A stretch of 64,000 nucleotides of DNA, from assembly GCA_018971775.1 (NCBI GenBank), contig JAGXAB010000001.1, forward strand, positions 62,001 to 126,000, in the 5' to 3' direction. The notes beneath the pieces are model-generated. The model was given only the letters and a program-made list of their open reading frames with translations. It was not told the DNA's origin and searched no databases. A program made the position numbers and the translations under genes. Shown here in pieces: positions 1 to 64,000 of the stretch (position 1 is the stretch's first letter; each line of letters starts with the position of its first letter). This DNA is from Cyanobacteria bacterium REEB67. Its GTDB lineage: Bacteria; Cyanobacteriota; Vampirovibrionia; Obscuribacterales; Obscuribacteraceae.

Positions 1-234
1 GGCGCGGGTGCAGAAAAAACTGTAATTATTGCGGCCCGGCTCGAGGAAGCCGGTCCTGTTTATCTCCCAGCGACGGTAGCAGTTTGTACCGTGATAGAGG
101 AAGATTTCGTTTGTTTCTGGGTCATAGTCGACATCCGTCCTGCTTGCGGCAAATTCCACAAGCGAGGGCGGCGCTTCATAGTTAGGTAAATTTTCCAGGA
201 CCAAAACCTCGTCATAGTCCGAAGCATATATCCG
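1..234 (-). CDS. Partial gene, ADP-ribosyltransferase-like N-terminus (runs off the left edge)
   Basis: The open minus-strand frame covers about 78 codons and continues past the window edge. It reads like a real protein: an acidic start is followed by LYHGTN, then a basic stretch and a GFLEPGRNN segment. The LYHGT element followed about ten residues later by a glycine-rich turn resembles the NAD-binding start of ADP-ribosyltransferase-fold proteins (PARP/ART or KptA-like); this is inference from a short motif. No ATG lies in this frame. The first usable starts are TTG at 204 or CTG at 198, and a TAG at 235-237 closes the frame upstream. So the start is unsettled, and a frameshift or a broken gene is possible. 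Confidence 0.4.
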
Positions 235-431
235 CTATAAACCAGACACACTCCACTCTTAGGTCTATTCCCCCTTCCATGTGAAACGTAACCGGCATCC
301 GAGGCCAGGCCAAATTATTTATCGGCAGCCGGCCCAGGTTAAACCGTCGGATACTGACCACAGCAGAGCGACAGAAAGTATCCGCCGGCAGTTCTTTTGA
401 TTAAATCGTAATCCTCTGGTCCGAAGAGCGA

Positions 432-3400
432 TTATTCCATGTGTTTTTCGCGGGCCGTCTGGATAGCACTGGTTGCTTCCTGCAGGGCCTGACGGATTTT
501 GCTGATGTTCATCTCGGCCGCTTCGCGGATCTGAGTGGTGAGCTCGGAGCGATTGTTCGATAGTTCGCTGAAGAGGCGCTCGCCTTCGCTGTCGAGGTGC
601 TCGATATTGTCTTCGATGGCGGCCGCGAGCTGCTTGCTTGCCTCCAGCTTGAGAGAGGCCAGTTTGGTGACGGCATGATTGCGCTCTTCGGCGAGTTCCG
701 GTTCGCTGTCGACGCTGGACGATTCGGCCAGGCCTTTGAGGGCATACTCGCTGTCGGCCATGCGCCGTTCTGTTTCGCGGATCTTGTCTCCGACTTCGCG
801 GGTGCGCACCATCAGGTCGCTGCTGACGCGTTTGAAGTTTTCTTCCAGGCCGGTTTTGATGCCGCGACCGGTCATTTCTACTTCGGAGACGCATTCCTCG
901 GCTACTTTTCTGAGCTTGTCGGCGGCGTCACTTGTACCCTGATCCAATCTCGCCACTTCGGTATCGAGGCTGGAGGTCGACTCGTTGATTATCTGTTTGG
1001 TCATGTCCGAGATCATTGTGCGGATGATCTCTTTATGTTCGTTCAAACGCGGCAGAAGGGTTTCGGTGAGCAGCAACTTCGCCTTTTGAGCGATCGCCAT
1101 TTCGGAGACGGCGATCGTGTGAGCAACGGTTTGCTCGAGCTCGAAACGAGTATTTTTGAGCTTTTCGACGGCACGTTCGAGGGAGCTTTCGATCTCTTCC
1201 ACCATCGCTCGCATATTGCGCTCGAGGGAAGTGGAAATGGAGCTGGTTTCTTCGTTGGTGCGCTGTTCAAAGCGCTCATAGCGCTGGGTGATTTTGGCGT
1301 TGTAGGCGTCTTGAGTTTCTTTGAGCTGGGTGAGAATCTGGTCTGAGAGTGATTCCAATTCTTTGTTGCGCGACTCGATCAAAGTGTCGAGACGATGGCT
1401 TATCGCATTGGTCAATCTTTCCAGATCGAGACGGAACAGATCCGAAGAACGTTTGATCTCTTCGGTTAGATGAGTCTGCTCGGCTTCGAGCTCATCCCAT
1501 CCGCTCTGCGCCAGAGCTTCCATTGCATCCTGCGCGCTCGTGCCTTCCTTGGTCAGATTGGTCTGGACTTCGGTGGAGAGTGTATCGAGTTTGGCTTTGA
1601 ATTCGCTGGCCAGATTGACCAGATTGGCTTCGGCCTGTTTCTCGACGTCCTGTGCTTCTTTGACCAGGCTGTCGACCTGCTGGCTCAGGCGGCCGCGCAA
1701 TTCGTCCGCTCTTGAGGCCATCTTGTTGGCGGCCTTGGCGACTTGCAATTCGAGCTTGCTCATCAAGGACGTCATTTCGTTCATCATCAGGCGCTGGTCC
1801 TGACTGGAGGCCGCTGCTCCGAGCGCCGGATTGGAATCGCTGGAAGCGGTCAGACTGCGCGACCTGGCAAGCGGTCGGCTTGCTGGCGGAGCGCTTTCTG
1901 TCGAGAGCACAGGCGATGGGAGCGTTTCTTCGGCGGGCGTGGCAATGGATTGAGCGGGCGCTGTGATCGAAGCGGCTTGAGGCTGTTCGTTTTCAACCAG
2001 CGATTCAGTTGACGAGGCTGCACTCTGTGCATTTTGCACAAAGGGCACCGATGTATTATTTGGCGCATTGCTCGGTGCGTTATTGGGTGCGCCGGTCGGC
2101 GTGCTGTTCGGTCGGCTGAGCGGTGAATGAGACGTGAGCGGCCGTGGCGAACGGAGCGGACTGGAGTAATCGCGCGGGCGGACACGAGGTTGTTGACTGT
2201 CCGTCGGCGCCGCAAAATCGCTTGTCGCTTCTGCAGTCGGTTCTGCCCTTAGTTCTGCACTTGCTTCGGGGCTGACACCTGGCTCCGAATTGGCTTCGAG
2301 GCTCGGCTGAGCTGAGGCATCTACATTTATTGAAGAGTTTATTGGGGCCGCCGCATCTGGACTTTCGATTAAATCGAAAGCTGTATTCACTTCGGCGCGC
2401 GCGACTTCAGATTTGATCTCTACGTCGCTGCTTTGATCCGGGGCGACACTCGATTCATTGTGAGCCCGACCGGGTGCCGGCAAATCGAGGGGATTGACGC
2501 CAGCCTGAGCGCCGGCAATCGTCGGTTCGTCAGGCATGGAGATCTCTTCTTCCGGTCTGGCGAAAAGACTTTCGCCCGGAGAGATGGAGGGCCACAGAGA
2601 GCCGCCGTTGATATCGCTTTCCGGAGCCCAGTTGACCGTCGTCGGTGCCGGCTCGTCGACGCTGCCGGTCAAAGGTGCAGCTGAGAGATCGCTGTCGGCT
2701 ACTGGAGCGGAGAGATCCATGTCGTCTACAGAGGCTGGCTCCTTGGATAGTTCGCCGGTAAGGCGGTCGAAAAGCGAATTGGCTCCGGCACTACTCGCAG
2801 TGCTGTCATCGGCGATCCGTGGGGCGCCGAGTTCTTGCTGCCCCGTTGCGGTGACAGGGGATTCTTCCGGCTGCAGAGCATCGAGGATACCTAGATTTGG
2901 TACTTCTCCCGGTGCGCCTGAGCCGTAGCTCAGATCCGACTGCGGGGCGACAATTGCACCGCCGGCGGTGAGCATCTGGTCAAAAGAATTTTCCGCTTTT
3001 TGATCACCCTTGCTCTCATTTTCTGGAGGTGCCAGAAGGGACGGCACGGCCCAGCTCGGATCCGGAGGCGGGCCGGTGATTTCTTCCCGCGGTGCTTCGT
3101 GCACGATCGCATCGGGATTCGTCTCGAGAGTGCTGCGGCCGGCATTGGCAAAAATATCCGAGTCAAAATCGGGACCAGCCGGTGCAGCCGGCGCCTTGTA
3201 TTGATTGGGGTCGAGCTGCCATGAATCGACTTTGCCTGCTTCAGGCTCGCCGGCATCGCCTTTGACATATTTCTGGAAGTGTTCTTCGCCGAAATATTCT
3301 TTGAGGCGCTGATCTTTGCCCCGCTCATTTTCCGCTTTAATGCGCTGCTCTTCGGCGATTTCTCTTTCCGCCGCGTCGATGGCGGCTGCTCCGGCATGAC

Positions 3401-5084
3401 CTTGCTCGTAGTCGGAGAGGAACTGCTGGGAGAAATCTTCTCTTGGGGCTGGCTCGGCTTGTGGCTGTACCTGTAACTGTGATGCTGCCGGTGTCGCGGA
3501 TTGAGCTGTCTGAGCGGCGAGGGCGTTCTGTGAGGTGCGCGGGTCACCTTGTGGCGCAGCTCCGGCCGTGGGGGCCATGGTGCCTGATGGAGCGAGGATA
3601 GCGTCATGGGACATGATGTACCAGGGTGGAGCTGAGCCTCCCTGCCGGACGGGTTGAGGCATGGCCGCCGGTATATTGACTTGCGAAGCGGAAGCTGGGA
3701 AGCGGGCCGGCGTTGAGGCACGCGCAGCCTGAGCGCTGGCTGGAGTTTGCGCAGCGGCCTGGGCGTTTAGTTTGGTCAGTTCGGCCAGATTTTTCAGGTC
3801 GGTCAGGTCGCTCATATTGCCACTCGGTGCTGTCGCCGGTGTAGATGCGGTGGCGGCATCCGCTGGCTGCGTCAGAGGCATTTCCGGTATGCCGCTCAGT
3901 CTTGTAAAAGACGATCCCGGGTTGGTAAAACCGTTTCTATCGAGGCTGTCCATGCTGGACATATCGGCATAAGTAGATGTCGGTCCGCTCGGCGGCAAGG
4001 TGTCCATGTTGGCGGCCATGTCGCCGACCGAAGGCAGACTGGTCGCCTCCGGGCCGGCGAAGTTTTGCATAGAGTTGAGAGCATTACTCTGCTCGGGGGC
4101 GAGGGCTGAGAGCAAGCCCATGCCGAAATCTCCGAAGTTGCTGCTCGGTTCGCCGGCCGGTGGTGGCACCTCGGCGATCGGATTGGGCATGAAAGCGCCG
4201 GCGGGCGACTCGAAGGCCGATTGTCCGGCGCTTGATTCGGGGGCCGCGGTCGGGTCAAAATTAGCGGTCGGATCCGGCGCTAGTGCGGACAGATCGATAT
4301 TGCCTGCGGCAGTTGAATAATTTTGCTGGGCGGCATTTTCTTGAGCCATCGGGTCGATGCTATAGAGCGGCTGCCCTTCGCCGGAGGGTTGGGGCGCTTT
4401 GGGCGCGGCTCCATCGTCTTCGGCGCGGACCGGTACAAAGCAGGATTTGATGATTGATTTGCTTTTGTCTTCTTGACGGCCTTCCGGAGTGAAGATCATG
4501 TGACAGACCGAGCCGATATCGAGCAATTGCTTGCCGACCTGGGCGCTGAGCTTGGCGCCCAGCTGACCGAGGAGGGCGACTGCCGGTTCTTGCAGCGTTG
4601 CGCCTTCAGCGATCAAGCTGCGACGCGACCCACCTTTGGCATAATTGGAGCCGAGTTTGTAGAGCATTTTGATCTGCTCGCCGTCCATTTTTTGCACCGG
4701 ACGAGCGGCCAGGTAATGAAAATCACGGCCGTCGAGAATAGCTCTCATGGCCTTTTCCAGTAAGAGAGAGTCGAGGACGCGAAATTCATAAGCGGAAGGA
4801 GAGACAATGACAGCGACGCATTTACCATCATCTTTGCTGACGATTACACAAAAATCCTTGACGCGGAAAGTCTCGCCCTGTTCTTCGCCACGCTTGGAAA
4901 ATGTCGACAGGCCGGCCGGCGGCGCCACTGATTCCAGGCAGAAGACCAGATAACCGGGCTCGTACAAATTGCTCTCCTGCACGGCCCATTCGTCCGGCGA
5001 GAGTGGCTTGTGACGGTCAAAAGTACGCAAGTAGCTTTTGATGTCGGAGATTCTGAGATGATGTTGGCGAATCATTGAGTTCAT
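432..5084 (-). CDS. Giant protein: globular head, Pro/Ala/Ser-rich middle, C-terminal coiled coil
   Basis: This 1550-residue protein has three visible parts. Residues 1 to about 220 have normal globular composition with mixed hydrophobic strands and helices. About 225 to 1090 is a disordered-looking region rich in Pro, Ala, Ser, Glu and Asp. About 1095 to 1550 is a nearly continuous heptad-patterned coiled coil rich in Glu, Lys, Leu and Gln, resembling apolipoprotein or methyl-accepting helices. No signal peptide or membrane segment is seen, so it is probably cytoplasmic. It is the last of three coiled-coil genes read in the same direction downstream of the pyruvate dehydrogenase genes, 72 bases after its neighbour. 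Near residue 767 the disordered part has a short NSLFDRL motif resembling repeats in the Roadblock protein at 59487. I do not recognise the head domain. The start could be ATG at 5084 or three codons later; neither has a strong ribosome site. Confidence 0.8.
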   Translation of the reverse strand: MNSMIRQHHLRISDIKSYLRTFDRHKPLSPDEWAVQESNLYEPGYLVFCLESVAPPAGLSTFSKRGEEQGETFRVKDFCVIVSKDDGKCVAVIVSPSAYEFRVLDSLLLEKAMRAILDGRDFHYLAARPVQKMDGEQIKMLYKLGSNYAKGGSRRSLIAEGATLQEPAVALLGQLGAKLSAQVGKQLLDIGSVCHMIFTPEGRQEDKSKSIIKSCFVPVRAEDDGAAPKAPQPSGEGQPLYSIDPMAQENAAQQNYSTAAGNIDLSALAPDPTANFDPTAAPESSAGQSAFESPAGAFMPNPIAEVPPPAGEPSSNFGDFGMGLLSALAPEQSNALNSMQNFAGPEATSLPSVGDMAANMDTLPPSGPTSTYADMSSMDSLDRNGFTNPGSSFTRLSGIPEMPLTQPADAATASTPATAPSGNMSDLTDLKNLAELTKLNAQAAAQTPASAQAARASTPARFPASASQVNIPAAMPQPVRQGGSAPPWYIMSHDAILAPSGTMAPTAGAAPQGDPRTSQNALAAQTAQSATPAASQLQVQPQAEPAPREDFSQQFLSDYEQGHAGAAAIDAAEREIAEEQRIKAENERGKDQRLKEYFGEEHFQKYVKGDAGEPEAGKVDSWQLDPNQYKAPAAPAGPDFDSDIFANAGRSTLETNPDAIVHEAPREEITGPPPDPSWAVPSLLAPPENESKGDQKAENSFDQMLTAGGAIVAPQSDLSYGSGAPGEVPNLGILDALQPEESPVTATGQQELGAPRIADDSTASSAGANSLFDRLTGELSKEPASVDDMDLSAPVADSDLSAAPLTGSVDEPAPTTVNWAPESDINGGSLWPSISPGESLFARPEEEISMPDEPTIAGAQAGVNPLDLPAPGRAHNESSVAPDQSSDVEIKSEVARAEVNTAFDLIESPDAAAPINSSINVDASAQPSLEANSEPGVSPEASAELRAEPTAEATSDFAAPTDSQQPRVRPRDYSSPLRSPRPLTSHSPLSRPNSTPTGAPNNAPSNAPNNTSVPFVQNAQSAASSTESLVENEQPQAASITAPAQSIATPAEETLPSPVLSTESAPPASRPLARSRSLTASSDSNPALGAAASSQDQRLMMNEMTSLMSKLELQVAKAANKMASRADELRGRLSQQVDSLVKEAQDVEKQAEANLVNLASEFKAKLDTLSTEVQTNLTKEGTSAQDAMEALAQSGWDELEAEQTHLTEEIKRSSDLFRLDLERLTNAISHRLDTLIESRNKELESLSDQILTQLKETQDAYNAKITQRYERFEQRTNEETSSISTSLERNMRAMVEEIESSLERAVEKLKNTRFELEQTVAHTIAVSEMAIAQKAKLLLTETLLPRLNEHKEIIRTMISDMTKQIINESTSSLDTEVARLDQGTSDAADKLRKVAEECVSEVEMTGRGIKTGLEENFKRVSSDLMVRTREVGDKIRETERRMADSEYALKGLAESSSVDSEPELAEERNHAVTKLASLKLEASKQLAAAIEDNIEHLDSEGERLFSELSNNRSELTTQIREAAEMNISKIRQALQEATSAIQTAREKHME

Positions 5085-5156
5085 AGATTTCTAACTGGTT
5101 TGCTTCTGCTGGGGTGTCTGTCGTTCTTATTAATTGGTCTGGCTTCTGTCCGAAAA

Positions 5157-6494
5157 TCAGTTCGATTGCCCGGCTGCTCGGGCAATTTCGTTGAGGGCAT
5201 TGGTCTTCTGCTGGGTGATCGAGTCGAGGAGCTTTTTCGTCGCCTCTTCGATTTCATTGCGGGCGCTGGTGCTGTCTGAAGTTATTTTGCGCAAGGATTG
5301 ATCGTAGGCCCCTTTCATGTCGCTATCAACTTCGTCGGCGACTGCCTTCAGGCCATCTTTCGCTTCTCTGGTCAGGTCACCAAGGCGAGTTTCGAAGCTG
5401 TTCTTGATCGAAATCAATTCGTCTCGTATTTCATTGATTACTTTCGATTTTGCTTCGGTAAGCTGGCGTCTGACCAGATCGCTTTCATTGACTTTGCTAT
5501 TGATGCGACCGACGAAGGCCTGCATGTCGAGCTGCATACGTTCTGTCACGTCATCGCATTTTTTCTTCAAGCTGCGCTCGCTTTCACGCGAGGCCGAGTT
5601 TAAATTGCTGACTATTTCATTGGTGTCTTCGCGTAGCTGCTTACCTGTTTCACTGCCGAGATCTTGTACTTGCTCAACGACGCCGCCAAACTTTTCACTG
5701 AGGGAAAGTTTGTTGTTTTCGACGCAGCCGGCGAAAATCTCATTGACGTCCTGCTCGATATTGCGCAGGATCTCGTCGATGCGCTGGGCAAACACATCGG
5801 TATCGCTGGCAAAATCCTCCTGACTATCCCTGGCGTAAGTCTGCAGCTTTTCAAATTCGACTTGAAAGTCATTGTTCAGGCGTTGCATAAGCGTTGAGAA
5901 GTGGCTTTCGATATTGTTTGCTTTTTGCATATAGTTACGAAACAGCGCACTGTTTGACTGCTTCTCGCTGCCTCTAGATTCCCAGAGACTGTGATCGAGT
6001 TTTTGCTGCAAAGTGTTGGCGAAAAAACTGGATTGCGATCGCAGGCGCTGACCGCTTTGATAGTGTTGCGTCTGCATCTCGGATACGGCACCGTCAGTGC
6101 CGCTCGCATAAAAGTCCGAGGCGCGTAAATAGCCGTCGTCCAGGGTGCCTTCATAAATTTCGCGCAGTTCGTCGGTGGCTTTTTTGATGTCCGATTTGAA
6201 AAGCGCCATTTTTTCTGAAAGAGCGCCGATATAGTTTTGAGTGTTTGTCTTTTCCTTTTCCAGAGCCGAGCGTATGCGCTCCGAAGCTTCGCGGGCCTGA
6301 CGTTTGATTTCCTCATCAACCGCCGCCGCTTTGGCCGCCACTTCCATCTTGGACTGTTGTTCTGATTCGCGTCTTTCGCTGAGATGAAGCGTCGCTTTGC
6401 CCGACAATTTATTGGTAGCGTTCTCTTCCAGTTCGTTGAGCTGGTTGGAGCCGGAATTGTAAATGTCTTGAAGGGTCTTGCCTGCGAAGGTCAT
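5157..6494 (-). CDS. Coiled-coil protein, middle member of a trio
   Basis: The product has 445 residues and is almost entirely predicted helix with heptad spacing, rich in Glu, Lys, Arg, Ser and Gln. It contains no proline-rich linker, membrane segment or signal peptide. The start beginning MTFAGK is chosen over an in-frame start ten codons upstream because AAGGA lies seven bases before it. It sits 65 bases after the 478-residue coiled-coil gene and 72 bases before the 1550-residue one, all on one strand, so the three are probably co-transcribed and may co-assemble. The pattern resembles apolipoprotein-like or filament-forming bacterial coiled-coil proteins, but no family can be named from sequence alone. 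Confidence 0.85.
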   Translation of the reverse strand: MTFAGKTLQDIYNSGSNQLNELEENATNKLSGKATLHLSERRESEQQSKMEVAAKAAAVDEEIKRQAREASERIRSALEKEKTNTQNYIGALSEKMALFKSDIKKATDELREIYEGTLDDGYLRASDFYASGTDGAVSEMQTQHYQSGQRLRSQSSFFANTLQQKLDHSLWESRGSEKQSNSALFRNYMQKANNIESHFSTLMQRLNNDFQVEFEKLQTYARDSQEDFASDTDVFAQRIDEILRNIEQDVNEIFAGCVENNKLSLSEKFGGVVEQVQDLGSETGKQLREDTNEIVSNLNSASRESERSLKKKCDDVTERMQLDMQAFVGRINSKVNESDLVRRQLTEAKSKVINEIRDELISIKNSFETRLGDLTREAKDGLKAVADEVDSDMKGAYDQSLRKITSDSTSARNEIEEATKKLLDSITQQKTNALNEIARAAGQSN

Positions 6495-6559
6495 GGGCTG
6501 GTCCTTTTTAGTACTTGGTCGCACTCGATTCGATGGTTGCCACGGCTGTTTTTTTTCGA

Positions 6560-7996
6560 TCAGTCGTTCTCCAGAGAGAGCATGGCACTGCTCTTATAGG
6601 CCATGACGGCAAGAGCTGCTGCTCGTCCGGATTCTTCGATGACGGGGAGCTTCAGGCCGAGTTCGGATATTTCGTTGTGAAATTTACGGGTGATGCGCTC
6701 TAGATCGGTGCGCATACTTTTGACCTGCTTTTCCAGAGATTCGACCGAAGAAGAACGGATGCTCTCGACTCGCTCATTGCTGCCCTGGGACGAGCGAGTA
6801 AATTCGTTTTCGGTCTGCTCTACCTGGCGGCGGAAAGTTTTGATGATTTCGGCGCCGTGACCTTTGAGACGTTCGTGCAATTTATTTATGATCTCGGCAT
6901 CGGAGGGCGGTCTTGTACCGCCGGTGCTGAGATTGATGCGCGCTTCCTGAGTGAGGGCGCCTTCAAACTTGAAGAAGAGACGGTCGATTTCATCGCCGAG
7001 TTTGCGCTCGACCCGCCGCAGCGAATTGAGATAGAGCTTTTGATTGGTGCCCAGTCTTTGTTTGGCGCGGGCGGCGATACGCCCTACCTCTTCCTGCGAA
7101 GCCTGCAATTTCTTTTCTACTTCGTCGTTATACCTGCGCAGGAAGCGCGATTGTTGTTCGAGGGAGGTCGTCTGGAAGCGATCCTTCATCGAGCCGAGCT
7201 GGGCATGCCAGTGTTCTACATGCTCGGAGAGGACTTGATGATTTGTGTCTTTGGCCTCGTCGATATTTTTGGAGCCGCGCTCGGCCAGGACTTTTAGATC
7301 GGAGACGGCTTCTTCAACTATTTCGGAGAGCTCTCTTTGTACACCGATAATTTTTTCGTCGAACCTGGCTGAATAATCGCTCAGGTGCTTGTCCACTTCT
7401 GCCTTTGAATTTTCTATCAATTTATGGGCCTGCTCATCGACCGACTTGGCTCGGTCGGACATGCCGCTTTCATACTGCTGACTTTTGAAATCTATTTCCG
7501 ACTTGCGTTCTTCGGTCAGACTTTCGATGTCCGATAATTTTTTCTGGGCAATTTCGTATAGATCGGATTGCGGCGACTGTACGAGCGTCATCAGTTCTTT
7601 CAGCTGTATATCCATGACTTCGCCCAGAACTTCGGTCGCTTCCCGGACGCGATCGGCAAAGCGGGCCCGCAGGTCCTGCGACGCCGTCAGCAAGGCCTCA
7701 AGCTGTTCGCCTTCGAGACGGCCAATTTCATCGAGAGTCTCGTCCCGCTTGGCTTCGAGGTCACCGCCATGGGTGTCGACGAGGTGGCTGGACTGGGCCA
7801 CGACTTTTTCGAGTTGGAGCGAGAGGCTCTTATCCAGGCCTTCGCTAAAAGTATTCAGCTGATGAATGCACTGATTGACCGTGCGTTCGAGCTCACCGCT
7901 GGCTTTTTCCAGGGCCTCGATCATCAAATTGGCCGCCGAGCCGAAGCTTTCGTTGCGACCAGCGGAAGTGTTTTGCTCTTGCTCAGGCTCAGGCAT
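6560..7996 (-). CDS. Coiled-coil protein, first member of a trio
   Basis: The product has 478 residues. A short acidic, flexible N-terminus (about 25 residues) is followed by a helical coiled coil to the C-terminus, with many Glu, Lys, Gln and Ser and few glycines or prolines. No transmembrane span or export signal is visible. Around residues 330 to 350 a short Gly/Pro-containing break splits the coil into two long arms. It begins about 170 bases after the dihydrolipoamide dehydrogenase stop codon and precedes two further coiled-coil genes on the same strand. A GAGG sequence lies just before the ATG. Function unknown; a structural or scaffold role is inference from composition only. Confidence 0.85.
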   Translation of the reverse strand: MPEPEQEQNTSAGRNESFGSAANLMIEALEKASGELERTVNQCIHQLNTFSEGLDKSLSLQLEKVVAQSSHLVDTHGGDLEAKRDETLDEIGRLEGEQLEALLTASQDLRARFADRVREATEVLGEVMDIQLKELMTLVQSPQSDLYEIAQKKLSDIESLTEERKSEIDFKSQQYESGMSDRAKSVDEQAHKLIENSKAEVDKHLSDYSARFDEKIIGVQRELSEIVEEAVSDLKVLAERGSKNIDEAKDTNHQVLSEHVEHWHAQLGSMKDRFQTTSLEQQSRFLRRYNDEVEKKLQASQEEVGRIAARAKQRLGTNQKLYLNSLRRVERKLGDEIDRLFFKFEGALTQEARINLSTGGTRPPSDAEIINKLHERLKGHGAEIIKTFRRQVEQTENEFTRSSQGSNERVESIRSSSVESLEKQVKSMRTDLERITRKFHNEISELGLKLPVIEESGRAAALAVMAYKSSAMLSLEND

Positions 7997-8165
7997 AAAT
8001 CCTCGATACCAATATGTTTGCCACCATTAACTGCCAGATTTATTATCGGTCTTAAAGCCGCAAAGCCCGTGGAGAAGGGACTATCGCAGCTCCTGACCAG
8101 AGAAGGCTCTGCCGTGCCCCAGGGATTATGCCCCCTTTTTTAATCCACTAAGCGCTCTTGCTTTC

Positions 8166-9641
8166 CTAAGATGAAGAAATTTGCTTCTCGACTTCCTTGG
8201 AGCGGTTGCGATCGAGACGGGCTAGAGCGGACAATGCCGCTTCGTTGATCGTTTCCGAAAGGGTCGGATGGGGATGGATGGCAACAGCCAGATCTTCCAG
8301 AACGGCGCCCATTTCGATGGCGAGAACCGCCTCTGTGATCAAATCTCCGGCGCGTGGGCCGACGATGCCGACGCCCAGAACTTCCGTCGTATCGGGAGCA
8401 AAGAGGATTTTCGTCGTGCCGTTTGTGTCGGCCAGAGTCATGGCCCGACCGGAGGCGGACCAGGGGAATTTGGCAACGGAGAAGGCGATGCCTTTGGCTT
8501 TGGCCTCGGCTTCGTTCAAACCGCACCAGGCTACTTCCGGCTCGGTGAAAATAACGGCCGGTACGCATCGATTGTCGAAGGCGGAAGGACGACCGGCCAG
8601 TACTTCGGCGGCTACATAAGCCTGACGAATGGCGCGGTGAGCAAGCATGGGCTGGCCGGAAACGTCGCCGATAGCGAGGATGCGTTTATCGCTGGTCTGA
8701 CATTTTTCGTCGACGCCGACGAAGCCGAGCTTGTCGATCGTCACCTGTGTGTTTTCCAGGCCGAGTTTGTCGCTATTGGGGCGGCGACCGACGGCAATCA
8801 ATACTTTATCGGCGCTCAGTTTGGCCGGTGTATCTTTGCTGCCTTCGGCAGCTTCGAGACTTACCTCGACACCATCTTTGGTGACGGCGATGCCGGTTAC
8901 CTTGGTAGACAGATAAATCGCTTTGAACATTTCACCAAGTCTGGTGGCAAGTGGTCGGACCAGATCGCGATCGCAGCCCGGGATCAGGCCATCGGTCATT
9001 TCGACGACGGTTACTTCGCTACCAAGGGCACTGTAAACGGTGCCCAGTTCCAGGCCGATATAGCCACCACCGATGATTACCAGTTTTTTCGGGATGTCGT
9101 CAAGACTCAATGCCGAGGTCGAATCGAGAACGCATGAACTGTCCATGTCGGCTTCGTTTTTAAAGAGGAAGGGCAGTTTGGTCGGACGCGAACCGGTAGC
9201 CAGGATGCAATGCTTAAATTTGACGCGCACGGCGCTTTCACCGGGACAATCGACACGGACGCTGCGCGAATCGTTGAAGGTGGCCCTGCCGTTCAGTACT
9301 TCCACGCCGGCCGATTTGCACATGCCGGCCACACCCATGGCGAGCTTGTCCAGGACGCCTTGCTTCCAGCCGCGCAGCGCCGGCAGGTCGATTTTCGGGC
9401 TTTCAAATTTCAAGCCGATTTTTTCGGCGTGGCGGGCATTGACTACTAATTCGGCGGCATGAAGGAGAGCCTTGGAGGGGATGCAGCCCATGTGCAGGCA
9501 GACTCCGCCGAGTTTTGGCTTATCGTCCACGAGCAAGACTTTGATCCCGAGCTCGGCTGCTCTCAATGCAGCGCTGTAGCCGCCAGGACCGCCGCCAATG
9601 ATGGCAAGATCGACTTCCTGGACCATTTCTCCGACAACCAT
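8166..9641 (-). CDS. lpdA: Dihydrolipoamide dehydrogenase (E3)
   Basis: This FAD flavoprotein reoxidises the dihydrolipoyl arm of E2 and passes electrons to NAD+. The 491-residue length fits the family. The FAD-binding GGGPGG lies at about residues 16-21. The redox-active disulfide is Cys48/Cys53 in a GGVCLHMGCIPSK context. A second Rossmann motif (GGGYIGLE) binds NAD, and the C-terminal HPHPTLSE carries the catalytic His-Glu dyad. The first ATG is preferred because GAGG lies five bases upstream, while the internal ATG five codons later has its site too close. It is the fourth gene of a pdhA-pdhB-pdhC-lpdA row, so it probably serves pyruvate dehydrogenase, although E3 can be shared with other 2-oxo acid complexes and the glycine cleavage system. 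Confidence 0.97.
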   Translation of the reverse strand: MVVGEMVQEVDLAIIGGGPGGYSAALRAAELGIKVLLVDDKPKLGGVCLHMGCIPSKALLHAAELVVNARHAEKIGLKFESPKIDLPALRGWKQGVLDKLAMGVAGMCKSAGVEVLNGRATFNDSRSVRVDCPGESAVRVKFKHCILATGSRPTKLPFLFKNEADMDSSCVLDSTSALSLDDIPKKLVIIGGGYIGLELGTVYSALGSEVTVVEMTDGLIPGCDRDLVRPLATRLGEMFKAIYLSTKVTGIAVTKDGVEVSLEAAEGSKDTPAKLSADKVLIAVGRRPNSDKLGLENTQVTIDKLGFVGVDEKCQTSDKRILAIGDVSGQPMLAHRAIRQAYVAAEVLAGRPSAFDNRCVPAVIFTEPEVAWCGLNEAEAKAKGIAFSVAKFPWSASGRAMTLADTNGTTKILFAPDTTEVLGVGIVGPRAGDLITEAVLAIEMGAVLEDLAVAIHPHPTLSETINEAALSALARLDRNRSKEVEKQISSS

Positions 9642-9707
9642 GAGTGCCTCTTTTTATGCAGGACATGCAACGTCTGTTGTAAATGGGACGCTTACAGTCT
9701 CGAGTGA

Positions 9708-11210
9708 CTAAATATCCAGGACAAATTTGAACGGATCTTCCAGTAGTTTAACAACGTGCTGGACAAAATAGGCGGCTTCCGCCCCATCGGCCAGACGATG
9801 ATCGAAGGACATGAAGATTGGCAGGATCGTTCCGACCTCGATATTGCCGTTTTTGACGATTGGTTTTTCGGCGGCGCGGGCCATACCGAGGATCGCCGCT
9901 TCCGGGAAATTGATCATTGGAGCGGCACCGGTACCGCCGATAGCACCGATATTGGTGACGGTAAATGTACCGCCTTGCAAGCGATCGAGTTCGATTTTTC
10001 CAGATCTTGTCTTGGCGGCGATGTCGGCCAATTCCACCGCCACTTCATAGAAGCTCTTCTCATTGATATTTTTGATAACCGGTACGATCAAGCCGCGCTC
10101 TGTGGCCACGGCGACGCCCAGATTGAAGTAATGCTTGACGACGATTTCGCCGCTGTTTTCGTCAAGACTGGAGTTAAATTGCGGGAAACGCTGCAAAGCG
10201 CTGGCCACGGCTTTCAAAACAAAAACAGTCATGGTCGGACGCACTTTCGGATTGCCGGAGCGTTCGGCGTATTCTTTTTCGTATTTGCTGATCATTTTTG
10301 AAAGGTCGGTGACATTCGCTTCGTCGAAAGTTGTCACATGCGGGATGTGCGTCCAGGACTGAGTCATCGACTGGGCGATTTTGCGGCGAATCGATTTGAG
10401 CGGCATGCGCTCGACTTTGCCAAATTTTGCGAAATCGGGGTATTCAATTGCCTGGCCGGCAGCGCGGGCAGCAAAGTTGAGGGGGCCGCCGCCTTTTTCA
10501 TCGCCGCCGCCGCCAAATTTTTCCGCCATGCTGGCAGCGCTGCTGCGAGGAGCACTGGCCGTGCCGGCTTCAGCGGCGCGACTGGCTGTTGCCCCGCCTG
10601 CCGTGTTGTCTTGAATGCGGCTCTCCAGGCTGCCTGCGGCATAGGCCATGACGTCTTCTCTGGTGACGCGACCGGCTGGGCCGCTCGCTCTGACCAGATA
10701 AAGATCGACGTTGAGCTCGCGAGCGAGACGACGTATGGCCGGTGCGGCCGGTATCGGACGGCTGCGATCGACGACTGCGCCGACGCTTGCCGCTGTCGAA
10801 GCGCTGGCAGAGTGTTTGCCGTTGCCCGAGGCGACCAGCTCACGGGCGGGAGCGGCGGGCATTGCCGATTTTTGCGTCGATTCTTTTGTCGAGGTTGCTT
10901 TGCTGTTGGCCGAGCTTTCTGTGGCGCTCTCGGCCAGGGCTGCTGTTTTGGCCTGATTAGCCGGTTCGGCGCCGCCGATATCGTAGGCGACCATGACACT
11001 ACCGACGGTGACAGTCTGGCCGGGGCTGACGAAGATCTTGGTGATTATTCCGGCGTATGGCGAGGGGATTTCCACTACCGCTTTGTCAGTTTCCACCTCA
11101 AATATGGGCTGGTCTTCCTTGACGTTTTCGCCTTCCTTCACCTTGACGCCGATGATTTCGGCCTCGTGAATACCTTCGCCCAGGTCGGGTAATTTGAATT
11201 CAACCGTCAT
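9708..11210 (-). CDS. pdhC: Dihydrolipoamide acetyltransferase (E2) of pyruvate dehydrogenase
   Basis: The E2 core takes the acetyl group from E1 and transfers it to CoA. The 500 residues show one N-terminal lipoyl domain with the lipoylated Lys43 in an ETDKAVVE context, an Ala/Ser-rich flexible linker, and a peripheral-subunit-binding domain near 155-190. A second, Gly/Ala-rich linker leads to the acyltransferase domain, which ends in HRLADG with catalytic His471 and Asp475. Having only one lipoyl domain resembles Gram-positive and cyanobacterial E2 rather than the three-domain E. coli form. It lies 27 bases after the E1beta gene and 66 bases before the E3 gene. Branched-chain 2-oxo acid specificity cannot be ruled out, but pyruvate is the simpler reading given a single full set beside lipA. 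Confidence 0.95.
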   Translation of the reverse strand: MTVEFKLPDLGEGIHEAEIIGVKVKEGENVKEDQPIFEVETDKAVVEIPSPYAGIITKIFVSPGQTVTVGSVMVAYDIGGAEPANQAKTAALAESATESSANSKATSTKESTQKSAMPAAPARELVASGNGKHSASASTAASVGAVVDRSRPIPAAPAIRRLARELNVDLYLVRASGPAGRVTREDVMAYAAGSLESRIQDNTAGGATASRAAEAGTASAPRSSAASMAEKFGGGGDEKGGGPLNFAARAAGQAIEYPDFAKFGKVERMPLKSIRRKIAQSMTQSWTHIPHVTTFDEANVTDLSKMISKYEKEYAERSGNPKVRPTMTVFVLKAVASALQRFPQFNSSLDENSGEIVVKHYFNLGVAVATERGLIVPVIKNINEKSFYEVAVELADIAAKTRSGKIELDRLQGGTFTVTNIGAIGGTGAAPMINFPEAAILGMARAAEKPIVKNGNIEVGTILPIFMSFDHRLADGAEAAYFVQHVVKLLEDPFKFVLDI

Positions 11211-11237
11211 GCAATCAGTCCCTTTTTATAATGAGAT

Positions 11238-12218
11238 TTAGAATGAGAGTGTTTCGCGGCAAGCTGCCAGAATGCGCTCGGGATCGGGCAGATAGAAGCG
11301 CTCTTTCGAGAAGTAGGGGATCGGTGTGTCGAATCCGGTCACTCTTTTGATCGGTGCTTCCAGATAGAGAAGAGCCGCTTCGTTTACACGGGCGACGACT
11401 TCCGCTCCCAGTCCGCAGGTGCGTGGTCCTTCGTGGACGACGACGGCGCGGCCGGTCTTCTTGATCGATTCGATGATGCAGGTGGCGTCCATCGGCGAAA
11501 TCGTCAAAATGTCGATGATTTCAGGTTTGACACCGTCTTCTTCTTCGAGCATTTCGGCGGCTTCGCGGGCCGCTCTCAGGCTGGCTCCGTAGGAGATGAT
11601 CGTCAATTCGCTACCCTGTTGCACGACCTGCGATTGGCCGATTGGCAGAGTTTCCATCGTGTCCGGTACTTCTTCTTTGAAGAGACGATAGACGGCTTTG
11701 GGCTCGTAGTAGATCACCGGATCGGGATCTTGAATGGCGCTATGAAGCAGGGCGCGTGCATTGCGAGGACCCGAGGGGATAACGACTTTGAGGCCGGGAG
11801 TGTGAGCGTAGATCGCTTCGCGACTTTCGGAGTGGTGCTCGAGGGCGCGGATGCCGCCGCCGTAGGGAGCGCGCATTACCAGAGGCACAGTCAGACGACC
11901 GCGGGTGCGGTTTCGGAAACGAGCGGCGTGCGATTCGAGCTGGTGATAATTGTAATAGTCGAAACCGCTAAATTGAATTTCGCAGACCGGTTTCATGCCA
12001 TAGATGGCCATGCCGATCGCCGTCCCAATGATGCCGGATTCGGCCAGGGGGGTATCGAGTACGCGTTTGTCGCCAAATTTATTGTAGAGACCTTCGGTGA
12101 TCCGAAAGACGCCTTCATCCGGGCCAACATCTTCGCCCATGACGATTACTTTCTCGTCTCTTTCCATTGCTTCAAAAAGCGCCAGGTTAATTGCCTTCGC
12201 CATGTTCAGCAGTGCCAT
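11238..12218 (-). CDS. pdhB: Pyruvate dehydrogenase E1 component, beta subunit
   Basis: The beta subunit (326 residues, full length) forms the alpha2beta2 E1 with the upstream gene product, decarboxylates pyruvate with thiamine diphosphate and acetylates the lipoyl arm of E2. The N-terminal part carries the family GEDVGPDEGVFRIT segment and the LAESGIIGTAIGMAIYG stretch, with the conserved Glu that activates the cofactor. The C-terminal transketolase-like domain includes the VVVHEGPRTCGLGAEV motif. An AGGA sequence lies upstream of the ATG. It sits 61 bases after the alpha-subunit gene and 27 before E2, consistent with one transcript. Confidence 0.96.
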   Translation of the reverse strand: MALLNMAKAINLALFEAMERDEKVIVMGEDVGPDEGVFRITEGLYNKFGDKRVLDTPLAESGIIGTAIGMAIYGMKPVCEIQFSGFDYYNYHQLESHAARFRNRTRGRLTVPLVMRAPYGGGIRALEHHSESREAIYAHTPGLKVVIPSGPRNARALLHSAIQDPDPVIYYEPKAVYRLFKEEVPDTMETLPIGQSQVVQQGSELTIISYGASLRAAREAAEMLEEEDGVKPEIIDILTISPMDATCIIESIKKTGRAVVVHEGPRTCGLGAEVVARVNEAALLYLEAPIKRVTGFDTPIPYFSKERFYLPDPERILAACRETLSF

Positions 12219-12279
12219 GATTTTAATTCCTCAAAACTTTTGCGTTGAAATTACTGCGTTCTAGTGCCGGTTATCGGAT

Positions 12280-13416
12280 TTAGTGAGCGGATGCCTTTTG
12301 CGGATTTTGATTGGCTGCGCTTTTTTTCTTGACGCTGGCCAGGTGATCCTTCAGCTCATCTTTTTGCTCTTGCAAGTAAGGAGGGATGTCGTGATAGAGG
12401 TTGTCGAACATCGCCAGCGGATTGGTCAGTTCTTCGGACTGAGCGAGCTCTTCTGATTTTTTGACCGCTGCTTTGATCACAGCGTCCAGTTCTTCTTCCA
12501 GGGCGGCAAATTCTTTTTCGCTATAGATGCCTTTATTGCCGAGGTAAGTCTTGAAGCGGGCCAGTGGTTCGCGCTTGTGCCAGAGATCGCACTCGGCGTC
12601 CGAGCGGTAGCGCTTCGGATCGTCGGCGGTAGTGTGCGGTGTGAAGCGGTAGGTCAGGCCTTCGACGAGGGTCGGTCCGAGGCCGGCACGGGCGCGGTCG
12701 ACGGCCTCGAGCGAGGCCTGATAGACGGCGAGGACGTCATTGCCGTCTACACGGATGCCAGGCATGCCATAGGAAACGGCGCGTTGAGCGATTGTTTCAC
12801 AGCGCATTTGTTTAGCGATCGGGACTGAGATGGCGTACTGATTGTTCAAGCACATGAAGACGACAGGTGCTTGATAGACGGAGGCGAAATTCATCGCTTC
12901 GTGAGTGTCGCCTTCGGACGAGGCTCCGTCGCCAAAATAAGTCATGACGACGCCATTGTCATTGCGGATGTTCATCGCCATGCCGATACCGGCGGCGTGC
13001 AAAAGTTGACTGGCGATCGGCACGCAGACGGGCAGATCGTTGACGCCTTCCGGTGGCCTGGCGCCTTCTTCGAAACCGTTCCAGTAAAGCAGACTGGTTT
13101 CTATTGGCCAGCCGCGATAGAGCATGCCGGCCAGTTCGCGGTATGCAGGTACGTGCCAGTCGGATTTTTTCAGATGGATGATCGATCCCATCGAAATCGC
13201 TTCGTGACCGGAAGATTGCGGGAAGGTACCCTGGCGGCCCTGGCGTTGCATGAGGAGCATGCGCTCGTCGGTGCGTCTGGCCAGGAGCATGTAGCGATAC
13301 ATCGTCTTCAGTGTATCGGCATCTATTTTTGGTTCGAGACTTTTGTCGACAACACCATTTTCGTCGAGGATCGACATGTTTTCGATATGAGGAAGCTCAA
13401 TCTTAGTTCTTGGCAT
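12280..13416 (-). CDS. pdhA: Pyruvate dehydrogenase E1 component, alpha subunit
   Basis: The alpha subunit (378 residues from the chosen start) binds thiamine diphosphate and magnesium through the GDG...NN motif, here GDGASSEGD beginning at residue 162 and ending with the Asn pair at 191-192. The loop with FTPHTTADDPKRYR matches the regulated phosphorylation-loop region of the family. ATG at 13416 is preferred over GTG at 13473: the extra 19 residues are unlike the family, and an AAGGAG lies upstream of the ATG, although about 14 bases away. It is the first gene of the PDH row and is divergent from lipA. The 240-base space between them must hold both promoters; only weak minus-strand boxes are visible there. 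Confidence 0.95.
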   Translation of the reverse strand: MPRTKIELPHIENMSILDENGVVDKSLEPKIDADTLKTMYRYMLLARRTDERMLLMQRQGRQGTFPQSSGHEAISMGSIIHLKKSDWHVPAYRELAGMLYRGWPIETSLLYWNGFEEGARPPEGVNDLPVCVPIASQLLHAAGIGMAMNIRNDNGVVMTYFGDGASSEGDTHEAMNFASVYQAPVVFMCLNNQYAISVPIAKQMRCETIAQRAVSYGMPGIRVDGNDVLAVYQASLEAVDRARAGLGPTLVEGLTYRFTPHTTADDPKRYRSDAECDLWHKREPLARFKTYLGNKGIYSEKEFAALEEELDAVIKAAVKKSEELAQSEELTNPLAMFDNLYHDIPPYLQEQKDELKDHLASVKKKSAANQNPQKASAH

Positions 13417-13656
13417 AGCGTTAACTTCTTCTCCTTGACGATCTGCTATAGATGGCGATCTGGACCACCACACAAACCAGAGTTTGGACCTTTGCTCTAA
13501 ACTTTACAAAGTATGTCATATATTAGCGCAGACTATCGTCTCTCAAACAGGTCAGACTGCCCCAGAGTGTGAGAAAATTTCCTAAAGATATAGAATGTTG
13601 CTCAAATGATCTTTGTGAAGAGCCTGTTGTTGAGCGGAACTCTGAGTAAATAGTAA

Positions 13657-14556
13657 ATGAATCATAAAGTCTTTGTTGATATTGACGGCGCTCCGGCCAC
13701 TGCTCCAAACAAGCTCGCCAAGCCGGATTGGTTGAAAGTGCGTTTGCCCACGGGCGAATCTTATCAGCGTGTCAAAAAGTTGATGGACGATAACGATCTG
13801 CACACCGTCTGCGAATCGGCCGCTTGCCCCAACCGCGGCGAATGCTGGTCGGCCGGTACCGCTACCTTTATGATCCTCGGCAATGTCTGCACACGCAGCT
13901 GTGGTTTTTGCAATGTCATTACCGGCAAGCCGACCGAGCTCGATCTGGACGAGCCGTCTCGCGTCGCCGCCGCCGTCGCTAAACTTTCGCTCAAATATGC
14001 GGTGATCACTTCGGTCAATCGCGACGAACTTAAAGACGGAGGCGCTTCGGTCTGGGCCGACACGATCATGCAAAGTCGCGCCCTCAGTCCTGAAACCAAA
14101 ATCGAGGTCTTGATCCCCGACTTTTGCGGCAACTGGCAGTCTCTGCAAACCGTTATCGATGCTCGTCCGGATGTGCTCAATCACAATATCGAGACCGTGC
14201 CCAGGCTCTATTTGACGGTCAGACCGCAGGGCAAATACGAGCGTTCTCTCGAGCTGCTCGCCCGGGCCAAGGCGGCCGGACTGACGACCAAAAGCGGCAT
14301 CATGCTCGGACTCGGGGAGACCGACGACGAAGTTCTGGCCGTCATGCGCGACTGGCGCAAGTCGCAAGTCGACCTGGTGACGATCGGACAGTACATGCAG
14401 CCGACCCTTGAGCATCTGCCGGTCGAGCGCTTCGTCCATCCCGACCGTTTCAAATATTTCGAGGAGCAGGGTCTGGCTATGGGCTTTGCTAATGTCTTCA
14501 GTGGTCCTTTGGTGCGCAGCTCCTACCACGCCGAAGAACAGGCGGCCAAGATCTAG
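13657..14556 (+). CDS. lipA: Lipoyl synthase
   Basis: This radical SAM enzyme inserts two sulfur atoms into protein-bound octanoyl groups and so makes the lipoyl arm of E2. The 299-residue length is normal. The auxiliary cluster ligands are Cys52, Cys57 and Cys63 (CESAACPNRGEC), and the radical SAM cluster ligands are Cys78, Cys82 and Cys85 (CTRSCGFC). The C-terminal RSSYHAEE supplies the serine ligand of the auxiliary cluster. It is transcribed divergently from the pyruvate dehydrogenase genes, coupling cofactor maturation with the enzyme that needs it. No strong ribosome site precedes the ATG. Confidence 0.97.
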   Translation: MNHKVFVDIDGAPATAPNKLAKPDWLKVRLPTGESYQRVKKLMDDNDLHTVCESAACPNRGECWSAGTATFMILGNVCTRSCGFCNVITGKPTELDLDEPSRVAAAVAKLSLKYAVITSVNRDELKDGGASVWADTIMQSRALSPETKIEVLIPDFCGNWQSLQTVIDARPDVLNHNIETVPRLYLTVRPQGKYERSLELLARAKAAGLTTKSGIMLGLGETDDEVLAVMRDWRKSQVDLVTIGQYMQPTLEHLPVERFVHPDRFKYFEEQGLAMGFANVFSGPLVRSSYHAEEQAAKI

Positions 14557-14614
14557 ATCTTCATCATCGAGAGTCGAGAGTTTAGCTTCTATTTTCTAGA
14601 TTCTATTTCCGGTC

Positions 14615-15796
14615 TTAGCCGTCGATGTGCAGCAGGTTTTTCAGACCGTAGATAGCCATGTTCGGGTTTTCCTTCAGGCGGCGACGGCAGTAAGCTCCGG
14701 CGATCTTGCCTTCGCCGTAGGGCAAGTACATGCGCACGAGCACACCTTTGTCGGCCAGTTCTTTCATTTGTTTTTCGTAGCGAGCGTCATAGCTCGGACC
14801 GCGGCGGAAAAATTCGCCAGAGATCAGGCTTTTCTGGAAGCGCTTGCGCGGCACGCCGTGCAAATATTGTGTTTCGAAGGCGGTGGTCGGCACCTTATCT
14901 GGTATCACTACCGTCTGGAAAAAATCTTGCAGGCAATTGGTGTCATGGGTGGCAAATTCTACATAGGTGCCCCGCGCGATCAGCTCACGCGAATACTTGA
15001 CCATGAGCTCTTTCATTATCGGCTTCTGGGTATGGGCCACGGCAGAGGGCTCGTTGTAGATGCCTATAACAAGACGGGTGCGCATGCGATCGTCGAAGCG
15101 TTTGATATCTTGTTCGGTGCGGAACAATCTCGCCTGCAAAACAGTGCCGATATTGCGATAGCCGGAAGCGATCAAAGAATGATAAGTTTCAAGCTGGAAG
15201 TCAGCCCAGCGGTGATCTTCAGCTTCCAGGGTGACATTGACATTGCGCAAGCTGGCGTATTCGACGACGCTCTCGATGCGATCATAGGCCTTGTCGAGCT
15301 CGACGCTCCTCACCTGACCTGTTGTCGGCGTGGTCGTGGCGAACATCGAAGGTTTGAATGAAACTGTCGGTTGGCGACGAGTTTCGGTTACGGGCAGAGG
15401 GTTTTTGGAGATGGCGTCGATCAAGTGTTTATACATTTCCACCGATGCATCGCAATCGGCATCATCGGACATGTCTTCGCCGAGGATATCGAGGGTGGAG
15501 CTGAACTTATTTTCTTTGTAGAGCTTTTGGGCCAGATTGAGGGCGTCTTCAGCTGTCTGACCGGCCAGATAGGGAGAGGCGAGGAAGAGGACGAGCGGGA
15601 TCGGAATGGTGTCGAAGATAGATTTTTGAGCGGTCTGGGCGGAGGCACTCTGACCCGCTTCTGCCTGATTTGGGATTCCCATGGGCACTACCTTAAAAGC
15701 TGTAGAACTTTTCGGATCTTTCGATTTTTGCAAATCTCGCGAATTTTCTGAGCGAGGACCTTTTACCGGTGTCTTCACGGCCATAGTTGTTCGCAT
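14615..15796 (-). CDS. Proline dehydrogenase family protein with altered active site
   Basis: The 393-residue product matches the monofunctional proline dehydrogenase barrel, which oxidises proline to pyrroline-5-carboxylate and passes electrons to FAD and quinone. Family landmarks in order are VTLEAED (189-194), NIGTVLQARLFRTE (215-228), RLVIGIYNEP (241-250), FATHD (281-285), FETQYLHG (307-314) and the C-terminal MYLPYGEG...CRRRLKE with the RRLKE substrate-binding pattern. Two oddities stand out. The lysine of the usual RLVKGAY is Ile244, and the tyrosine of the usual QAYLYRT is Arg. An N-terminal extension of about 60 residues is low complexity. No pyrroline-5-carboxylate dehydrogenase is nearby. 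Start: ATG at 15796 has AGAGG directly against it; ATG four codons later (15784) is also possible. Confidence 0.8.
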   Translation of the reverse strand: MRTTMAVKTPVKGPRSENSRDLQKSKDPKSSTAFKVVPMGIPNQAEAGQSASAQTAQKSIFDTIPIPLVLFLASPYLAGQTAEDALNLAQKLYKENKFSSTLDILGEDMSDDADCDASVEMYKHLIDAISKNPLPVTETRRQPTVSFKPSMFATTTPTTGQVRSVELDKAYDRIESVVEYASLRNVNVTLEAEDHRWADFQLETYHSLIASGYRNIGTVLQARLFRTEQDIKRFDDRMRTRLVIGIYNEPSAVAHTQKPIMKELMVKYSRELIARGTYVEFATHDTNCLQDFFQTVVIPDKVPTTAFETQYLHGVPRKRFQKSLISGEFFRRGPSYDARYEKQMKELADKGVLVRMYLPYGEGKIAGAYCRRRLKENPNMAIYGLKNLLHIDG

Positions 15797-15943
15797 CCTC
15801 TACTGTTTATGGGCGTCGCTGTGCGGCTGTAAACTCGTATTATTTCTATTTTATAGGTTTTCAAGGCAAGATTATAGAGCCAAACCCTGATCATATAGAT
15901 CGTTCCAGCCTCAAAAATAAGCCTAATTAAATGTTTACAGGCC

Positions 15944-17299
15944 TTACTGGCTACCGAGACCCTTGAGCAGGAAGCGCAAAATCTCGGTACGCTGTCCTTC
16001 TTCGCGGAGCAATTCGGAAAGGGCGCGCGGTTGCCTGCTCACCGCCACGATCGCCAGCTTATTGTCATCGGCATTGACCGTCGTAAAATAGGTGGCGCGA
16101 TAACTTTGAGCGGGCATGTTGGCCAGTTCTATGCGTCCGGCCGGGGTGTAGGATACGGAGTGTTCGGGGGCGCCCATCTTTTCCGCTTTGAATTTTGAGG
16201 AAAGGGCGCGGGCGATGTTGCCAAATTGGCTGTCGCTGAGGTTGCTATCGGTATCTATCGAAGCGATGACGACGTCCACTTTATTGGTCTTGCCCTTCGA
16301 ACCGGCAAAAATAGTCACTTTCGGATTTTTACGATAGGCTACCCAGACCCAGTCTTTGTCTCGATTGTCGACGTCCGTATTGAGCGGCTGGCCAAACGCT
16401 TTTTCGAATTGATAAAAGTCATCGCCCAGGCCCGGCAGGCTGGCCTTGAGCAAAAACTGTTCGTAATTTTGGCTGAGTACGGTAGCCGGTTTGGGCAGAG
16501 GTGCGCCCAGTGCCGCCGCCACTGCGACGAGCGGTTTCTCTTCGGCTACTTTGCGCGGTGGTGCTACCGAAGGGGCCGAATAGCCGGAGTTGCCCGAGAC
16601 GTTTGTACTGCTCGAAGCCAGGCCTGATTTCTGATCGCGCTTTTTGCGTTTGCTTTGACCGAGCTTCCAATTCAATTGCCCGAGGGCGTCTTCGTCTGAC
16701 CAGGCTTCGTTGCGGACACGGTAGATACCAATTGTCTGGGCATCATCATTGGAGACGTCGCCGACTTTGGCCAGCACCTTGCACTCTATCACCGGCCAAT
16801 CATCTGGATTGATGCCGAGCTCGAAAGGGCGCTTGCCATAAAGAGTGGCGTAGATGGTCTCTTTGCTGTTCGGCACCGAAAATCCGACAATCTTGTTCGC
16901 CTTTAAAAGTATGCCGGTGGATAGCATGCGAAACTGCGCCTGCACGTTAATCGGTTGATTGGTCAGATCCAGCTTTATATCCGGTGCTTCCAGGGCGACG
17001 ATGATGCAGGGATGATAGCCAGTGGCGTCATGCATCCAATAGGTGACCACCCCCGGACATTCAAGCTGCGGCGGTGCTTTGTGGGTGCCGCCGCTCTGCG
17101 CTCCATTGCTGTCGTCCCCGCCGTCGCCGTTGTCGGCGATATAGACGTGCTTTTGAGCCAGAGCTGGCATGCTGGCGCAACCAAGGAGGGCGCTGGAGCC
17201 ACTCACGGTCGCTGCCAGCGTCAAAAAGAGCGCCAGAGGGCGGACAGAGGATTTCGCGGAGCGGCGGGCCTGCCGGTGGTACTTGGTCATAGGGGTCAT
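15944..17299 (-). CDS. Predicted lipoprotein of unknown function
   Basis: The 451-residue product begins with a basic segment, a hydrophobic stretch (about residues 21-40) and a lipobox-like LLGC at about 38-41, so it is probably an exported lipoprotein; an ALAQ sequence ten residues later could instead serve signal peptidase I. A Gly/Asp/Asn-rich linker follows, then a beta-rich domain to about residue 205, a Lys/Arg/Ser-rich low-complexity linker (about 210-265), and a second compact domain to the end. I do not recognise either domain. It lies between proline dehydrogenase and an LRR-DUF4240 gene on the same strand, with about 150 bases on each side, so co-transcription is uncertain. Confidence 0.75.
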   Translation of the reverse strand: MTPMTKYHRQARRSAKSSVRPLALFLTLAATVSGSSALLGCASMPALAQKHVYIADNGDGGDDSNGAQSGGTHKAPPQLECPGVVTYWMHDATGYHPCIIVALEAPDIKLDLTNQPINVQAQFRMLSTGILLKANKIVGFSVPNSKETIYATLYGKRPFELGINPDDWPVIECKVLAKVGDVSNDDAQTIGIYRVRNEAWSDEDALGQLNWKLGQSKRKKRDQKSGLASSSTNVSGNSGYSAPSVAPPRKVAEEKPLVAVAAALGAPLPKPATVLSQNYEQFLLKASLPGLGDDFYQFEKAFGQPLNTDVDNRDKDWVWVAYRKNPKVTIFAGSKGKTNKVDVVIASIDTDSNLSDSQFGNIARALSSKFKAEKMGAPEHSVSYTPAGRIELANMPAQSYRATYFTTVNADDNKLAIVAVSRQPRALSELLREEGQRTEILRFLLKGLGSQ

Positions 17300-17459
17300 A
17301 GAGTTAGTTTAAAGGAGCTTTGCTACCTTTTCCAGTGGATCTTGTATGACAACCGCAAAGGATTGGTCGCATCTGCACCACCGGCGATACTGCAGCGTCC
17401 CTTCTGGAGATTTTGCGGCGGTCTGCTCAGAGCATACTAAAACGCACGGACTTGCTCGT

Positions 17460-18818
17460 CTAGAGAGAGCGCCAACCGGTTTCGTTGCTCATCGATTGGG
17501 GATCGAAACGCGGGGTATAGATAAAATCCTCCCCCGTCTTTTCTTTGAAGGCCAGGCCGGCAACCCTGCGCAGGGCGAGGAAGCCGAGGTCTTTTGGCAT
17601 GGCCGAGGGATCGCTTAAGACTTCGTCAAAAAATCCCTGACCGTTGGCGACGGCGCAGCAGCGAGCCGCTAAGAACCATTCTTTGGAAAAATACTGGCCC
17701 ACTCCATGATAGCTGTCCCGCCCGATTTCGCGGGCGAAGCGTTCGCCATCGAGGAGGAAGAGCTTTTCGCACAAGATCTCGTCGAAGGCGGCGATGCTGT
17801 CTTTATCCAGCTCTCGAAGGTGTTGCACCACCGGTGCTATCACTGCCTCATCTTCGCCTTCGGCTTCCCAGTTAAGCAGGTTGATGATCTCCCAAAATTG
17901 GCTCTCTGACAGCAGGCTATGCGGGCTGTGGAGTGTCTTTACCTGGCTTTTGAGGGAGGCGTTTTGTGCTGCTTTTTCGGCTTTCAGGGCTTGGCCGGCC
18001 GGGTCGTCGGCGGCGGCCAGGTTGTCGCTTTCGTCTTTGACCGAGAGGTCGACCAGGTCGGCCAGGGTAAACTCCGGTCTCGTCGGCACCGGCCTTTTCC
18101 ATTTGACGCGCAGAGCGGGCAGATGAGCGCGCAGGTCGTTTATTGCTTCTTCTGAAACCTGAGTATTGAAAAGATAGAGTCTGAGCAGATTAGGCAGAGC
18201 TTTGAGCTGAGTGATTGTTTTGTCGGTCACTTTAGTGCCGGATAGACCGAGCAGCATCAATGATTCGAGACTGATCAGGTGCTCGGCCGCCTCATCATCG
18301 ATAGCCGTGCCGTTGAGCCAGAGTTCGCGCAGGTCAGTTAAGGCCGTCAGGTGCAAGAGACCGTCGCTGGAAATATTGGTCGAGGTCAGGCCAAGCGACT
18401 GCAGTTTGTTCAGCCTGGCGATGAAGGCCAGTCCGGCATCGCCAATCGGCGTATAGGCCAGCTCGAGAACGCGCAGGGAAGAGATATGGGAAATATGAGT
18501 CAGGCCGAGATCGGCTACCTGTGAACGACTCATATCGCAGACATGCAGCGACTGGGATGGGAGATTCTCAAGGGGGGCAAGGGTGGCGGCGGCGGAAGCG
18601 GCAAGCTTCAGTTGCAGCTTGACGTCGTCCTCGTCTTCGAATATAACGTCGCCGCGCGCTTCATCGAGCCACTGCCAGTTGATTGGCTGATTTTCCGGAT
18701 TGACGATCAAGCCCTGAGGAGTCGTCAACAATTCCCATGTTTCAGGTTGACTCGTCGGCGCTGTAAACAGGCCGCCAAGCGAATAGCGTTCGGGAAATCG
18801 CAGTAACCGTTCAGTCAT
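17460..18818 (-). CDS. Leucine-rich repeat protein with C-terminal DUF4240 domain
   Basis: The 452-residue product has an N-terminal region of about 80 residues, then about six leucine-rich repeats (about 85-240) of the bacterial type with a recurring L..L.L..T.I.D.GL pattern. An Ala/Lys-rich linker follows, and residues about 305-430 match the DUF4240 pattern: FWEIINLLNW near its start, then YFSKEWFLAARCCAVANGQGF. DUF4240 is usually a stand-alone domain with a WGR-like or immunity-type context; here it is joined to a protein-interaction module. No signal peptide is visible, so it is probably cytoplasmic. It is divergent from the small gene at 18953. The DUF assignment is from recalled motif shape. 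Confidence 0.8.
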   Translation of the reverse strand: MTERLLRFPERYSLGGLFTAPTSQPETWELLTTPQGLIVNPENQPINWQWLDEARGDVIFEDEDDVKLQLKLAASAAATLAPLENLPSQSLHVCDMSRSQVADLGLTHISHISSLRVLELAYTPIGDAGLAFIARLNKLQSLGLTSTNISSDGLLHLTALTDLRELWLNGTAIDDEAAEHLISLESLMLLGLSGTKVTDKTITQLKALPNLLRLYLFNTQVSEEAINDLRAHLPALRVKWKRPVPTRPEFTLADLVDLSVKDESDNLAAADDPAGQALKAEKAAQNASLKSQVKTLHSPHSLLSESQFWEIINLLNWEAEGEDEAVIAPVVQHLRELDKDSIAAFDEILCEKLFLLDGERFAREIGRDSYHGVGQYFSKEWFLAARCCAVANGQGFFDEVLSDPSAMPKDLGFLALRRVAGLAFKEKTGEDFIYTPRFDPQSMSNETGWRSL

Positions 18819-18937
18819 GGAGCACGTTCATCATCAGGCCGTTCATAATAATGCAATTCATAACACCGCCATACGTTATCCGATCTCAGCCAATCTGTCT
18901 TCAGGTGTTATCCTTTCCAGAGGATGAAAATTTGTGG

Positions 18938-18943
18938 AAGGAG
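18938..18943 (+). promoter_or_regulatory. Ribosome binding site fixing the start at 18953
   Basis: AAGGAG lies nine bases before the ATG at 18953. This decides against the in-frame ATG 34 codons upstream, which would add a non-conserved leader across the divergent promoter region. Confidence 0.6.
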
Positions 18944-18952
18944 ACTCGATGT

Positions 18953-19414
18953 ATGGAAGAGATTGATGCACAGGGGCGACAACTCCTGGTCGACCGACCA
19001 CTTCTGACGCGCGGCAGATTGTCCGTGTACCGCGAAGCTGTAGGCGATGACGACTGGTTTCCGCGTTTGAATGTCACTTTGAAAAAGGCCGGCTCCGATG
19101 ATGTGCTCTGGCAGTGGACCACCCACGCTCTGCCGATCGATACCGAGGGGCCGCCGCCCTACGGCGAAGAGCTCATGCTCGAAAAATATTTTGTTCTTGA
19201 GCAGCCGGTAAAATCGCCCCGCGGTCTCGAGCTTGTTTTCGCGCTGGCCGAGGGCCTGACCGGTCACGGCCGGGTCGAGCAGTTCTCGGCTTCGCTCTAT
19301 CTCTATCCGGACTCTTTTGACGATCGCGGCGTACAGGTCGGCGTCGTTGACTTCCCTGAAGGACTGGAAGTGCGCAGCGTGCCGATGTTTATGCGCGTCA
19401 ACTTCCCCTGGTAA
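18953..19414 (+). CDS. Small protein of unknown function, beta-rich
   Basis: The 153-residue product is soluble-looking, with alternating hydrophobic strands, many Asp/Glu, and a conserved-looking LYLYPDSFDDRGVQVGVVDFPEG region near the C-terminus, so a compact beta-sandwich fold is likely. I do not recognise the family. The start is chosen by the AAGGAG nine bases upstream. It is divergent from the LRR-DUF4240 gene and is followed 16 bases after its stop by a strong hairpin terminator, so it is probably a single-gene transcript. Confidence 0.7.
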   Translation: MEEIDAQGRQLLVDRPLLTRGRLSVYREAVGDDDWFPRLNVTLKKAGSDDVLWQWTTHALPIDTEGPPPYGEELMLEKYFVLEQPVKSPRGLELVFALAEGLTGHGRVEQFSASLYLYPDSFDDRGVQVGVVDFPEGLEVRSVPMFMRVNFPW

Positions 19415-19429
19415 AAAGCTATCGATAGC

Positions 19430-19465
19430 AAAAGCCTCGTCCATACAAGATGTGACGAGGCTTTT
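19430..19465. terminator. Bidirectional rho-independent terminator
   Basis: A 12-bp perfect inverted repeat (AAAAGCCTCGTC / GACGAGGCTTTT) with a 12-base loop carries T runs on both strands. It sits 16 bases after the stop of the plus-strand gene and downstream of the minus-strand tRNA-Lys, so it can end both transcripts. Confidence 0.85.
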
Positions 19466-19511
19466 AGATGCCCTAACTGAGAGAATAATTGAGATATTTC
19501 TCAGGAAAAAT

Positions 19512-19584
19512 TGTGCCCGGTGCGACTCGAACGCACGACCAGTCGGTTAAAAGCCGAATGCTCTACCAGCTGAGCTACGGGCAC
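19512..19584 (-). tRNA. tRNA-Lys (anticodon TTT)
   Basis: On the minus strand a full 73-base cloverleaf folds: acceptor GTGCCCG pairs with CGGGCAC, the D arm is GCTC...GAGC, the anticodon loop CTTTTAA reads TTT, and the T arm GTGCG-TTCGAGT-CGCAC is perfect. The anticodon stem has one T-C mismatch at its outer pair. The 3' CCA is not encoded and must be added by tRNA nucleotidyltransferase. It is preceded by its own promoter and stands alone between two protein genes. Confidence 0.95.
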
Positions 19585-19602
19585 TCGCGGCAACGAAGAG
19601 CC

Positions 19603-19632
19603 ATACTATCAGCCTTGGATAAAGATCGTCAA
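19603..19632 (-). promoter_or_regulatory. Promoter of tRNA-Lys
   Basis: On the minus strand TTGACG (19627-19632) and TAGTAT (19603-19608) are separated by 18 bases, close to the sigma-70 consensus, and lie about 19 bases before the mature tRNA. Confidence 0.7.
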
Positions 19633-19676
19633 GGAAGTTTTGAAGCAAAACTAGCTTTTATGAATGTCAGAGTTTT

Positions 19677-22493
19677 ATGTCTTTAAAAACCAGCCGCCTA
19701 TCTCCCCGAATCTGGCGCCTGCTGGGCATTTTCATTCTTGCTCTGATTGTAAGGCTTGTTTACAACATATATATCGCGCAGCATCGCATCATCGACGTCG
19801 GCGACTCTTTCTACTATTTGAGCGCCGGTCGCTCGCTCGCCAGGCTGGTTAGAGAAAGCCAATCTATACAGGCCTTCTTCGGTCAACTCTGCGCGGCGGC
19901 TCAATATGCACCCGGTAGTCTCAACAGTTTTTCATCGCTCGCCCTTTCTGATCGTCTGTTAATTGATGGGCCGATCTATCCCTCATATTTAGCGGCCGTT
20001 TTTCTCGTCACGGGCAAAGCGCTGAGCACTGCTGCTCTCAATGTGCATCAGCTCACTTTTGCCCTGGCCAACAGTTTGCTCGACGCCTGTCTTGCGGCGG
20101 CGGTAGCTTATCTTGGTGAAATATCTTTTGGCCTGGCCAGTGGTCTTTTGGCTGGAATTTTCTGGTGCTTCTATCTGCCGGCCGTGATAAACACGCAGCA
20201 GTGCTACGGCGAGCCGGTTGTCGCTCTGCTCTTGACTCTTTTTGTCGTTGCTCTATTTAGGCTTACCCGGGGCCGGCTTACTCACGATGATACGGCGCAG
20301 TTCGCGGATACCGTAGCCACAGCCAGGTCCAAAAGTTTCCTTTTCTCTCTCATTGGCGGTGTGCTTGCCGGCCTCGTTATGCTGGCCAAGCCTGCCTTCG
20401 TTGTGCTGCCGCCACTGCTGCTTGCCCTGCATTTCATCGCCCTTGCCTTTTCCGGTCGGCTGCGGCGCAAGCGATTAAGCCTGGCCTCGATGTTTTTGGG
20501 CGTCATCCTCGCCCTTGCTCCATGGCTGCTCTATACCAGCACCGTCACTGGTGCGCCGCGTTTGATCGTCAACCGCGCTCCTGGTTACAACCTTTATATA
20601 GGCAACTATCTACCCACCGATGGTTGGAAGACCTGGCCGGTCGTCGATGGCATACCCGACTCCGTCGCCGACGCCAAAAGATTTATCGTCTCTGAATTTG
20701 ACCGCCGTCCGCTCGAGCTTGTTTCGCTCACTCTGCGCAAAATCCCGCGCCTTTTTGCCGGCGTCTGGAATGATTTTCATCTATCCGCCTTTGCTGTTAG
20801 CTACAACCTGCAAAATTTATTTCAGGCTCTCTATCTGCTGCTGGCGACGCTGGCCTTGATGATTTTTACGGCCGGAAAATTGCGCGGTGTAAAACCGTTT
20901 TCTTACTCAGCGGCACTGACGATGACCTGGGCGGTGGCCTTCCACTTCATCTATGTGCTCTTCGAGCCGGTGCCGCGCTATGCCTTCACTGCCATGCCCC
21001 TGGTCCTCACTCTGGCTGCGGCCGGTCTGGTTGCTTTTGCCCGGGCACTGGCGGCGGTGCCCTCAAAAAAATTACGCCAGCGCACCGCCTGGCAGTATCT
21101 CTTTTTGATTTTACTTTTCGCTGTCTTCAGCTCGGCACTTTATTGCTTCTGGACACCGGTTGGCCTCTTTGTCTTGCTCGTCAAAAACGCCACACAGCTG
21201 AGGTCGTTGTCGGCGCTTTTAGTCTTCACTATTTTCATCTGTCTCGGCTTCGGTTTTGGTCGCCTTTTCAAGCGCACAAATCTTGGTGGCTTTCTTTGCT
21301 ACTGGATCGGGGCAAAGACATTTTTATTGACGGCTCTGGTCGCTGTTTGCGCTGCCCTTTCTGAACCGGCCTATTTAGAATGGTCCCACAAGCTCGGTGG
21401 TGCCACGACCGCTACCGTTACCACGCATCTTGCCTTGCCCGACCTGGGCGGTAGCGAGCCTGCCACTGTCTTTTTGCTGGTCGATGCTCAGGGTGAAGAC
21501 GGACCTCCGGCTCTTGCCTTTACACTGCCAGACCGACAACGGGTCTCACCTGCGCCGATATCGCTTTACGAAGTCACGGCGGCGTCGAAGGACATCCCCA
21601 CTTTGCTAAATTTACAAGGGCGGATGATGGACCGAGACCAGCGCTCGTTTCGCCAGTGGTGGCTATTTCCAATCAGAGCGAAATCCTTGCACTTCGGCGG
21701 CGACAACCTGATCACGGTCATGGCCGCGCAGCCGAAAGCTAAGGTGAAAATATTTGGTGACTATGTCAAACCAAGCCCGGAAAGCGGCGCTTGTGAATCG
21801 GCCGATCTGCCCAGTCTAACTTCTTTTTCCTGGTCCAAAGGTTTTCTCACTGCCGATTGCCGCGATCCGCGCGTGTATGAAAATTGTTATTTCCGGGGCC
21901 GAGCGACGGCAGCTTACTTGAACGCCGAGCGGTCTACTGAGCCGACAGCGGGCGCCTTGCGTCTGCGCGTCGCTGTACCGATGCTGGGTAGGGCGGTTAC
22001 CGCTGCCAATCTGACTGGGCAAAATTTAGTCTTGTTTGACGCACCCGCGGAGCGTCTGGTCAGTGGAGCTGTGCCCTATTCATTGCTCTTCGCTTCGCCG
22101 GTGAAGGTATTTTCTACTCCGGTCGCTTCCGCTTCGCGCCTGCATTTCAGAGCAAAGCTGCGCACCATCCATCCCGATGTTCCAGCCAGCATCGCCATCA
22201 GTCTCGATGTCGGTAAGGCGCGGACGCAATACAATCCGGTCTGGTTGCCTTCATGTATCAAGCTCGAAAAGGAATGGCGCGAAGTAGACTTCACAACGGT
22301 TTTGCCGGCTGATACAAAATACTGGAGCGAACTTAGTGCTCATCTGCTTCTCTCTCCTTATCAGAGCGATCGCTTTTATTTGCACGGTAAAGAGACGCTT
22401 AGAGACGCAATTTATGTCAAAGATTTGCGACTGGAGATTTTGCCCCCGCTCAATCCTGGCGGCCGACCCAGCGGTGTCTTGAAGTTGCTCTAG
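19677..22493 (+). CDS. Large GT-C membrane glycosyltransferase (ArnT/PMT-like)
   Basis: The 938-residue product starts with a transmembrane helix and then a short loop with Asp40 and Asp43 in an IIDVGDSFYYL context, the position of the catalytic acidic residues in GT-C enzymes that use lipid-linked sugars. About ten hydrophobic spans occupy the first 550 residues, including a DGPIYPSYLAAVFL loop. The C-terminal 370 residues are soluble and beta-rich, probably periplasmic. The fold matches the dolichyl-phosphate-mannose or ArnT-type superfamily; donor and acceptor are unknown. No clear ribosome site lies before the ATG. The two genes at 49856 and 52544 encode different members of the same broad fold. 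Confidence 0.8.
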   Translation: MSLKTSRLSPRIWRLLGIFILALIVRLVYNIYIAQHRIIDVGDSFYYLSAGRSLARLVRESQSIQAFFGQLCAAAQYAPGSLNSFSSLALSDRLLIDGPIYPSYLAAVFLVTGKALSTAALNVHQLTFALANSLLDACLAAAVAYLGEISFGLASGLLAGIFWCFYLPAVINTQQCYGEPVVALLLTLFVVALFRLTRGRLTHDDTAQFADTVATARSKSFLFSLIGGVLAGLVMLAKPAFVVLPPLLLALHFIALAFSGRLRRKRLSLASMFLGVILALAPWLLYTSTVTGAPRLIVNRAPGYNLYIGNYLPTDGWKTWPVVDGIPDSVADAKRFIVSEFDRRPLELVSLTLRKIPRLFAGVWNDFHLSAFAVSYNLQNLFQALYLLLATLALMIFTAGKLRGVKPFSYSAALTMTWAVAFHFIYVLFEPVPRYAFTAMPLVLTLAAAGLVAFARALAAVPSKKLRQRTAWQYLFLILLFAVFSSALYCFWTPVGLFVLLVKNATQLRSLSALLVFTIFICLGFGFGRLFKRTNLGGFLCYWIGAKTFLLTALVAVCAALSEPAYLEWSHKLGGATTATVTTHLALPDLGGSEPATVFLLVDAQGEDGPPALAFTLPDRQRVSPAPISLYEVTAASKDIPTLLNLQGRMMDRDQRSFRQWWLFPIRAKSLHFGGDNLITVMAAQPKAKVKIFGDYVKPSPESGACESADLPSLTSFSWSKGFLTADCRDPRVYENCYFRGRATAAYLNAERSTEPTAGALRLRVAVPMLGRAVTAANLTGQNLVLFDAPAERLVSGAVPYSLLFASPVKVFSTPVASASRLHFRAKLRTIHPDVPASIAISLDVGKARTQYNPVWLPSCIKLEKEWREVDFTTVLPADTKYWSELSAHLLLSPYQSDRFYLHGKETLRDAIYVKDLRLEILPPLNPGGRPSGVLKLL

Positions 22494-22579
22494 GACATAT
22501 TACGGAAATATGTGCAGACAAGCTAAGATAACCTGAGAATGCGACAGGAGCGAGAAGCCGAAATGAGCGAGAAGCAGAC

Positions 22580-23641
22580 ATGAAAGAACTGAGTTTTAAC
22601 CAGGGGCGTCTCGCCTTCGATCCGCAGACTTTGACTATGAGGCCCTGTCTGCCGGACTCCCTCGAATACCGGGTGAAAGTCTATTATGTCGACGGAAGTG
22701 GGTTGAACGAGGCGGCTTTTACTGATTTCGAAAATCTCAAGGCTCTGCGCGAAAACAATAAATTTGTCTGGATGCATCTGGCCGGTACACCAGGTGATGA
22801 TTTCTGGAAACATCTGCATGAATTTTTAAACCTGAGTGACGAGCAGGTCAAGTATTTACGAGGACCGCATAAAAGCGCCTTTCAAGAAGAATTTGATAAC
22901 GGCGTTTTCTGGTCTTTGATGCGCGCATCGACGACCGAGAGCGTGGATGCCATTGAGAGCGTCAATTTTTTTATGGCTGAAAAAATGCTATTTAGCAGAC
23001 AGTTCAGCCACGATCAGATGTTTACCTTTGTCAGCCATAAGCTCATGGAAAAAGGCGAGCACGTAGGCAATATCGACGTCGACTGCCTGGCTACTGTATT
23101 GATCGAAAATGTGCTCAATAGTTATGTTGACCTGCTCAAGCAGGGCGGCGTGCGTTTGGAGGAGATTCAAAACAAGATTATTCTGCGTCCGGGCAAGGAA
23201 GAATTGCATTTGATCAATCGCGCCCAGCAATTGATCTGGATCTTCCTCAATCATGTCTGGCCGATGGAGACGCTTTTGCAAGCGATGCAACGCTCCTGCC
23301 ATGATCTGTGGCGTGAGCGCAGTCGCGAGCAGATACTCTATCGCCGCGATGAGGCAACAGCCTTGCTAAAAATGTTCGAGACCTACCGCGACATGTCCTA
23401 TCATCTGATGGATGTCTATGTCTCAAATCTGAGCCTGCGCACCAATCGCACCACCACCATTTTGACGATGATTGCCACCCTTATACTGCCGCCCAGCTTA
23501 ATCGCGGCAATCTACGGTATGAACTTTTTTATTCCGGAAGTGCATGCAACTTTTGGCTATTACGTCTGTTTGATCTGCATGGTACTTGTGTCTGGCGGCT
23601 TGATGCTCTGGCTCAAATACAAGGGCTATATCGAGCTTTGA
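22580..23641 (+). CDS. CorA-family divalent metal ion transporter
   Basis: The 353-residue product has the CorA layout: a large N-terminal cytoplasmic alpha/beta domain, a long helical stalk, and two C-terminal membrane helices. The first helix ends in the YGMNF selectivity motif (Tyr312). CorA pentamers carry Mg2+, Co2+ or Zn2+ across the inner membrane. The loop after YGMNF is short and lacks the typical MPE triad; it reads FFIPEVH, seen in the ZntB/CorA-like branch, so Zn2+ or another ion is possible. It lies 86 bases after the glycosyltransferase gene. Confidence 0.93.
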   Translation: MKELSFNQGRLAFDPQTLTMRPCLPDSLEYRVKVYYVDGSGLNEAAFTDFENLKALRENNKFVWMHLAGTPGDDFWKHLHEFLNLSDEQVKYLRGPHKSAFQEEFDNGVFWSLMRASTTESVDAIESVNFFMAEKMLFSRQFSHDQMFTFVSHKLMEKGEHVGNIDVDCLATVLIENVLNSYVDLLKQGGVRLEEIQNKIILRPGKEELHLINRAQQLIWIFLNHVWPMETLLQAMQRSCHDLWRERSREQILYRRDEATALLKMFETYRDMSYHLMDVYVSNLSLRTNRTTTILTMIATLILPPSLIAAIYGMNFFIPEVHATFGYYVCLICMVLVSGGLMLWLKYKGYIEL

Positions 23642-23887
23642 TTTTCGACTACGCAAAAGCCGAATATATTCTGGCCCAATAGTAGATAACAGGTACAGAC
23701 AAATATTCTTCCTTTTTCCGCTCCTCAATTTTTTTTTATCGGAGGTGACGGTCGATGCAGTCGCCTTGCACAAATATTGCACACATTGCGATGCGAAGAG
23801 TGGTATCACTGAAACTAATGTCGGATCGCGATCCTTCGAGGGTTGCTCTCGTCTGATCAGAAATGGAGGATGCTGTTGGAGCCTCGA

Positions 23888-24250
23888 TCAAGTCTTGTCG
23901 AAAAATAACATTTTGATGGATACGATAAGAAGGAGCGATGCAAAGCACCTTTGTAGAGACTGATCCGAAATGCTGATGGCTGTCCGAGAGCCGATCACTG
24001 ACCCGATCAAAAAGCCGATGCAGATTATTCCGGCCGCGTTAAAATTGATCATATTATTTTTGTAGTACGTCCATGCCGCAAGCAGTCCGATCGGAGGCAC
24101 CATCAGTGCCAGGGTCGTGCCCTGTGCGTTGTGCTGACTAAAACCAAAAAAATAAACTAGTGCCGGTACGATGATTATGCCACCACCTACCCCTACCAAT
24201 CCGCTGAGAGCGCCAGCAACCAGGCCGAGGAGTAAGAATCCAATCGTCAT
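23888..24250 (-). CDS. Half-size TSUP (TauE/SafE) permease
   Basis: The 120-residue product has four hydrophobic spans and the TSUP signature: an N-terminal GLVGVGGGIIIVPAL helix pair followed by the GTTLALMVPP helix. Full TSUP permeases are about 250 residues and consist of two such halves; single-half proteins occur in bacteria and presumably pair in the membrane. TSUP proteins export sulfite, sulfoacetate or related anions. No second half is present in the flanking sequence in any frame, so this looks like a natural half-size gene rather than a truncation. Its upstream neighbour is a hairpin-rich gap. Confidence 0.85.
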   Translation of the reverse strand: MTIGFLLLGLVAGALSGLVGVGGGIIIVPALVYFFGFSQHNAQGTTLALMVPPIGLLAAWTYYKNNMINFNAAGIICIGFLIGSVIGSRTAISISDQSLQRCFASLLLIVSIKMLFFDKT

Positions 24251-24396
24251 GATAATTCCCTCTGTGCGTTGCTAGATGACTGCTCCCAAATATTTATACT
24301 ACCAGGGTTTTATCGGGACGAATTATTTTTTTCCATCCTGACCGCACAAAGCGTTTCGACAATTTCCTCTTCCGCCGCCAGTTTTATATTGAAACA

Positions 24397-24424
24397 GGGT
24401 TGGTGGCATCTATGCCACCAACCC
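24397..24424. repeat. 13-bp perfect inverted repeat with a 2-base centre
   Basis: GGGTTGGTGGCAT and its complement flank CT. It has no T run on either side, so it is not a classical terminator; a dimeric regulator site or an RNA hairpin are alternatives. Confidence 0.7.
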
Positions 24425-24529
24425 GTAGGGAGATATTTGACGAGCGTGCTTTTCACTGGCATTGAACGCCGGCGTCGTTGCCACAAGGTGATTTTGCCAC
24501 CGCTGCCCGTGCCTATGGCTCCCTTGCCT

Positions 24530-24547
24530 GTTTCTTCTGCAAGAAAC
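24530..24547. repeat. 7-bp hairpin with a CTGC loop
   Basis: GTTTCTT and AAGAAAC flank a four-base loop, five bases from the larger hairpin that follows. Probably part of the terminator region of the LysM gene. Confidence 0.5.
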
Positions 24548-24552
24548 TGCTA

Positions 24553-24584
24553 GCGCAGCAGTGATTTTCCAATCACCGCTGCGC
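24553..24584 (-). terminator. Probable terminator of the LysM gene
   Basis: A long stem (GCGCAGC then GTGATT, with one mismatch, 4-base loop) starts about 50 bases after the LysM gene stop. The following minus-strand sequence is only moderately T-rich, so termination efficiency is unsure. Confidence 0.5.
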
Positions 24585-24633
24585 CGAAGAAGTTATTGAT
24601 TGATGAGGTGAAATTTTTGGCGTTATCGCCGGG

Positions 24634-25590
24634 CTAGAATATTCGCCCTAATATTCCCCCAATGCCACCGCCGTAGCCGCCATAGCCGCCGTATCCTCCT
24701 CGATAGCCGCCATAGCCGCCATAGCCGCCGTATCCTCCTCGATAGCCACCGTAGCCGCCGTAGCCACCGTAGCCGCCATAGCCGCCGTAGCCGCCATAGC
24801 CTCCGTAGCCGCCATAGCCACCAGCCAGGAAAGATTGGGCTACGCCCCCAAGTGCGCTGCCTAAAAAGCCTCCGATTGCGTCCCCGAAAGCAGCGGACGA
24901 GTTCGACTGCTCTGGGGGCTGTACTTGTGAATAGTGGCTTCTGGGTTGATCGCTCTGAGTATAGTGGTGTGGAAGACGCTGTTGCGGCAATTCAGATTCG
25001 TAATCCGGTCTGCCAGCAATCGGGTTTGAACCCTGCTCCTGAGCTCGATAATTGTGCTTTTGCCGCTCGTCCGCCTGCGCCGTATGTCTGACATTAGCAT
25101 GGTGTTCGCTTAGTGCTGTTTCCTTGAGCGGTGAGGCGATGCGGAGCCGCCAGCCATGACCGGAATGGCTGTGGTTATCTGCTGCCAACAAATAGTCTGG
25201 ATTGGATTCAAGCGATTTATATCTATCTTTGTTCAGCTCAACAATACGTTTGCTTTCTTGCTCCACTGCTGCTCTTGTTACTTTGTGTCCGGACGTCTGG
25301 AGTTCTCTCGCTGCGATTGAACTCAGGCTATCGCCGTATTTCACTGTATACGTTCCTGCCTTGTCAACGGTTAATGGTTGTTGCAGGGAGCTGTGCATGG
25401 CATCGGTCCATTCTTTGTTGTGTCCTGGATGCCAGTCGTGGCTGTTTACTGGTGAACGCTCTGAGGCTCCGTGCTCTGACTGACTTGGGCGATGCCTGAG
25501 ATGCAAAGACTCATCTTGCAGAGGTGAGGTCTGATTGCCAGCATCGGGCAGGGGAGCCCTGGAAGTGTCTTGACTAAACTCAGCGCGCAT
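24634..25590 (-). CDS. LysM-domain protein with Gly-Gly-Tyr repeat tail
   Basis: The 318-residue product has a hydrophilic, His/Ser/Gln-rich N-terminus (about 1-75), one LysM-type domain (about 80-150) beginning GTYTVKYGDSLSSIAA, and another hydrophilic linker. A short hydrophobic Gly/Ala segment follows, and then a C-terminal tail of about 60 residues made of GGY repeats broken twice by Arg. LysM domains bind peptidoglycan or other N-acetylglucosamine polymers. GGY tails occur in adhesive, amyloid-like or phase-separating proteins. No signal peptide is seen, so export would need another route or the protein is intracellular. GGAG lies eight bases before the ATG. Confidence 0.85.
   Translation of the reverse strand: MRAEFSQDTSRAPLPDAGNQTSPLQDESLHLRHRPSQSEHGASERSPVNSHDWHPGHNKEWTDAMHSSLQQPLTVDKAGTYTVKYGDSLSSIAARELQTSGHKVTRAAVEQESKRIVELNKDRYKSLESNPDYLLAADNHSHSGHGWRLRIASPLKETALSEHHANVRHTAQADERQKHNYRAQEQGSNPIAGRPDYESELPQQRLPHHYTQSDQPRSHYSQVQPPEQSNSSAAFGDAIGGFLGSALGGVAQSFLAGGYGGYGGYGGYGGYGGYGGYGGYGGYRGGYGGYGGYGGYRGGYGGYGGYGGGIGGILGRIF
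24660..24829 (-). repeat. 9-bp tandem repeat encoding Gly-Gly-Tyr
   Basis: About 17 near-identical copies of a GGCTATGGC-type unit encode the C-terminal GGY tail of the LysM protein, with two insertions adding Arg. Such arrays change length easily by slippage. Confidence 0.85.
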
Positions 25591-25770
25591 TTTCGTATCT
25601 CCGAAATTTGATTAGAGTCAGAATTCGTTTGTGTGAATCTAGACTAAATCCGGCAGAGTGAAAATGATGTGAAACATAGTATTGCTATAGTGCGGAGGAC
25701 TTAGGACGCGCAAAGCAGGCGCGGGCGGTCTAATAATAGAGCCGGTCCGGTCTATGCTGAAATTTGTGGG

Positions 25771-27294
25771 CTAGCGCAGCTTCTTTTCGATCTGCGCCAG
25801 GAGAAAAGGCTCCAGCACGCCGGCCAGATAATCATGACCGAGGCTGGTCATGTGTGCCGAGTAGAACATCTCCTGCTGTCGGCCTTTAGGGTAGGCCATT
25901 GCTGGCCTCAGTCCATCTACATATGGGATATTCTCTTTGACGCAGATGTCGTGCAGAGCGTCGACTTCGCCTTCATAATTTAGACCATAAGTGGTGGCAT
26001 CCATGCCGGCGATCGGTGAAAGTGTAGCTCTTGATGGCAGAGCTTGCACACATAGCACCGCTCCGTGCTTGGCGCAGTCGTTCTGCATTTCGACGAGCAG
26101 ACCGTCGAGGGTGTCTTTCATCAGGTTGAGGAAGATATCGGCTGACTTTTTATTGGCGGTAGCTTCGGCCGCGCTCACTGTCGGCGCATCTTTTTTTATC
26201 GCCGGTCCAGTTTCAGATGACACCGCCAGGTCTTTTTTAATCGCCGGTCCAGTTTCAGATGACACCGCCAGGTCTTTTTTTATCGCCGGTCCAGTCTCGG
26301 ATGAGACCGCCAGCTCCTTCAGCTCTCCGCCTTTGGCTTTTGGTTTGTCAAAAAATTGAATCTTAAAGGACGGTGCGGCAAAGGCTACAATCGCCTTGCC
26401 CGAATCGCACAGTGCTGTTTGCCAGACTTTAGGGTCTTTCGCTTGTTCGGCCAGACGACGAATTGTCTTGCCCGGCTGCGTGCAGAGGGCGATCATTGTG
26501 GCGTAAACAGGATTGTGGAAGCCTGCTTCTGTCTCGGCTGCCGAGATCAGGCCCCAGATGCGCGAATGCGATCTGATCCAGCCGATTGTCGTGAGAAATT
26601 TGGCCCGCGGGGTCTTCATCCAGGTCGTCACCGAGCTGTTATCGATGACTAGCTTTTGCTTGGGCAATTTCAGAGCATAGGGTCTGACGTTGGCCAGGCT
26701 CTGATCGGGGGTTGACCAGTTTTCGAACATATCGCGACCGTCGTAGCCAAGCAGCACCATGTCCGGTGCATAGTTGAAGACTTTGCGTTTCATCAAAAGA
26801 CATTCTTGTACGGTCGAATAGCCGGAGGTGCCGAAGTTTATTACCTGCACCGGACGATGCAGCTTCGCTGTCAGCTGCTTCTCGAGCTTTTTGCCGAAAG
26901 TTTGTTCCAGCGGCACTTGCAAGCCTTCGACCATGCTGTCGCCGAGTAAGGCGACGCGATAGACGCCGGCCGGTTTAGCCGGTGTGATATTGCTTTCTCG
27001 CAGGCCGTCCCAGTTCAGATAGCTGCGGGCATAGCCTTCTTTGCGCCAGGTCACTGATTTGTCGGTCATATGGGTCATGCCGAGCTCTGGGTCGATGGCA
27101 AATAGTTCTTCTTCCCCGAGTCCAGCGGCGGCAAGTACAGCCTCTACGCAAAGCAGAGCGATCAGCTGCCAGGCCATATATTTGATTAGGACGGCCGGGC
27201 TGAATTTGCCCTTCTTCTTGGGGGCGGCAAGACCTTTCTCCAGCTTTTCGATGGAGGGTTCATTTTGATTTTTGGCTGTGGTTAAGCTGGACAT
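25771..27294 (-). CDS. SGNH-like protein partnered with MBOAT acyltransferase
   Basis: The 507-residue product has one N-terminal membrane helix (about 34-57) followed by an exported SGNH/GDSL-like domain. The block I serine is Ser120 in ALLGDSMVEG, and the block II glycine is in INFGTSGYS. The block III Asn is Arg in a GRD sequence, and the block V pattern is YSAH rather than DxxH, so hydrolase or acetyltransferase activity is doubtful. Three exact-length 14-residue repeats lie between domain parts. It directly follows the MBOAT gene; such pairs O-acetylate exopolysaccharides (as in AlgI/AlgJ and PatA/PatB). ATG at 27294 has AGGA eleven bases upstream and is chosen over TTG at 27324, which overlaps the MBOAT stop. 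Confidence 0.8.
   Translation of the reverse strand: MSSLTTAKNQNEPSIEKLEKGLAAPKKKGKFSPAVLIKYMAWQLIALLCVEAVLAAAGLGEEELFAIDPELGMTHMTDKSVTWRKEGYARSYLNWDGLRESNITPAKPAGVYRVALLGDSMVEGLQVPLEQTFGKKLEKQLTAKLHRPVQVINFGTSGYSTVQECLLMKRKVFNYAPDMVLLGYDGRDMFENWSTPDQSLANVRPYALKLPKQKLVIDNSSVTTWMKTPRAKFLTTIGWIRSHSRIWGLISAAETEAGFHNPVYATMIALCTQPGKTIRRLAEQAKDPKVWQTALCDSGKAIVAFAAPSFKIQFFDKPKAKGGELKELAVSSETGPAIKKDLAVSSETGPAIKKDLAVSSETGPAIKKDAPTVSAAEATANKKSADIFLNLMKDTLDGLLVEMQNDCAKHGAVLCVQALPSRATLSPIAGMDATTYGLNYEGEVDALHDICVKENIPYVDGLRPAMAYPKGRQQEMFYSAHMTSLGHDYLAGVLEPFLLAQIEKKLR
26188..26313 (-). repeat. Three tandem 42-bp repeats inside the SGNH gene
   Basis: Copies at 26272-26313, 26230-26271 and 26188-26229 each encode LAVSSETGPAIKKD. 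They differ by a few bases, so the array is in frame, recent and likely length-variable. Confidence 0.9.
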
Positions 27295-27320
27295 TGGTGA
27301 ATCAATCCTAATCGACAAAA

Positions 27321-28847
27321 TCAAAACTGGAAGTAAACGAAAGGAACGGCTTCAAGCGGTTTGGAGGCGACCATCAAAATAAGAGCGGCGCTCCAGGCGG
27401 CCAGACGCACCGGATTGGCAAAGAGCATTTTGGCGCCGACCAGTGGCCTTCCCGGTTCTTGATCTTTGACCTGATCGTCGAGGGCTGTTTCATGCTTTTG
27501 CAAATAACTGATTATTAGCCAGAAAGCAAAGTAAGTAAGTAGTATCGGCACAATTCCCGATTTCAAAACTATGATCGTCTGAGTGAAGGGCAGGCCGAAG
27601 TTGATCATGCCCTGCCAGAGGTTGAGGGCATGCGGCATATCCGGTGAGCGAAACAAACCAAAAGTGGCGCAGACAAAGGACATCGTCAGCACGTAGCTGA
27701 GGGCATTGCCCACCCACGTTTTACTGGCGCCGTCAAGGGCGGGATTGTTCTTAAGCAGCGTGCACCACATGCGATGCACAGTCATGCCCACACCTTGCAA
27801 GATGCCCCACATAATATAATGCCAACTGGCGCCATGCCAGAGACCACAGACGATCATCGTAATGACCAGATTGCGCGACTGGACGACGGCACCGGAGCGC
27901 GAGCCGCCCAGGGTGATGTAGACGTAGTCGCGCAGCCAGGAGCCAAGGGACATGTGCCATTTGCGCCAGAGGGTGGATATGTCGCGGGAGAGCAGGGGTA
28001 GCTCGAAGTTTATTGGCAGACGGATGCCCATGAGCAGGGCCGAGCCTCTACCCATATCTGTATAACCGGAAAAATCGCAATAAACCTGGATGACGAAGCC
28101 GCCGGCGGCGAGCCAGGCGTCACCGGCCGACAGTGTACTCATTGTGGCGAAGGTAGGAGCGATGAGCGCGCCGAGAGGATCGGCCAGGGCCGCTTTTTTG
28201 AAAAGGCCCTGCATGATCAGGCTGGCGCCTTCATAAAAGAGTTCGCGGTTGAGAGGCGTGGGATTTGCCAGCTGGGCGACAAAATCTTGATAGCGTTTGA
28301 TCGGCCCGGCAATTTGCGACGGGAAAAAGGCCGCGAAGCTGGCGAACATCAAAAACGATTTCACTGCTTTGTGGCCGCGGAATACATCGGCCAGATAATG
28401 CACGAATTCGAAGACGAAGAAGCTGATACCGAGCGGCAGGACGACGGTGAGAAAGGGGCTGTCGGCGAGATGGGTAAAGTTTTGCGAGAGCTGTACCTGC
28501 GGCACCAGCGATGTGATACCGATCACAGCCTTGATGGCGTTTTCGAAAATGAAGTTGAAATATTTGTAGTAGCAGAGAACGCCCACATTTATAAGGAGGC
28601 CGATACCGAGATATGTACCGGCCGTTTTTTTAGCGCCCTGTTCGCGAGCTTTTTCGATGCCGCGGCCGAGTCCATAGTTGGCGAGCGTCATGGTCAGAAG
28701 CAGGAGGCCATAGACCGGCAGCCAGCTCATATAAAAAATGTAGCTGGCCAGGACTGTCACTAATAGCCTGGTTGTGCCCCTGGTTTTCCAGTAGCAAAAA
28801 ACGGCGATCGGTAAAAAGAGAAAATATTGAAGACTGCTGAATATCAA
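27321..28847 (-). CDS. MBOAT-family O-acyltransferase (AlgI-like)
   Basis: The 508-residue multi-span membrane protein carries the MBOAT core: RDISTLWRKWHMSLGSWLRDY in the middle and CGLWHGASWHYIMWG with the catalytic histidine. It has the length and shape of AlgI, DltB and PatA, which move acyl groups across the membrane onto a polysaccharide or other acceptor with a partner SGNH protein, here the next gene. The N-terminus fits the family (IFSSLQYFLFLPI) if translation begins at TTG 28847, which has AGGA eight bases upstream. Another TTG at 28910 would add 21 unlike residues. Confidence 0.93.
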   Translation of the reverse strand: MIFSSLQYFLFLPIAVFCYWKTRGTTRLLVTVLASYIFYMSWLPVYGLLLLTMTLANYGLGRGIEKAREQGAKKTAGTYLGIGLLINVGVLCYYKYFNFIFENAIKAVIGITSLVPQVQLSQNFTHLADSPFLTVVLPLGISFFVFEFVHYLADVFRGHKAVKSFLMFASFAAFFPSQIAGPIKRYQDFVAQLANPTPLNRELFYEGASLIMQGLFKKAALADPLGALIAPTFATMSTLSAGDAWLAAGGFVIQVYCDFSGYTDMGRGSALLMGIRLPINFELPLLSRDISTLWRKWHMSLGSWLRDYVYITLGGSRSGAVVQSRNLVITMIVCGLWHGASWHYIMWGILQGVGMTVHRMWCTLLKNNPALDGASKTWVGNALSYVLTMSFVCATFGLFRSPDMPHALNLWQGMINFGLPFTQTIIVLKSGIVPILLTYFAFWLIISYLQKHETALDDQVKDQEPGRPLVGAKMLFANPVRLAAWSAALILMVASKPLEAVPFVYFQF

Positions 28848-28855
28848 ACGAGAAG

Positions 28856-28859
28856 TCCT
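28856..28859 (-). promoter_or_regulatory. Ribosome binding site for the TTG start of the MBOAT gene
   Basis: AGGA on the minus strand lies eight bases before TTG at 28847, supporting that start over the TTG at 28910. Confidence 0.5.
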
Positions 28860-28977
28860 GCAACTGGGTCGGGCCGGTCGAAAGCTTTTCAACCTGCGTG
28901 GAGTATACAAGAGGTTCTAACGGCCCGGCAGGCTAGACTTCTAATTCTTTCCATTAACAAGCATTAATGACGAGATG

Positions 28978-29007
28978 TTGACTATACAAAAGATACATTA
29001 GTACTAT
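28978..29007 (+). promoter_or_regulatory. Promoter of the pyrimidine degradation operon
   Basis: TTGACT at 28978-28983 and TACTAT at 29002-29007 are 18 bases apart. Transcription would begin near 29014, leaving a leader of about 180 bases before the first gene. Confidence 0.6.
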
Positions 29008-29053
29008 TTGATCTATTCTCGAACGCTACCGAGACTGTATAGGCATCCTCAAT

Positions 29054-29108
29054 TATTGTCGCTCGTAGACCTGCCCCGCACCTGCCGGACAGGGCTTTGG
29101 CGACAATA
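29054..29108 (+). ncRNA. Structured leader element upstream of the pyrimidine operon
   Basis: A perfect 9-bp inverted repeat (29054-29062 with 29100-29108) closes a GC-rich loop that itself contains CCTG/CAGG pairing. It lies between the promoter and the first gene and is followed by an A/T-rich hairpin. It may be a riboswitch-like leader or a regulator site; no known class is recognised. Confidence 0.35.
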
Positions 29109-29181
29109 GTATAAAAAATTAGATTTTTATCGGTATACAAAAAAAATCCAAAATGCACCCAGACTGCAAGCGGATACATCT

Positions 29182-29186
29182 GGAGG
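29182..29186 (+). promoter_or_regulatory. Ribosome binding site deciding the GTG start at 29195
   Basis: GGAGG lies eight bases before GTG at 29195 and is the best Shine-Dalgarno sequence in the region. It excludes the ATG at 29153. Confidence 0.75.
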
Positions 29187-29194
29187 TTGACCAA

Positions 29195-30508
29195 GTGACT
29201 GCTCCCCTTAGTCGTGAAGAGCTGAAGAAGAAACGGGATCAATATATCGTCCCCGGCGTCAAACAGATGTTTCAAGATCCTCCGCATTTTGTCCGGGGCA
29301 AAGGTCAGTATCTCTTTGATGAGACCGGTCGAGAATATCTCGATATGTTTGCCGGTATCGTCACGGTCTCGGTCGGCCATTGCCATCCAAAGGTTGTGCA
29401 GCGCACTGTTGAGCAGATCAATACGCTCCAGCACACCTCGACGATTTTTATGACTCAGCCGATGGTCGACCTTGCCGAAAAGCTCGCCTCGATAGCTCCC
29501 GGCGAGCTCTCCAAGACTTTTGTCACCAATTCCGGTACTGAAGCCAACGAAGCCGCGATTCGCTTCGCCAGGCTCGCTACGGGCCGCCACGAAGTAATCG
29601 CTCTCGAGCATTCCTATCATGGTGAATCGCATCTAGCCGGCACGCTTACGGCCAATCACAACTGGCGCCCTGACATTATGCCTGCTGCCGGTGTGGCCTA
29701 TGCTGCCAACGCTTATTGCTACCGCTGTCCTTATCAAAAAACACCGGACAGCTGCAGTATGGAGTGTGCCAAAGACATCGAGCGCGTCATCCAGACTCAG
29801 ACCAGCGGCAAGCCTGCCGTGATGATCGCTGAGCCGATCCAGGGTGTCGGTGGTGCGATCACACCGCCGGATGATTACTTCAAAGAAGTGAAAAAGATTC
29901 TGGAAAAATACGGCGCTCTCTTCATCGCCGATGAAGTGCAGACTGGTGTCGGACGTACCGGCCAACACTGGTTTGGCATCGAGAGCTATGGCGTCATCCC
30001 CGACTACATGACGATGGCCAAAGGTCTCGCCAATGGCTTGCCGATTGGTGCTGTAATGACTACACCCAAGCTCACCGAAAATCTGCACAAGCAGCAGATC
30101 AATACATTTGGTGGCAATCCGGTGTCATCGGCAACAGCATGTGCTGTGCTCGAAGTGATCGAAGAAGAAAAATTGATGCACAACGCTCATGTCGTCGGTG
30201 GCTATCTCAAGGATGGTCTGAAGGATTTGCAAAAACAATATCCAGACTTTATCGGTGATGTGCGCGGCAAAGGCCTGATGCTCGGCTGCGAACTGGCTGA
30301 CAAAAACAAGGTGCCGCTCACGCAAGAAACAGCGCGCATCGTGGAGCTTTCCAAAGATGAAGGCGTGATCATCGGTAAGGGCGGACTCTGGGGCAATACG
30401 CTCAGACTGAAGCCGCCGATGACGATCACTAAAGACAACGTCGACACCATGCTCAAGGTGTTGCGCAAAAATATCGAGGCGACAGTCAAAGTCGGAGCGC
30501 ACAAATAG
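29195..30508 (+). CDS. Class III aminotransferase, probable beta-alanine / 3-aminoisobutyrate:pyruvate type
   Basis: The 437-residue PLP enzyme resembles alanine-glyoxylate aminotransferase 2. It shows FVTNSGTEANEAAIRFAR for phosphate binding, IADEVQTGVGRTG with the Asp that holds the PLP ring nitrogen, and the PLP lysine in TMAKGLANGLPIGA. A distinctive CYRCPYQK...CSMEC segment is shared with that subfamily. Its position first in an operon with beta-ureidopropionase and both dihydropyrimidine dehydrogenase subunits suggests it removes beta-alanine or 3-aminoisobutyrate, the end products of uracil and thymine breakdown, giving malonate semialdehyde or its methyl form. The substrate is inferred from context. 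The GTG start is fixed by GGAGG eight bases upstream. Confidence 0.9.
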   Translation: MTAPLSREELKKKRDQYIVPGVKQMFQDPPHFVRGKGQYLFDETGREYLDMFAGIVTVSVGHCHPKVVQRTVEQINTLQHTSTIFMTQPMVDLAEKLASIAPGELSKTFVTNSGTEANEAAIRFARLATGRHEVIALEHSYHGESHLAGTLTANHNWRPDIMPAAGVAYAANAYCYRCPYQKTPDSCSMECAKDIERVIQTQTSGKPAVMIAEPIQGVGGAITPPDDYFKEVKKILEKYGALFIADEVQTGVGRTGQHWFGIESYGVIPDYMTMAKGLANGLPIGAVMTTPKLTENLHKQQINTFGGNPVSSATACAVLEVIEEEKLMHNAHVVGGYLKDGLKDLQKQYPDFIGDVRGKGLMLGCELADKNKVPLTQETARIVELSKDEGVIIGKGGLWGNTLRLKPPMTITKDNVDTMLKVLRKNIEATVKVGAHK

Positions 30509-30577
30509 AGCTTCGCTTGAAACGACCACCACTCAAAAAAATTAGGGCCGAAATTCTGTGCTTTAGGAGATGTATCT

Positions 30578-31465
30578 ATGTCCAAGATCGTACGCTGTGG
30601 ATTGATTCAGACTAAGAACGACGTTGTCTCGCCGCAGGGTGGCACGGACAAAAAATTGCTCGCCAAGATAAAAGACGCCATGCTCGAAAAGCACCTGAAA
30701 TATACGGAAGAGGCGCACAAAAAAGGTGTGCAGATTTTGTGCTATCAGGAAATTTTCAACGGGCCCTATTTTTGCGCTGAGCAAGAAACCTGCTGGTATG
30801 ACGCTGCCGAGTCCATCCCTGATGGTCCGACGATCAAAAAGATGCAGGAAGTGGCGAAGAAATACGGCATGGTCCTTGTCGTACCTATTTATGAAGTCGA
30901 GCATACCGGCGTCTACTACAACACCGCCGCTGTCATCGATGCCGATGGTAAATACCTCGGCAAATACCGCAAAAATCACATTCCCCATGTTGCTCCCGGC
31001 TTCTGGGAAAAATTCTATTTCCGTCCGGGCAATCTCGGCTATCCAGTTTTTGAAACCAAGTTTGCCACGATCGGCGTCTATATCTGCTATGACCGCCACT
31101 TCCCCGAAGGCGCCCGCGCCCTTGGTTTGAATGGTGCTGAGATTGTCTTCAATCCTTCCGCTACCGTGGCCGGACTCTCCGAATATCTCTGGAAGCTCGA
31201 GCAACCGGCCCATGCCGCTGCCAATGGTTATTTCCTCGGCGCCATCAACCGCGTTGGCACCGAAGCTCCCTGGAATATCGGCGAATTTTACGGCTCGAGC
31301 TACTTCTGCGACCCGCGCGGTCAGATCATCGCCCAGGCCAGCCGCGACCAGGAAGAATTAGTCGTCTCCGACCTCGATCTCGATCAAATCAGAGAAGTGC
31401 GCAATACCTGGCAGTTCTACCGCGATAGAAGACCGGAAACCTACGAAGAGCTCGTCAAGCTCTAA
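30578..31465 (+). CDS. pydC: Beta-ureidopropionase (N-carbamoyl-beta-alanine amidohydrolase)
   Basis: The 295-residue nitrilase-superfamily enzyme has the Glu58-Lys132-Cys170 triad in CYQEIFNGPYF, GKYRKNHIPH and YICYDRHFPEG contexts. Those motifs and the IPH segment fit the beta-ureidopropionase branch, which hydrolyses N-carbamoyl-beta-alanine to beta-alanine, CO2 and ammonia. It is the third step of reductive pyrimidine catabolism. It lies 69 bases after the aminotransferase and 28 bases before preT. AGGAG eight bases before the ATG supports the start. A close alternative is N-carbamoylputrescine amidase, made unlikely by its neighbours. Confidence 0.93.
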   Translation: MSKIVRCGLIQTKNDVVSPQGGTDKKLLAKIKDAMLEKHLKYTEEAHKKGVQILCYQEIFNGPYFCAEQETCWYDAAESIPDGPTIKKMQEVAKKYGMVLVVPIYEVEHTGVYYNTAAVIDADGKYLGKYRKNHIPHVAPGFWEKFYFRPGNLGYPVFETKFATIGVYICYDRHFPEGARALGLNGAEIVFNPSATVAGLSEYLWKLEQPAHAAANGYFLGAINRVGTEAPWNIGEFYGSSYFCDPRGQIIAQASRDQEELVVSDLDLDQIREVRNTWQFYRDRRPETYEELVKL

Positions 31466-31493
31466 TTTTGGGACATTTTTTGCAGAGGCGCGT

Positions 31494-32894
31494 ATGGCAG
31501 AACATTACAAACCGACCAAATACAAGGCCTGGGAGATGACTATCGAGGAGCGATTCTCCGAATATCATCCGCCTTTCACCGAGCGTGAGGCCAAGGCCGA
31601 GGCGAATCGCTGTCTCTATTGTTATGATGCACCGTGCATGGTGGCATGTCCGACTCATATCGACATCCCTACTTTCATACGCAAGATCGCCACGGGCAAT
31701 GTCAAAGGTTCGGCCAAGACCATCCTCGAGTCAAACATACTCGGTGCCACCTGTGCCCGCGTCTGTCCGGTCGAGGTCTTGTGCGAAGGCGACTGCGTCC
31801 TCGAAGAGGACCACAAGCCAATTGCCATCGGTCGCCTGCAGCGTTATGCCACTGACTATGCCAGTGAGCGCAACATCAAATTTTTCTCCGCCGGTAAGCC
31901 CAACGGCAAAAAAGTGGCGATCATCGGTTCTGGACCGGCTGGACTTTCCTGCGCCGGCGAGCTGGCCAAGCTCGGTTTTGATGTCACTGTCTTCGAAAAG
32001 CAAAAATGGGCCGGTGGTCTTTCTACCTACGGTATCGTTGTCTTCCGCGAGCCGGTAGAAGTATCGCTTGCGGAAGTAAAGGCGATCGAAGCGCTCGGCG
32101 TCAAAGTAAATTGTGGTGTCGAAATCGGTAAGGACATCGAGTTTGATCAATTAATCGCTGACTACGACGCCGTCTTCATCGGTGTCGGCCTGGGTAAAGT
32201 ACCGCCCATGGCAGTGCCGGGCGAAAATCTCGAGGGCGTCCTCGATGGTCTCGATTTCATCTCCGCTACCAAAACCGAGCCCCTCGGTACAATCAAACAC
32301 GGCAATCGCATCTGTGTGATCGGCGCCGGCAACACCGCCATCGATTGCGCCACTATTGCCAGGCGCCTCGGTGCTGAGCGCGTCACGATGATCTACCGCC
32401 GCTCGGAAGCGGAGATGCCGGCCTATCACTTCGAATATCAATTTGCCCTGAACGAAGGCGTGAGCTTTATGTTCTTGACCCAGCCGGTGGAAGTCGTCGG
32501 CGAAAACGGCAAAGTGACCGGGCTCAAGTGCGTACGTATGGACCTTGGTGCACCCGATGCTTCCGGTCGGCGCAGTCCTGTGCCCGTAGCCGATAGCGAG
32601 TTTGTCGTGCCCTGCGACATGGTCGTTTCCGCTATCGGTCAGACCAAGCCTTTCAGCTTCATCACCGCGCTGGCCAAGCTTGGTTTGAAGGATGTGAAAG
32701 GTTATATCAAAGTCGATCCGGCGACCAATAAAACCGATCACGCCAAGATTTTTGCCGGCGGGGACTGCGTGCGCAGTCACGGCGAGGCCTCGACGGTCAT
32801 GGCTGTGCAGGACGGTAAAATCGCCGCCCGCGGCATCTACGAAGCGCTGCTTGGTGCCAAATCGGTGAAGATACCGGCCGCCTCGAAGCAGTAA
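31494..32894 (+). CDS. preT: NAD(P)-dependent dihydropyrimidine dehydrogenase subunit PreT
   Basis: PreT passes electrons from NAD(P)H through FAD and iron-sulfur clusters to PreA. The 466 residues carry an N-terminal GltD-like helical domain with two cysteine groups (CLYCYDAPCMVACP and CARVCPVEVLCEGDC) for [4Fe-4S] clusters. Two dinucleotide-binding motifs follow: VAIIGSGPAGLSCA for FAD and ICVIGAGNTAIDCA for NAD(P). The C-terminal KIFAGGDCVR is the usual FAD contact. With PreA it matches the fused mammalian dihydropyrimidine dehydrogenase. AGAGG lies five bases upstream of the ATG. Confidence 0.96.
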   Translation: MAEHYKPTKYKAWEMTIEERFSEYHPPFTEREAKAEANRCLYCYDAPCMVACPTHIDIPTFIRKIATGNVKGSAKTILESNILGATCARVCPVEVLCEGDCVLEEDHKPIAIGRLQRYATDYASERNIKFFSAGKPNGKKVAIIGSGPAGLSCAGELAKLGFDVTVFEKQKWAGGLSTYGIVVFREPVEVSLAEVKAIEALGVKVNCGVEIGKDIEFDQLIADYDAVFIGVGLGKVPPMAVPGENLEGVLDGLDFISATKTEPLGTIKHGNRICVIGAGNTAIDCATIARRLGAERVTMIYRRSEAEMPAYHFEYQFALNEGVSFMFLTQPVEVVGENGKVTGLKCVRMDLGAPDASGRRSPVPVADSEFVVPCDMVVSAIGQTKPFSFITALAKLGLKDVKGYIKVDPATNKTDHAKIFAGGDCVRSHGEASTVMAVQDGKIAARGIYEALLGAKSVKIPAASKQ

Positions 32895-32952
32895 ATATTT
32901 CGCAGTTCTGCAAACTTCAAATCTCTCCGGCCTTATCTAAAGGATAGAAATA

Positions 32953-34293
32953 ATGCCAGACCTCAAGGTTAACTTCTGCGGTATCAAGTCTCCTAATCCG
33001 TTCTGGCTCGCGTCGGCACCGCCGGCAAACAGCGCCTATCAAATCCAGAAGGCTTTCGAGCAGGGATGGGGTGGGGCTGTCTGGAAAACGATCGGCGCGC
33101 CTGTGCTAAATGTCTGCAATCGTTACGGCACTATGGACTACAAAGGCAGCAAAATAATCGGCTTGAACAACGTCGAGTTGATTTCGGATCGGCCGATTGA
33201 AGTCAACTTGAAGGAAATGGCCGAGACCAAGCGCAATTTTCCCGGGCATGCCGTGATTGCTTCGATCATGGTCGAGTCTAAAAAAGAAGCCTGGCAGGAA
33301 ATCATCAAACGTACCGAGCAAACCGGTATCGATGGTTATGAGCTCAACTTCGGCTGCCCGCATGGTATGTCGGAGCGCGGTATGGGATCGGCCATGGGGC
33401 AGGTGCCCGAGTACACTTGCATGGTCACAGAGTGGGTGACCGAGGTGACCAAAAAGCCGGTCATCGTCAAGCTTACGCCCAATGTCACCGACATCGTCCA
33501 CCCGGCACGCGCGGCCGTTAAAGGCAGAGCCAATGCTCTTTCTCTGATCAATACGATCAACAGTATCATGGGTGTCGATCTCGATACTTTCGAGCTCAAT
33601 CCCAATGTCGGCGGCAAGGGCGGACACGGTGGCTATGCCGGTGCGGCCGTCAAACCGATTGCTCTGCATATGCTCAGCGCCGTCGCCTCCGATGCGGAAG
33701 TGGCCCGGTCCGGCCTGCCGATCTCGGCTATGGGCGGTGTCGAGACCTGGCGCGATGCGGTGGAATTTATGTTGCTTGGCGCTACCAGTGTGCAAGTTTG
33801 CACGGCGGTCATGCACTACGGCTTCCGCATCGTCGAAGACATGATCGAAGGCATGTCCAACTGGATGGAAGATAAGGGCTTCGAAACAGTCGATGACTTC
33901 ATCGGCAAATCCCTGCCGCGTGTTTCCAGTTTTGGCGATTTCGATCTCGGCTTCCAGTCGGTGGCGCGCATCAATCACGACAAGTGCATACAGTGCAATC
34001 TGTGCTACATCGCCTGTAACGATGCCGCTCACCAGTGCATCGATTTGAAAGATATGAAAATCACCAGCGAAGCCAAAGAAAGATTGTGGCCTGTGGTGCG
34101 CGAAGAAGATTGCGTTGGTTGCGATCTCTGCTCACGCGTTTGCCCGGTCGATGATTGCATCACCATGGTCGAGATCGAAACCGGTCGCCCGCACATCACC
34201 TGGAATCAGCTCGTCGCGCAAAAGCCCGAAGTAATCGAATCCTGGGAAAAGATGGAAGAGTATCGCAAGACGGCGAATATCCATATTCACTGA
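32953..34293 (+). CDS. preA: NAD(P)-dependent dihydropyrimidine dehydrogenase subunit PreA
   Basis: PreA holds FMN and reduces uracil and thymine to their 5,6-dihydro forms. The 446 residues include a dihydroorotate-dehydrogenase-like barrel with NFGCPHGMSERGMG, whose cysteine is the catalytic acid of the family. A C-terminal ferredoxin domain has two CxxCxxC...C groups (CIQCNLCYIAC and CVGCDLCSRVC) for two [4Fe-4S] clusters. It lies 58 bases after preT, with AAGGA eight bases before the ATG. Its end overlaps the convergent methyltransferase gene by seven bases. With pydC and the aminotransferase it covers the pathway except dihydropyrimidinase. Confidence 0.97.
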   Translation: MPDLKVNFCGIKSPNPFWLASAPPANSAYQIQKAFEQGWGGAVWKTIGAPVLNVCNRYGTMDYKGSKIIGLNNVELISDRPIEVNLKEMAETKRNFPGHAVIASIMVESKKEAWQEIIKRTEQTGIDGYELNFGCPHGMSERGMGSAMGQVPEYTCMVTEWVTEVTKKPVIVKLTPNVTDIVHPARAAVKGRANALSLINTINSIMGVDLDTFELNPNVGGKGGHGGYAGAAVKPIALHMLSAVASDAEVARSGLPISAMGGVETWRDAVEFMLLGATSVQVCTAVMHYGFRIVEDMIEGMSNWMEDKGFETVDDFIGKSLPRVSSFGDFDLGFQSVARINHDKCIQCNLCYIACNDAAHQCIDLKDMKITSEAKERLWPVVREEDCVGCDLCSRVCPVDDCITMVEIETGRPHITWNQLVAQKPEVIESWEKMEEYRKTANIHIH

Positions 34294-35012
34294 GTTCGGC
34301 TCAAGCTAAGTAGGTGATAGAGCGAACGGTTTCCATCGCCTTGCTTCTCATCGGCGAAATTTGCCACCAGATGCTCGTTCAAGGCCTGCGCCGTATCCGG
34401 CAGCAGGTTTAGGGCAACGTACTGGCTGAGCCAGACGGCGACGTTTCCATGGCCGCTGATTTCTCCTGTAAAGCCGTATTTTGCCAGTTCATTCAGTACC
34501 TGAGCACTGTCCGGTAGCGGCCAGTGCACATGGTCTTTGATAAGCTCATTGTCGGTCAACTGCAGCGCTAAAACCTGGGCGTCCCTTGAATCCTGGCAGG
34601 GATAATTGAGAACGATGTGCCGGCTGGCGACTCTGGCAAATTCGGCGAGGGCTTGATTGCGGTGCTGCGGTTCGATGTGTTCGAGCACGTCTATGCCAAG
34701 CACTGCATCGAAAGTGCGATCGGCGCAGGGAAGGCCAAGGATAGTACCACCAGTAGTGACGGGATCGACGACGTCCACCGTGTACTCAGGAAGAAATAGG
34801 GCCAGGGCGCCGTCAAAGCCGCCCGCATCGAGGATGGTGGCCGGATCTATGGCGAGCGCCCGGACGCGTCTTGCCGCGGCCTGCAATCTGACAAACCGGT
34901 CCCAGCTCAAAGCCCGCTCGGCGCCTGGTCTGGTTACCCGCGCTCGCGCCATCGGCCTGTCTGGATGGAGTTCTAACTCTACTCCCTCAGCGGCTTTGAT
35001 TGGCAGGGGCAT
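34287..35012 (-). CDS. Class I SAM-dependent methyltransferase
   Basis: The 241-residue product has the Rossmann-like methyltransferase fold: ILDAGGFDGALA is motif I for S-adenosylmethionine, followed by an acidic residue after strand 2 and the DAVLGIDVLEHIE motif typical of the UbiE/Methyltransf_11 group. The acceptor cannot be deduced. It faces preA tail to tail, overlapping by seven bases, so it is a separate transcript. Its C-terminal region is less typical and may recognise the substrate. Confidence 0.9.
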   Translation of the reverse strand: MPLPIKAAEGVELELHPDRPMARARVTRPGAERALSWDRFVRLQAAARRVRALAIDPATILDAGGFDGALALFLPEYTVDVVDPVTTGGTILGLPCADRTFDAVLGIDVLEHIEPQHRNQALAEFARVASRHIVLNYPCQDSRDAQVLALQLTDNELIKDHVHWPLPDSAQVLNELAKYGFTGEISGHGNVAVWLSQYVALNLLPDTAQALNEHLVANFADEKQGDGNRSLYHLLSLSRTQ

Positions 35013-35094
35013 CCTTACCCTCTCCGGTGTTGCTGGGGATTTTATTTTGATCTTGTTGCGGCTGTTTGTGCTCGACCGAGCACGCGCCTCGCAT

Positions 35095-35253
35095 TCAGGT
35101 ACTTATGCCCATCTTGGGCAAGATCCAGAGCTGCAGAGCGAAGTAGAGCAGGATAACCCCGGCAAACCACAACCATTCCATTTTGTGTGCCTCTATCTTA
35201 ATAATTGACTGCCCTTCTGGGGTCAGCGGGTGGGTGACTTTATAGTCTTTCAT
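35095..35253 (-). CDS. Very small single-span membrane protein
   Basis: The frame encodes at most 52 residues and ends in a single hydrophobic helix (WLWFAGVILLYFALQLWIL) followed by PKMGIST. That tail resembles a widespread family of roughly 30-residue bacterial membrane peptides of unknown function. Two starts are possible. ATG at 35253 has no ribosome site. ATG at 35181 has GAGG eight bases upstream and would give a 28-residue protein that is nearly all transmembrane helix. The shorter form is better supported by the ribosome site. It lies upstream of the methyltransferase on the same strand. Confidence 0.6.
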   Translation of the reverse strand: MKDYKVTHPLTPEGQSIIKIEAHKMEWLWFAGVILLYFALQLWILPKMGIST

Positions 35254-35419
35254 ACCGACAGTTTAGTCTAAATCGGTAAATTTTGGTCCTATTTCCTGTT
35301 TGCGGGGTAGGTGGCGATTGGTGAAGCATTGGCTGTATTGGAACGAACGCGTCTCTTTGCCGTCGTTTTCTAGCGAAACTAACATTGATTTAGTACCCGG
35401 CAGCGAGATGTGAGTTAAC

Positions 35420-38400
35420 GTGCAAACACAAAAGAAGGCCGACCAGTCCCCTCTCCCTGGTTTTTCCCTGGCTAACGGGGGAACCGACTCCGATGCCTCC
35501 GTCCGCTCGAGGGCGACTGATGATCCGCTGGTCATCTCCGCCGACCAGTTTGACGCTGTGCTTTTCGACATGGACGGCGTCGTTACTCAGACCGCCACCG
35601 TTCACCTTCAGGCCTGGAAAAAAGTCTTCGATCAGTTGTTAGAGTCAAAGGATGGCGATTCTTTTCAGTCATTTTCGCCAAAAGACTATCTTGAATATGT
35701 CGACGGCAAGCCTCGTGAAGACGGAGTAAAAAGCTTTCTAGATGCCCGAAAAATTGAGCTGCCCGAAGGCGCTCCCGGCGACAACCCAGGTTTGACCAGT
35801 GTCAACTCAATAGCCGAGCTCAAGGACGAAGAGTTTTTGAAAATCGTCCATGACGATGGCGTCAAGGCTTACGCCTCGACCGTGGCATTGATTAAGAGTC
35901 TCAAATCGGCCGGCATTTCAGTTGGTCTGGTTACGGCCAGTCAAAACGGCAAAGAGATATTGCGGGTGGCAAAACTCAATCATCTATTTGATGCCACTGT
36001 CACCGGTATCGATACCAGAGATCTGCATCTTAAGGGCAAACCGGAGCCCGACAGTTTCCTCGAATGCGCCCGGAGGCTGGCTGTATTGCCCCAGCGCGCC
36101 ATCGTCGTCGAGGATGCCGAAGCCGGTGTGGCCGCCGGCAAGCATGGACATTTCGGTCGGGTGATCGGGGTGGCCAGGCAGGACAACCAGCAGAGCCTGC
36201 TCGAGCATGGTGCTACCGTGGCCGTAGCCGACCTGTCGGAAATATCTGTGCCCAATGCCGACGGCGCTTCCGACTGGCTGGTTACATACACCAGCTTCGA
36301 AGCCGAGCACGAGATGCAGCGCGAATCTCTTTGCGCTCTCGGCAACGGTAAATTTTGTACTCGCGGTGCCTGGCCGTTTTCGGTTGCGGATGGCGTGCAT
36401 TATCCAGGCACTTATGTCGCCGGCGGTTACGACTCGATCACTATCGATAGCGAAGGTCGCCGCTTCGACCGCGAAGAGCTCGTCAATATGCCAAACTGGC
36501 TATGTTTGAATTTCCGCCTCGATGACGGTCAGTGGTTCGGTCTTGCCGACATTGAAATTCTTGATTTTGGGCAGATTCTTGATCTGCGCAAAGGCATTCT
36601 GGAGCGCTCATTAAGAGTGCGCGATGGAAAAGGTCGCGAAATCGCTCTGTCCGAGCGCCAATTTGTGCATATGCGCTATTCGCATTTGGCCGGTGTGGAG
36701 CTCAGGATTACCCCGCTCAACTGGTCCGGTACGATCACCGTCCGCAGTGGCATTGACGGTACGGTCGTTAATAATGGTGACGGCGGCGGTGTTAATTTCA
36801 AAGGCAATCGACATCTCAAGACCCTCGATAAAGGTGCTGAAGGAGACGTTGTCTTTTTAAAGGTCAGTACTCTGCAAACCGAGCTGGTTGTTGCAATCGG
36901 TGCACGCACCAGCTATCAGGTCGACGACGAGACGGTCTTGCCGGTGCGCAAAGTAATGGAGGAGAGCGATGCAATCTGGCAAGAGGTGCCTATCGAACTG
37001 ACATCCGGTCAGTGTGCCACCGTTTGTAAAACTATTGCACTTTATACTTCCCGCGATCGCGGCACATACGAAGCTCTGGTCGGAGCGCGCAGGGCGGTAG
37101 CCGATGCTCCTGATTTCGGCATGCTCGTCAGTGAGCAGGCGCAGGCCTGGCGCAGCCTCTGGCGGCAATTTGACCTGGATATGCAAGTCAAAGACGGACG
37201 CGATCAAGCAAAAAAGCTTATCCCGTCCTTACTTGTCCACCTCAATAGTTTCCACACCATACAAACCGCCTCCCCTCACACGGTCGATCTTGACACGGGC
37301 ATCCCACCGCGTGGCTGGACGGGGGAAGGCTATCAGGGTCACATATTCTGGGATGACCTATTTGTTTTTCCCTTTATAAATCTGCGCCTGCCCAACATCA
37401 GCGCCGCCCTGCTCAAGTATCGCTATCGACGCATCAACGAAGCGCGAAAAATCGCCCGTACCCATGGCGCCCTTGGTGCTTGCTATCCCTGGGAAAGCGC
37501 CAGCGATGGCCGAGAGCGCACACCTGACTGTTCATGGATGAGCGGCACTGAAAAATGGATTGAGGATTTTACCAATCTCGAAATCCATGTGAATGGTGCA
37601 ATTGCTTATAACGTCTGGCAATATTTCCAGGTCACCGCCGATTTCAGTTTTATGTATTCTTATGGCGGTGAGGTAATGCTCGAAATCGCTCGCTTCTTCG
37701 CCACTTTTGCCCGCTACAATGCCGATCGAGATCGCTATGAAATACACGGAGTGATTGGTCCCGACGAATTTCATAAGCGTTATTTAAATGCCGACAAACC
37801 TGGTATCAATAACAATGCCTATACTAATATTCTGGCCGTCTGGACGCTCTGTCGAGCCCTCGAATTTCTCGAGGTAATGCCTCCTGATCTGCGATCTCAT
37901 ATGTGCGAGCGTTTGCATATTACTGAAGAGGAGAAACAACTGTGGGAAGATGTCAGCCGCAAGATGTTCGTGCCCTTCACCGCAGACGGTATCATCGAGC
38001 AATTTGAGGGCTTCTCTCAACTCGCCGAATTTCCGGGCTTTCAGCAGGGAGCTATTAATGAAGCCGAGCTGAATGCGGCCCTGGCTAAAAACGACGGCGT
38101 TTTAAATCAATACAAAATTTGTAAGCAGGCAGACCTGCTTATGCTCATGTACATATTTTCTCCGAATGAGCTGGGCGAGCTATTCGAGCGTCTTGGCTAC
38201 AAATACGATGATCATGCCATGGCTGCCAATGCCGACTATTACATACCGCGCACGGCCAATGAATCGACGCTCAGCCGTGTAGCTCATGCCTGGGTCCTTT
38301 CAAGGCTCGACCGCCTGCGCCGTCGTGTTGGACCAGGTCATCTACTGCCGCCCTGTCAGCAGCTGGCAAAGTGTTCGGCCGATATATTTTACGAGGCGCT

Positions 38401-38788
38401 CGGTAGTGATTTTTACGATATCGCCTCGCGCGGGACTGCTCGCACCGGCATACACATGGGCGCTATGGCCGGCACTGTAGACATCGTCCAGCGCTGCTAC
38501 ACAGGCATTGTCACCCGCGACGATGTGCTCTGGTTTGACCCAGATTTACCCGATTTACTTAATCGCCTCTCCTTCACGATGCGTTACCGGAGGCATTCTC
38601 TGACTGTGGATATTTCCAGAGAGAAGCTTACGGTAGGCACTCGCAGCTACAGCGATGAGCCGATCAAGGTCGGCTGCGGCGCCGATGTTTTTGTCCTCAA
38701 GAATGGTGAATACAGAGAGATTGCTCTGTCCGTAACAGACGGCGCGGAGGGGCGCCAGTCACTCAGCGATGAGCGGGTGGAAAATTAA
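35420..38788 (+). CDS. Fused beta-phosphoglucomutase and GH65 disaccharide phosphorylase
   Basis: The 1122-residue product joins two enzymes. Residues about 40-275 are a HAD-superfamily beta-phosphoglucomutase with the phosphorylated Asp50 and Asp52 in FDMDGVV, GKPEPDSF, and EDAEAGV. Residues about 285-1122 are a GH65 protein: beta-sandwich, then an (alpha/alpha)6 barrel with PRGWTGEGYQGHIFWDD and catalytic Glu783 in IGPDEFH, then a C-terminal beta domain. GH65 phosphorylases split trehalose, maltose, kojibiose or nigerose with phosphate to beta-glucose 1-phosphate, which the mutase converts to glucose 6-phosphate. The fusion would channel the product. The exact disaccharide is unknown. It starts with GTG. 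Confidence 0.92.
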   Translation: MQTQKKADQSPLPGFSLANGGTDSDASVRSRATDDPLVISADQFDAVLFDMDGVVTQTATVHLQAWKKVFDQLLESKDGDSFQSFSPKDYLEYVDGKPREDGVKSFLDARKIELPEGAPGDNPGLTSVNSIAELKDEEFLKIVHDDGVKAYASTVALIKSLKSAGISVGLVTASQNGKEILRVAKLNHLFDATVTGIDTRDLHLKGKPEPDSFLECARRLAVLPQRAIVVEDAEAGVAAGKHGHFGRVIGVARQDNQQSLLEHGATVAVADLSEISVPNADGASDWLVTYTSFEAEHEMQRESLCALGNGKFCTRGAWPFSVADGVHYPGTYVAGGYDSITIDSEGRRFDREELVNMPNWLCLNFRLDDGQWFGLADIEILDFGQILDLRKGILERSLRVRDGKGREIALSERQFVHMRYSHLAGVELRITPLNWSGTITVRSGIDGTVVNNGDGGGVNFKGNRHLKTLDKGAEGDVVFLKVSTLQTELVVAIGARTSYQVDDETVLPVRKVMEESDAIWQEVPIELTSGQCATVCKTIALYTSRDRGTYEALVGARRAVADAPDFGMLVSEQAQAWRSLWRQFDLDMQVKDGRDQAKKLIPSLLVHLNSFHTIQTASPHTVDLDTGIPPRGWTGEGYQGHIFWDDLFVFPFINLRLPNISAALLKYRYRRINEARKIARTHGALGACYPWESASDGRERTPDCSWMSGTEKWIEDFTNLEIHVNGAIAYNVWQYFQVTADFSFMYSYGGEVMLEIARFFATFARYNADRDRYEIHGVIGPDEFHKRYLNADKPGINNNAYTNILAVWTLCRALEFLEVMPPDLRSHMCERLHITEEEKQLWEDVSRKMFVPFTADGIIEQFEGFSQLAEFPGFQQGAINEAELNAALAKNDGVLNQYKICKQADLLMLMYIFSPNELGELFERLGYKYDDHAMAANADYYIPRTANESTLSRVAHAWVLSRLDRLRRRVGPGHLLPPCQQLAKCSADIFYEALGSDFYDIASRGTARTGIHMGAMAGTVDIVQRCYTGIVTRDDVLWFDPDLPDLLNRLSFTMRYRRHSLTVDISREKLTVGTRSYSDEPIKVGCGADVFVLKNGEYREIALSVTDGAEGRQSLSDERVEN

Positions 38789-38891
38789 ACGGCTCTTAAT
38801 TCCCTTCACACAAGCTCTTGAAAGCTTGAGCAAACACTCTGGCCCTGCCAAAATATTCTGCGTGAACAGGTTGCCCTCGCTAGTCCTTAAA

Positions 38892-40034
38892 ATGTCCCGG
38901 TTGTTTTTGCTGCCGCTTCTGCTTGTCGGTCTTTTAGGCGGCATATTGCAGTTGCCTCCAGTGACTGGGGCTTTCGGCCAGTACCCATTGCTTTTCTTGA
39001 GTGAGCGCAAAGATCTGCACATCGGCACCAGGCGTGCCCATTCTAATTTTTTCAAAGTGGTCCAGGGAGACCAGTACACTTATGGAATGCGCTCCGAAGG
39101 TGGCGATGAAATCTTCGATCGCGATCAGTTTTATGATCGTCTCGATAAGGCCCGGCAGGTTTCCGGCAACGCCCCGATCGTCATTTTCGTACACGGCTGC
39201 TGCGTAAGCTTTGGCGAGCAACTCCTTCAGGCCAATGACCTGAAAAAAGCGATCAATACCTCCTACGCCAGAGCTCCTTCTGAAGGGGCCGGTGCTCCGG
39301 TTGTCTTGACTTATGACTGGGCTGCACCTTTTTCTTACAATACTTCGCTCGAAAATTGCTATGTCGCTCAAAGTCGCTTTGAAGACTTCATGCGTGGCAT
39401 GGTGGGCCGTTATGGCTCGGATAAAATCGTCATTGTCGCTCACAGTCTGGGCACTTTGATGGTCCAAAATTACGCCCGGCATATCGAAGATTCGCCTGAG
39501 CAGGCGCCTTTCCAGGCTATTATTTTCAGCCGTGCCGACGTTGATCGCGATGCTTTTGCCGAATGTCTGCCGGCTTTGAAAAAATATAGCAAGCGCCTGG
39601 TAGTGATCTCTTCGCATAACGACCCTAATCTTTATTTCAGCGGTATGTTGCGCAAGGTCGGGATCAAGTTTGCCCAGGCGGCGACCTTGCCGGCTACTCT
39701 GCCTGTCAGGCTTCCGGCTAAATTGCCCGGGGCCAGGCTAAAAAAAGAGCGTGATACGGAAGCTAAGAGCGTCGAGGACAAAACGGACGAAGTCGCCGAA
39801 AAGGCCGTATTAATTGAACAGCCCAAGTCTCCGAAGGTCAATTTGCGCCTTGGCCAGACAAAGGTGGCTCGCAACTTCGCTTCATCCGTTGAAGTTTACG
39901 ACATGAGCGCCCTGCGCATTGGGCACGGTATTCCTTATAAGTTTGTCGGCGATCTGCTCTTCCATGACCTCGAGGATTTCGACATGAAAAAGAGCAGCGG
40001 CGGGGTTTTAGTCGTTCATGGGGCAAGACCATGA
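38892..40034 (+). CDS. Exported alpha/beta hydrolase, DUF900-like
   Basis: From the ATG at 38892 the product has 380 residues and begins with a signal-anchor or signal peptide (about 1-24). An alpha/beta-hydrolase domain follows: IVIFVHGCCVSF holds the oxyanion region and IVAHSLGTLM the nucleophile Ser. The layout recalls DUF900 (COG4782) proteins, a little-known esterase-like family. A repetitive LPA/LPV and Lys/Glu-rich insert lies near residue 260-310, and the C-terminal GHGIPYKFVGDLLFHD supplies a possible catalytic His. A longer frame starting at 38769 would overlap the phosphorylase gene by 20 bases and hide the signal peptide. Neither start has a clear ribosome site. Probably co-transcribed with the phosphorylase. 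Confidence 0.75.
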   Translation: MSRLFLLPLLLVGLLGGILQLPPVTGAFGQYPLLFLSERKDLHIGTRRAHSNFFKVVQGDQYTYGMRSEGGDEIFDRDQFYDRLDKARQVSGNAPIVIFVHGCCVSFGEQLLQANDLKKAINTSYARAPSEGAGAPVVLTYDWAAPFSYNTSLENCYVAQSRFEDFMRGMVGRYGSDKIVIVAHSLGTLMVQNYARHIEDSPEQAPFQAIIFSRADVDRDAFAECLPALKKYSKRLVVISSHNDPNLYFSGMLRKVGIKFAQAATLPATLPVRLPAKLPGARLKKERDTEAKSVEDKTDEVAEKAVLIEQPKSPKVNLRLGQTKVARNFASSVEVYDMSALRIGHGIPYKFVGDLLFHDLEDFDMKKSSGGVLVVHGARP

Positions 40035-40042
40035 CTACTCTG

Positions 40043-40048
40043 CTATAA
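40043..40048 (+). promoter_or_regulatory. -10 box of the efflux operon
   Basis: A perfect TATAAT lies 43 bases before the TetR start codon. No good -35 box is seen at the usual distance, so it may depend on an activator or be weak. Confidence 0.5.
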
Positions 40049-40052
40049 TTTC

Positions 40053-40068
40053 CTGACTGGCAAGTCAG
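40053..40068 (+). promoter_or_regulatory. Probable TetR operator (16-bp palindrome)
   Basis: CTGACT and AGTCAG flank GGCA. The palindrome covers the expected transcription start just after the TATAAT box and precedes the TetR gene, as expected for an autorepressor site. Confidence 0.45.
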
Positions 40069-40090
40069 CTAATTGTACTGGGGTAAAAAA

Positions 40091-40840
40091 ATGGCCGATA
40101 TGCCTATTTCCGCGAGTGCGGATCCGTCCATCGCCATCGTTCCCGGTCGGACCGGCGGGCGCACTCCCGGTCGTCCCAGAGACGGGGCGCTTACTATGAG
40201 GCGTCGAGAAGAAATCATCGAGGCCGCTTCCAGGGTTTTTGCTCAGTACGGTTACCGTACAACCGATTTGAATCAAGTCGCTGAAATTCTTGGTGTGGCC
40301 AAGGGAACTATCTACAATTATTTTCCGAGCAAGGTCGAGCTTTTCATGGCTTGCGTCGAGCTTGGCAAAAACGGTTTTTATCAGGCCCACCAGAAGGCAA
40401 TCGCTGAAGCTGGTGAGGCCGGGCCGCTCGTGCAAATTCGCCAGGCGATGTGCGCTTATTTCCAATTTTTCGATGAGAACCCTCAACATATTGAGCTGAT
40501 GATGCAGGCGCGCAGCGAATTTAAGGACAGCAATTTTGCCGATCCCGCAACAAACCTGGCCAGTAATTTAGCAAATACCCTGCCGGCTGCCGCCGACCCC
40601 GATCAGTGCCCGCCTTTTGCGCCGCTCATCGAGCTGCTTGAACAGGGTGTGGCCGACGGACTGATCAAACCCCTATCTATTAAAGGTATGCACGACGCTC
40701 TGCTCAATCTGGTTGTCGGGGCGATTTTTTCTAAGCATTACGGTAAAACCACGCAATCCCTTTCGGCTCAGACTGCCGATATTTTAGAGATAGTTTTTAA
40801 CGGCATCTTGCAAAAGGACAGTGTCAGACATGGAAGTTGA
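40091..40840 (+). CDS. TetR/AcrR-family transcriptional regulator
   Basis: The 249-residue product has a low-complexity N-terminal tail of about 35 residues and then the TetR DNA-binding domain. The helix-turn-helix is in TTDLNQVAEILGVAKGTIYNYFPSKVELF, which is conserved across the family. The C-terminal helical ligand domain is divergent. It overlaps the next gene by 11 bases and heads an operon for an RND efflux pump, so it probably represses that pump until a toxic compound binds. ATG at 40091 with GGGGT upstream is preferred to TTG at 40073. Confidence 0.93.
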   Translation: MADMPISASADPSIAIVPGRTGGRTPGRPRDGALTMRRREEIIEAASRVFAQYGYRTTDLNQVAEILGVAKGTIYNYFPSKVELFMACVELGKNGFYQAHQKAIAEAGEAGPLVQIRQAMCAYFQFFDENPQHIELMMQARSEFKDSNFADPATNLASNLANTLPAAADPDQCPPFAPLIELLEQGVADGLIKPLSIKGMHDALLNLVVGAIFSKHYGKTTQSLSAQTADILEIVFNGILQKDSVRHGS

Positions 40841-42329
40841 GATGGAAAAAACCGGGCATGAGTCTCTTCCGCAAGGACAGGTCGTTGCCTTCGGCTCAGT
40901 CAAGTCTACGCTGCCAGGTCGGGGGCCGCGAGGCTGGAAAACGGCTCTGATTGCTGTGGCTACAATAATCCTGGGTGTGGCCGCCTTTCTTCTCTGGCAA
41001 CAGTCGGTGCGGACAGCTGCAACTGCCGGTAGTGGCAAGGGCGCGACGCGCCCCGTGCTCACCGTTGAGCTCACGCCGGTCAAATCCGCCAGCTTCGAGC
41101 GCAAGCTGCTAGTCAGCGGTACTGTTGCCGCCTGGGATCCGGTCCAGGTCGGCTCTGAAATTAACGGTCTCAAAGTCGAGTCGATTGCCGTGGATGATGG
41201 TGCCCATGTCAAAGAAGGTCAGGTGATGGCTGCTTTGAATGGTGCCATCCTGCGTGCTCAGCTCGCCCAGCAGCAGGCGCGTCTGGCTTCGGCCCGGGCC
41301 AGTCTGGTCAAAGCTATACAGCCCAATCGTCCCGAGGACATCACCTCGCTTCGCGCCGCCTACGCTCAGTCTCAGGCCAATGTCGCCCAGGAAGAAGCAA
41401 GCCTGGCGCGCACCAGGGCCAGTGCCGCCGAGGCGGAAGCGAATGCCGGACGTTATGAGGGGCTGGTCAGGGAAGGCGCCGTCAGTGCCCTGGAAGGACT
41501 GAATCGTTCGACCCTGGCCAAGACGACCGCAGCTGACGTACACAATGCCGAGCAGAAAGTGCAGGCGGCCAAATTTACCGCACAGCAGGCGTATGAGCGG
41601 ATGATCATGGGCATCGCCGGTGGTCGGCGCGAAGATGTGATGATTTCGCAATCTTCCCTGGCTGAGACGGAAGCGACCGTCAAGCAACTCGCCTCGCAGG
41701 TCGAGCAGACGATCATTCGCGCTCCTTGCGATGGCCTGGTCGTTAAACGCAGTGTGCACATCGGCGATATCGCCTCGACCGGCAAAGTGATGTTCGACCT
41801 CGTCCGCGATGGTCGTCTCGAGCTGCGGGCCCAGGTGCCCGAGGCGGATTTGAGTCGCATCCGGCCCGGTCAAAAAGTAGAGGTGCAGGCTGTCCTGGCA
41901 AACGGTGCCATCACTTCTGGGGTGGTGCGCGAGATCAGTCCGACAATCGACCTCGACAGTCGCCTCGGTACAGTGAGGATCGACCTGCCGGCCGCGGTCC
42001 CAGCTGCAGCTGTCGGCTCTTCTTCTTCTTCTTCTTCTTCGGTTTTGCCATTCCGGGCCGGTAATTTCGCCAGGGGGGAAATTTTCCTCGGCAAACAAGA
42101 CGTGATGGCCGTACCCTCGAGCTGTGTCGTTTACAAAGATAATCGCGCCGTAGTCTTTACTGTTTCCACCGACGGCATCGCTCAGATGCGTTTTGTCGAT
42201 GCCGGCGAGCGAGATCTGAACAGTATCGAAATTCGCCAGGGATTAAGAATCGGTGAGTCTGTAGTGGCTCGGGGAGCTGGTTTCCTCAAAGACGGCGATC
42301 GTGTGCAGGTGGTAAAAGAGCGCCGATGA
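40830..42329 (+). CDS. RND efflux periplasmic adaptor (membrane fusion protein)
   Basis: The 499-residue product has one N-terminal membrane anchor (about 34-55), a biotinyl-lipoyl hairpin, a long coiled-coil hairpin (about 135-260) rich in Ala and Gln, and beta-barrel and membrane-proximal domains. This is the HlyD/AcrA layout that links the inner-membrane pump to an outer-membrane channel. A run of serines (about 390-400) encoded by TCT/TCG repeats interrupts the barrel. ATG at 40830 overlaps the TetR gene end; GTG at 40821 is an alternative. Its end overlaps the pump gene by four bases (ATGA). Confidence 0.94.
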   Translation: MEVEMEKTGHESLPQGQVVAFGSVKSTLPGRGPRGWKTALIAVATIILGVAAFLLWQQSVRTAATAGSGKGATRPVLTVELTPVKSASFERKLLVSGTVAAWDPVQVGSEINGLKVESIAVDDGAHVKEGQVMAALNGAILRAQLAQQQARLASARASLVKAIQPNRPEDITSLRAAYAQSQANVAQEEASLARTRASAAEAEANAGRYEGLVREGAVSALEGLNRSTLAKTTAADVHNAEQKVQAAKFTAQQAYERMIMGIAGGRREDVMISQSSLAETEATVKQLASQVEQTIIRAPCDGLVVKRSVHIGDIASTGKVMFDLVRDGRLELRAQVPEADLSRIRPGQKVEVQAVLANGAITSGVVREISPTIDLDSRLGTVRIDLPAAVPAAAVGSSSSSSSSVLPFRAGNFARGEIFLGKQDVMAVPSSCVVYKDNRAVVFTVSTDGIAQMRFVDAGERDLNSIEIRQGLRIGESVVARGAGFLKDGDRVQVVKERR

Positions 42330-45300
42330 ATTTCAATCTATCTACCTGGTCGATTAAAAATCCTGTCTCAACGATAGTGCTTTTTTTGGTGCTGACTATA
42401 CTCGGCATCATCTCTTTTACGCGCCTGGGCATCGACGAAAATCCGAACATCGATGTACCTCTGGTGTCGGTCACTGTCACACAGCTTGGTGCAGCGCCTT
42501 CGGAGCTTGAGACGCAAGTGACGCGTAAAGTCGAAGATTCAATCGCCGGAATAGGCAATATCAAGCATATTTCTTCGACCGTTAATGACGGTGCCTCGAC
42601 CACTTCCATCGAATTTAACCTCGGCACCAATACCGACCGCGCCGTCAACGATGTACGCGATGCTGTTTCAAAAATCCGCCAGGATTTGCCCCAGGGTATA
42701 GAAGAGCCGATCATTCAACGTATCGACTTTGTCGGCGGACCTTTCGTCACTTACACCGTTGAATCCGATAAACTGCCGCCGGCCGAGCTGAGCTGGGTGG
42801 TCGACAACGATATCGCTCGCTCACTGCTTTCTGTACCGGGAGTAGGACAGGTGCAGAGAGCCGGCGGCGTCGATCGGGAGATACGCGTCAAGCTCGATCC
42901 GACCCGCATCGAAGCTTTAGGTATCACCGCCGATACCATCAACATGCAATTGCGCCAGCTCAATATCAATTTGCCGGGCGGGCGTGGAGAAGTCGGCAAG
43001 GGCGAGCAATCCATCCGCTTCCTCGGTAGCGCCCTGTCAGTGGCCGACCTGGCTCGCACCGAGATAATCTTGCCGAGCGGCAAGCATGCTCGCCTCGATA
43101 CCCTCGGTACGGTCGAAGACAGCACCTCGGATGTGCGGCAGACGGCATTGCTCAACAACAAGCCGGTGGTTGCTTTTTCGGTAGTGCGCAGCAACGGCTC
43201 CAACCTGGTCGATGTCGAAAGAGGTGTCGATAAGAAGATCAAGGCACTGCAAGAGAGCATCCCCGGCCAGCTCAAGATCGTCAAGATTAGAAGCAACAGC
43301 CGCTATATCAAGATGTCCTATGATGCCTCCCTTGAATCGCTCGTCTTCGGTGCATTGCTTGCGGTCATCGTCGTCTTTGTCTTCCTCAAGGATTTCCGCG
43401 CTACCGCACTCACTGCTATTGCCATACCACTTTCTGTGGTGCCGACTTTTGCCGTCATGGACTGGGCCGGCTTCACACTCAATGGCATGTCGCTCCTCGG
43501 TCTCGCTCTTGTAATCGGCATCCTCGTCGATGATGCCATCGTCGAAATAGAAAACATCGTCCGACATCTGCGTATGGGCAAGGCACCCTACGTCGCCGCC
43601 ATCGAAGCAGCCGAAGAAATCGGTCTGGCTGTCATTGCCACGACGATGAGCATCGTCGTTGTTTTCGTGCCGGTTGCAGCCATGGGCGGTATTCCCGGCC
43701 AGTTCTTCAAGCAGTTTGGTCTGACCGTCACGGTCGCCGTTCTTTTTTCTTTGCTCGTCGCCCGCATGGTGACACCGATGATTGCCGCTTACTTCATGGT
43801 CGATGCCAGCCATGTGGAAGAGCACGGCGGGGGGCGCATCATGCGCCTCTACGAGCCCCTGCTCAACTGGGCCCTGGCTCACCGGCCGCTTGTCGTCATT
43901 GCCGCTTTTATCTTGTTTGGCGGTAGTATCGCTCTCTTTAAATCAATGCCGACATCGCTCATGTCCAATATGGATCGCGGTGAAACACTGCTCAACTGCG
44001 AATTGCCGCCCGGCTCTGACCTGGCCGAAACCGAGCGCGTCTCGCGCCTGGCCACCGACATCCTGGTCAAACGCCCGGAAGTGGCTAATGTAGTTGCTTT
44101 CGTCGGTACACCGAGCTCATCGGGCAAGGTCAATACCCAGGGTGACGTCACCAAATCGACCGTCTATATTTCGCTCAAACCTCGCGGCGAGCGCAAACTC
44201 AGTCAGCAGCAATTCGAGGAAGCGGTGCGAGATGAATTGCACACCATTCCTGGTGCCCGTTTGAGCTTCTCGCGTTCGGGTGGCCTGGGCGGCAAGCCCT
44301 TCCGGATGATCCTGGCCGGCACCGATGCCGGCGCCCTCGAGCACGTTGCTCGCGATCTGGAAGCGCAGATGCGCTCTGTTCCCGGGCTTTACGACATCAC
44401 TTCATCGGCGGCTGTGCTCCGTCCAGAGATCTTGGTCACACCTGATTTTGACCGGGCCGCCAGGCAGGGCGTTTCGGTGCAATCGATCGCCAGGACCGCC
44501 TTGATCGCCACTCTCGGCGACAGCGATGCCAATCTCGCTAAGTTTAACCTCGATGATCGCCAGGTCAATATCCGCGTCCAGATCGACCCCAAATATCACA
44601 ATGACGTGCGTGTCATCGATAATTTGAAGGTCTCCGCTTTGAACGGCAGGCTTGTGCCATTATCCTCGGTGGCGCATGTGCAGTTTGGCAGTGGGCCTTT
44701 CCAGATCGATCGCTTCGACCGTATGCGTCAGGTTACTCTGGAAGCCTCCATGGACAGTCAAACGAGCCTTGGCGAGGCGATGAAGCAAGTGCATGATCTG
44801 CCCGCTTTCAAGTCAATGCCTACCAGCATCACCGAGCTGCCGCTTGGGGACGCCGAAATACAACGCGATGTCTTCAGTGGTTTCGGCACTGCGATCGCCG
44901 CCGCCGTGCTTTTGATTTATGCCGTTCTGGTCGTTCTTTTTGGTGGCTTTTTGCATCCGCTTACGATCATGATGTCCTTGCCTCTGTCGCTCTGTGGAGC
45001 CTTGATCGGCCTGGTTTGCCTGCGACAATCGATCGGTCTTTATGCTCTGATTGGCATCACCATGCTCATGGGCCTGGTGACAAAAAATGCCATCCTGCTC
45101 GTCGAGTACGGCTTGATGGCCATGAAAAATGGACTGCCCCAGAGAGAGGCGATCATCTCGGCCGGTGAAACTCGTATGCAGCCGATTTTGATGACGACGA
45201 TTGCCATGATTGCCGGCATGTTGCCAATAGCGCTTGGTCTCGGCGCCGGCTCGGAGGTGCGCTCGCCTATGGCAATCTCGGTCATCGGCGGATTGATCAC

Positions 45301-45502
45301 CTCAACACTGTTTACCTTGATTGTAATTCCGGTCGTATTTACTTATATTGATGACTTCCAGAGTTGGTTGCGTCGGATCGTCTTCGACCGTTTCGGCAGC
45401 AATGGTGCCTCAGGCCAATCGGCCGGCCGAGCTCGGATAGCAAATCAAGCGGACCGGTCTTCAGCGGAAAACGGCTATGTCTCAAACCAGGTTAAAAAAT
45501 AG
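42326..45502 (+). CDS. RND efflux transporter, HAE-1 (AcrB-like) family
   Basis: The 1058-residue inner-membrane pump has the twelve-span RND plan with two large periplasmic loops. The proton-relay Asp pair lies in GILVDDAIVEIEN near residues 402-403 (TM4) and the relay Lys in GLVTKNAILLVEY near 919 (TM10), so drug/proton antiport is expected. The family covers hydrophobic drugs, dyes and lipids; the substrate here is unknown. No outer-membrane TolC-type gene follows, so the channel is encoded elsewhere. It overlaps the adaptor gene by four bases, and the next gene by 26. Confidence 0.96.
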   Translation: MNFNLSTWSIKNPVSTIVLFLVLTILGIISFTRLGIDENPNIDVPLVSVTVTQLGAAPSELETQVTRKVEDSIAGIGNIKHISSTVNDGASTTSIEFNLGTNTDRAVNDVRDAVSKIRQDLPQGIEEPIIQRIDFVGGPFVTYTVESDKLPPAELSWVVDNDIARSLLSVPGVGQVQRAGGVDREIRVKLDPTRIEALGITADTINMQLRQLNINLPGGRGEVGKGEQSIRFLGSALSVADLARTEIILPSGKHARLDTLGTVEDSTSDVRQTALLNNKPVVAFSVVRSNGSNLVDVERGVDKKIKALQESIPGQLKIVKIRSNSRYIKMSYDASLESLVFGALLAVIVVFVFLKDFRATALTAIAIPLSVVPTFAVMDWAGFTLNGMSLLGLALVIGILVDDAIVEIENIVRHLRMGKAPYVAAIEAAEEIGLAVIATTMSIVVVFVPVAAMGGIPGQFFKQFGLTVTVAVLFSLLVARMVTPMIAAYFMVDASHVEEHGGGRIMRLYEPLLNWALAHRPLVVIAAFILFGGSIALFKSMPTSLMSNMDRGETLLNCELPPGSDLAETERVSRLATDILVKRPEVANVVAFVGTPSSSGKVNTQGDVTKSTVYISLKPRGERKLSQQQFEEAVRDELHTIPGARLSFSRSGGLGGKPFRMILAGTDAGALEHVARDLEAQMRSVPGLYDITSSAAVLRPEILVTPDFDRAARQGVSVQSIARTALIATLGDSDANLAKFNLDDRQVNIRVQIDPKYHNDVRVIDNLKVSALNGRLVPLSSVAHVQFGSGPFQIDRFDRMRQVTLEASMDSQTSLGEAMKQVHDLPAFKSMPTSITELPLGDAEIQRDVFSGFGTAIAAAVLLIYAVLVVLFGGFLHPLTIMMSLPLSLCGALIGLVCLRQSIGLYALIGITMLMGLVTKNAILLVEYGLMAMKNGLPQREAIISAGETRMQPILMTTIAMIAGMLPIALGLGAGSEVRSPMAISVIGGLITSTLFTLIVIPVVFTYIDDFQSWLRRIVFDRFGSNGASGQSAGRARIANQADRSSAENGYVSNQVKK

Positions 45503-46400
45503 ACTGAGCGACGCGAGTGCGGTTTTTGGCCTGGCTCTGTTGTTGTCATGGTCTGCTTTGCCGCCTGCCTGCGCCCTCGATAAAGAGACGGCCAGAGCCG
45601 CCACGTCATCGTCTGATAATGCCGCAGGCGCTAAAAATGCGAGAATCGCGAGAGCGCGCAAAGATATTTCAAAAAGCGCCGGCGCCGATGAAAAAGGAGC
45701 TAGCTCCGAGTTCTATAAGGGCTTTTTGATTCAGCAATCCAGTCCCAATCAGGGTGCCGTCACCTTTTATCTAACGCCGCAGCACTGGATTTTGCGTTCG
45801 GCCATCTTCACCATCATCGTCGATGAGAAGGCAAATTCAATCATCGCCTATACGAGGCAAACCAACAAATACATCAAAGACTCGCTGGCGATCGGCATGA
45901 AAAGATTCAGCAGTTTCCGCCGCTCCGGTGATTTCGATTGGGGCCCGGCATCGGTTATCGCCCATGAAACCTGGCAGGGCCGTAAAACCGTAGTCATTCA
46001 ACGCAGCGGCAGACGCAATGATTTGCGTGTGAAAAACGACGTCGTGATCACCGAAAGGCAGGTTTCTTGTCCGTCCCTGCCGCTCAGTAAGACTTGTCAG
46101 TTTATCTTTACGGCTCTTTTTTCGCAGGATTATAGCCAGGGTTTTGTCCTGAAAGTCAGCCGGATGGCGCATTCTGCCAATCCTCGCTACTGCACGTTGA
46201 GACCGGTGCTGGCGATTGAGACATCGACCGTTAAGGAGAAAAGCTTCCCCGCCAGCGAATTTACCTTGCCGCCAGGTCTGACGCGGGTCAAATCGGAAAT
46301 CGATTTATTTTCCAATGACCGCGAAAACATGCCGGTGGACAGCTCTCAATCAGCTTTGCGAAAGCGCTCGGATGTGCTCAATGTCAAACCGCGTGAATAA
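45477..46400 (+). CDS. Secreted protein of unknown function linked to the RND pump
   Basis: The 307-residue product has a signal peptide (hydrophobic stretch about 15-30, Ala-X-Ala-like cleavage near CALDKE), a low-complexity Ala/Ser/Lys linker, and one beta-rich domain from about residue 80 to 270 ending with a disordered tail. It could be a lipoprotein-chaperone-like or sensory domain in the periplasm; I do not recognise the family. Its start overlaps the pump gene by 26 bases, so the two are translationally coupled and the product may work with the pump. Confidence 0.8.
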   Translation: MSQTRLKNRLSDASAVFGLALLLSWSALPPACALDKETARAATSSSDNAAGAKNARIARARKDISKSAGADEKGASSEFYKGFLIQQSSPNQGAVTFYLTPQHWILRSAIFTIIVDEKANSIIAYTRQTNKYIKDSLAIGMKRFSSFRRSGDFDWGPASVIAHETWQGRKTVVIQRSGRRNDLRVKNDVVITERQVSCPSLPLSKTCQFIFTALFSQDYSQGFVLKVSRMAHSANPRYCTLRPVLAIETSTVKEKSFPASEFTLPPGLTRVKSEIDLFSNDRENMPVDSSQSALRKRSDVLNVKPRE

Positions 46401-46422
46401 TCCAAGCTGTCATTAGGTTTTG

Positions 46423-48618
46423 TCAGTTGCCCTTATCAGAAGCGCTGGATTTATTTTTTGCCAGGCCGGCCTGGATGTATTTTTGCGTGGCGCCCAGCCA
46501 GTAACCCTGCTGTTGATCGAGCTTGGCCAGGATCTGTTCCATCTGCACTTCGGTTTGATAAAAGAGAAAATCCTTGGGATGTTTGCGCAGGATCTCGATC
46601 GCTTGATTGAAGCGTTCTTCGGATAATTTCTCGTCTTTCATCTGACAGTAGTCGAGGGATTGTTTGAAGAGAGCGAGGGCTTGATTATAGTCATCGCGTG
46701 GTGGCGCGGCTTTCTTCCAGAGTTTGGCGGCTCTCTCGTAATATTTATTTGCTTCTTGCCACATGCCGTCGATGGCAAAAGTATCGGCAAAGTAGCTGGT
46801 TGATAGAGCGCTGATTTCACTGAGAGCCGGATCGTAACCATTCTGATCGCGGTCGGCTTCTTCCCAGTTATTCAGTGCTTCGAGCAAGTCGGCGCGCGCC
46901 CCTTCGTAATCTTTCAAATTGTATTTGCATTCGCCGGAAATGCTGAAAAGCACGGCCTTGAAGTGGGTCCGGGCGTAGAGAGTCGGCTCCGGTATTTCAC
47001 GCTTCATTTTTTCGAGCAGATTGAGTGCTTCTTTGTATTTGCCGCTGTCGTAGAAGGTCATCAATTGCAGGGTCATCGCCTGTCTTGTGATCAGGCTGTT
47101 GGTGCCGTGTACCATCGTCGCCAGGTCGACTAGAGTCTGAGCCATGCCGGCTGCTTTTTGCAGATTGTCCTGCTGCCTCAGCTCGTTGGTCTGGCGGATC
47201 AATGCCTGCACTGTGTCGTAATCCTCCGCTTCCGGCACGATTGTTTCGCCCTTGTCGACCTGGGCTCGGAGTTCTTTCAAGCGGCTTTCGGCCGCCCTTG
47301 TCGAATAGATGGCAAATTGAGAAGAATTGCTGTATATCGTTTCGATCGTACTTTTGTGCGAGACTTTCAACCAGGGGATTTCCTGGTCCGAAAAATTTTG
47401 CGTCCCTTTTATGTAAAAGACCGTAAAAATCGCAGCTACGACGAGGATTGCTATCGCCGCTGAAATGGTCGCCATCGTGGCGATTTTTTCACGAAGATTG
47501 AGACGTTTGCGCCTCGAACGATAGAGGGTCCAGAGACTGGTAAGACTGCCGACCAGGCCGGCCGTGCTCTCTTCAAATTTTTGCAGTTCGGCGGCCAGGC
47601 TGGCCATGTCTTGATAGCGATCTTTGGGGTCTTTGGCCAGGGCCTTGAAGATAATTGCTTCCAGCTGGCGTGGGATTGCTTTTTCCTTTGCCACCACACT
47701 CAGTGGCTGGGGCATTTCGTTCATGTGTCGGTAGAGTATCTCGAGCATGTTGGCGCCATTGATTGGCGGCACGCCGCTCAAGGTCTCGTACATCAAACAG
47801 CCCATCGAATAAATATCGGCTCTGTTGTCGAGCTTTTCGCCGCGCGCTTGCTCCGGGCTCATATAGAGGGGACTGCCAAAGACATCGCCGGTTTGAGTGA
47901 GGGCGGCGACGCCGCTGTCTTCGAGGGGAGAGAGTTTGGCGATGCCGAAGTCGACTATCTTGGCGTCATAGTCGCCATCACTGTAATCCTCATCACCTGC
48001 TTTATCTCTCTCGATCAAGATTACATTGCTTGGTTTGAGATCGCGATGGACGATGCCTTTTGCGTGTGTATAGGAGAGCGCGTCGCAGATCTGCAGAAAG
48101 ATGGGCAGAGATTGCTGGACCGTGAGCGGGCCTCTGCTTTTAATCACCTGCGAAAGGGCCTGGCCGCGCAAAAAATCCATGACAATATAGGGGCGATTTT
48201 CTTCGCTGATGCCAAAGTCAATCAAGCGCACGACATTGGGATGCTCAATTTGACTGACGGCGCGGGCTTCCTGAGAGAAACGTTCGCGACTGACGCGATT
48301 GGCGATCAAGTGCGGATGCAGCATCTTGACTGCTACTTCGCGATTGAGGTGGATGTGCCGACCCCGGTAGACGGCGCTCATGCCGCCTTCGCCGACCTTG
48401 TCGAGGATTTCGTAGTTTTCGGCGACGCGCTTACCGCTAAGATTTTCATCGTAGGGATCGCTTGGACCACCCATGTCGGCGGCGCCTTTTGGCGGGAAAA
48501 GCAGGCCGTCGCGCGTCGGCACCGTCTTGTTGAGCTGTTTGGCGCGCAGCGGAGCCAGGCTTGTCGGCTCCGGGCCTCTTGGCCTTGGTCTGGCTGGATC
48601 GTCGTCACGATTGCTCAT
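46423..48618 (-). CDS. Membrane Ser/Thr protein kinase with TPR-like extracytoplasmic domain
   Basis: The 731-residue PknB-type kinase has a flexible N-terminal segment and a kinase domain from about 68 to 350. The glycine loop is VGEGGMSAV (75-83), the ATP lysine is Lys98, the catalytic loop is HRDLKPSN (Asp193), and DFG is at 223-225, followed by MSPEQ. One membrane helix lies near residues 384-408. The C-terminal 300 residues form helical TPR-like repeats outside the membrane, where PASTA domains would be in Gram-positive kinases. All catalytic residues are intact. It is tail to tail with the secreted protein gene and divergent from pyrD. Confidence 0.94.
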   Translation of the reverse strand: MSNRDDDPARPRPRGPEPTSLAPLRAKQLNKTVPTRDGLLFPPKGAADMGGPSDPYDENLSGKRVAENYEILDKVGEGGMSAVYRGRHIHLNREVAVKMLHPHLIANRVSRERFSQEARAVSQIEHPNVVRLIDFGISEENRPYIVMDFLRGQALSQVIKSRGPLTVQQSLPIFLQICDALSYTHAKGIVHRDLKPSNVILIERDKAGDEDYSDGDYDAKIVDFGIAKLSPLEDSGVAALTQTGDVFGSPLYMSPEQARGEKLDNRADIYSMGCLMYETLSGVPPINGANMLEILYRHMNEMPQPLSVVAKEKAIPRQLEAIIFKALAKDPKDRYQDMASLAAELQKFEESTAGLVGSLTSLWTLYRSRRKRLNLREKIATMATISAAIAILVVAAIFTVFYIKGTQNFSDQEIPWLKVSHKSTIETIYSNSSQFAIYSTRAAESRLKELRAQVDKGETIVPEAEDYDTVQALIRQTNELRQQDNLQKAAGMAQTLVDLATMVHGTNSLITRQAMTLQLMTFYDSGKYKEALNLLEKMKREIPEPTLYARTHFKAVLFSISGECKYNLKDYEGARADLLEALNNWEEADRDQNGYDPALSEISALSTSYFADTFAIDGMWQEANKYYERAAKLWKKAAPPRDDYNQALALFKQSLDYCQMKDEKLSEERFNQAIEILRKHPKDFLFYQTEVQMEQILAKLDQQQGYWLGATQKYIQAGLAKNKSSASDKGN

Positions 48619-48720
48619 GCTCTGATTTTAAGGAGAGTTCATGGCATACTTGTCGAAATCTTTGATAATTAATCTAGTTGTAAGTGTCATTTGCTTGTCA
48701 TGCTGAAAAGTCGAGTTTGA

Positions 48721-49836
48721 GTGGAAAACTGGATCTATAAAAATTTAGTGCGCCCGGCTCTCTTCCAGATGGACGTCGAGGAAGCTCACAATCTCGGCCA
48801 CCGGCTGCTGCCCGCTTCGCGCGGGCTGCTAGAAGTCGCAGCCAATCGTCTTTTGCAGGGGCTGGACGCTGAGCTTGGCTTGCTCGCGACGACTGTCGCC
48901 GGGCGGGCCCTCCCGCATCCGATCGGCCTGGCAGCCGGTTTCGATAAAAATGTCCGTCTGCTCGACGAGCTGGCTGCGCTCGGTTTTAGCTTGGCCGAGA
49001 TTGGCTCGGTGACCGCTCTTCCCGGGCGCGGCAACGTTCGGCCACGTCTTTTTCGCCTGCCTCTGGACGGGGCCGTGATCAACCGTCTCGGTTTAAATGG
49101 CGAGGGCGCAGATGCTGTGGCGCTGCGTCTGGCCGGCCGAATCGGTGCCAGTCAGATACCGCTGGCGCTCAATATCGCTCCGACCAATATTGCCTGCGCC
49201 CTGCCGTGCACGACCCCAGTGCCATCGACGATGGAAGAAGACATTGCCTACACTTTCGCTCGTTTTAAAAACTTGCCGCTGCACTATGTGACAATCAATA
49301 CAAGCTGCCCAAATACCCACGACGGTGTGCTCAAAGAAAGCAGCCAGTTGCGCAATATTCTCTTGCGCATCGGCGGTCAGAACAGTCAGAACTTGCCCGT
49401 TTTTTTGAAGCTTTCGCCTGACGCAAACGATGCGTTTTTGAAACAAGCGCTTGAGATTGCCGGAGAGTTTAACGTGCGTGGTTTTGTCCTGGGTAATACT
49501 TCCACGACCAGGAATGGCCTGCGCACCGATCCCGCTCTGATCGCCGCAATCGGGGCAGGCGGTCTTTCCGGCACGCCAATTCGGGCGCTTGCTCTCAATT
49601 TGATTCGTCGGGTGGCCAGGCTCAAAAGAGCGGAGCAAGAAATCATCGCCTGTGGTGGCTTGAGTGAGGCGCAGGATATCCTCGCCGCGATTAAGGCCGG
49701 GGCACAGGCCGTGCAGATTTATACAGCGATGGTCTATGAAGGACCCTTCCATGCCATTCGCTTGCGACGCGACCTGGCTCTTCTGCTGGCGCGCTCAGGT
49801 AAATCTCTGGCCGAGCTGGTCGGCAGTGAGCTTTGA
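48721..49836 (+). CDS. pyrD: Dihydroorotate dehydrogenase, class 2 fold with cysteine active site
   Basis: The 371-residue flavoprotein makes orotate in pyrimidine synthesis. It has the class 2 N-terminal membrane-associating helices (PALFQMDVEEAHNLGHRLL) and the class 2 barrel pattern GLAAGFDKN and VRPRLFRLP. The usual class 2 catalytic serine of NxSSPNT is Cys196 here, in INTSCPNT, as in class 1 enzymes. C-terminal ACGGLSEAQD and VQIYTAMVYEGP bind FMN phosphate. Class 2 enzymes pass electrons to quinone; whether this one does is uncertain given the cysteine. It starts with GTG. Confidence 0.93.
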   Translation: MENWIYKNLVRPALFQMDVEEAHNLGHRLLPASRGLLEVAANRLLQGLDAELGLLATTVAGRALPHPIGLAAGFDKNVRLLDELAALGFSLAEIGSVTALPGRGNVRPRLFRLPLDGAVINRLGLNGEGADAVALRLAGRIGASQIPLALNIAPTNIACALPCTTPVPSTMEEDIAYTFARFKNLPLHYVTINTSCPNTHDGVLKESSQLRNILLRIGGQNSQNLPVFLKLSPDANDAFLKQALEIAGEFNVRGFVLGNTSTTRNGLRTDPALIAAIGAGGLSGTPIRALALNLIRRVARLKRAEQEIIACGGLSEAQDILAAIKAGAQAVQIYTAMVYEGPFHAIRLRRDLALLLARSGKSLAELVGSEL

Positions 49837-49855
49837 GAGCGGTAGCCTAAATTTC

Positions 49856-52495
49856 CTAATCGATTGATTTGATCGTGACCGGCGGACTGGGCAGGGACAT
49901 GAGTTTGCCGTCCTTGCTGCAGAGCACGATTGTGATCTGGCGAAGGCCCAGGAGGCCGGGCCTTCCCGGTAAATGAGCAGGCTTGACCCGCTCCAGTACC
50001 ACTGAAAGTGGCAGACGGCCGATCAAATGATTGTTTTCTTTGTCCTTCTCGGCCAGCGCTAAAGTTAGAACCGGACTGAGATTGTCCAGAGCAACCGGTC
50101 GGAAAAGGTCATATGCTGAGGCCGGATCGATTGTCGTATTTTTGTCGGTGACGAAAAATTTGAGCTTGCTGTAAGGCGCAGCTGCGGCAACGGCGGTGAC
50201 GTTCCAGTTTAAGAAGGGAGCGCCTTCCTGTTTGCCTTCCATGGCCAGTTTCGGCACGAGGGCGTCATCGCCGGTCATTTTCAAGCTGTCCGGATCGAAG
50301 CGCACGGGCCCTTTGCTCAAATCAAAACTCAGTCCAATCTCGACCGGTTTGGCTTGTAGCAAATAAGAGCGGTAGCGGGCCGGATAAAATAGGTAGCGAC
50401 TTTCTTTGTCGTCAGCGGAGGGCTCAGCCAGGGGGTCGGCGGTTCCCAGTATTTCTTGGCTTTGCGGGTCGCGCCAGAGGAGCTTGCAGCGCGAAGCCAT
50501 GCCGACATCGCGATCTTCCACGACGAGGCTGACTGTGGCGTTTGCAGGAGCTGCCGCCGCCACCGTTCCTTCTTTTCCCAACCAAAATATCAGTGGTGTC
50601 GCCGCCGCTCCATCGAGCTTGGCCACTTGCCAGAGGTGAGTGTCGAGCCTGGTCAAAAGGGCGCTATTTTGAGCAACGACTTTCCAGCCGGCGGTTTTAT
50701 CCGGCTCATTTTTAATTGAGTTGAGAACTGGTAGTTTAAGTAACTCGGCTTTGAAGGCGTGGTCGAGATCCGCGGTTTGATCGGCTGTTTGTTTGCGCTC
50801 TTGCTTTTTTGCCCTTTCGTAGTCGAATTTTTCCAGTTGCGATTTTTGGTTCGACCAGATGTAGACATTGCCGGTGGTGCGCGCTGCTACCGCTTGCAGC
50901 TGGCCGGGCCAGATAAATTCACGACTGCCGCTAATCGCAGGCTCGATCGTGAGGATGTGGTCGCCGCTCAGATCTTCGCCGCAGAGAGGCGGGCGGTTGA
51001 AGATATCCAGGTAGAGCTTGCGACCGAGCATGCCCGCGCCCTTATAATCCTGGGGCAAATTGAGCAGAGTGATCCGACCTTCCGGACTGGCCGGTACGGC
51101 CTGGCGCAACTGGCTTTCGAAACTGGCGAGCAGGACGCTTGCCTGCTGCCAGGCCCCGAGATTGACCTGCAAACAATAGAACCAGACCAGGTATAGAGCG
51201 GGCAGGGCAATCAGGGCGGGAGTCGAAAAAATGGCAAAGGTTTTTTTAGGTACGGCTTCGACAGACGGCAGTGCCATCAGGGCCAGGCCGATACAGAGCC
51301 CAGCCGATGAGAGGAAGAAAAGGCGGCTGCCGACAAGATTTGGATAGATATGCCAGATCTGAAAGGCCGGCAAAAGGGCGAGCGCGGCCCAGAGCAGTGC
51401 AGCAAGCGGCACCAGCAGCAGTGAGGCTCGGGCGCGCGTGATCGTAAAAAGGGCGAGCTGACGCAAAATAAAGGTGGCGCCGATGACGATCAAGGGCAGG
51501 ACGCAGGGAAGCACCAGAGCTCGCACCGGCATAAACTCCTCTGAGATTGGCACGAAAATTTTTACCAGGCTGTCGCGGTTGGCAAATATTTTCATTGCTC
51601 CGGGCAAGTCGGCAAAACCGGCGGCGCCATAGCCACCTACCGTGGTGCCGATTATCGCCTGACGAAAGTAAGCGAAGACAATCAAGGTAATCAGGAAGGG
51701 CGCGGTGGCTAAAACAATTTCTTTCAGTCGGTCCAGTAAAACGGCCTGGACCGGTCTGGCCGCGGCGCGGGCGATTGCCTGCGGACGTGGTGTGCGGGCC
51801 GTGACGTGCTGTGGCAGGCAAGCAAGTAAAGCGATTGCCGCGGGCAGGGAGACGGCGATTTCTTTACTCGCCAGAGCCAGGATAAAAAATACGAGCGAGA
51901 GCAGCAGGTAGCCTTTTTCTCTCCCTAATTGCAGACGTAAAAAGCAGAAGAGACTGGCCAGATAGAAACAGGTGGCAAAGCTGTCCACGCGGCCGATTAT
52001 CCAGGCTACCGATTCGGCATGGAGGGGATAAACACTGAAGAGCAGGCCGGCCCACAGGGCTGTCAGGGCGCCGCTTCGGCCACCGAGACGGCCGGTTATT
52101 TCCAGGGTGATCAAAGAGACCAGAATCGAGCAAGTGGCAAAGACGACGATATTGGTAAAGTGATAACCGAAGGCCTTGGTGTGGAAGAGCAAGTAATCGA
52201 TGAAAATGGAAAAGGAAATAACCGGTCGATAGCTCTTCATAATGTCGGAGCCACCCCAGTTTGAGGTGAAGTTGTTCAAGAAGGGTGTGAAGTCACCGCT
52301 GAAGACTCGGGCTACATAGTCGAGATGGAGATAATCGTCGAGCAGGAAGCCCATTTTGAGCGTGGCGCCATAGGAAAAAAATACCGAAAGGACAATCAAA
52401 ATGCCTGCCGTGGTCATCTGGGTTTTGGTGGCCGGCCAGGTAATCTCGGCTTTTTCTAATTTGCGAAAACTGGCTTGCTCTAAGGCTTGGGTCAT
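49856..52495 (-). CDS. GT-C family membrane glycosyltransferase, second of a tandem pair
   Basis: The 879-residue product begins with a membrane helix followed by the catalytic acidic pair Asp53-Asp54 in FLLDDYLH, the position used by GT-C enzymes with lipid-linked donors. About eleven membrane spans reach to about residue 465; motifs LLFSVYPLHAESVAWIIGR and SKEIAVSLP recur in its paralogue upstream. The C-terminal 400 residues are a soluble beta-rich domain, probably periplasmic. It resembles TMTC/PMT-like proteins but the sugar and acceptor are unknown. It follows its paralogue by 48 bases and is co-transcribed. Confidence 0.85.
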   Translation of the reverse strand: MTQALEQASFRKLEKAEITWPATKTQMTTAGILIVLSVFFSYGATLKMGFLLDDYLHLDYVARVFSGDFTPFLNNFTSNWGGSDIMKSYRPVISFSIFIDYLLFHTKAFGYHFTNIVVFATCSILVSLITLEITGRLGGRSGALTALWAGLLFSVYPLHAESVAWIIGRVDSFATCFYLASLFCFLRLQLGREKGYLLLSLVFFILALASKEIAVSLPAAIALLACLPQHVTARTPRPQAIARAAARPVQAVLLDRLKEIVLATAPFLITLIVFAYFRQAIIGTTVGGYGAAGFADLPGAMKIFANRDSLVKIFVPISEEFMPVRALVLPCVLPLIVIGATFILRQLALFTITRARASLLLVPLAALLWAALALLPAFQIWHIYPNLVGSRLFFLSSAGLCIGLALMALPSVEAVPKKTFAIFSTPALIALPALYLVWFYCLQVNLGAWQQASVLLASFESQLRQAVPASPEGRITLLNLPQDYKGAGMLGRKLYLDIFNRPPLCGEDLSGDHILTIEPAISGSREFIWPGQLQAVAARTTGNVYIWSNQKSQLEKFDYERAKKQERKQTADQTADLDHAFKAELLKLPVLNSIKNEPDKTAGWKVVAQNSALLTRLDTHLWQVAKLDGAAATPLIFWLGKEGTVAAAAPANATVSLVVEDRDVGMASRCKLLWRDPQSQEILGTADPLAEPSADDKESRYLFYPARYRSYLLQAKPVEIGLSFDLSKGPVRFDPDSLKMTGDDALVPKLAMEGKQEGAPFLNWNVTAVAAAAPYSKLKFFVTDKNTTIDPASAYDLFRPVALDNLSPVLTLALAEKDKENNHLIGRLPLSVVLERVKPAHLPGRPGLLGLRQITIVLCSKDGKLMSLPSPPVTIKSID

Positions 52496-52543
52496 TGTCG
52501 ATTTTTTTCTGTGTTTTCTGTGTTTATCTATTTATTAATCTGT

Positions 52544-54988
52544 CTAAATTTGAAAATTGAGCGGGTCCGAAAAATAGCCAATCACTTTACCATCAGCGTC
52601 CACCGCCGCGATTTTGATCTGGAAAAAGCCATGGCCCTTGATGCCGGCAAAGGAAAGCGGCACGGCCCGACCGGCCAGTTTGCTCATCGTCGAAGTATAA
52701 AGCGCGTGCGGCGAAATTTCGCGATCGCGCAGACTGCCGCTGTAGTGCTCGAACCAGCTATTGGGCTTTGATACTTCGCAGAGAGCCGATTTTGCCCCGG
52801 GCACGCTGGACACGTCATAATTGAAGGTCGGCCTCGGTCCGTGCACGCGACAGATACCGTCTACTCCCTCGATCAGATCTCGGCCATCCGCCTCGATGCG
52901 AGGCAAACTGTCCTGCAAGCTGAGCAAGGTCAATCTTTTGATCTTGAGCGGCAGTGGACAGGCGATTGTTTTGAGCATGAGATTTTCGACTAGATCTTGT
53001 TTGAGCCAGCTTTTGTGCTCGGAGAGCTGGAATGTGATTACGCCATGATTGGCTTCGGCCTCTTTCAAAATCGGCAGAGCCATATTGCTCTCACCAAAAA
53101 TCAGATCGAGGGCGGCGTCTTTGCCGGTCGGCGCGTCGTGCAATGCCTTCAAGGTGCCGGGTTCCAGCGCGACTTCCAGGGCGTCGATATCTAAAGCGGA
53201 CTGATGTAAGGGAGGGGAGATCGCTACAGTATCATCGTTAAGTATTAGTGGTGGCGCATTGCTGCCCGGCGATGCTGCCTCGGAATTTGGTGAAGCACCA
53301 TCGAAGTCCAGGGTCTTGAGTTTGAGCGACCCGCGCTCCCAGGCGTAAAAAATAGCACCGCCATTAGCTTTGTTCTGGCATTCTTTTCTTAAGCGGCGCA
53401 GGCGCGAAACACTGATCAAATCAGCGTCTCCGTAGGTGGCTGGTTCGAAAGTATAAATCTGCTTTGTAAAATCGGCCGGTGCCAGCGGCGGTGTCAGCAT
53501 CACTGACATGGTGGCGCCGTTATAGAGCATGTGCGCGCCGCGGTAGCTCTGAGGAATATTGAGGATGACGATTTTTTTGTCCGGATTGCTGGTCGCCGCC
53601 TGACACAAGGCGCTCTGGAAAGACTTGAGCTCGAGCATGGCATGCTGCCAGGGTCCGTTGTCCTTGCTCGTCACGGTTGCCAGTGTGATGACGAAAAAGG
53701 CAAGCAGGGTGAGGCGCAGGGGCAAGAAGAAACGATCGATGACCGCTTTTTTCGACTGTAGCGGTGGTATCAACAGCAGGGCTAGCAAATAGGCGAGCGG
53801 GACCGTGGCAAAGTAGACGAAGCGGCTTCCCTGTAAGGTCTCGGTCAGATTCCAGACCTGGTAGGTGGGCGCCAGCGACAAGACCAGCCAGCCCAGACCA
53901 AAGGCGAGGGAGCGCAGTGCCGATCCCCTTTTTCGGGCCGTGCAAAGGGCCAGGATAAAATTGGCCCCGGCCAGCATGTAGAGCAATTTAAGTTCTTTGA
54001 GCAGGCCATTGTTATGTCCGAAAACGTCGATGTTGAGCGGGAAAAGCACCCGAGCCAGCGCTCCGTCGTAAAGCCAGCGTTTGGCCAGGCTGCCGGAGAG
54101 ACCCTCGCCAATAGAGCCCTGATAGCCACCGGATATGGTGCCCAGCGCCAGGGTGCGTAAAATCATGTATACAAGGAGAAGAGCCCAGAATGGCATGGAC
54201 CTTTTGATGCCGTCAAAAAACTGCTCGCGCAGGGTCCGGGGCGACGCGCCTTCTTTTGATGGTATTAGCCAGAAAAAGAGAGTCACGGTCGGCGGCAGGG
54301 CAATGGCCATTTCTTTCGAGCAGAGACTGAGGGTAAAGGCGACGAACGAGGCCACCAGGCTGAGCTTGCGGCTGGAAGACCTGGTCAGATGCTGGCTGGT
54401 CAAGAGGAAGGCCAGAGAGGCCAGGTAGAACATGCAAGCGACGCTGTCCACCCGGGCAATGATCCAGGCTACGACTTCGCAATGCAGGGGATTGACGCTA
54501 AATAGTAGGGCGGCGGCAAGGCCGGCCCAGTAAGAAAGGGGCGCGGTTAGCTGTTCGTCTGCCTGGGGCTGAGGGCCCGGGTAAAAATTTCTGGTCAGTC
54601 CTTTGACGACGATATAGAGCAACAAGCTGCAGGCTGTCTGGAAGAGCAAATTGCTCAGATGGAAGCCGGCGGCATCAGCGCCGAAAAAGAAGTAGTCGAG
54701 GGCGAGGGTGAGCGAGATCAGCGGTCGATAGAAGGTCGTGCCCTCGGCCTGCATCCAGTTGCCCCAGAAGTTTTTGGCCAGGCTGAGCCAGTCTCCGCTA
54801 AAAACATTCTTGAGATAGGCGACGTGCAAAAAGTCGTCGGCCAGGAAATAGCCGTTTATGACTCGAACGTAACAGATCCAGTTTAGAGCGAAAATCAGCG
54901 CCAGGGCAAAGAGGTCTCGCCACAGCCCGGCTACAGCCTTTCTGGGGCTGGCTTGCGACAGGATCTGGGTGGGTGCGGCTGTGGTCAC
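52544..54988 (-). CDS. GT-C family membrane glycosyltransferase, first of a tandem pair
   Basis: The 814-residue product has the same plan as its neighbour: Asp51-Asp52 in FLADDFLH after the first helix, many membrane spans to about 450, shared blocks LLFSVNPLHCEVVAWIIAR and SKEMAIALPP, and a C-terminal soluble domain of about 360 residues. The pair arose by duplication and diverged strongly outside these blocks. It starts with GTG, only six bases after a TATAAT-like box, so its mRNA could be nearly leaderless. It is divergent from the GH1 gene. Confidence 0.85.
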   Translation of the reverse strand: MTTAAPTQILSQASPRKAVAGLWRDLFALALIFALNWICYVRVINGYFLADDFLHVAYLKNVFSGDWLSLAKNFWGNWMQAEGTTFYRPLISLTLALDYFFFGADAAGFHLSNLLFQTACSLLLYIVVKGLTRNFYPGPQPQADEQLTAPLSYWAGLAAALLFSVNPLHCEVVAWIIARVDSVACMFYLASLAFLLTSQHLTRSSSRKLSLVASFVAFTLSLCSKEMAIALPPTVTLFFWLIPSKEGASPRTLREQFFDGIKRSMPFWALLLVYMILRTLALGTISGGYQGSIGEGLSGSLAKRWLYDGALARVLFPLNIDVFGHNNGLLKELKLLYMLAGANFILALCTARKRGSALRSLAFGLGWLVLSLAPTYQVWNLTETLQGSRFVYFATVPLAYLLALLLIPPLQSKKAVIDRFFLPLRLTLLAFFVITLATVTSKDNGPWQHAMLELKSFQSALCQAATSNPDKKIVILNIPQSYRGAHMLYNGATMSVMLTPPLAPADFTKQIYTFEPATYGDADLISVSRLRRLRKECQNKANGGAIFYAWERGSLKLKTLDFDGASPNSEAASPGSNAPPLILNDDTVAISPPLHQSALDIDALEVALEPGTLKALHDAPTGKDAALDLIFGESNMALPILKEAEANHGVITFQLSEHKSWLKQDLVENLMLKTIACPLPLKIKRLTLLSLQDSLPRIEADGRDLIEGVDGICRVHGPRPTFNYDVSSVPGAKSALCEVSKPNSWFEHYSGSLRDREISPHALYTSTMSKLAGRAVPLSFAGIKGHGFFQIKIAAVDADGKVIGYFSDPLNFQI

Positions 54989-54995
54989 TGGCTTA

Positions 54996-55034
54996 TTATA
55001 TTGATGCCAAGCATTTTATATTGATGCCAAGCAT
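54996..55034. repeat. Tandem direct repeat, two copies of a 20-bp unit
   Basis: The 19-base sequence TTATATTGATGCCAAGCAT occurs at 54996-55014 and 55016-55034 in the divergent promoter region of the glycosyltransferase pair and GH1. On the minus strand each copy carries a TATAAT-like box. It may be a duplicated promoter or regulator site. Confidence 0.75.
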
Positions 55035-55117
55035 CTCAATCTGCCTTTGGTAAAGGTAATCTAGTTGTAAGAGAACTTTTCAGTAGAACATGGTCTCGGA
55101 TTCTGGGGGTTGTCACT

Positions 55118-56581
55118 ATCTCGGTTGTCTCGGCGGAAGAATTAGCCAATAAAAAAGCTCTGGCCTTTCCTGAGGGTTTTCTCTGGGGTGCAGCCACTTC
55201 TCACTTTCAAGTGGAAGGACATCCCAAAGAGATTGCTCATCGCCTCTCTGACTGGGCGCTCTGGACCGCTCAGAGCGGTCGCATCTCCGACAATACCACC
55301 GCCGATCGAGCTTGTGAGTTTTATACGCGTTACGAGGATGATATTGCGCTCATCAAGGAGCTCAACCTCAACGCCTTTCGCCTTTCATTCAATTGGCCCG
55401 CTCTGCTCAGCGACGAAACCGACGGCACGAGCGTGCATCGCGCTTTAGATCCGGTCCAGGTGCAGTATTACCGCAATCTCCTGAGCGCTCTCAAGGCGCA
55501 GGGCGTGACTACCTTCGCTACTCTCTTCCATTTCACCCTGCCCGAATTTTTAGCGGCCGCCGGCGGTTGGGAAAATCCGATGGTGATCGAGGCCTTCGAA
55601 CATTTTTCCAGGCTCTGTGCTGAATCTTTTGGCGACCTGGTCGATTACTGGATAACTATTAATGAACCGCTTGCCTACGCTTATCAAAGTTTTATTTCGG
55701 GTTTGTGGCCGCCGGGCAAAAGGGGAGAATATCTTTCCGCCTTCACCGTTATTAGACATATGCTTGAAGGACACGCTCGCGCTTATCACGCCATAAAATC
55801 AGTGAACGGGGCCAGCCAGATCTCGTACACAATGCACTGGCGTCCCTTTGTACCGAAAAATCGGCTCAATCCCCTCGATTATGTGGCGCGTTTTTTCCGG
55901 GACTATGTCTTCAATCATTTATTTCCCGAAGCCGTGCAAACCGGCGTGCTGCGCTTTCCTTTCCCCCTCAATTACAACCCTTTCGTCAGGAAGGTGGCCG
56001 GTCGAGTCGACGGACTGATCAACACTTGCGACTATCTGGCGATCAACTATTACACTCGTGAACTCTCGCAGTTCAAATTTATCTGGCCCCTCGACCTCTT
56101 CGGCGAACGTTCTGATAAAGCTGAGCTCGACACCAACGACATGGGCTGGGAAATTTATCCGGATGGACTTTTCGATCTTCTTACCCGCGACACGCTGCCC
56201 TATCAAAAAAATGGCGACGGTTCGAAGCGACCGATCGTGATCACCGAAAATGGCTATGCTGCTACTTTTGAGGCTGAGCTCACCGAAGGCGATTGGTCTC
56301 TGGCGGACCAGACCAGGATCAGTTACCTGACCGCTCATCTTAAAGCTATCCACCGGGCCATCGCTCTGGGTGTGGATGTGCGCGGCTATCTCTACTGGTC
56401 TTTGCTCGACAATTTTGAATGGGCCGAAGGCCTCAGAGCGCGTTTTGGTCTGGTGCGCGTCACCTTTTCCACCCAGGAGCGCATTTTGCGTGCAAGTGCC
56501 CGCGTCTATGGCGAGATCGCCCGCAATAACGCCGTCGATCCCGACATTCTTTTGGCACCGTCTAAAAACACTTTGCTGTGA
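55118..56581 (+). CDS. GH1 family glycosidase (beta-glucosidase type), start codon unresolved
   Basis: The product has the full GH1 barrel: acid/base Glu in TINEP, nucleophile Glu in ITENG, and the closing WSLLDNFEW. GH1 enzymes release beta-linked glucose, galactose or similar sugars. The family N-terminus FPEGFLWGAATSHFQVEG is encoded from about 55163, upstream of the first usable canonical start (GTG at 55211), so translation must begin earlier. The frame is open back to 55025 but has no ATG, GTG or TTG before that. I use ATC at 55118 because a G-rich site precedes it by eight bases; a sequencing frameshift near the A6 run at 55151 is also possible. It is followed 17 bases later by the dsbD gene. 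Confidence 0.8.
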   Translation: MSVVSAEELANKKALAFPEGFLWGAATSHFQVEGHPKEIAHRLSDWALWTAQSGRISDNTTADRACEFYTRYEDDIALIKELNLNAFRLSFNWPALLSDETDGTSVHRALDPVQVQYYRNLLSALKAQGVTTFATLFHFTLPEFLAAAGGWENPMVIEAFEHFSRLCAESFGDLVDYWITINEPLAYAYQSFISGLWPPGKRGEYLSAFTVIRHMLEGHARAYHAIKSVNGASQISYTMHWRPFVPKNRLNPLDYVARFFRDYVFNHLFPEAVQTGVLRFPFPLNYNPFVRKVAGRVDGLINTCDYLAINYYTRELSQFKFIWPLDLFGERSDKAELDTNDMGWEIYPDGLFDLLTRDTLPYQKNGDGSKRPIVITENGYAATFEAELTEGDWSLADQTRISYLTAHLKAIHRAIALGVDVRGYLYWSLLDNFEWAEGLRARFGLVRVTFSTQERILRASARVYGEIARNNAVDPDILLAPSKNTLL

Positions 56582-56597
56582 CACCTGGAGTTGGCTC

Positions 56598-58805
56598 ATG
56601 GTCAGAAATATCAGTCCGTTAAAATTTTTCGCCGGTAAGAAGCTTTGCAGGCCGGTTGTTCTATTACCTCTATTGTGTCTGTTGAGCCTTGCTCTCTGGC
56701 CGACCGGCAGCGCGCTCGGTCCTGCTTCCCTGAACTCCTTTAATCCATTTGATCCTTTACCTGCCCTCGCTCAGGCACCGGTCTCAGCCGAGGAAGCCAG
56801 CCCCGAACCGGTCAAAGCCAAATTGGTGAGCGACGGTACTGGTATCGTGCCTGGTGGCAAGTTCAAGCTCGGCGTGCAGTTTGATATCCAGCCCGGCTGG
56901 CACACTTATTACAAAGATCCTGGTGATTCGGGCATGCCGCCCAATTTTACCTGGACGCTGCCGGCAGGCTTCAGTGCCGGTCCCATACTCTGGCAAAAAC
57001 CGCACAAAACTGTCGAAGCCGAGATCGTCGCATATGGTTATGAAGGCACCGTCTTGCATGTGAGCGAGCTGAGCGCACCTGCCGATTTGAAAGTCGGTGC
57101 TAAAGTGACGTTCAAAGTAAAAGTAAAATATCTGACCTGCAAAGAAATTTGTCTGCCCGGCAAGGCCGATCTGGAAATTACCCTGCCGGTTGTAGCCTCA
57201 CCGGCAGCGGTCGGCAAATCAGCAGAGGCTCCTGCCTTTGATGCTGTCGGCGGTGGCTTCAACGATCCGGTCTCGACACTGTCTGTGACACCACCTGGTG
57301 ATCATCAGTCCGCCTCGGCGGGTGCGCCTGCCGCCGATGATCATAGTGCTAATGATAAGGGCGGCAATAGCGGGGGCGGTGAAAATAAGAGCGGCAAAGT
57401 TTCGGTCCTGGATCAAAACTACGGCGCCTCCGAGAGTCTGGTCAACTATATCCTGCCCGCCTTTCTAGGTGGTTTGATTCTCAATGTCATGCCCTGCGTC
57501 TTGCCTGTGATTGCTATAAAAGTATTGAGTCTGCTCGAGCAAGCCAAGGAAGAGCCGGCTAAAATCAAATTGCTCGGCCTTGTCTTTGCCGCGGGCATAA
57601 TTTCTTCCTTCATGGTCCTGGCCCTCACCGTCATCGCCATCAAGGCCGCCGGCCAGTCGGTGGGCTGGGGCTTTCAGTTTCAATATCCAGGCTTTGTCGT
57701 GATCATGGCGGCGGTAATACTGCTGATGTCGCTTTCGCTCTTCGGACTCTTTTATGTAAATGTCCAGGCCAGTGGGCAAATAGACAAACTTGCTCGTCAG
57801 GAAGGTCTGGTCGGTACATTTTTTAAGGGCGTGCTCGCCACCGTTCTCTCCACCCCTTGCACGGCGCCGTTTTTAGGCGCGGCACTGGGTTTTGCTTTTG
57901 CCCAACCGGCCCAGATCATCGCTTTGATCTTTTTTACTGTCGCCCTTGGTATGGCCTCGCCTTATTTGCTTCTGACGATCAATCCTAAATGGATGAAATT
58001 CCTACCCAAGCCCGGCGACTGGATGGACAAATTCAAGCAGTCCATGGGCTTTGTCATGCTCGGCACTGTAATCTGGTTAGACTATGTTCTGGCCAGCGAA
58101 TTGAGTGCCATGACTTTGATGTGGGTCAATTTCTGGTTTGTCGGCGTCGCTTTTTGCGCCTGGATCATTGCTTCTTTTAGCGACTTGAGCAGCAGCCAGA
58201 CCAGGCGCAATAAAGTTTTTGCCAGTGCTGCCGCCACTTTTGCTCTTTTTACCTATATCTGTTTTTTCCTGCAACCGGGCGTTATCGCCGCTCTTTTGCC
58301 GGGTAGTAGTGCTACTGCCGGTAGTGCTGATCACAGGGCCATGGGCGTTGGTGCCTCTGCTTCCGGCGTTGAGTCCGGCGTTGATTCCGGTGCTGTTTCC
58401 GGTTCTCCGCCGCCAGCCAGAAGCGGGGCAATAGCTGATTCCAATGAATACGGCATCAACTGGGAGCCATTCACTGTGCAAAAATTGAACGACGCCCTGA
58501 GCGACAAAAAAACCGTCTTCCTCGATTTTACCGCTGACTGGTGTCTGACCTGCAAAGTCAACGAGAAGACCGTACTGGCTACAAAGGCAGTTTCCGAGCA
58601 GCTCAAGGCCCTGCATGTGGTGACGATGAAGGCCGACTGGACCAAGCAAGACGCTGACATAACGAAACTCCTGAACAAATTCAATCGTTCAGGAGTGCCG
58701 TTGTATGTCATTTTTCCGGGTAATCATCCCGATAAGCCGATCGTCTTGCCTGAGGTAATCGACCAGAGTCTGGTCATCGCCAAATTGCAGGAAGCGGTCA
58801 AATAG
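56598..58805 (+). CDS. Protein-disulfide reductase DsbD family (ScsB-like)
   Basis: The 735-residue product carries electrons from cytoplasmic thioredoxin to the periplasm. It has a signal peptide, an N-terminal DsbD-like beta domain (about 50-215) with cysteines in LTCKEICLPG, and a Gly/Ser-rich linker. An eight-span membrane domain (about 280-560) follows, with the cysteine motifs MPCVLPVI and STPCTAPF, then a second linker and a C-terminal thioredoxin domain with WCLTCK. All redox cysteine pairs are present. ATG at 56598 has GGAG seven bases upstream. It overlaps nothing but is close behind GH1 and tail to tail with the peroxiredoxin gene. Confidence 0.93.
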   Translation: MVRNISPLKFFAGKKLCRPVVLLPLLCLLSLALWPTGSALGPASLNSFNPFDPLPALAQAPVSAEEASPEPVKAKLVSDGTGIVPGGKFKLGVQFDIQPGWHTYYKDPGDSGMPPNFTWTLPAGFSAGPILWQKPHKTVEAEIVAYGYEGTVLHVSELSAPADLKVGAKVTFKVKVKYLTCKEICLPGKADLEITLPVVASPAAVGKSAEAPAFDAVGGGFNDPVSTLSVTPPGDHQSASAGAPAADDHSANDKGGNSGGGENKSGKVSVLDQNYGASESLVNYILPAFLGGLILNVMPCVLPVIAIKVLSLLEQAKEEPAKIKLLGLVFAAGIISSFMVLALTVIAIKAAGQSVGWGFQFQYPGFVVIMAAVILLMSLSLFGLFYVNVQASGQIDKLARQEGLVGTFFKGVLATVLSTPCTAPFLGAALGFAFAQPAQIIALIFFTVALGMASPYLLLTINPKWMKFLPKPGDWMDKFKQSMGFVMLGTVIWLDYVLASELSAMTLMWVNFWFVGVAFCAWIIASFSDLSSSQTRRNKVFASAAATFALFTYICFFLQPGVIAALLPGSSATAGSADHRAMGVGASASGVESGVDSGAVSGSPPPARSGAIADSNEYGINWEPFTVQKLNDALSDKKTVFLDFTADWCLTCKVNEKTVLATKAVSEQLKALHVVTMKADWTKQDADITKLLNKFNRSGVPLYVIFPGNHPDKPIVLPEVIDQSLVIAKLQEAVK

Positions 58806-58810
58806 GCTGA

Positions 58811-59290
58811 TTAAGCCAGGGTTTTGACGAGCTCGAGCAGGTCGGCATTGGTCGGCATGCCTTCGATCACTTTGCGCACGACGCCGCTTTTGTCGATGAC
58901 AAAGGTGACGCGATTGGCAGTCGCTTTGCCTTCGATGACTGTGCCGTAGGCTTTGCCTGTGACACCACCGACATCGGCGAGAAGAGGCTGCTTGAGGCTG
59001 TATTTGCCGGCAAATTTGCCGTGGCTGTCGACATTGTCGCAGGAGATGCCGAGCGGCTGGGTGTGCAATTCTTCAAACTTGGCCAGGTCTTCGGAAAAGG
59101 CGCACATTTCTTTGGTGCAGCCCGGTGTATCGTCTTTCGGATAAAAGGCCAGGATGACATTTTTTTTGCCGGTGAAGTCGGCCAGTTTGATATTGCCGGC
59201 GGCCTGTGAGCCGACGAAGGCGGGGAGGTCGAAAGCTGGGGCTTTGTCGCCTTCTTTCAAAAGCTCAGTGGTTGCTTGCGGTGATGTCAT
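58811..59290 (-). CDS. Peroxiredoxin, PrxQ/BCP type
   Basis: The 159-residue enzyme reduces hydrogen peroxide and organic peroxides with thioredoxin as electron source. The peroxidatic cysteine lies in TPGCTKEMCAF, with the resolving cysteine five residues later, the hallmark of the alpha-helix-linked PrxQ group. The conserved Arg and the C-terminal half are intact. ATG at 59290 has GAGG seven bases upstream and is preferred over TTG at 59308. It is tail to tail with dsbD, six bases apart, and an 11-bp inverted repeat lies just upstream. Confidence 0.96.
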   Translation of the reverse strand: MTSPQATTELLKEGDKAPAFDLPAFVGSQAAGNIKLADFTGKKNVILAFYPKDDTPGCTKEMCAFSEDLAKFEELHTQPLGISCDNVDSHGKFAGKYSLKQPLLADVGGVTGKAYGTVIEGKATANRVTFVIDKSGVVRKVIEGMPTNADLLELVKTLA

Positions 59291-59311
59291 AAATTTTCCT
59301 CTGAACAAAAA

Positions 59312-59357
59312 ACTACTCCGGAAATCTCACTCAATCGAGCCGATTATCCGGAGTAGT
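59312..59357 (-). promoter_or_regulatory. 11-bp inverted repeat in the peroxiredoxin leader
   Basis: ACTACTCCGGA (59312-59322) and its complement (59347-59357) enclose 24 bases, ending 22 bases before the peroxiredoxin start. It could be an RNA hairpin in the leader or a dimeric repressor site responding to oxidants; no family is recognised. Confidence 0.5.
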
Positions 59358-59486
59358 CATTGTTTCAGAACGGGGCTTGCTAGTGCGTTAACTGGAGGCA
59401 ATTGGCTTAGCGCTGCTTCATTAACCCTCTATGGCATGTAAGAGTGCGATCACTTGCATCCATTAGTGGATAGATTAGTGCATTAA

Positions 59487-62400
59487 TTAGCCGCCGTGAA
59501 TGGTGGAATGTATCGTCTCGAGCAGGCCATCGATTTTTTGCAGGTCTGTCTGCTCCAGAAATACTGCCAGGATGCCGACATCGACATCGGTCAGCACTGT
59601 CGTCTTGAATTTCTGGCCGTCACCGTTGGTGAGCTCGGTGAGCATGACCATCTGTTTGAGTTTGCCGATCTCGAGCTTTTTGGTGGCCAGATTGGAGGTG
59701 GAAAGCAGTGCGGTGGACAGAGCCCCCAGCATGTCTTTATCCCAGCCAGCGCCGACTGTGGAGGCGATCACCAGGCCGTCGTGGCCGACGATCAGTGAAC
59801 CGGCCACACCTTCATAAGTGTCGATGGCGTTGAGAATATTTTTGATCCCTTCGCCGCGGGCGGCGGAGATGATCTTGGCGGTGCTCAGTCCCGAGCCTAT
59901 TTTTCTGTTCTCACCGCTCTTGATGATGTTTTCGACTGCCTGGACGTCGAGCAATAGCTTGCCTATCGTCTTCATCGTGCCGCCGGTTTCACCACCGACT
60001 TTGGCAGCCGGAGCCTTGGATGAAAGGCGTCCGAATTCTTTTACTTCTTTGTATTTAGCAGGTTTGCCATCAGGCCCGGTGGCAGCCGGTGTGGCTGGCT
60101 GAGCGGCTGCTGGTGTTGCTGATGCTGCTGCGGGCGTTGCTGCCGGTGGTGTGGGTGTGGGAGCGGGTGGTGTGGGTGTGGGAGCGGGTGGTGTGGGAGC
60201 GGCGGGAGCAGCGCTATCATCGCTGCCTGGCTCGCCTTTGACTTTAGCAAGAGTACTGGCGTTGACTTCAAGCTGTTCGCCTTCGGTCAATTCGGAGAAA
60301 ATGTTGTCCAGTTCTTCGCCGAGATTGTCGCCGAACAGTCCGCCTTCGCTGTCCGCCTCGACTTCAGCTTGCGGCGACTCAGCCGCGTCGCGCGCTTGCA
60401 CGGGGGCGGCTTCTGCCAAGGCTTCAGTTTCTGCCGCCGCGACTGCAGATTTAGCGGGCAGTACGTCTTTTACTTCTTTTTGCGCTTCTGGCGGGGCAAG
60501 CTCAGAGAAGATATCATCGATTTCGGAGTCGACGCCATCGCCAAATAGATTGCTCTGAGAATCGTCTGCCGAGGCTTCATCGAAGGCGAGCGGCTCTGCA
60601 CCGGATGCGGTGGCGTCACCACCGGCGGTGGGACTTTCGACTTGCGTCTCAACTGATTTAGCAGTCAGTACGTCTTTGACTTCGAGTTGAGCTTCGGGCG
60701 GGGCAAGCTCGGAGAAGATATCGTCGATTTCGGAATCGACACCGTCGCCAAATACATTTTCACGCTTTTCGTCTTCAGCTTTAATTTCCGCCGGCGCTTC
60801 TTCTTCTAGAGGAGGCGCTTCTTCTAGAGCTGGTGCTTCATCTAGAGCTGGTGCTTCATCTAGAGCTGGTGCTTCTTCTAGCGCCGGTGCTTCTTCCAGC
60901 GCCGGAGCTGCTTCCAGAGCCGGTTCTTCTGACGGTGGGGGGGGCGGTGCTGGAGTCGGTTCGGAAATCAGGGCTACAGGAGCCGTTTCCGCCACTCTGG
61001 GCTGAGCGACGCGTGTCGGTGTGGCGGCGACTTCAGGCACGCCATCGCCTTTAAATACCGTGTCGAGAGTGAGCTCGACAGGCGGCTCGATGGGCTTGGG
61101 CGCTTCGCTGACTCTGGCTGCGACTTCGGTGGCCGGCTCGTCGTCATCGAGGCGATCGAGGAGGCTGCGCAAGCTGTCGGGTTCGTTTTCTTCTTTGAGC
61201 GACTGCGGAGTGGGCATGAGCGGGCCGGAGCCGCTGGCCGAAAGAGCGTTCAGCTTAGTAAAGGTACTGGTGTTGCGACGCTTGACGGCAGCCAATTTAT
61301 TATTGGTATTGCTCGGCGACGCCGTTGTGAAGCCGCTCGGGCTGGCTGCAGCAGCGCTTGTCGGGGTGTTGGAGCTTTCGCCGAGTGGTTGCATGGCCGG
61401 CATCGAGCTGCGCGAGGAGGAAGCGCTGGCAAATGATGAAGAGCGTGTCGAGTCGGTCGGCGGAGCTGCTGGTTCAATTTTTGCTTGAGCTGTATTGGCA
61501 AAATCTTCGGCCGGGGTTGAATAATCAATCGATGCCGGTGTCGAAAAGTCGGTGGCCGGAGCGCTGAAATCAGGAGCGGATTCTTGTGCTTTTGTTTCGC
61601 CAATCGGTTCTTCTTCATCATTGAATTTGTCGAGCAGAGCCGCCACATCGGTCGTCTCTGCATCCTCAGCCGGCAAATCCAGGGAGTCGGCGTCTGCGCC
61701 GAAAGCAAATTGATTGGGAGTCTCGGCGAGAGCGGGGCCTTCGTCTTCTTTGATTTTGGCGTCGAGAATGCTGTCGAGGAAACTGCCGGGAACGTTGTCT
61801 TCGCTGGTGCCGGCCGAATTGGAGTAATTCTCGGCGTTGTCGCTGAGAATATCGGGCAGGGGTTCGGAGGTGTCCGCTTCATTCACATTAATGAATGAGT
61901 TCCCTTCCAGAGCCGGGTCTAGCTTGCTGTCCGATAAATCTTGACCGGGCAGAGGCTCATCGTCCATGCGGTCGAGCAAATTAGCCAGTGAGCCATCGTC
62001 GCTGCCGCGCGATGAACCACTTTTTTCTTTTTTGTCGCGCTCGGCCGGTTCGCGCAGCTGAGGTTTCAGCTCCTGGCCTGGTTCGGTCAGCGAAATCGCT
62101 TTCAAATTTGTCATCGTGCTGCGCAGGGAGCGGCCGTCGGCGGACCGGTCAGCGTAGGCTGCAGCTTTTTCCCATTTTGCCTGAGTCTCGGGATCGACTT
62201 TGACTGCTTTGAGTCGACCCAGTTGCGCTTCGGCAACCTGGGTGTCGGCGAAGCTTGACATCTGTTCTGATTGCATCAGGTTTGTGGCGGCAATGAGAGC
62301 GGCCAGATTCATAATGCCGAAAGCGGCGGCGTTGAAGTGTAAAAGCCAGTCTTCTTGAATGACTTGAAAAGCGGTAATCGTGTTTATATTGGCCAGTACG

Positions 62401-62648
62401 CCGAAAAATCCGATAAAAGAACAGGTGACCAGAAAAGCGCGCATCTGCTGGATGAAGGGGCAGGCGCGGTAGGTCGAAAGAGCAAAAAGAAAGGGCAGGA
62501 TAAGCTGAGCGGCGGCGAATGGTGCGGCCGGCAAGTCGTAAATCAGAACGGCAGTGGTGCCATTGTAAGGTACTCCTAAGACGAGCACCGTTCCAACGAT
62601 TAACGCTCCGATGCCGGCTGCGGATTTGCGGAATTTGAGTCTATACAT
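59487..62648 (-). CDS. Membrane protein with repeated acidic motifs and C-terminal Roadblock/LC7 domain
   Basis: The 1053-residue product has four membrane spans in residues 11-124, then a helical segment, and a long disordered acidic region (about 200-870). The Roadblock/LC7 domain fills about 905-1050 (GVAGSLIVGHDGLVIASTV is its core strand-turn). Roadblock domains, as in MglB, bind and regulate small Ras-like GTPases or form dimer scaffolds. In the disordered region two motif families repeat. LLDR(L/M)DDEP-like sequences occur at about 224, 338 and 496. FGDGVDSEIDDIFSEL occurs at 633 and 702 and a variant at 772. A six-residue PALEEA array lies at 576-617. No GTPase gene is in the window. 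Confidence 0.85.
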   Translation of the reverse strand: MYRLKFRKSAAGIGALIVGTVLVLGVPYNGTTAVLIYDLPAAPFAAAQLILPFLFALSTYRACPFIQQMRAFLVTCSFIGFFGVLANINTITAFQVIQEDWLLHFNAAAFGIMNLAALIAATNLMQSEQMSSFADTQVAEAQLGRLKAVKVDPETQAKWEKAAAYADRSADGRSLRSTMTNLKAISLTEPGQELKPQLREPAERDKKEKSGSSRGSDDGSLANLLDRMDDEPLPGQDLSDSKLDPALEGNSFINVNEADTSEPLPDILSDNAENYSNSAGTSEDNVPGSFLDSILDAKIKEDEGPALAETPNQFAFGADADSLDLPAEDAETTDVAALLDKFNDEEEPIGETKAQESAPDFSAPATDFSTPASIDYSTPAEDFANTAQAKIEPAAPPTDSTRSSSFASASSSRSSMPAMQPLGESSNTPTSAAAASPSGFTTASPSNTNNKLAAVKRRNTSTFTKLNALSASGSGPLMPTPQSLKEENEPDSLRSLLDRLDDDEPATEVAARVSEAPKPIEPPVELTLDTVFKGDGVPEVAATPTRVAQPRVAETAPVALISEPTPAPPPPPSEEPALEAAPALEEAPALEEAPALDEAPALDEAPALEEAPPLEEEAPAEIKAEDEKRENVFGDGVDSEIDDIFSELAPPEAQLEVKDVLTAKSVETQVESPTAGGDATASGAEPLAFDEASADDSQSNLFGDGVDSEIDDIFSELAPPEAQKEVKDVLPAKSAVAAAETEALAEAAPVQARDAAESPQAEVEADSEGGLFGDNLGEELDNIFSELTEGEQLEVNASTLAKVKGEPGSDDSAAPAAPTPPAPTPTPPAPTPTPPAATPAAASATPAAAQPATPAATGPDGKPAKYKEVKEFGRLSSKAPAAKVGGETGGTMKTIGKLLLDVQAVENIIKSGENRKIGSGLSTAKIISAARGEGIKNILNAIDTYEGVAGSLIVGHDGLVIASTVGAGWDKDMLGALSTALLSTSNLATKKLEIGKLKQMVMLTELTNGDGQKFKTTVLTDVDVGILAVFLEQTDLQKIDGLLETIHSTIHGG
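60288..60752 (-). repeat. Three spaced copies of a 16-residue acidic helix motif
   Basis: Copies end near 60752, 60545 and 60335 and encode FGDGVDSEIDDIFSEL (two exact, one variant), spaced 69 and 70 residues apart. In the first two the similarity continues through APPEAQ and EVKDVL, so the unit has been copied as a block. Confidence 0.8.
60797..60923 (-). repeat. 18-bp tandem array encoding PALEEA repeats
   Basis: About seven imperfect copies of a six-codon unit (PALEEA or PALDEA) form an acidic Pro/Ala spacer in the Roadblock protein. Expect length variation between strains. Confidence 0.75.
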
Positions 62649-62811
62649 TGAGCTTAGCTAGTCTACCTTTCCCAGGCCAGATTACACGTCCAAATCAGTT
62701 GCTACCTTTATACCCCGCCCGATCGGATCTAACATTTGATCCTAAACTATTTAGAGATGCTTTTCCGAATTTGCCGCGACCTAATCCTGGCAAGTTAGCC
62801 CCAAATGTCGT

Positions 62812-64000
62812 CTAGAGCCTGAATGAAGCTCCTAATTCGCTGCTCAAACTTTCTCTGACCTGGGCCATGACTTTGTCGATTTCTTCACCGCTCAGGTTTT
62901 CTGTGGCATGCTGGAAGGTCAAGCGGTAGGTCAGTGCGACATTGCTTGCCTCTTTATCAGACTGAAAGACACTGATCAGTTCTGTCTGTTTGATATTGGC
63001 TCCGGCTTTTTTAGTGACCAGTGAGACGATCTCTTGATGAGTCGGTTGGCGCTTGCTCTTGTCAAAGTCGGCGGTGATGTCGCGCACTACCGATTGCGAA
63101 GTAGCAATCTCGCCGAACTTTTTCGCTTTGCGCTCGCCGGCTATTTTTTGCAGATCCAGCTCAAAGACAAAGGCGTCCTGGCGAAGACCAAGTTGGTCCT
63201 TGGTTTTGGGATGTAGTTGACCGACATAGCCCAGGACGATGGCGTTGTCCCAGAGACTCTGGTTCGCCTGCTCGCCGCCTTTTTTTGCCGGTCGGTTAAG
63301 AGCGACGACGGCTGAGCGGAAGGGATGCAACCATGGCAACTCTTTTTCGACAACTTGATTTTCGGGGCTGAAAAATTGATAGCGCCGACTTTCAATGCCC
63401 AGGCTCTCGAAAATATTTTCTACGAGGCCTTTGGCCGTGTAATAGTCGACATTTTGTAAGCGCGCTTTTTCACCGCATATGATGCCGGCCAGACGCAGAT
63501 TTTCTCTGACGCCTGTACCATTTGAAGCCGACTGGCCATTATCGCCCTCGCTCCGCTTGCCGGCTTTATTTTTATCGGTACTTGTTTTGCCTCCTTCGCT
63601 TCCTTCGCCGTCAGCTTGGCCTTCCCTTAAATAGACGCGACCGGATTCATAGAGCCAGACGTTTTTGGCGCCGTGATTTTGATTGTAGGCGGCTGCCTGC
63701 AATAAGCCGGGAATCAGACTCTGGCGCAGGGCCTGGTGATCTTTCGAGAGGGGATTGAGGACGCTTACCAGTTTGCTTGCGGAGAGGCCGGGCGAATCGC
63801 CGGGGACGAGCGAGGAGAGCCAGGCTTCCGATAAGCCCTGGGCCGAAAGGCTGGTGCGCAAAAGTTGCAGGCTGTCTGCCGGAGCTTCGCGGGCAAAGGT
63901 AGCGGAAGGCATGATCGCCGGAATTTTGTCGTAGCCGTTCAAGCGGCAGACTTCTTCAATCAAATCGATTTCGCGGGTGACATCGGCCTGACGGAAGCTG
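62812..64000 (-). CDS. pheT: Phenylalanyl-tRNA synthetase beta subunit (3' part)
   Basis: The C-terminal half of PheT, about 396 residues, is present; the gene continues beyond the right edge. The segment starts in the B5 domain (QADVTREIDLIEEVCRLNGYDKIP), then the catalytic-like core with NPLSKDHQALRQSLIPG, and ends with the anticodon-binding FDX-ACB domain (SQSVVRDITADF and LTYRLTFQ). A Gly/Ser/Lys-rich insert at about residues 127-165 of the visible part is unusual for the family. PheT pairs with PheS to charge tRNA-Phe. The FDX-ACB domain is complete. Confidence 0.96.
   Translation of the reverse strand, partial: SFRQADVTREIDLIEEVCRLNGYDKIPAIMPSATFAREAPADSLQLLRTSLSAQGLSEAWLSSLVPGDSPGLSASKLVSVLNPLSKDHQALRQSLIPGLLQAAAYNQNHGAKNVWLYESGRVYLREGQADGEGSEGGKTSTDKNKAGKRSEGDNGQSASNGTGVRENLRLAGIICGEKARLQNVDYYTAKGLVENIFESLGIESRRYQFFSPENQVVEKELPWLHPFRSAVVALNRPAKKGGEQANQSLWDNAIVLGYVGQLHPKTKDQLGLRQDAFVFELDLQKIAGERKAKKFGEIATSQSVVRDITADFDKSKRQPTHQEIVSLVTKKAGANIKQTELISVFQSDKEASNVALTYRLTFQHATENLSGEEIDKVMAQVRESLSSELGASFRL

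Follow-up and report, generated by a model that had tools for sequence, protein, structure and literature searches.

Serine and cysteine at the catalytic position are the textbook mark dividing class 2 from class 1 dihydroorotate dehydrogenases (DHODHs), a family of drug targets. In Escherichia coli PyrD, a class 2 enzyme, Phe115 and Thr178 together with a water molecule reportedly form the proton relay of Ser175, as described by Kow et al. in 2009. The class 1S DHODH of Sulfolobus has a serine in a class 1 enzyme and is the mirror image of the protein described here, the base being swapped against class in both. Class II enzymes with a cysteine are known in fungi, PMC8520639 naming A. robustus, Sch. 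japonicus and D. bruxellensis and citing a 2021 study of class 2 sequences by Sousa et al. for 'few reported exceptions'. Since such published exceptions exist, a missing serine does not by itself settle membership of class 2. The fungal enzymes are like the present protein in joining a class 2 family to a cysteine at the base position but differ from it in supporting anaerobic pyrimidine synthesis, and those of the Neocallimastigomycetes differ further in being N-terminally truncated (both from PMC8520639).

The present protein is encoded by pyrD (Table 1) in a stretch of 64,000 nucleotides from Cyanobacteria bacterium REEB67, the whole of which is referred to as the window. By profile, fold and tunnel residues it is a class 2, quinone-type DHODH. 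It scores over the cut-offs of two NCBIfam class 2 models, NF003652 (290.1 bits against 267) and TIGR01036 (219.5 against 200), falls under the cut-off of each of eight other, narrower quinone-type models, and stays far from the class 1 cut-offs (TIGR01037, 70.6 against 270; NF005574, 88.8 against 269; NF041011, 76.1 against 330; NF002702, 65.2 against 301). Its AlphaFold model, made with a 26-row alignment, has a mean pLDDT of 91.6 and a pTM of 0.92, and matches human DHODH (5h73) with Z 49.1 over 347 aligned residues at 1.7 Å, model residues 1-371 pairing with human residues 33-394 and the N-terminal helices included. The 50 structure matches listed hold no class 1 entries, which is no gauge of class 1 kinship. 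A class 1 enzyme gained horizontally is ruled out by the profiles, the fold and the trees described below.

Table 1. Window positions of pyrD and of the residues discussed
Feature	Position	Strand	Basis
pyrD, encoding a class 2 DHODH of 371 aa; start codon GTG	48721..49836	+	ORF, profiles, AlphaFold model, human DHODH match
N-terminal helices, aa 2-45, class 2 quinone-tunnel domain	48724..48855	+	model helices 2-15, 19-32, 34-45
His23, tunnel residue	48787..48789	+	alignment; retained in 36/36 rows of the window's order
Arg112, tunnel residue	49054..49056	+	alignment; retained in 36/36 rows of the window's order
Leu125, at Phe site of most Ser-type class 2 enzymes	49093..49095	+	alignment
INTSCPNT active-site motif, aa 192-199	49294..49317	+	translation
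Cys196, codon TGC, at catalytic-base position	49306..49308	+	alignment
Thr199, relay threonine, retained	49315..49317	+	alignment
Tyr334, tunnel residue	49720..49722	+	alignment; retained in 36/36 rows of the window's order

In the phmmer alignment the second serine of human NVSSPNT pairs with Cys196, and the same offset pairs human His56, Arg136 and Tyr356 with His23, Arg112 and Tyr334, which we take to be the corresponding residues of the quinone tunnel. By the same assumption Cys196 corresponds to E. coli Ser175 and human Ser215, the site of Leu125 to Phe115 and Phe149, and Thr199 to Thr178 and Thr218. Lys76, Asn193, Asn198, Lys230 and Thr260 are all retained in the alignment. Among class 2 features, the N-terminal helical extension (in the model) and the tunnel His/Arg/Tyr are thus present, the catalytic serine is absent and replaced by the cysteine characteristic of class 1, and the Phe/Thr relay is incomplete, with Leu125 for the phenylalanine and Thr199 retained. 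The earlier note had read INTSCPNT within 49291-49320, a span that does enclose the motif, and had taken the protein for a class 2 enzyme carrying the cysteine of the class 1 type; this is borne out by the class 2 profiles passed and by the pairing of Cys196 with the human catalytic serine. Overall, the protein shares fold, N-terminal helices, tunnel residues and the aligned substrate and FMN residues with E. coli PyrD and human DHODH, but has Cys for Ser, Leu for Phe, and altered GKNK and PGLRxLQ loops. The first of these loops, following Asn151 (49177-49230, APTNIACALPCTTPVPST), has APTN where GK(N/S)(K/R) is usual and is about 7 residues longer than in most relatives; model confidence drops within it, near residues 161-170.

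The cysteine is a trait of the matched members of the window's order, which is probably Obscuribacterales in the Cyanobacteriota, and not a lone oddity. Of 38 genomes searched that share the window's genus, family or order, 36 gave a match and all 36 have the cysteine, among them one truncated protein (L117) and one with the motif NISCVNT. Because all of them read Cys, a sequencing error is unlikely, and an isolated mutation is ruled out as the source of the exchange. The earlier note had proposed an 'intermediate type' and had named a cysteine common in the clade as grounds against it. Common it is, and since every matched relative in the order has it, the window protein is no odd intermediate by itself; chemically the term still fits a protein that combines a class 1-like Cys/Leu pair with the class 2 threonine and tunnel residues. 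The NISCVNT protein (L110, genome G025) is from the same family as the window, and in it Val replaces the near-invariant Pro that follows the catalytic residue.

Beyond the order the cysteine is scattered. Serine is read in all 63 proteins taken from other classes of the phylum (95 genomes matched). A small family within the class, with five genomes, has four Ser proteins and one Cys protein; three other families of the class gave seven matches, all class 1-like, and one further family of the class was searched with no match. Cysteine is found in 15 of 96 proteins from the phylum of genome G246, reached through L037 (110 genomes matched, two of the proteins being from genome G309), and in 8 of 70 from a phylum reached via a Verrucomicrobia record (73 genomes matched). 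The sets reached via an Elusimicrobia record (4 of 27, its centre being counted with the named rows) and via a Deltaproteobacteria record (2 of 8) were read fully, and a titled genome scan gave 70 further proteins, none with Cys. In total, 66 of the 375 class 2 proteins aligned have Cys, and 36 of these 66 belong to the window's order, the window protein included; left out before counting were the window's own copies, PreA-like hits, L003, duplicates of twice-fetched genes, and the fragments or broken reads L100, L102, L107 and L117. The tunnel His, Arg and Tyr occur together in 58 of the 66. Four of the Cys rows, L203-L206, form a divergent family of class 2-like proteins in which Tyr stands at the Lys76 site and Ile at that of Tyr334. 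Although L203 passes the class 2 cut-offs, its genome, G309, also encodes a Ser-type PyrD, and these four may have another function, perhaps as paralogues acting on another substrate and not as DHODHs; the Cys count is 62 when they are set aside.

The identity of the base goes together with that of the two relay residues. At positions 196, 125 and 199 (window numbering) the 309 Ser proteins read SFT (292), SAT (16) or SGT (1), and the 66 Cys proteins read CLT (43), CLV (8), CIV (4), CMV (3), CLS (3), CFI (3), CLA (1) or CFM (1). Both Phe and Thr are therefore kept in none of the 66 Cys proteins, against 292 of the 309 Ser proteins. The phenylalanine of most Ser-type enzymes sits in NRxGFN, where the window protein has Leu125, and the threonine three residues past the base, retained in the window protein, is gone in 23 of the 66. 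A Cys protein need not lose either one in particular, since Phe is retained in 4 of them and Thr in 43, and Phe is not strictly needed with Ser, since 17 of the 309 Ser proteins, all cyanobacterial, do without it. In a scan of 343 usable columns, positions 199 and 125 rank second and third, right behind 196 itself, and the next-ranked columns lie in the loop that reads PGLRxLQ in Ser enzymes, where Leu in 308 of 309 Ser proteins stands against Gly in 48 of 66 Cys proteins. Seven class 1 rows, chosen by length and motif and not by a family scan, all read CLV, which is consistent with a cysteine working relay-free; class 1A/1B enzymes thus resemble the window protein in their Cys base and in the Leu at the class 2 Phe site, but have Val where it has Thr199, and tunnel positions that are absent or different. 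In the Phe-less cyanobacterial proteins, 17 of the 63 read, the Phe site is taken by Ala in 16 and by Gly in one, with Ser and Thr retained (L144, L148, L154, L368, L371, L373, L376, L378, L389-L394, L396, L397 and L399).

This coupling appears repeatedly in the trees. In a tree of 133 rows from which the active-site columns had been removed there are nine Cys/Ser changes, and a relay residue differs in seven of seven independent pairs on well-supported branches; on that tree position 199 by itself has a median p of 0.03 (0.016-0.06) and position 125 a p of 0.06 (0.06-0.125). In a 61-row tree with bootstraps, which omits L203-L206, four near-copies and most rows of the window's order, there are eight changes (8-9 over the bootstrap trees) and a relay residue differs in six of six pairs (sign test, p 0.03). 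The p values are modest because independent switches are few, six or seven being supported. A first, sparser tree of 94 rows, with fewer Cys rows, had only five changes. When 44 Cys rows were constrained to a single clade in a 77-row quick tree, the constraint was rejected (p-AU 3e-36, a gap of 496 log units). By these trees cysteine has more than one origin among the sampled class 2 proteins, and the Cys/Ser swap goes together with a change at the relay residues. A change from Ser to Cys is the simplest reading for L120, L242/L243, the L288 group and L244, which are Cys proteins amid Ser relatives; L255, L263 and L266 belong to a mixed family. Three Ser rows, L207-L209, sit on a long branch and group with Cys rows of the G246 phylum, possibly through a return to Ser or through a long-branch effect.

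We tentatively consider a different polarity for the deepest of these lineages, one that is compatible with our main reading although we think it the less probable course of events. A deep Cys-Leu subclass, made up of the window's order and lineages in the G246 phylum and in the phylum reached through L035, might keep an ancestral, class 1-like site; Ser and the Phe/Thr relay would have come later in class 2, and several Ser lineages would then have reverted to Cys, losing relay residues each time. A tree that unites Ser-type and late Cys rows in a clade from which class 1 and the deep Cys rows are excluded scores 19.9 log units better than the free quick search (p-AU 0.85), the deep Cys rows are also allowed as a single clade (p-AU 0.82), and Leu125 is common to the deep Cys rows and all seven class 1 rows. 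However, class 1-rooted quick trees set the order amid Ser rows (SH-aLRT 84-95 in the 94-row tree, weakly resolved in the 133-row tree), the clades for both constrained tests were defined after viewing a tree, and L207-L209, Ser rows that group with the deep Cys rows, were omitted from both tests.

The reading that we favour, with a probability of roughly 0.8, is that the window encodes a class 2 enzyme whose base module, Cys with Leu, is like that of class 1, and which is predicted to be catalytic and probably still feeds quinone. The gene would specify the cell's DHODH, a membrane-peripheral class 2 enzyme in which Cys196 would accept the C5 proton of dihydroorotate while the hydride passes to FMN, and the FMNH2 would be reoxidised by respiratory quinone in the N-terminal tunnel. 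The aromatic residue that would seat the relay water beside a serine is missing (Leu125), Thr199 being present, and a thiol, being much the stronger acid compared with the hydroxyl of serine, could work without the water-Thr-Phe relay. With Cys, we propose, Phe and Thr would no longer be under selection because the thiol is acidic enough without the relay, and it would be for this reason that each Cys class 2 protein examined is without Phe, Thr or both. Catalytic activity, Cys as the base, quinone as the acceptor and thiol acidity behind the coupling are all parts of this reading that we infer. In the genome the DHO_dh matches are the window PyrD, PreA and one partial match of 44 positions, so that no second DHODH is seen, although the genome is listed as 93.6 % complete and one could therefore be absent from the assembly.

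It is unlikely that the cysteine instead marks a shift from quinone to free flavin, fumarate or NAD with anaerobic life, as in some fungi. There, class II enzymes with Cys sustain pyrimidine synthesis in anaerobic growth, some of them working without respiration and one with free FAD/FMN, although Cys is neither sufficient nor required in each enzyme (PMC8520639). Outside the window's order a heme-copper oxidase is absent from 19 of 26 Cys genomes and from 7 of 20 Ser genomes (Fisher p 0.016, kinship ignored), the Ser genomes having been picked as close relatives and a match being a score over the cut-off. This comparison covers heme-copper oxidases only and omits the genomes of L203-L206, and several of its genomes are incomplete, so an absent oxidase may be an assembly gap. 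However, heme-copper oxidases are present in all eight order members tested, and adding these eight gives a p of 0.17; the paired evidence is thin, with only G591/G617 against G544 differing, because several families have no oxidase in either their Cys or their Ser genomes. As a plain marker of anaerobes the cysteine is thus partly borne out elsewhere but fails in the window's order. The genome of the window itself has three heme-copper oxidases, and its PyrD has the N-terminal helices and the tunnel residues, which makes a non-quinone acceptor less likely. Quinone would accordingly be the likeliest acceptor, with the fungal precedent keeping another acceptor in play. That the window protein is a related flavin oxidoreductase and no longer a working DHODH is very improbable: the longer APTN loop after Asn151 would fit such a change, but the class 2 models are passed, Lys76 and the other four aligned residues are retained, and no other DHODH was found in the genome.

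The surroundings of pyrD include, about 15 kb away at 29153-34293, genes for a class III aminotransferase, a carbon-nitrogen hydrolase, a PreT-like NAD(P)-binding oxidoreductase (under the cut-offs of its best models) and PreA (NF006183, 649.7 bits, cut-off 335), which besides PyrD is the genome's second full-length DHO_dh match; this is a possible cluster for reductive pyrimidine catabolism. Beside pyrD on the reverse strand (49856-54988) are two proteins of 879 and 814 aa with no Pfam or NCBIfam match at E 0.001, and a DsbD-like protein with a thioredoxin domain is encoded at 56370-58805.

Class II enzymes with Cys have thus already been published, in fungi, and the coupling of base and relay is the part that has no match in the literature searched. 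Among the papers listed, most subscription papers lying outside the search, no title or abstract opening reports a Phe/Thr coupling or Cys class 2 enzymes of this order; Sousa et al. 2021 may already contain part of the present findings. Since the Ser/Cys mark fails for whole sampled bacterial lineages, annotating DHODHs by nothing but the catalytic residue can mislead. Base and relay residues have also changed together repeatedly, which provides a set of natural experiments on why a serine would need the relay and a cysteine would not.

Follow-up and report, generated by a model that had tools for sequence, protein, structure and literature searches.

The gene at 59487-62648 on the minus strand of the window, a stretch of 64,000 nucleotides from Cyanobacteria bacterium REEB67, probably encodes a membrane-anchored, multivalent Roadblock scaffold that brings MglA-type Ras-like GTPases to the membrane. 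The basis for this assignment is the sequence identity of a repeated motif, its conservation, the presence of the GTPase, the residues of the GTPase pocket, and the co-occurrence of GTPase and scaffold. What is new here is the identity that sequence comparison suggests for this motif (motif B), namely an MglB-type MglA-docking helix repeated in membrane scaffolds. No paper joining MglA and Melainabacteria was found in the literature searched, and the papers found that name the MglB C-terminal helix (Ct-helix) describe a single tail per protomer throughout. A Ct-helix repeated in scaffolds order-wide, together with separate scaffolds in other classes, offers a testable function for orphan Roadblock proteins.

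Architecture of the scaffold gene

The scaffold is encoded by a single frame of 1053 amino acids, for which the start and length were confirmed; the start codon is also kept in L004 and L008. The REEB67 genome, a member of the order Obscuribacterales, is a draft with a completeness of 93.6% and a contamination of 6.2%. The protein runs from four hydrophobic N-terminal spans through a conserved juxtamembrane block and a disordered stretch to a C-terminal Roadblock/LC7 domain, and all of its features lie on the minus strand. The four membrane spans claimed in the earlier note are borne out by four hydrophobic segments within the N-terminal ~127 residues (predicted membrane domain, residues 1-127, 62268-62648), seen in the sequence and in a low-confidence model with helices at 5-28, 41-58, 64-89, and 91-148. 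A Pfam search assigned no family to this domain.

Just after the last membrane span, the cytoplasmic juxtamembrane block (residues 128-196, 62061-62267, SFADTxVAEAQL...RSLRSTMTNLKAISL) is strongly conserved and matches no known family. Its identity is 0.49, compared with 0.35 for the membrane domain, and it is likely another docking surface. The disordered stretch spans ~675 low-complexity, acidic, Pro/Ala-rich residues, close to the ~670 that had been described ahead of a Roadblock/LC7 domain. It contains a further conserved block at residues 450-480 (61209-61301, AVKRRNTSTFTKLNALSASGSGPL), whose conservation is 0.47-0.66, while disordered residues elsewhere average 0.21. The pre-Roadblock segment (residues 864-936, 59841-60059, KEFGRLS...GTMKTIGKLLLDVQAVENIIK) is also conserved and is shared with a paralogue in the same genome. 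These three blocks (128-196, ~450-480, and ~864-936) were absent from the earlier description.

The Roadblock/LC7 domain itself occupies residues 937-1053 (59490-59840), and the C-terminal 183 residues have a mean identity of 0.76 across 18 close orthologues. The profile search proposed for checking the domain supported it: PF03259 scored 22.9 bits on the whole scaffold, just below the cut-off of 23, and 28.8 bits in the genome search, above the cut-off. The best PDB sequence matches of the domain are Roadblock/LC7 chains (1.2e-5). The structure models were built from alignments of six sequences (the scaffold and orthologues), with mean pLDDT values of 40 and 46, too poor for docking. In the low-confidence C-terminal model (pLDDT <50), the element order α-β-β-α-β-β-β-α is visible, and a fold search with this model placed LAMTOR and Asgard Roadblock structures on top, with weak E-values. 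When profiles of the C-terminal domain and MglB were compared, the Roadblock folds did not align, leaving MglB N37 and R98 without reliable placement; because of this, the scaffold was not filed as an MglB. In some genera, two Roadblock units occur in one transmembrane (TM) scaffold chain (L058, L060, L061, L063-L066, L068, L070, and L075).

Gene order around the scaffold is conserved across the order (obg, nudix, pheS, pheT, scaffold, peroxiredoxin, dsbD). The neighbourhood was rejected as a functional clue, as the conserved neighbours are housekeeping genes.

Conservation of the motif repeats

Two families of short motifs recur within the disordered stretch, each in three copies, as the earlier note had reported. 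Motif A, with the peptide SLRSLLDRLDDEP, lies at residue 224 (LLDRMDDEP; copy 1, DGSLANLLDRMDDEP, residues 218-232, 61953-61997) and residue 496 (LLDRLDDDEP; copy 3, PDSLRSLLDRLDDDEP, residues 490-505, 61134-61181). The copy at residue 338 (LLDKFNDEEEP; copy 2, TTDVAALLDKFNDEEEP, residues 332-348, 61605-61655) is degenerate and is not matched by the motif A profile. Motif B lies at residues 633 and 702, where the copies are identical, and at 772, where the sequence is divergent (FGDNLGEELDNIFSEL), giving spacings of 69 and 70 residues. Copy 1 spans residues 632-654 (60687-60755) with the core FGDGVDSEIDDIFSE, which matches the MglB Ct-helix; copy 2 spans residues 701-723 (60480-60548) with an identical core and the same match; and copy 3 spans residues 771-793 (60270-60338, FGDNLGEELDNIFSE).

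Both motif families are conserved across the order and exceed chance: across 18 close orthologues their mean identity to the REEB67 scaffold is 0.58 for motif A and 0.58 for motif B, whereas the other disordered residues reach 0.21. Both features on which the earlier note had staked its reading, a Roadblock profile match and conservation of the motifs in orthologues, were found. To judge from motif A and the other conserved blocks, the scaffold has additional partners beside the one proposed for motif B.

Over 36 codons, motif B copies 1 and 2 differ by nine silent changes and four amino-acid changes, none of the four falling within the 16-residue core. Silent-site divergence with an identical core is as expected under selection on the motif B peptide. 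Recent tandem duplication as the sole cause of the repeats was rejected, since copies 1 and 2 differ silently while the core protein sequence is identical; the retention of repeat copies across genera also stands against it.

Correspondence of motif B to the MglB C-terminal helix

MglA and MglB form the best-studied bacterial Ras-like switch, in which the MglB Ct-helix is the unusual allosteric exchange element. Motif B (FGDGVDSEIDDIFSEL) aligns without gaps to this helix in Myxococcus xanthus (FAEISDDDIDNLFSE), where MglB ends in PFAEISDDDIDNLFSE; the MglB sequence used agrees letter for letter with PDB 6h5b. Against MglB D150-E159, REEB67 copy 1 (VFGDGVDSEIDDIFSE) has 6 of 10 residues identical and 9 of 10 positive in an ungapped alignment, and motif B of relatives reaches up to 8 of 10 identical. 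The likeness was first spotted by eye from the Ct-helix residues given in the literature and was tested afterwards, which calls for caution.

Three separately built motif sets, all from Roadblock proteins, select the same 11-16 residues of MglB. The profile of the TM scaffolds picks MglB 144-159 with 21.6 bits, a score reached by none of 20,000 whole-protein shuffles and by 4 of 100,000 tail shuffles; among 223,011 windows, equal scores came solely from unexcluded scaffold copies and none from unrelated ORFs. The paralogue motif profile, built without any TM-scaffold or MglB sequence, picks exactly MglB 148-159 with 25.5 bits, a score that no tail shuffle (n = 100,000) and no background window (n = 196,462) attains. 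The profile from motifs of other classes of the phylum scores 18.6 bits on MglB (21 of 100,000 tail shuffles and 0 of 197,304 background windows). A PDB search with motif B itself returned nothing useful, and a further search for MglB gave one match in plasmids and none in viral contigs.

The MglB residues aligned with motif B (D150-152, D154, L156, and F157) are those seen in the MglA-bound helix. In MglB, residues 147-157 form the Ct-helix, which binds an MglA pocket made of alpha5, beta2, and the beta2-beta3 loop, with contacts to MglA from D150, D151, D152, D154, and F157, including those of D154 and F157 to K185 and K181 (PMC6785124). Mutating MglB D150-152, or MglA K181/K185 or L64/I67, lowers activity (PMC6785124). 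The Ct-helix drives GDP exchange on MglA (PMC6785124; PMC11016934), and labour is divided within MglB such that the Roadblock dimer acts as the GAP and the Ct-helix provides exchange and MglA-GDP binding (PMC11016934).

Candidate MglA partners and their co-occurrence with the scaffold

Two MglA homologues are present in the REEB67 genome (C177:106384-106986 and C188:33236-33811), on other contigs than the scaffold gene. Over 191 residues, the first aligns with M. xanthus MglA at 1e-79. Among 20 MglA sequences sampled from the order, the pocket is conserved: K181 and L64 are kept in 20/20 and K185 in 19/20, with Arg replacing it once, while position 67 holds I or V in 19/20 and T in the remaining one. 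R53, T54, D58, and Q82 are likewise kept in all 20. A gene with DUF4388 and GGDEF-like domains (L095:5419-7827), a possible regulator, sits just upstream of the second mglA.

Of the 53 genomes of the order, 50 have MglA, and the three without a match are incomplete (65, 66, and 82%); all 22 good genomes have it. It was found in 0/141 sampled genomes from other orders of the class. Scaffold relatives occur in 53/53 Obscuribacterales genomes, with weak matches only in eight, of which three belong to the outer family and five to the same family (mostly incomplete). The scaffold C-terminal domain is present in 53/53 genomes of the order, a count that takes in the paralogue and a stand-alone Roadblock protein, versus one weak match in the rest of the class. 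That motif B depends on the second MglA was rejected, as genomes with a single MglA retain the motif as well.

Distribution of the motif and related Roadblock proteins

The motif B profile gave significant E-values in the REEB67 genome for the scaffold gene only, and its matches across 37 genomes of the order are almost wholly scaffold orthologues. The genome encodes two more Roadblock proteins, a 1533-residue paralogue (C3, L039:5773-10374) and a stand-alone protein of 125 residues (L040:8483-8860). The paralogue, which is conserved in the order, consists of a zinc-finger-like N-terminus (21.7 bits against zf-HC2, below the cut-off of 22.2), a long disordered region, and a Roadblock domain; IDDKAIDRIFSENLG-like motifs occur three times in its disordered part. 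It also contains repeated NDAWGAP and RWDVPIQER peptides, and its zinc-finger cysteines are lost in some relatives.

The motifs of scaffold and paralogue have a common core, D-x-x-hydrophobic-D-x-I-F. A DNA pattern of this core hit 32 sites genome-wide versus 1 for a reversed control; of 30 core sites examined, only five lie in disordered coding regions, three of them belonging to the paralogue and two to the scaffold gene. The search for the motifs in other proteins, which had been suggested for this genome, thus places the core within disordered coding sequence only in these two proteins. The number of motif B copies in TM scaffolds ranges from one to six, and none is recognisable in 6/37 sampled. 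Most genomes of these six do have MglA, and where the paralogue was recovered beside a motif-B-less TM scaffold (G005, G021, and G051) it holds three copies in 3/3 checked.

Roadblock proteins sharing the pre-Roadblock segment are found in several families of other Cyanobacteriota classes. In many of these proteins (L169-L185), MFDxGGLDSALDDLFGD is repeated 3-8 times in tandem, and an N-terminal membrane span is present in five of the tandem-helix proteins. Because other classes have such tandem copies, helix arrays on Roadblock proteins are not the quirk of one gene.

Proposed function and alternative explanations

What we infer for the scaffold concerns its binding, exchange activity, dimerisation, and output. 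The four-span domain would anchor the protein in the membrane, and the long flexible tether would present three acidic amphipathic helices, the motif B copies, as equivalents of the MglB C-terminal helix. Each copy could occupy the MglA pocket at alpha5 and the beta2-beta3 loop. If the M. xanthus case is a guide, such docking would bind MglA-GDP and accelerate GDP release, and the array would raise the MglA concentration locally at the membrane. The Roadblock domain, probably dimeric, would sit at the free end of the tether, where its target could be the switch face of the docked MglA or of a neighbouring one. The paralogue would form a second scaffold with the same motif in three copies and a zinc-finger-like N-terminus replacing the membrane domain. 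The earlier reading of the motif arrays as multivalent docking sites, here for Ras-like GTPases, is well supported for motif B, by the MglB helix match, the two MglA homologues with the matching pocket residues, and the co-occurrence.

By the MglB precedent, three helices could favour recruitment and exchange, and the Roadblock dimer could alternatively be a local off-switch. In a variant compatible with docking, the scaffold would be mainly a GAP platform on which the helices hold MglA near the Roadblock dimer, so that it is switched off at the membrane. In MglB, GAP activity belongs to the Roadblock dimer (PMC11016934), and the MglA switch residues R53 and Q82 are conserved, but the GAP-essential N37 and R98 of MglB find no reliable placement on the scaffold domain, and several MglA-docking helices per chain favour recruitment and exchange; a predominantly GAP role is considered unlikely.

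Docking of motif B on Roadblock dimers instead of MglA, whether those of the scaffold itself, of the paralogue, or of the 125-residue protein, would follow the style of RomR and MglC, and we regard it as rather doubtful. Residues 371-420 of RomR bind a positively charged cleft of the MglC dimer with nanomolar affinity (PMC12719032), the Glu-rich stretch of RomR has itself been compared to the MglB Ct-helix (PMC6785124), and motif B is always found within a Roadblock protein. The residue-level match, however, is to the MglA-binding helix, the pocket residues of MglA are conserved, and RomR requires a tryptophan, W394, that motif B does not have. Still less probable is a convergent likeness to MglB, with motif B serving some unrelated partner as a generic acidic amphipathic docking helix: the motif is short, acidic helices ending in I/L-F evolve easily, and motif A and the other conserved blocks point to additional partners, but the score was almost never reached by composition-preserving shuffles or ~200,000 real windows, three separate motif sets of Roadblock proteins pick the same MglB residues, and scaffolds and MglA co-occur.

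Recruitment of MglA by motif B remains the preferred reading, and classical type IV pili are probably not what the MglA system concerned serves. The gene had also been described as a membrane hub for polarity or signalling; a polarity role would be conjectural, and no PilT-family type IV pilus ATPase of this genome scores over the cut-off. An output through type IV pili was rejected as without support, the sole PilT-family matches being two below the cut-off (L126 and L127) that read as CpaF/TadA-type ATPases beside TadB/C-like genes.

More broadly, and tentatively, early-branching non-photosynthetic Cyanobacteriota may operate an MglA system by means of strings of MglB-type exchange helices tethered to the membrane, with as many as eight helices in a chain and the copy number setting how much GTPase is gathered and activated there. 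We know of no Ras-like GTPase system with such a multivalent, bead-on-a-string platform for exchange.

Comparison with known systems

Ragulator/LAMTOR and the Asgard Roadblock proteins resemble the scaffold in being Roadblock proteins that work with Ras-like GTPases, Ragulator as a heteromeric, lipid-anchored complex; unlike the scaffold, they are not known to have tandem docking helices. The conservon proteins CvnB and CvnD of actinomycetes likewise pair a Roadblock protein with an MglA-family GTPase (PMC4316618), but they are encoded at one locus with a histidine kinase, and nothing of that kind is present at the scaffold.

RomR/RomX and MglC offer a closer parallel in architecture, with an acidic helix ending a long disordered region as part of an MglA/Roadblock network. 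RomR differs in having a receiver domain, one helix, and a key tryptophan, whereas the scaffold has no receiver domain.

MglB (PDB 6IZW, 6H5B) shares with the scaffold a Roadblock/LC7 domain and an acidic helix with the same residues at MglA-contacting positions, and an MglA homologue with the same pocket is present in the REEB67 genome. The MglB family comprises small single-domain proteins of 129-179 amino acids (PMC4316618). M. xanthus MglB has 159 amino acids, with one helix after the Roadblock domain, and coupled MglB shares an operon with mglA; in contrast, the scaffold is a membrane-anchored protein of 1053 amino acids that is encoded outside the mglA operon and places three helices before its Roadblock domain.
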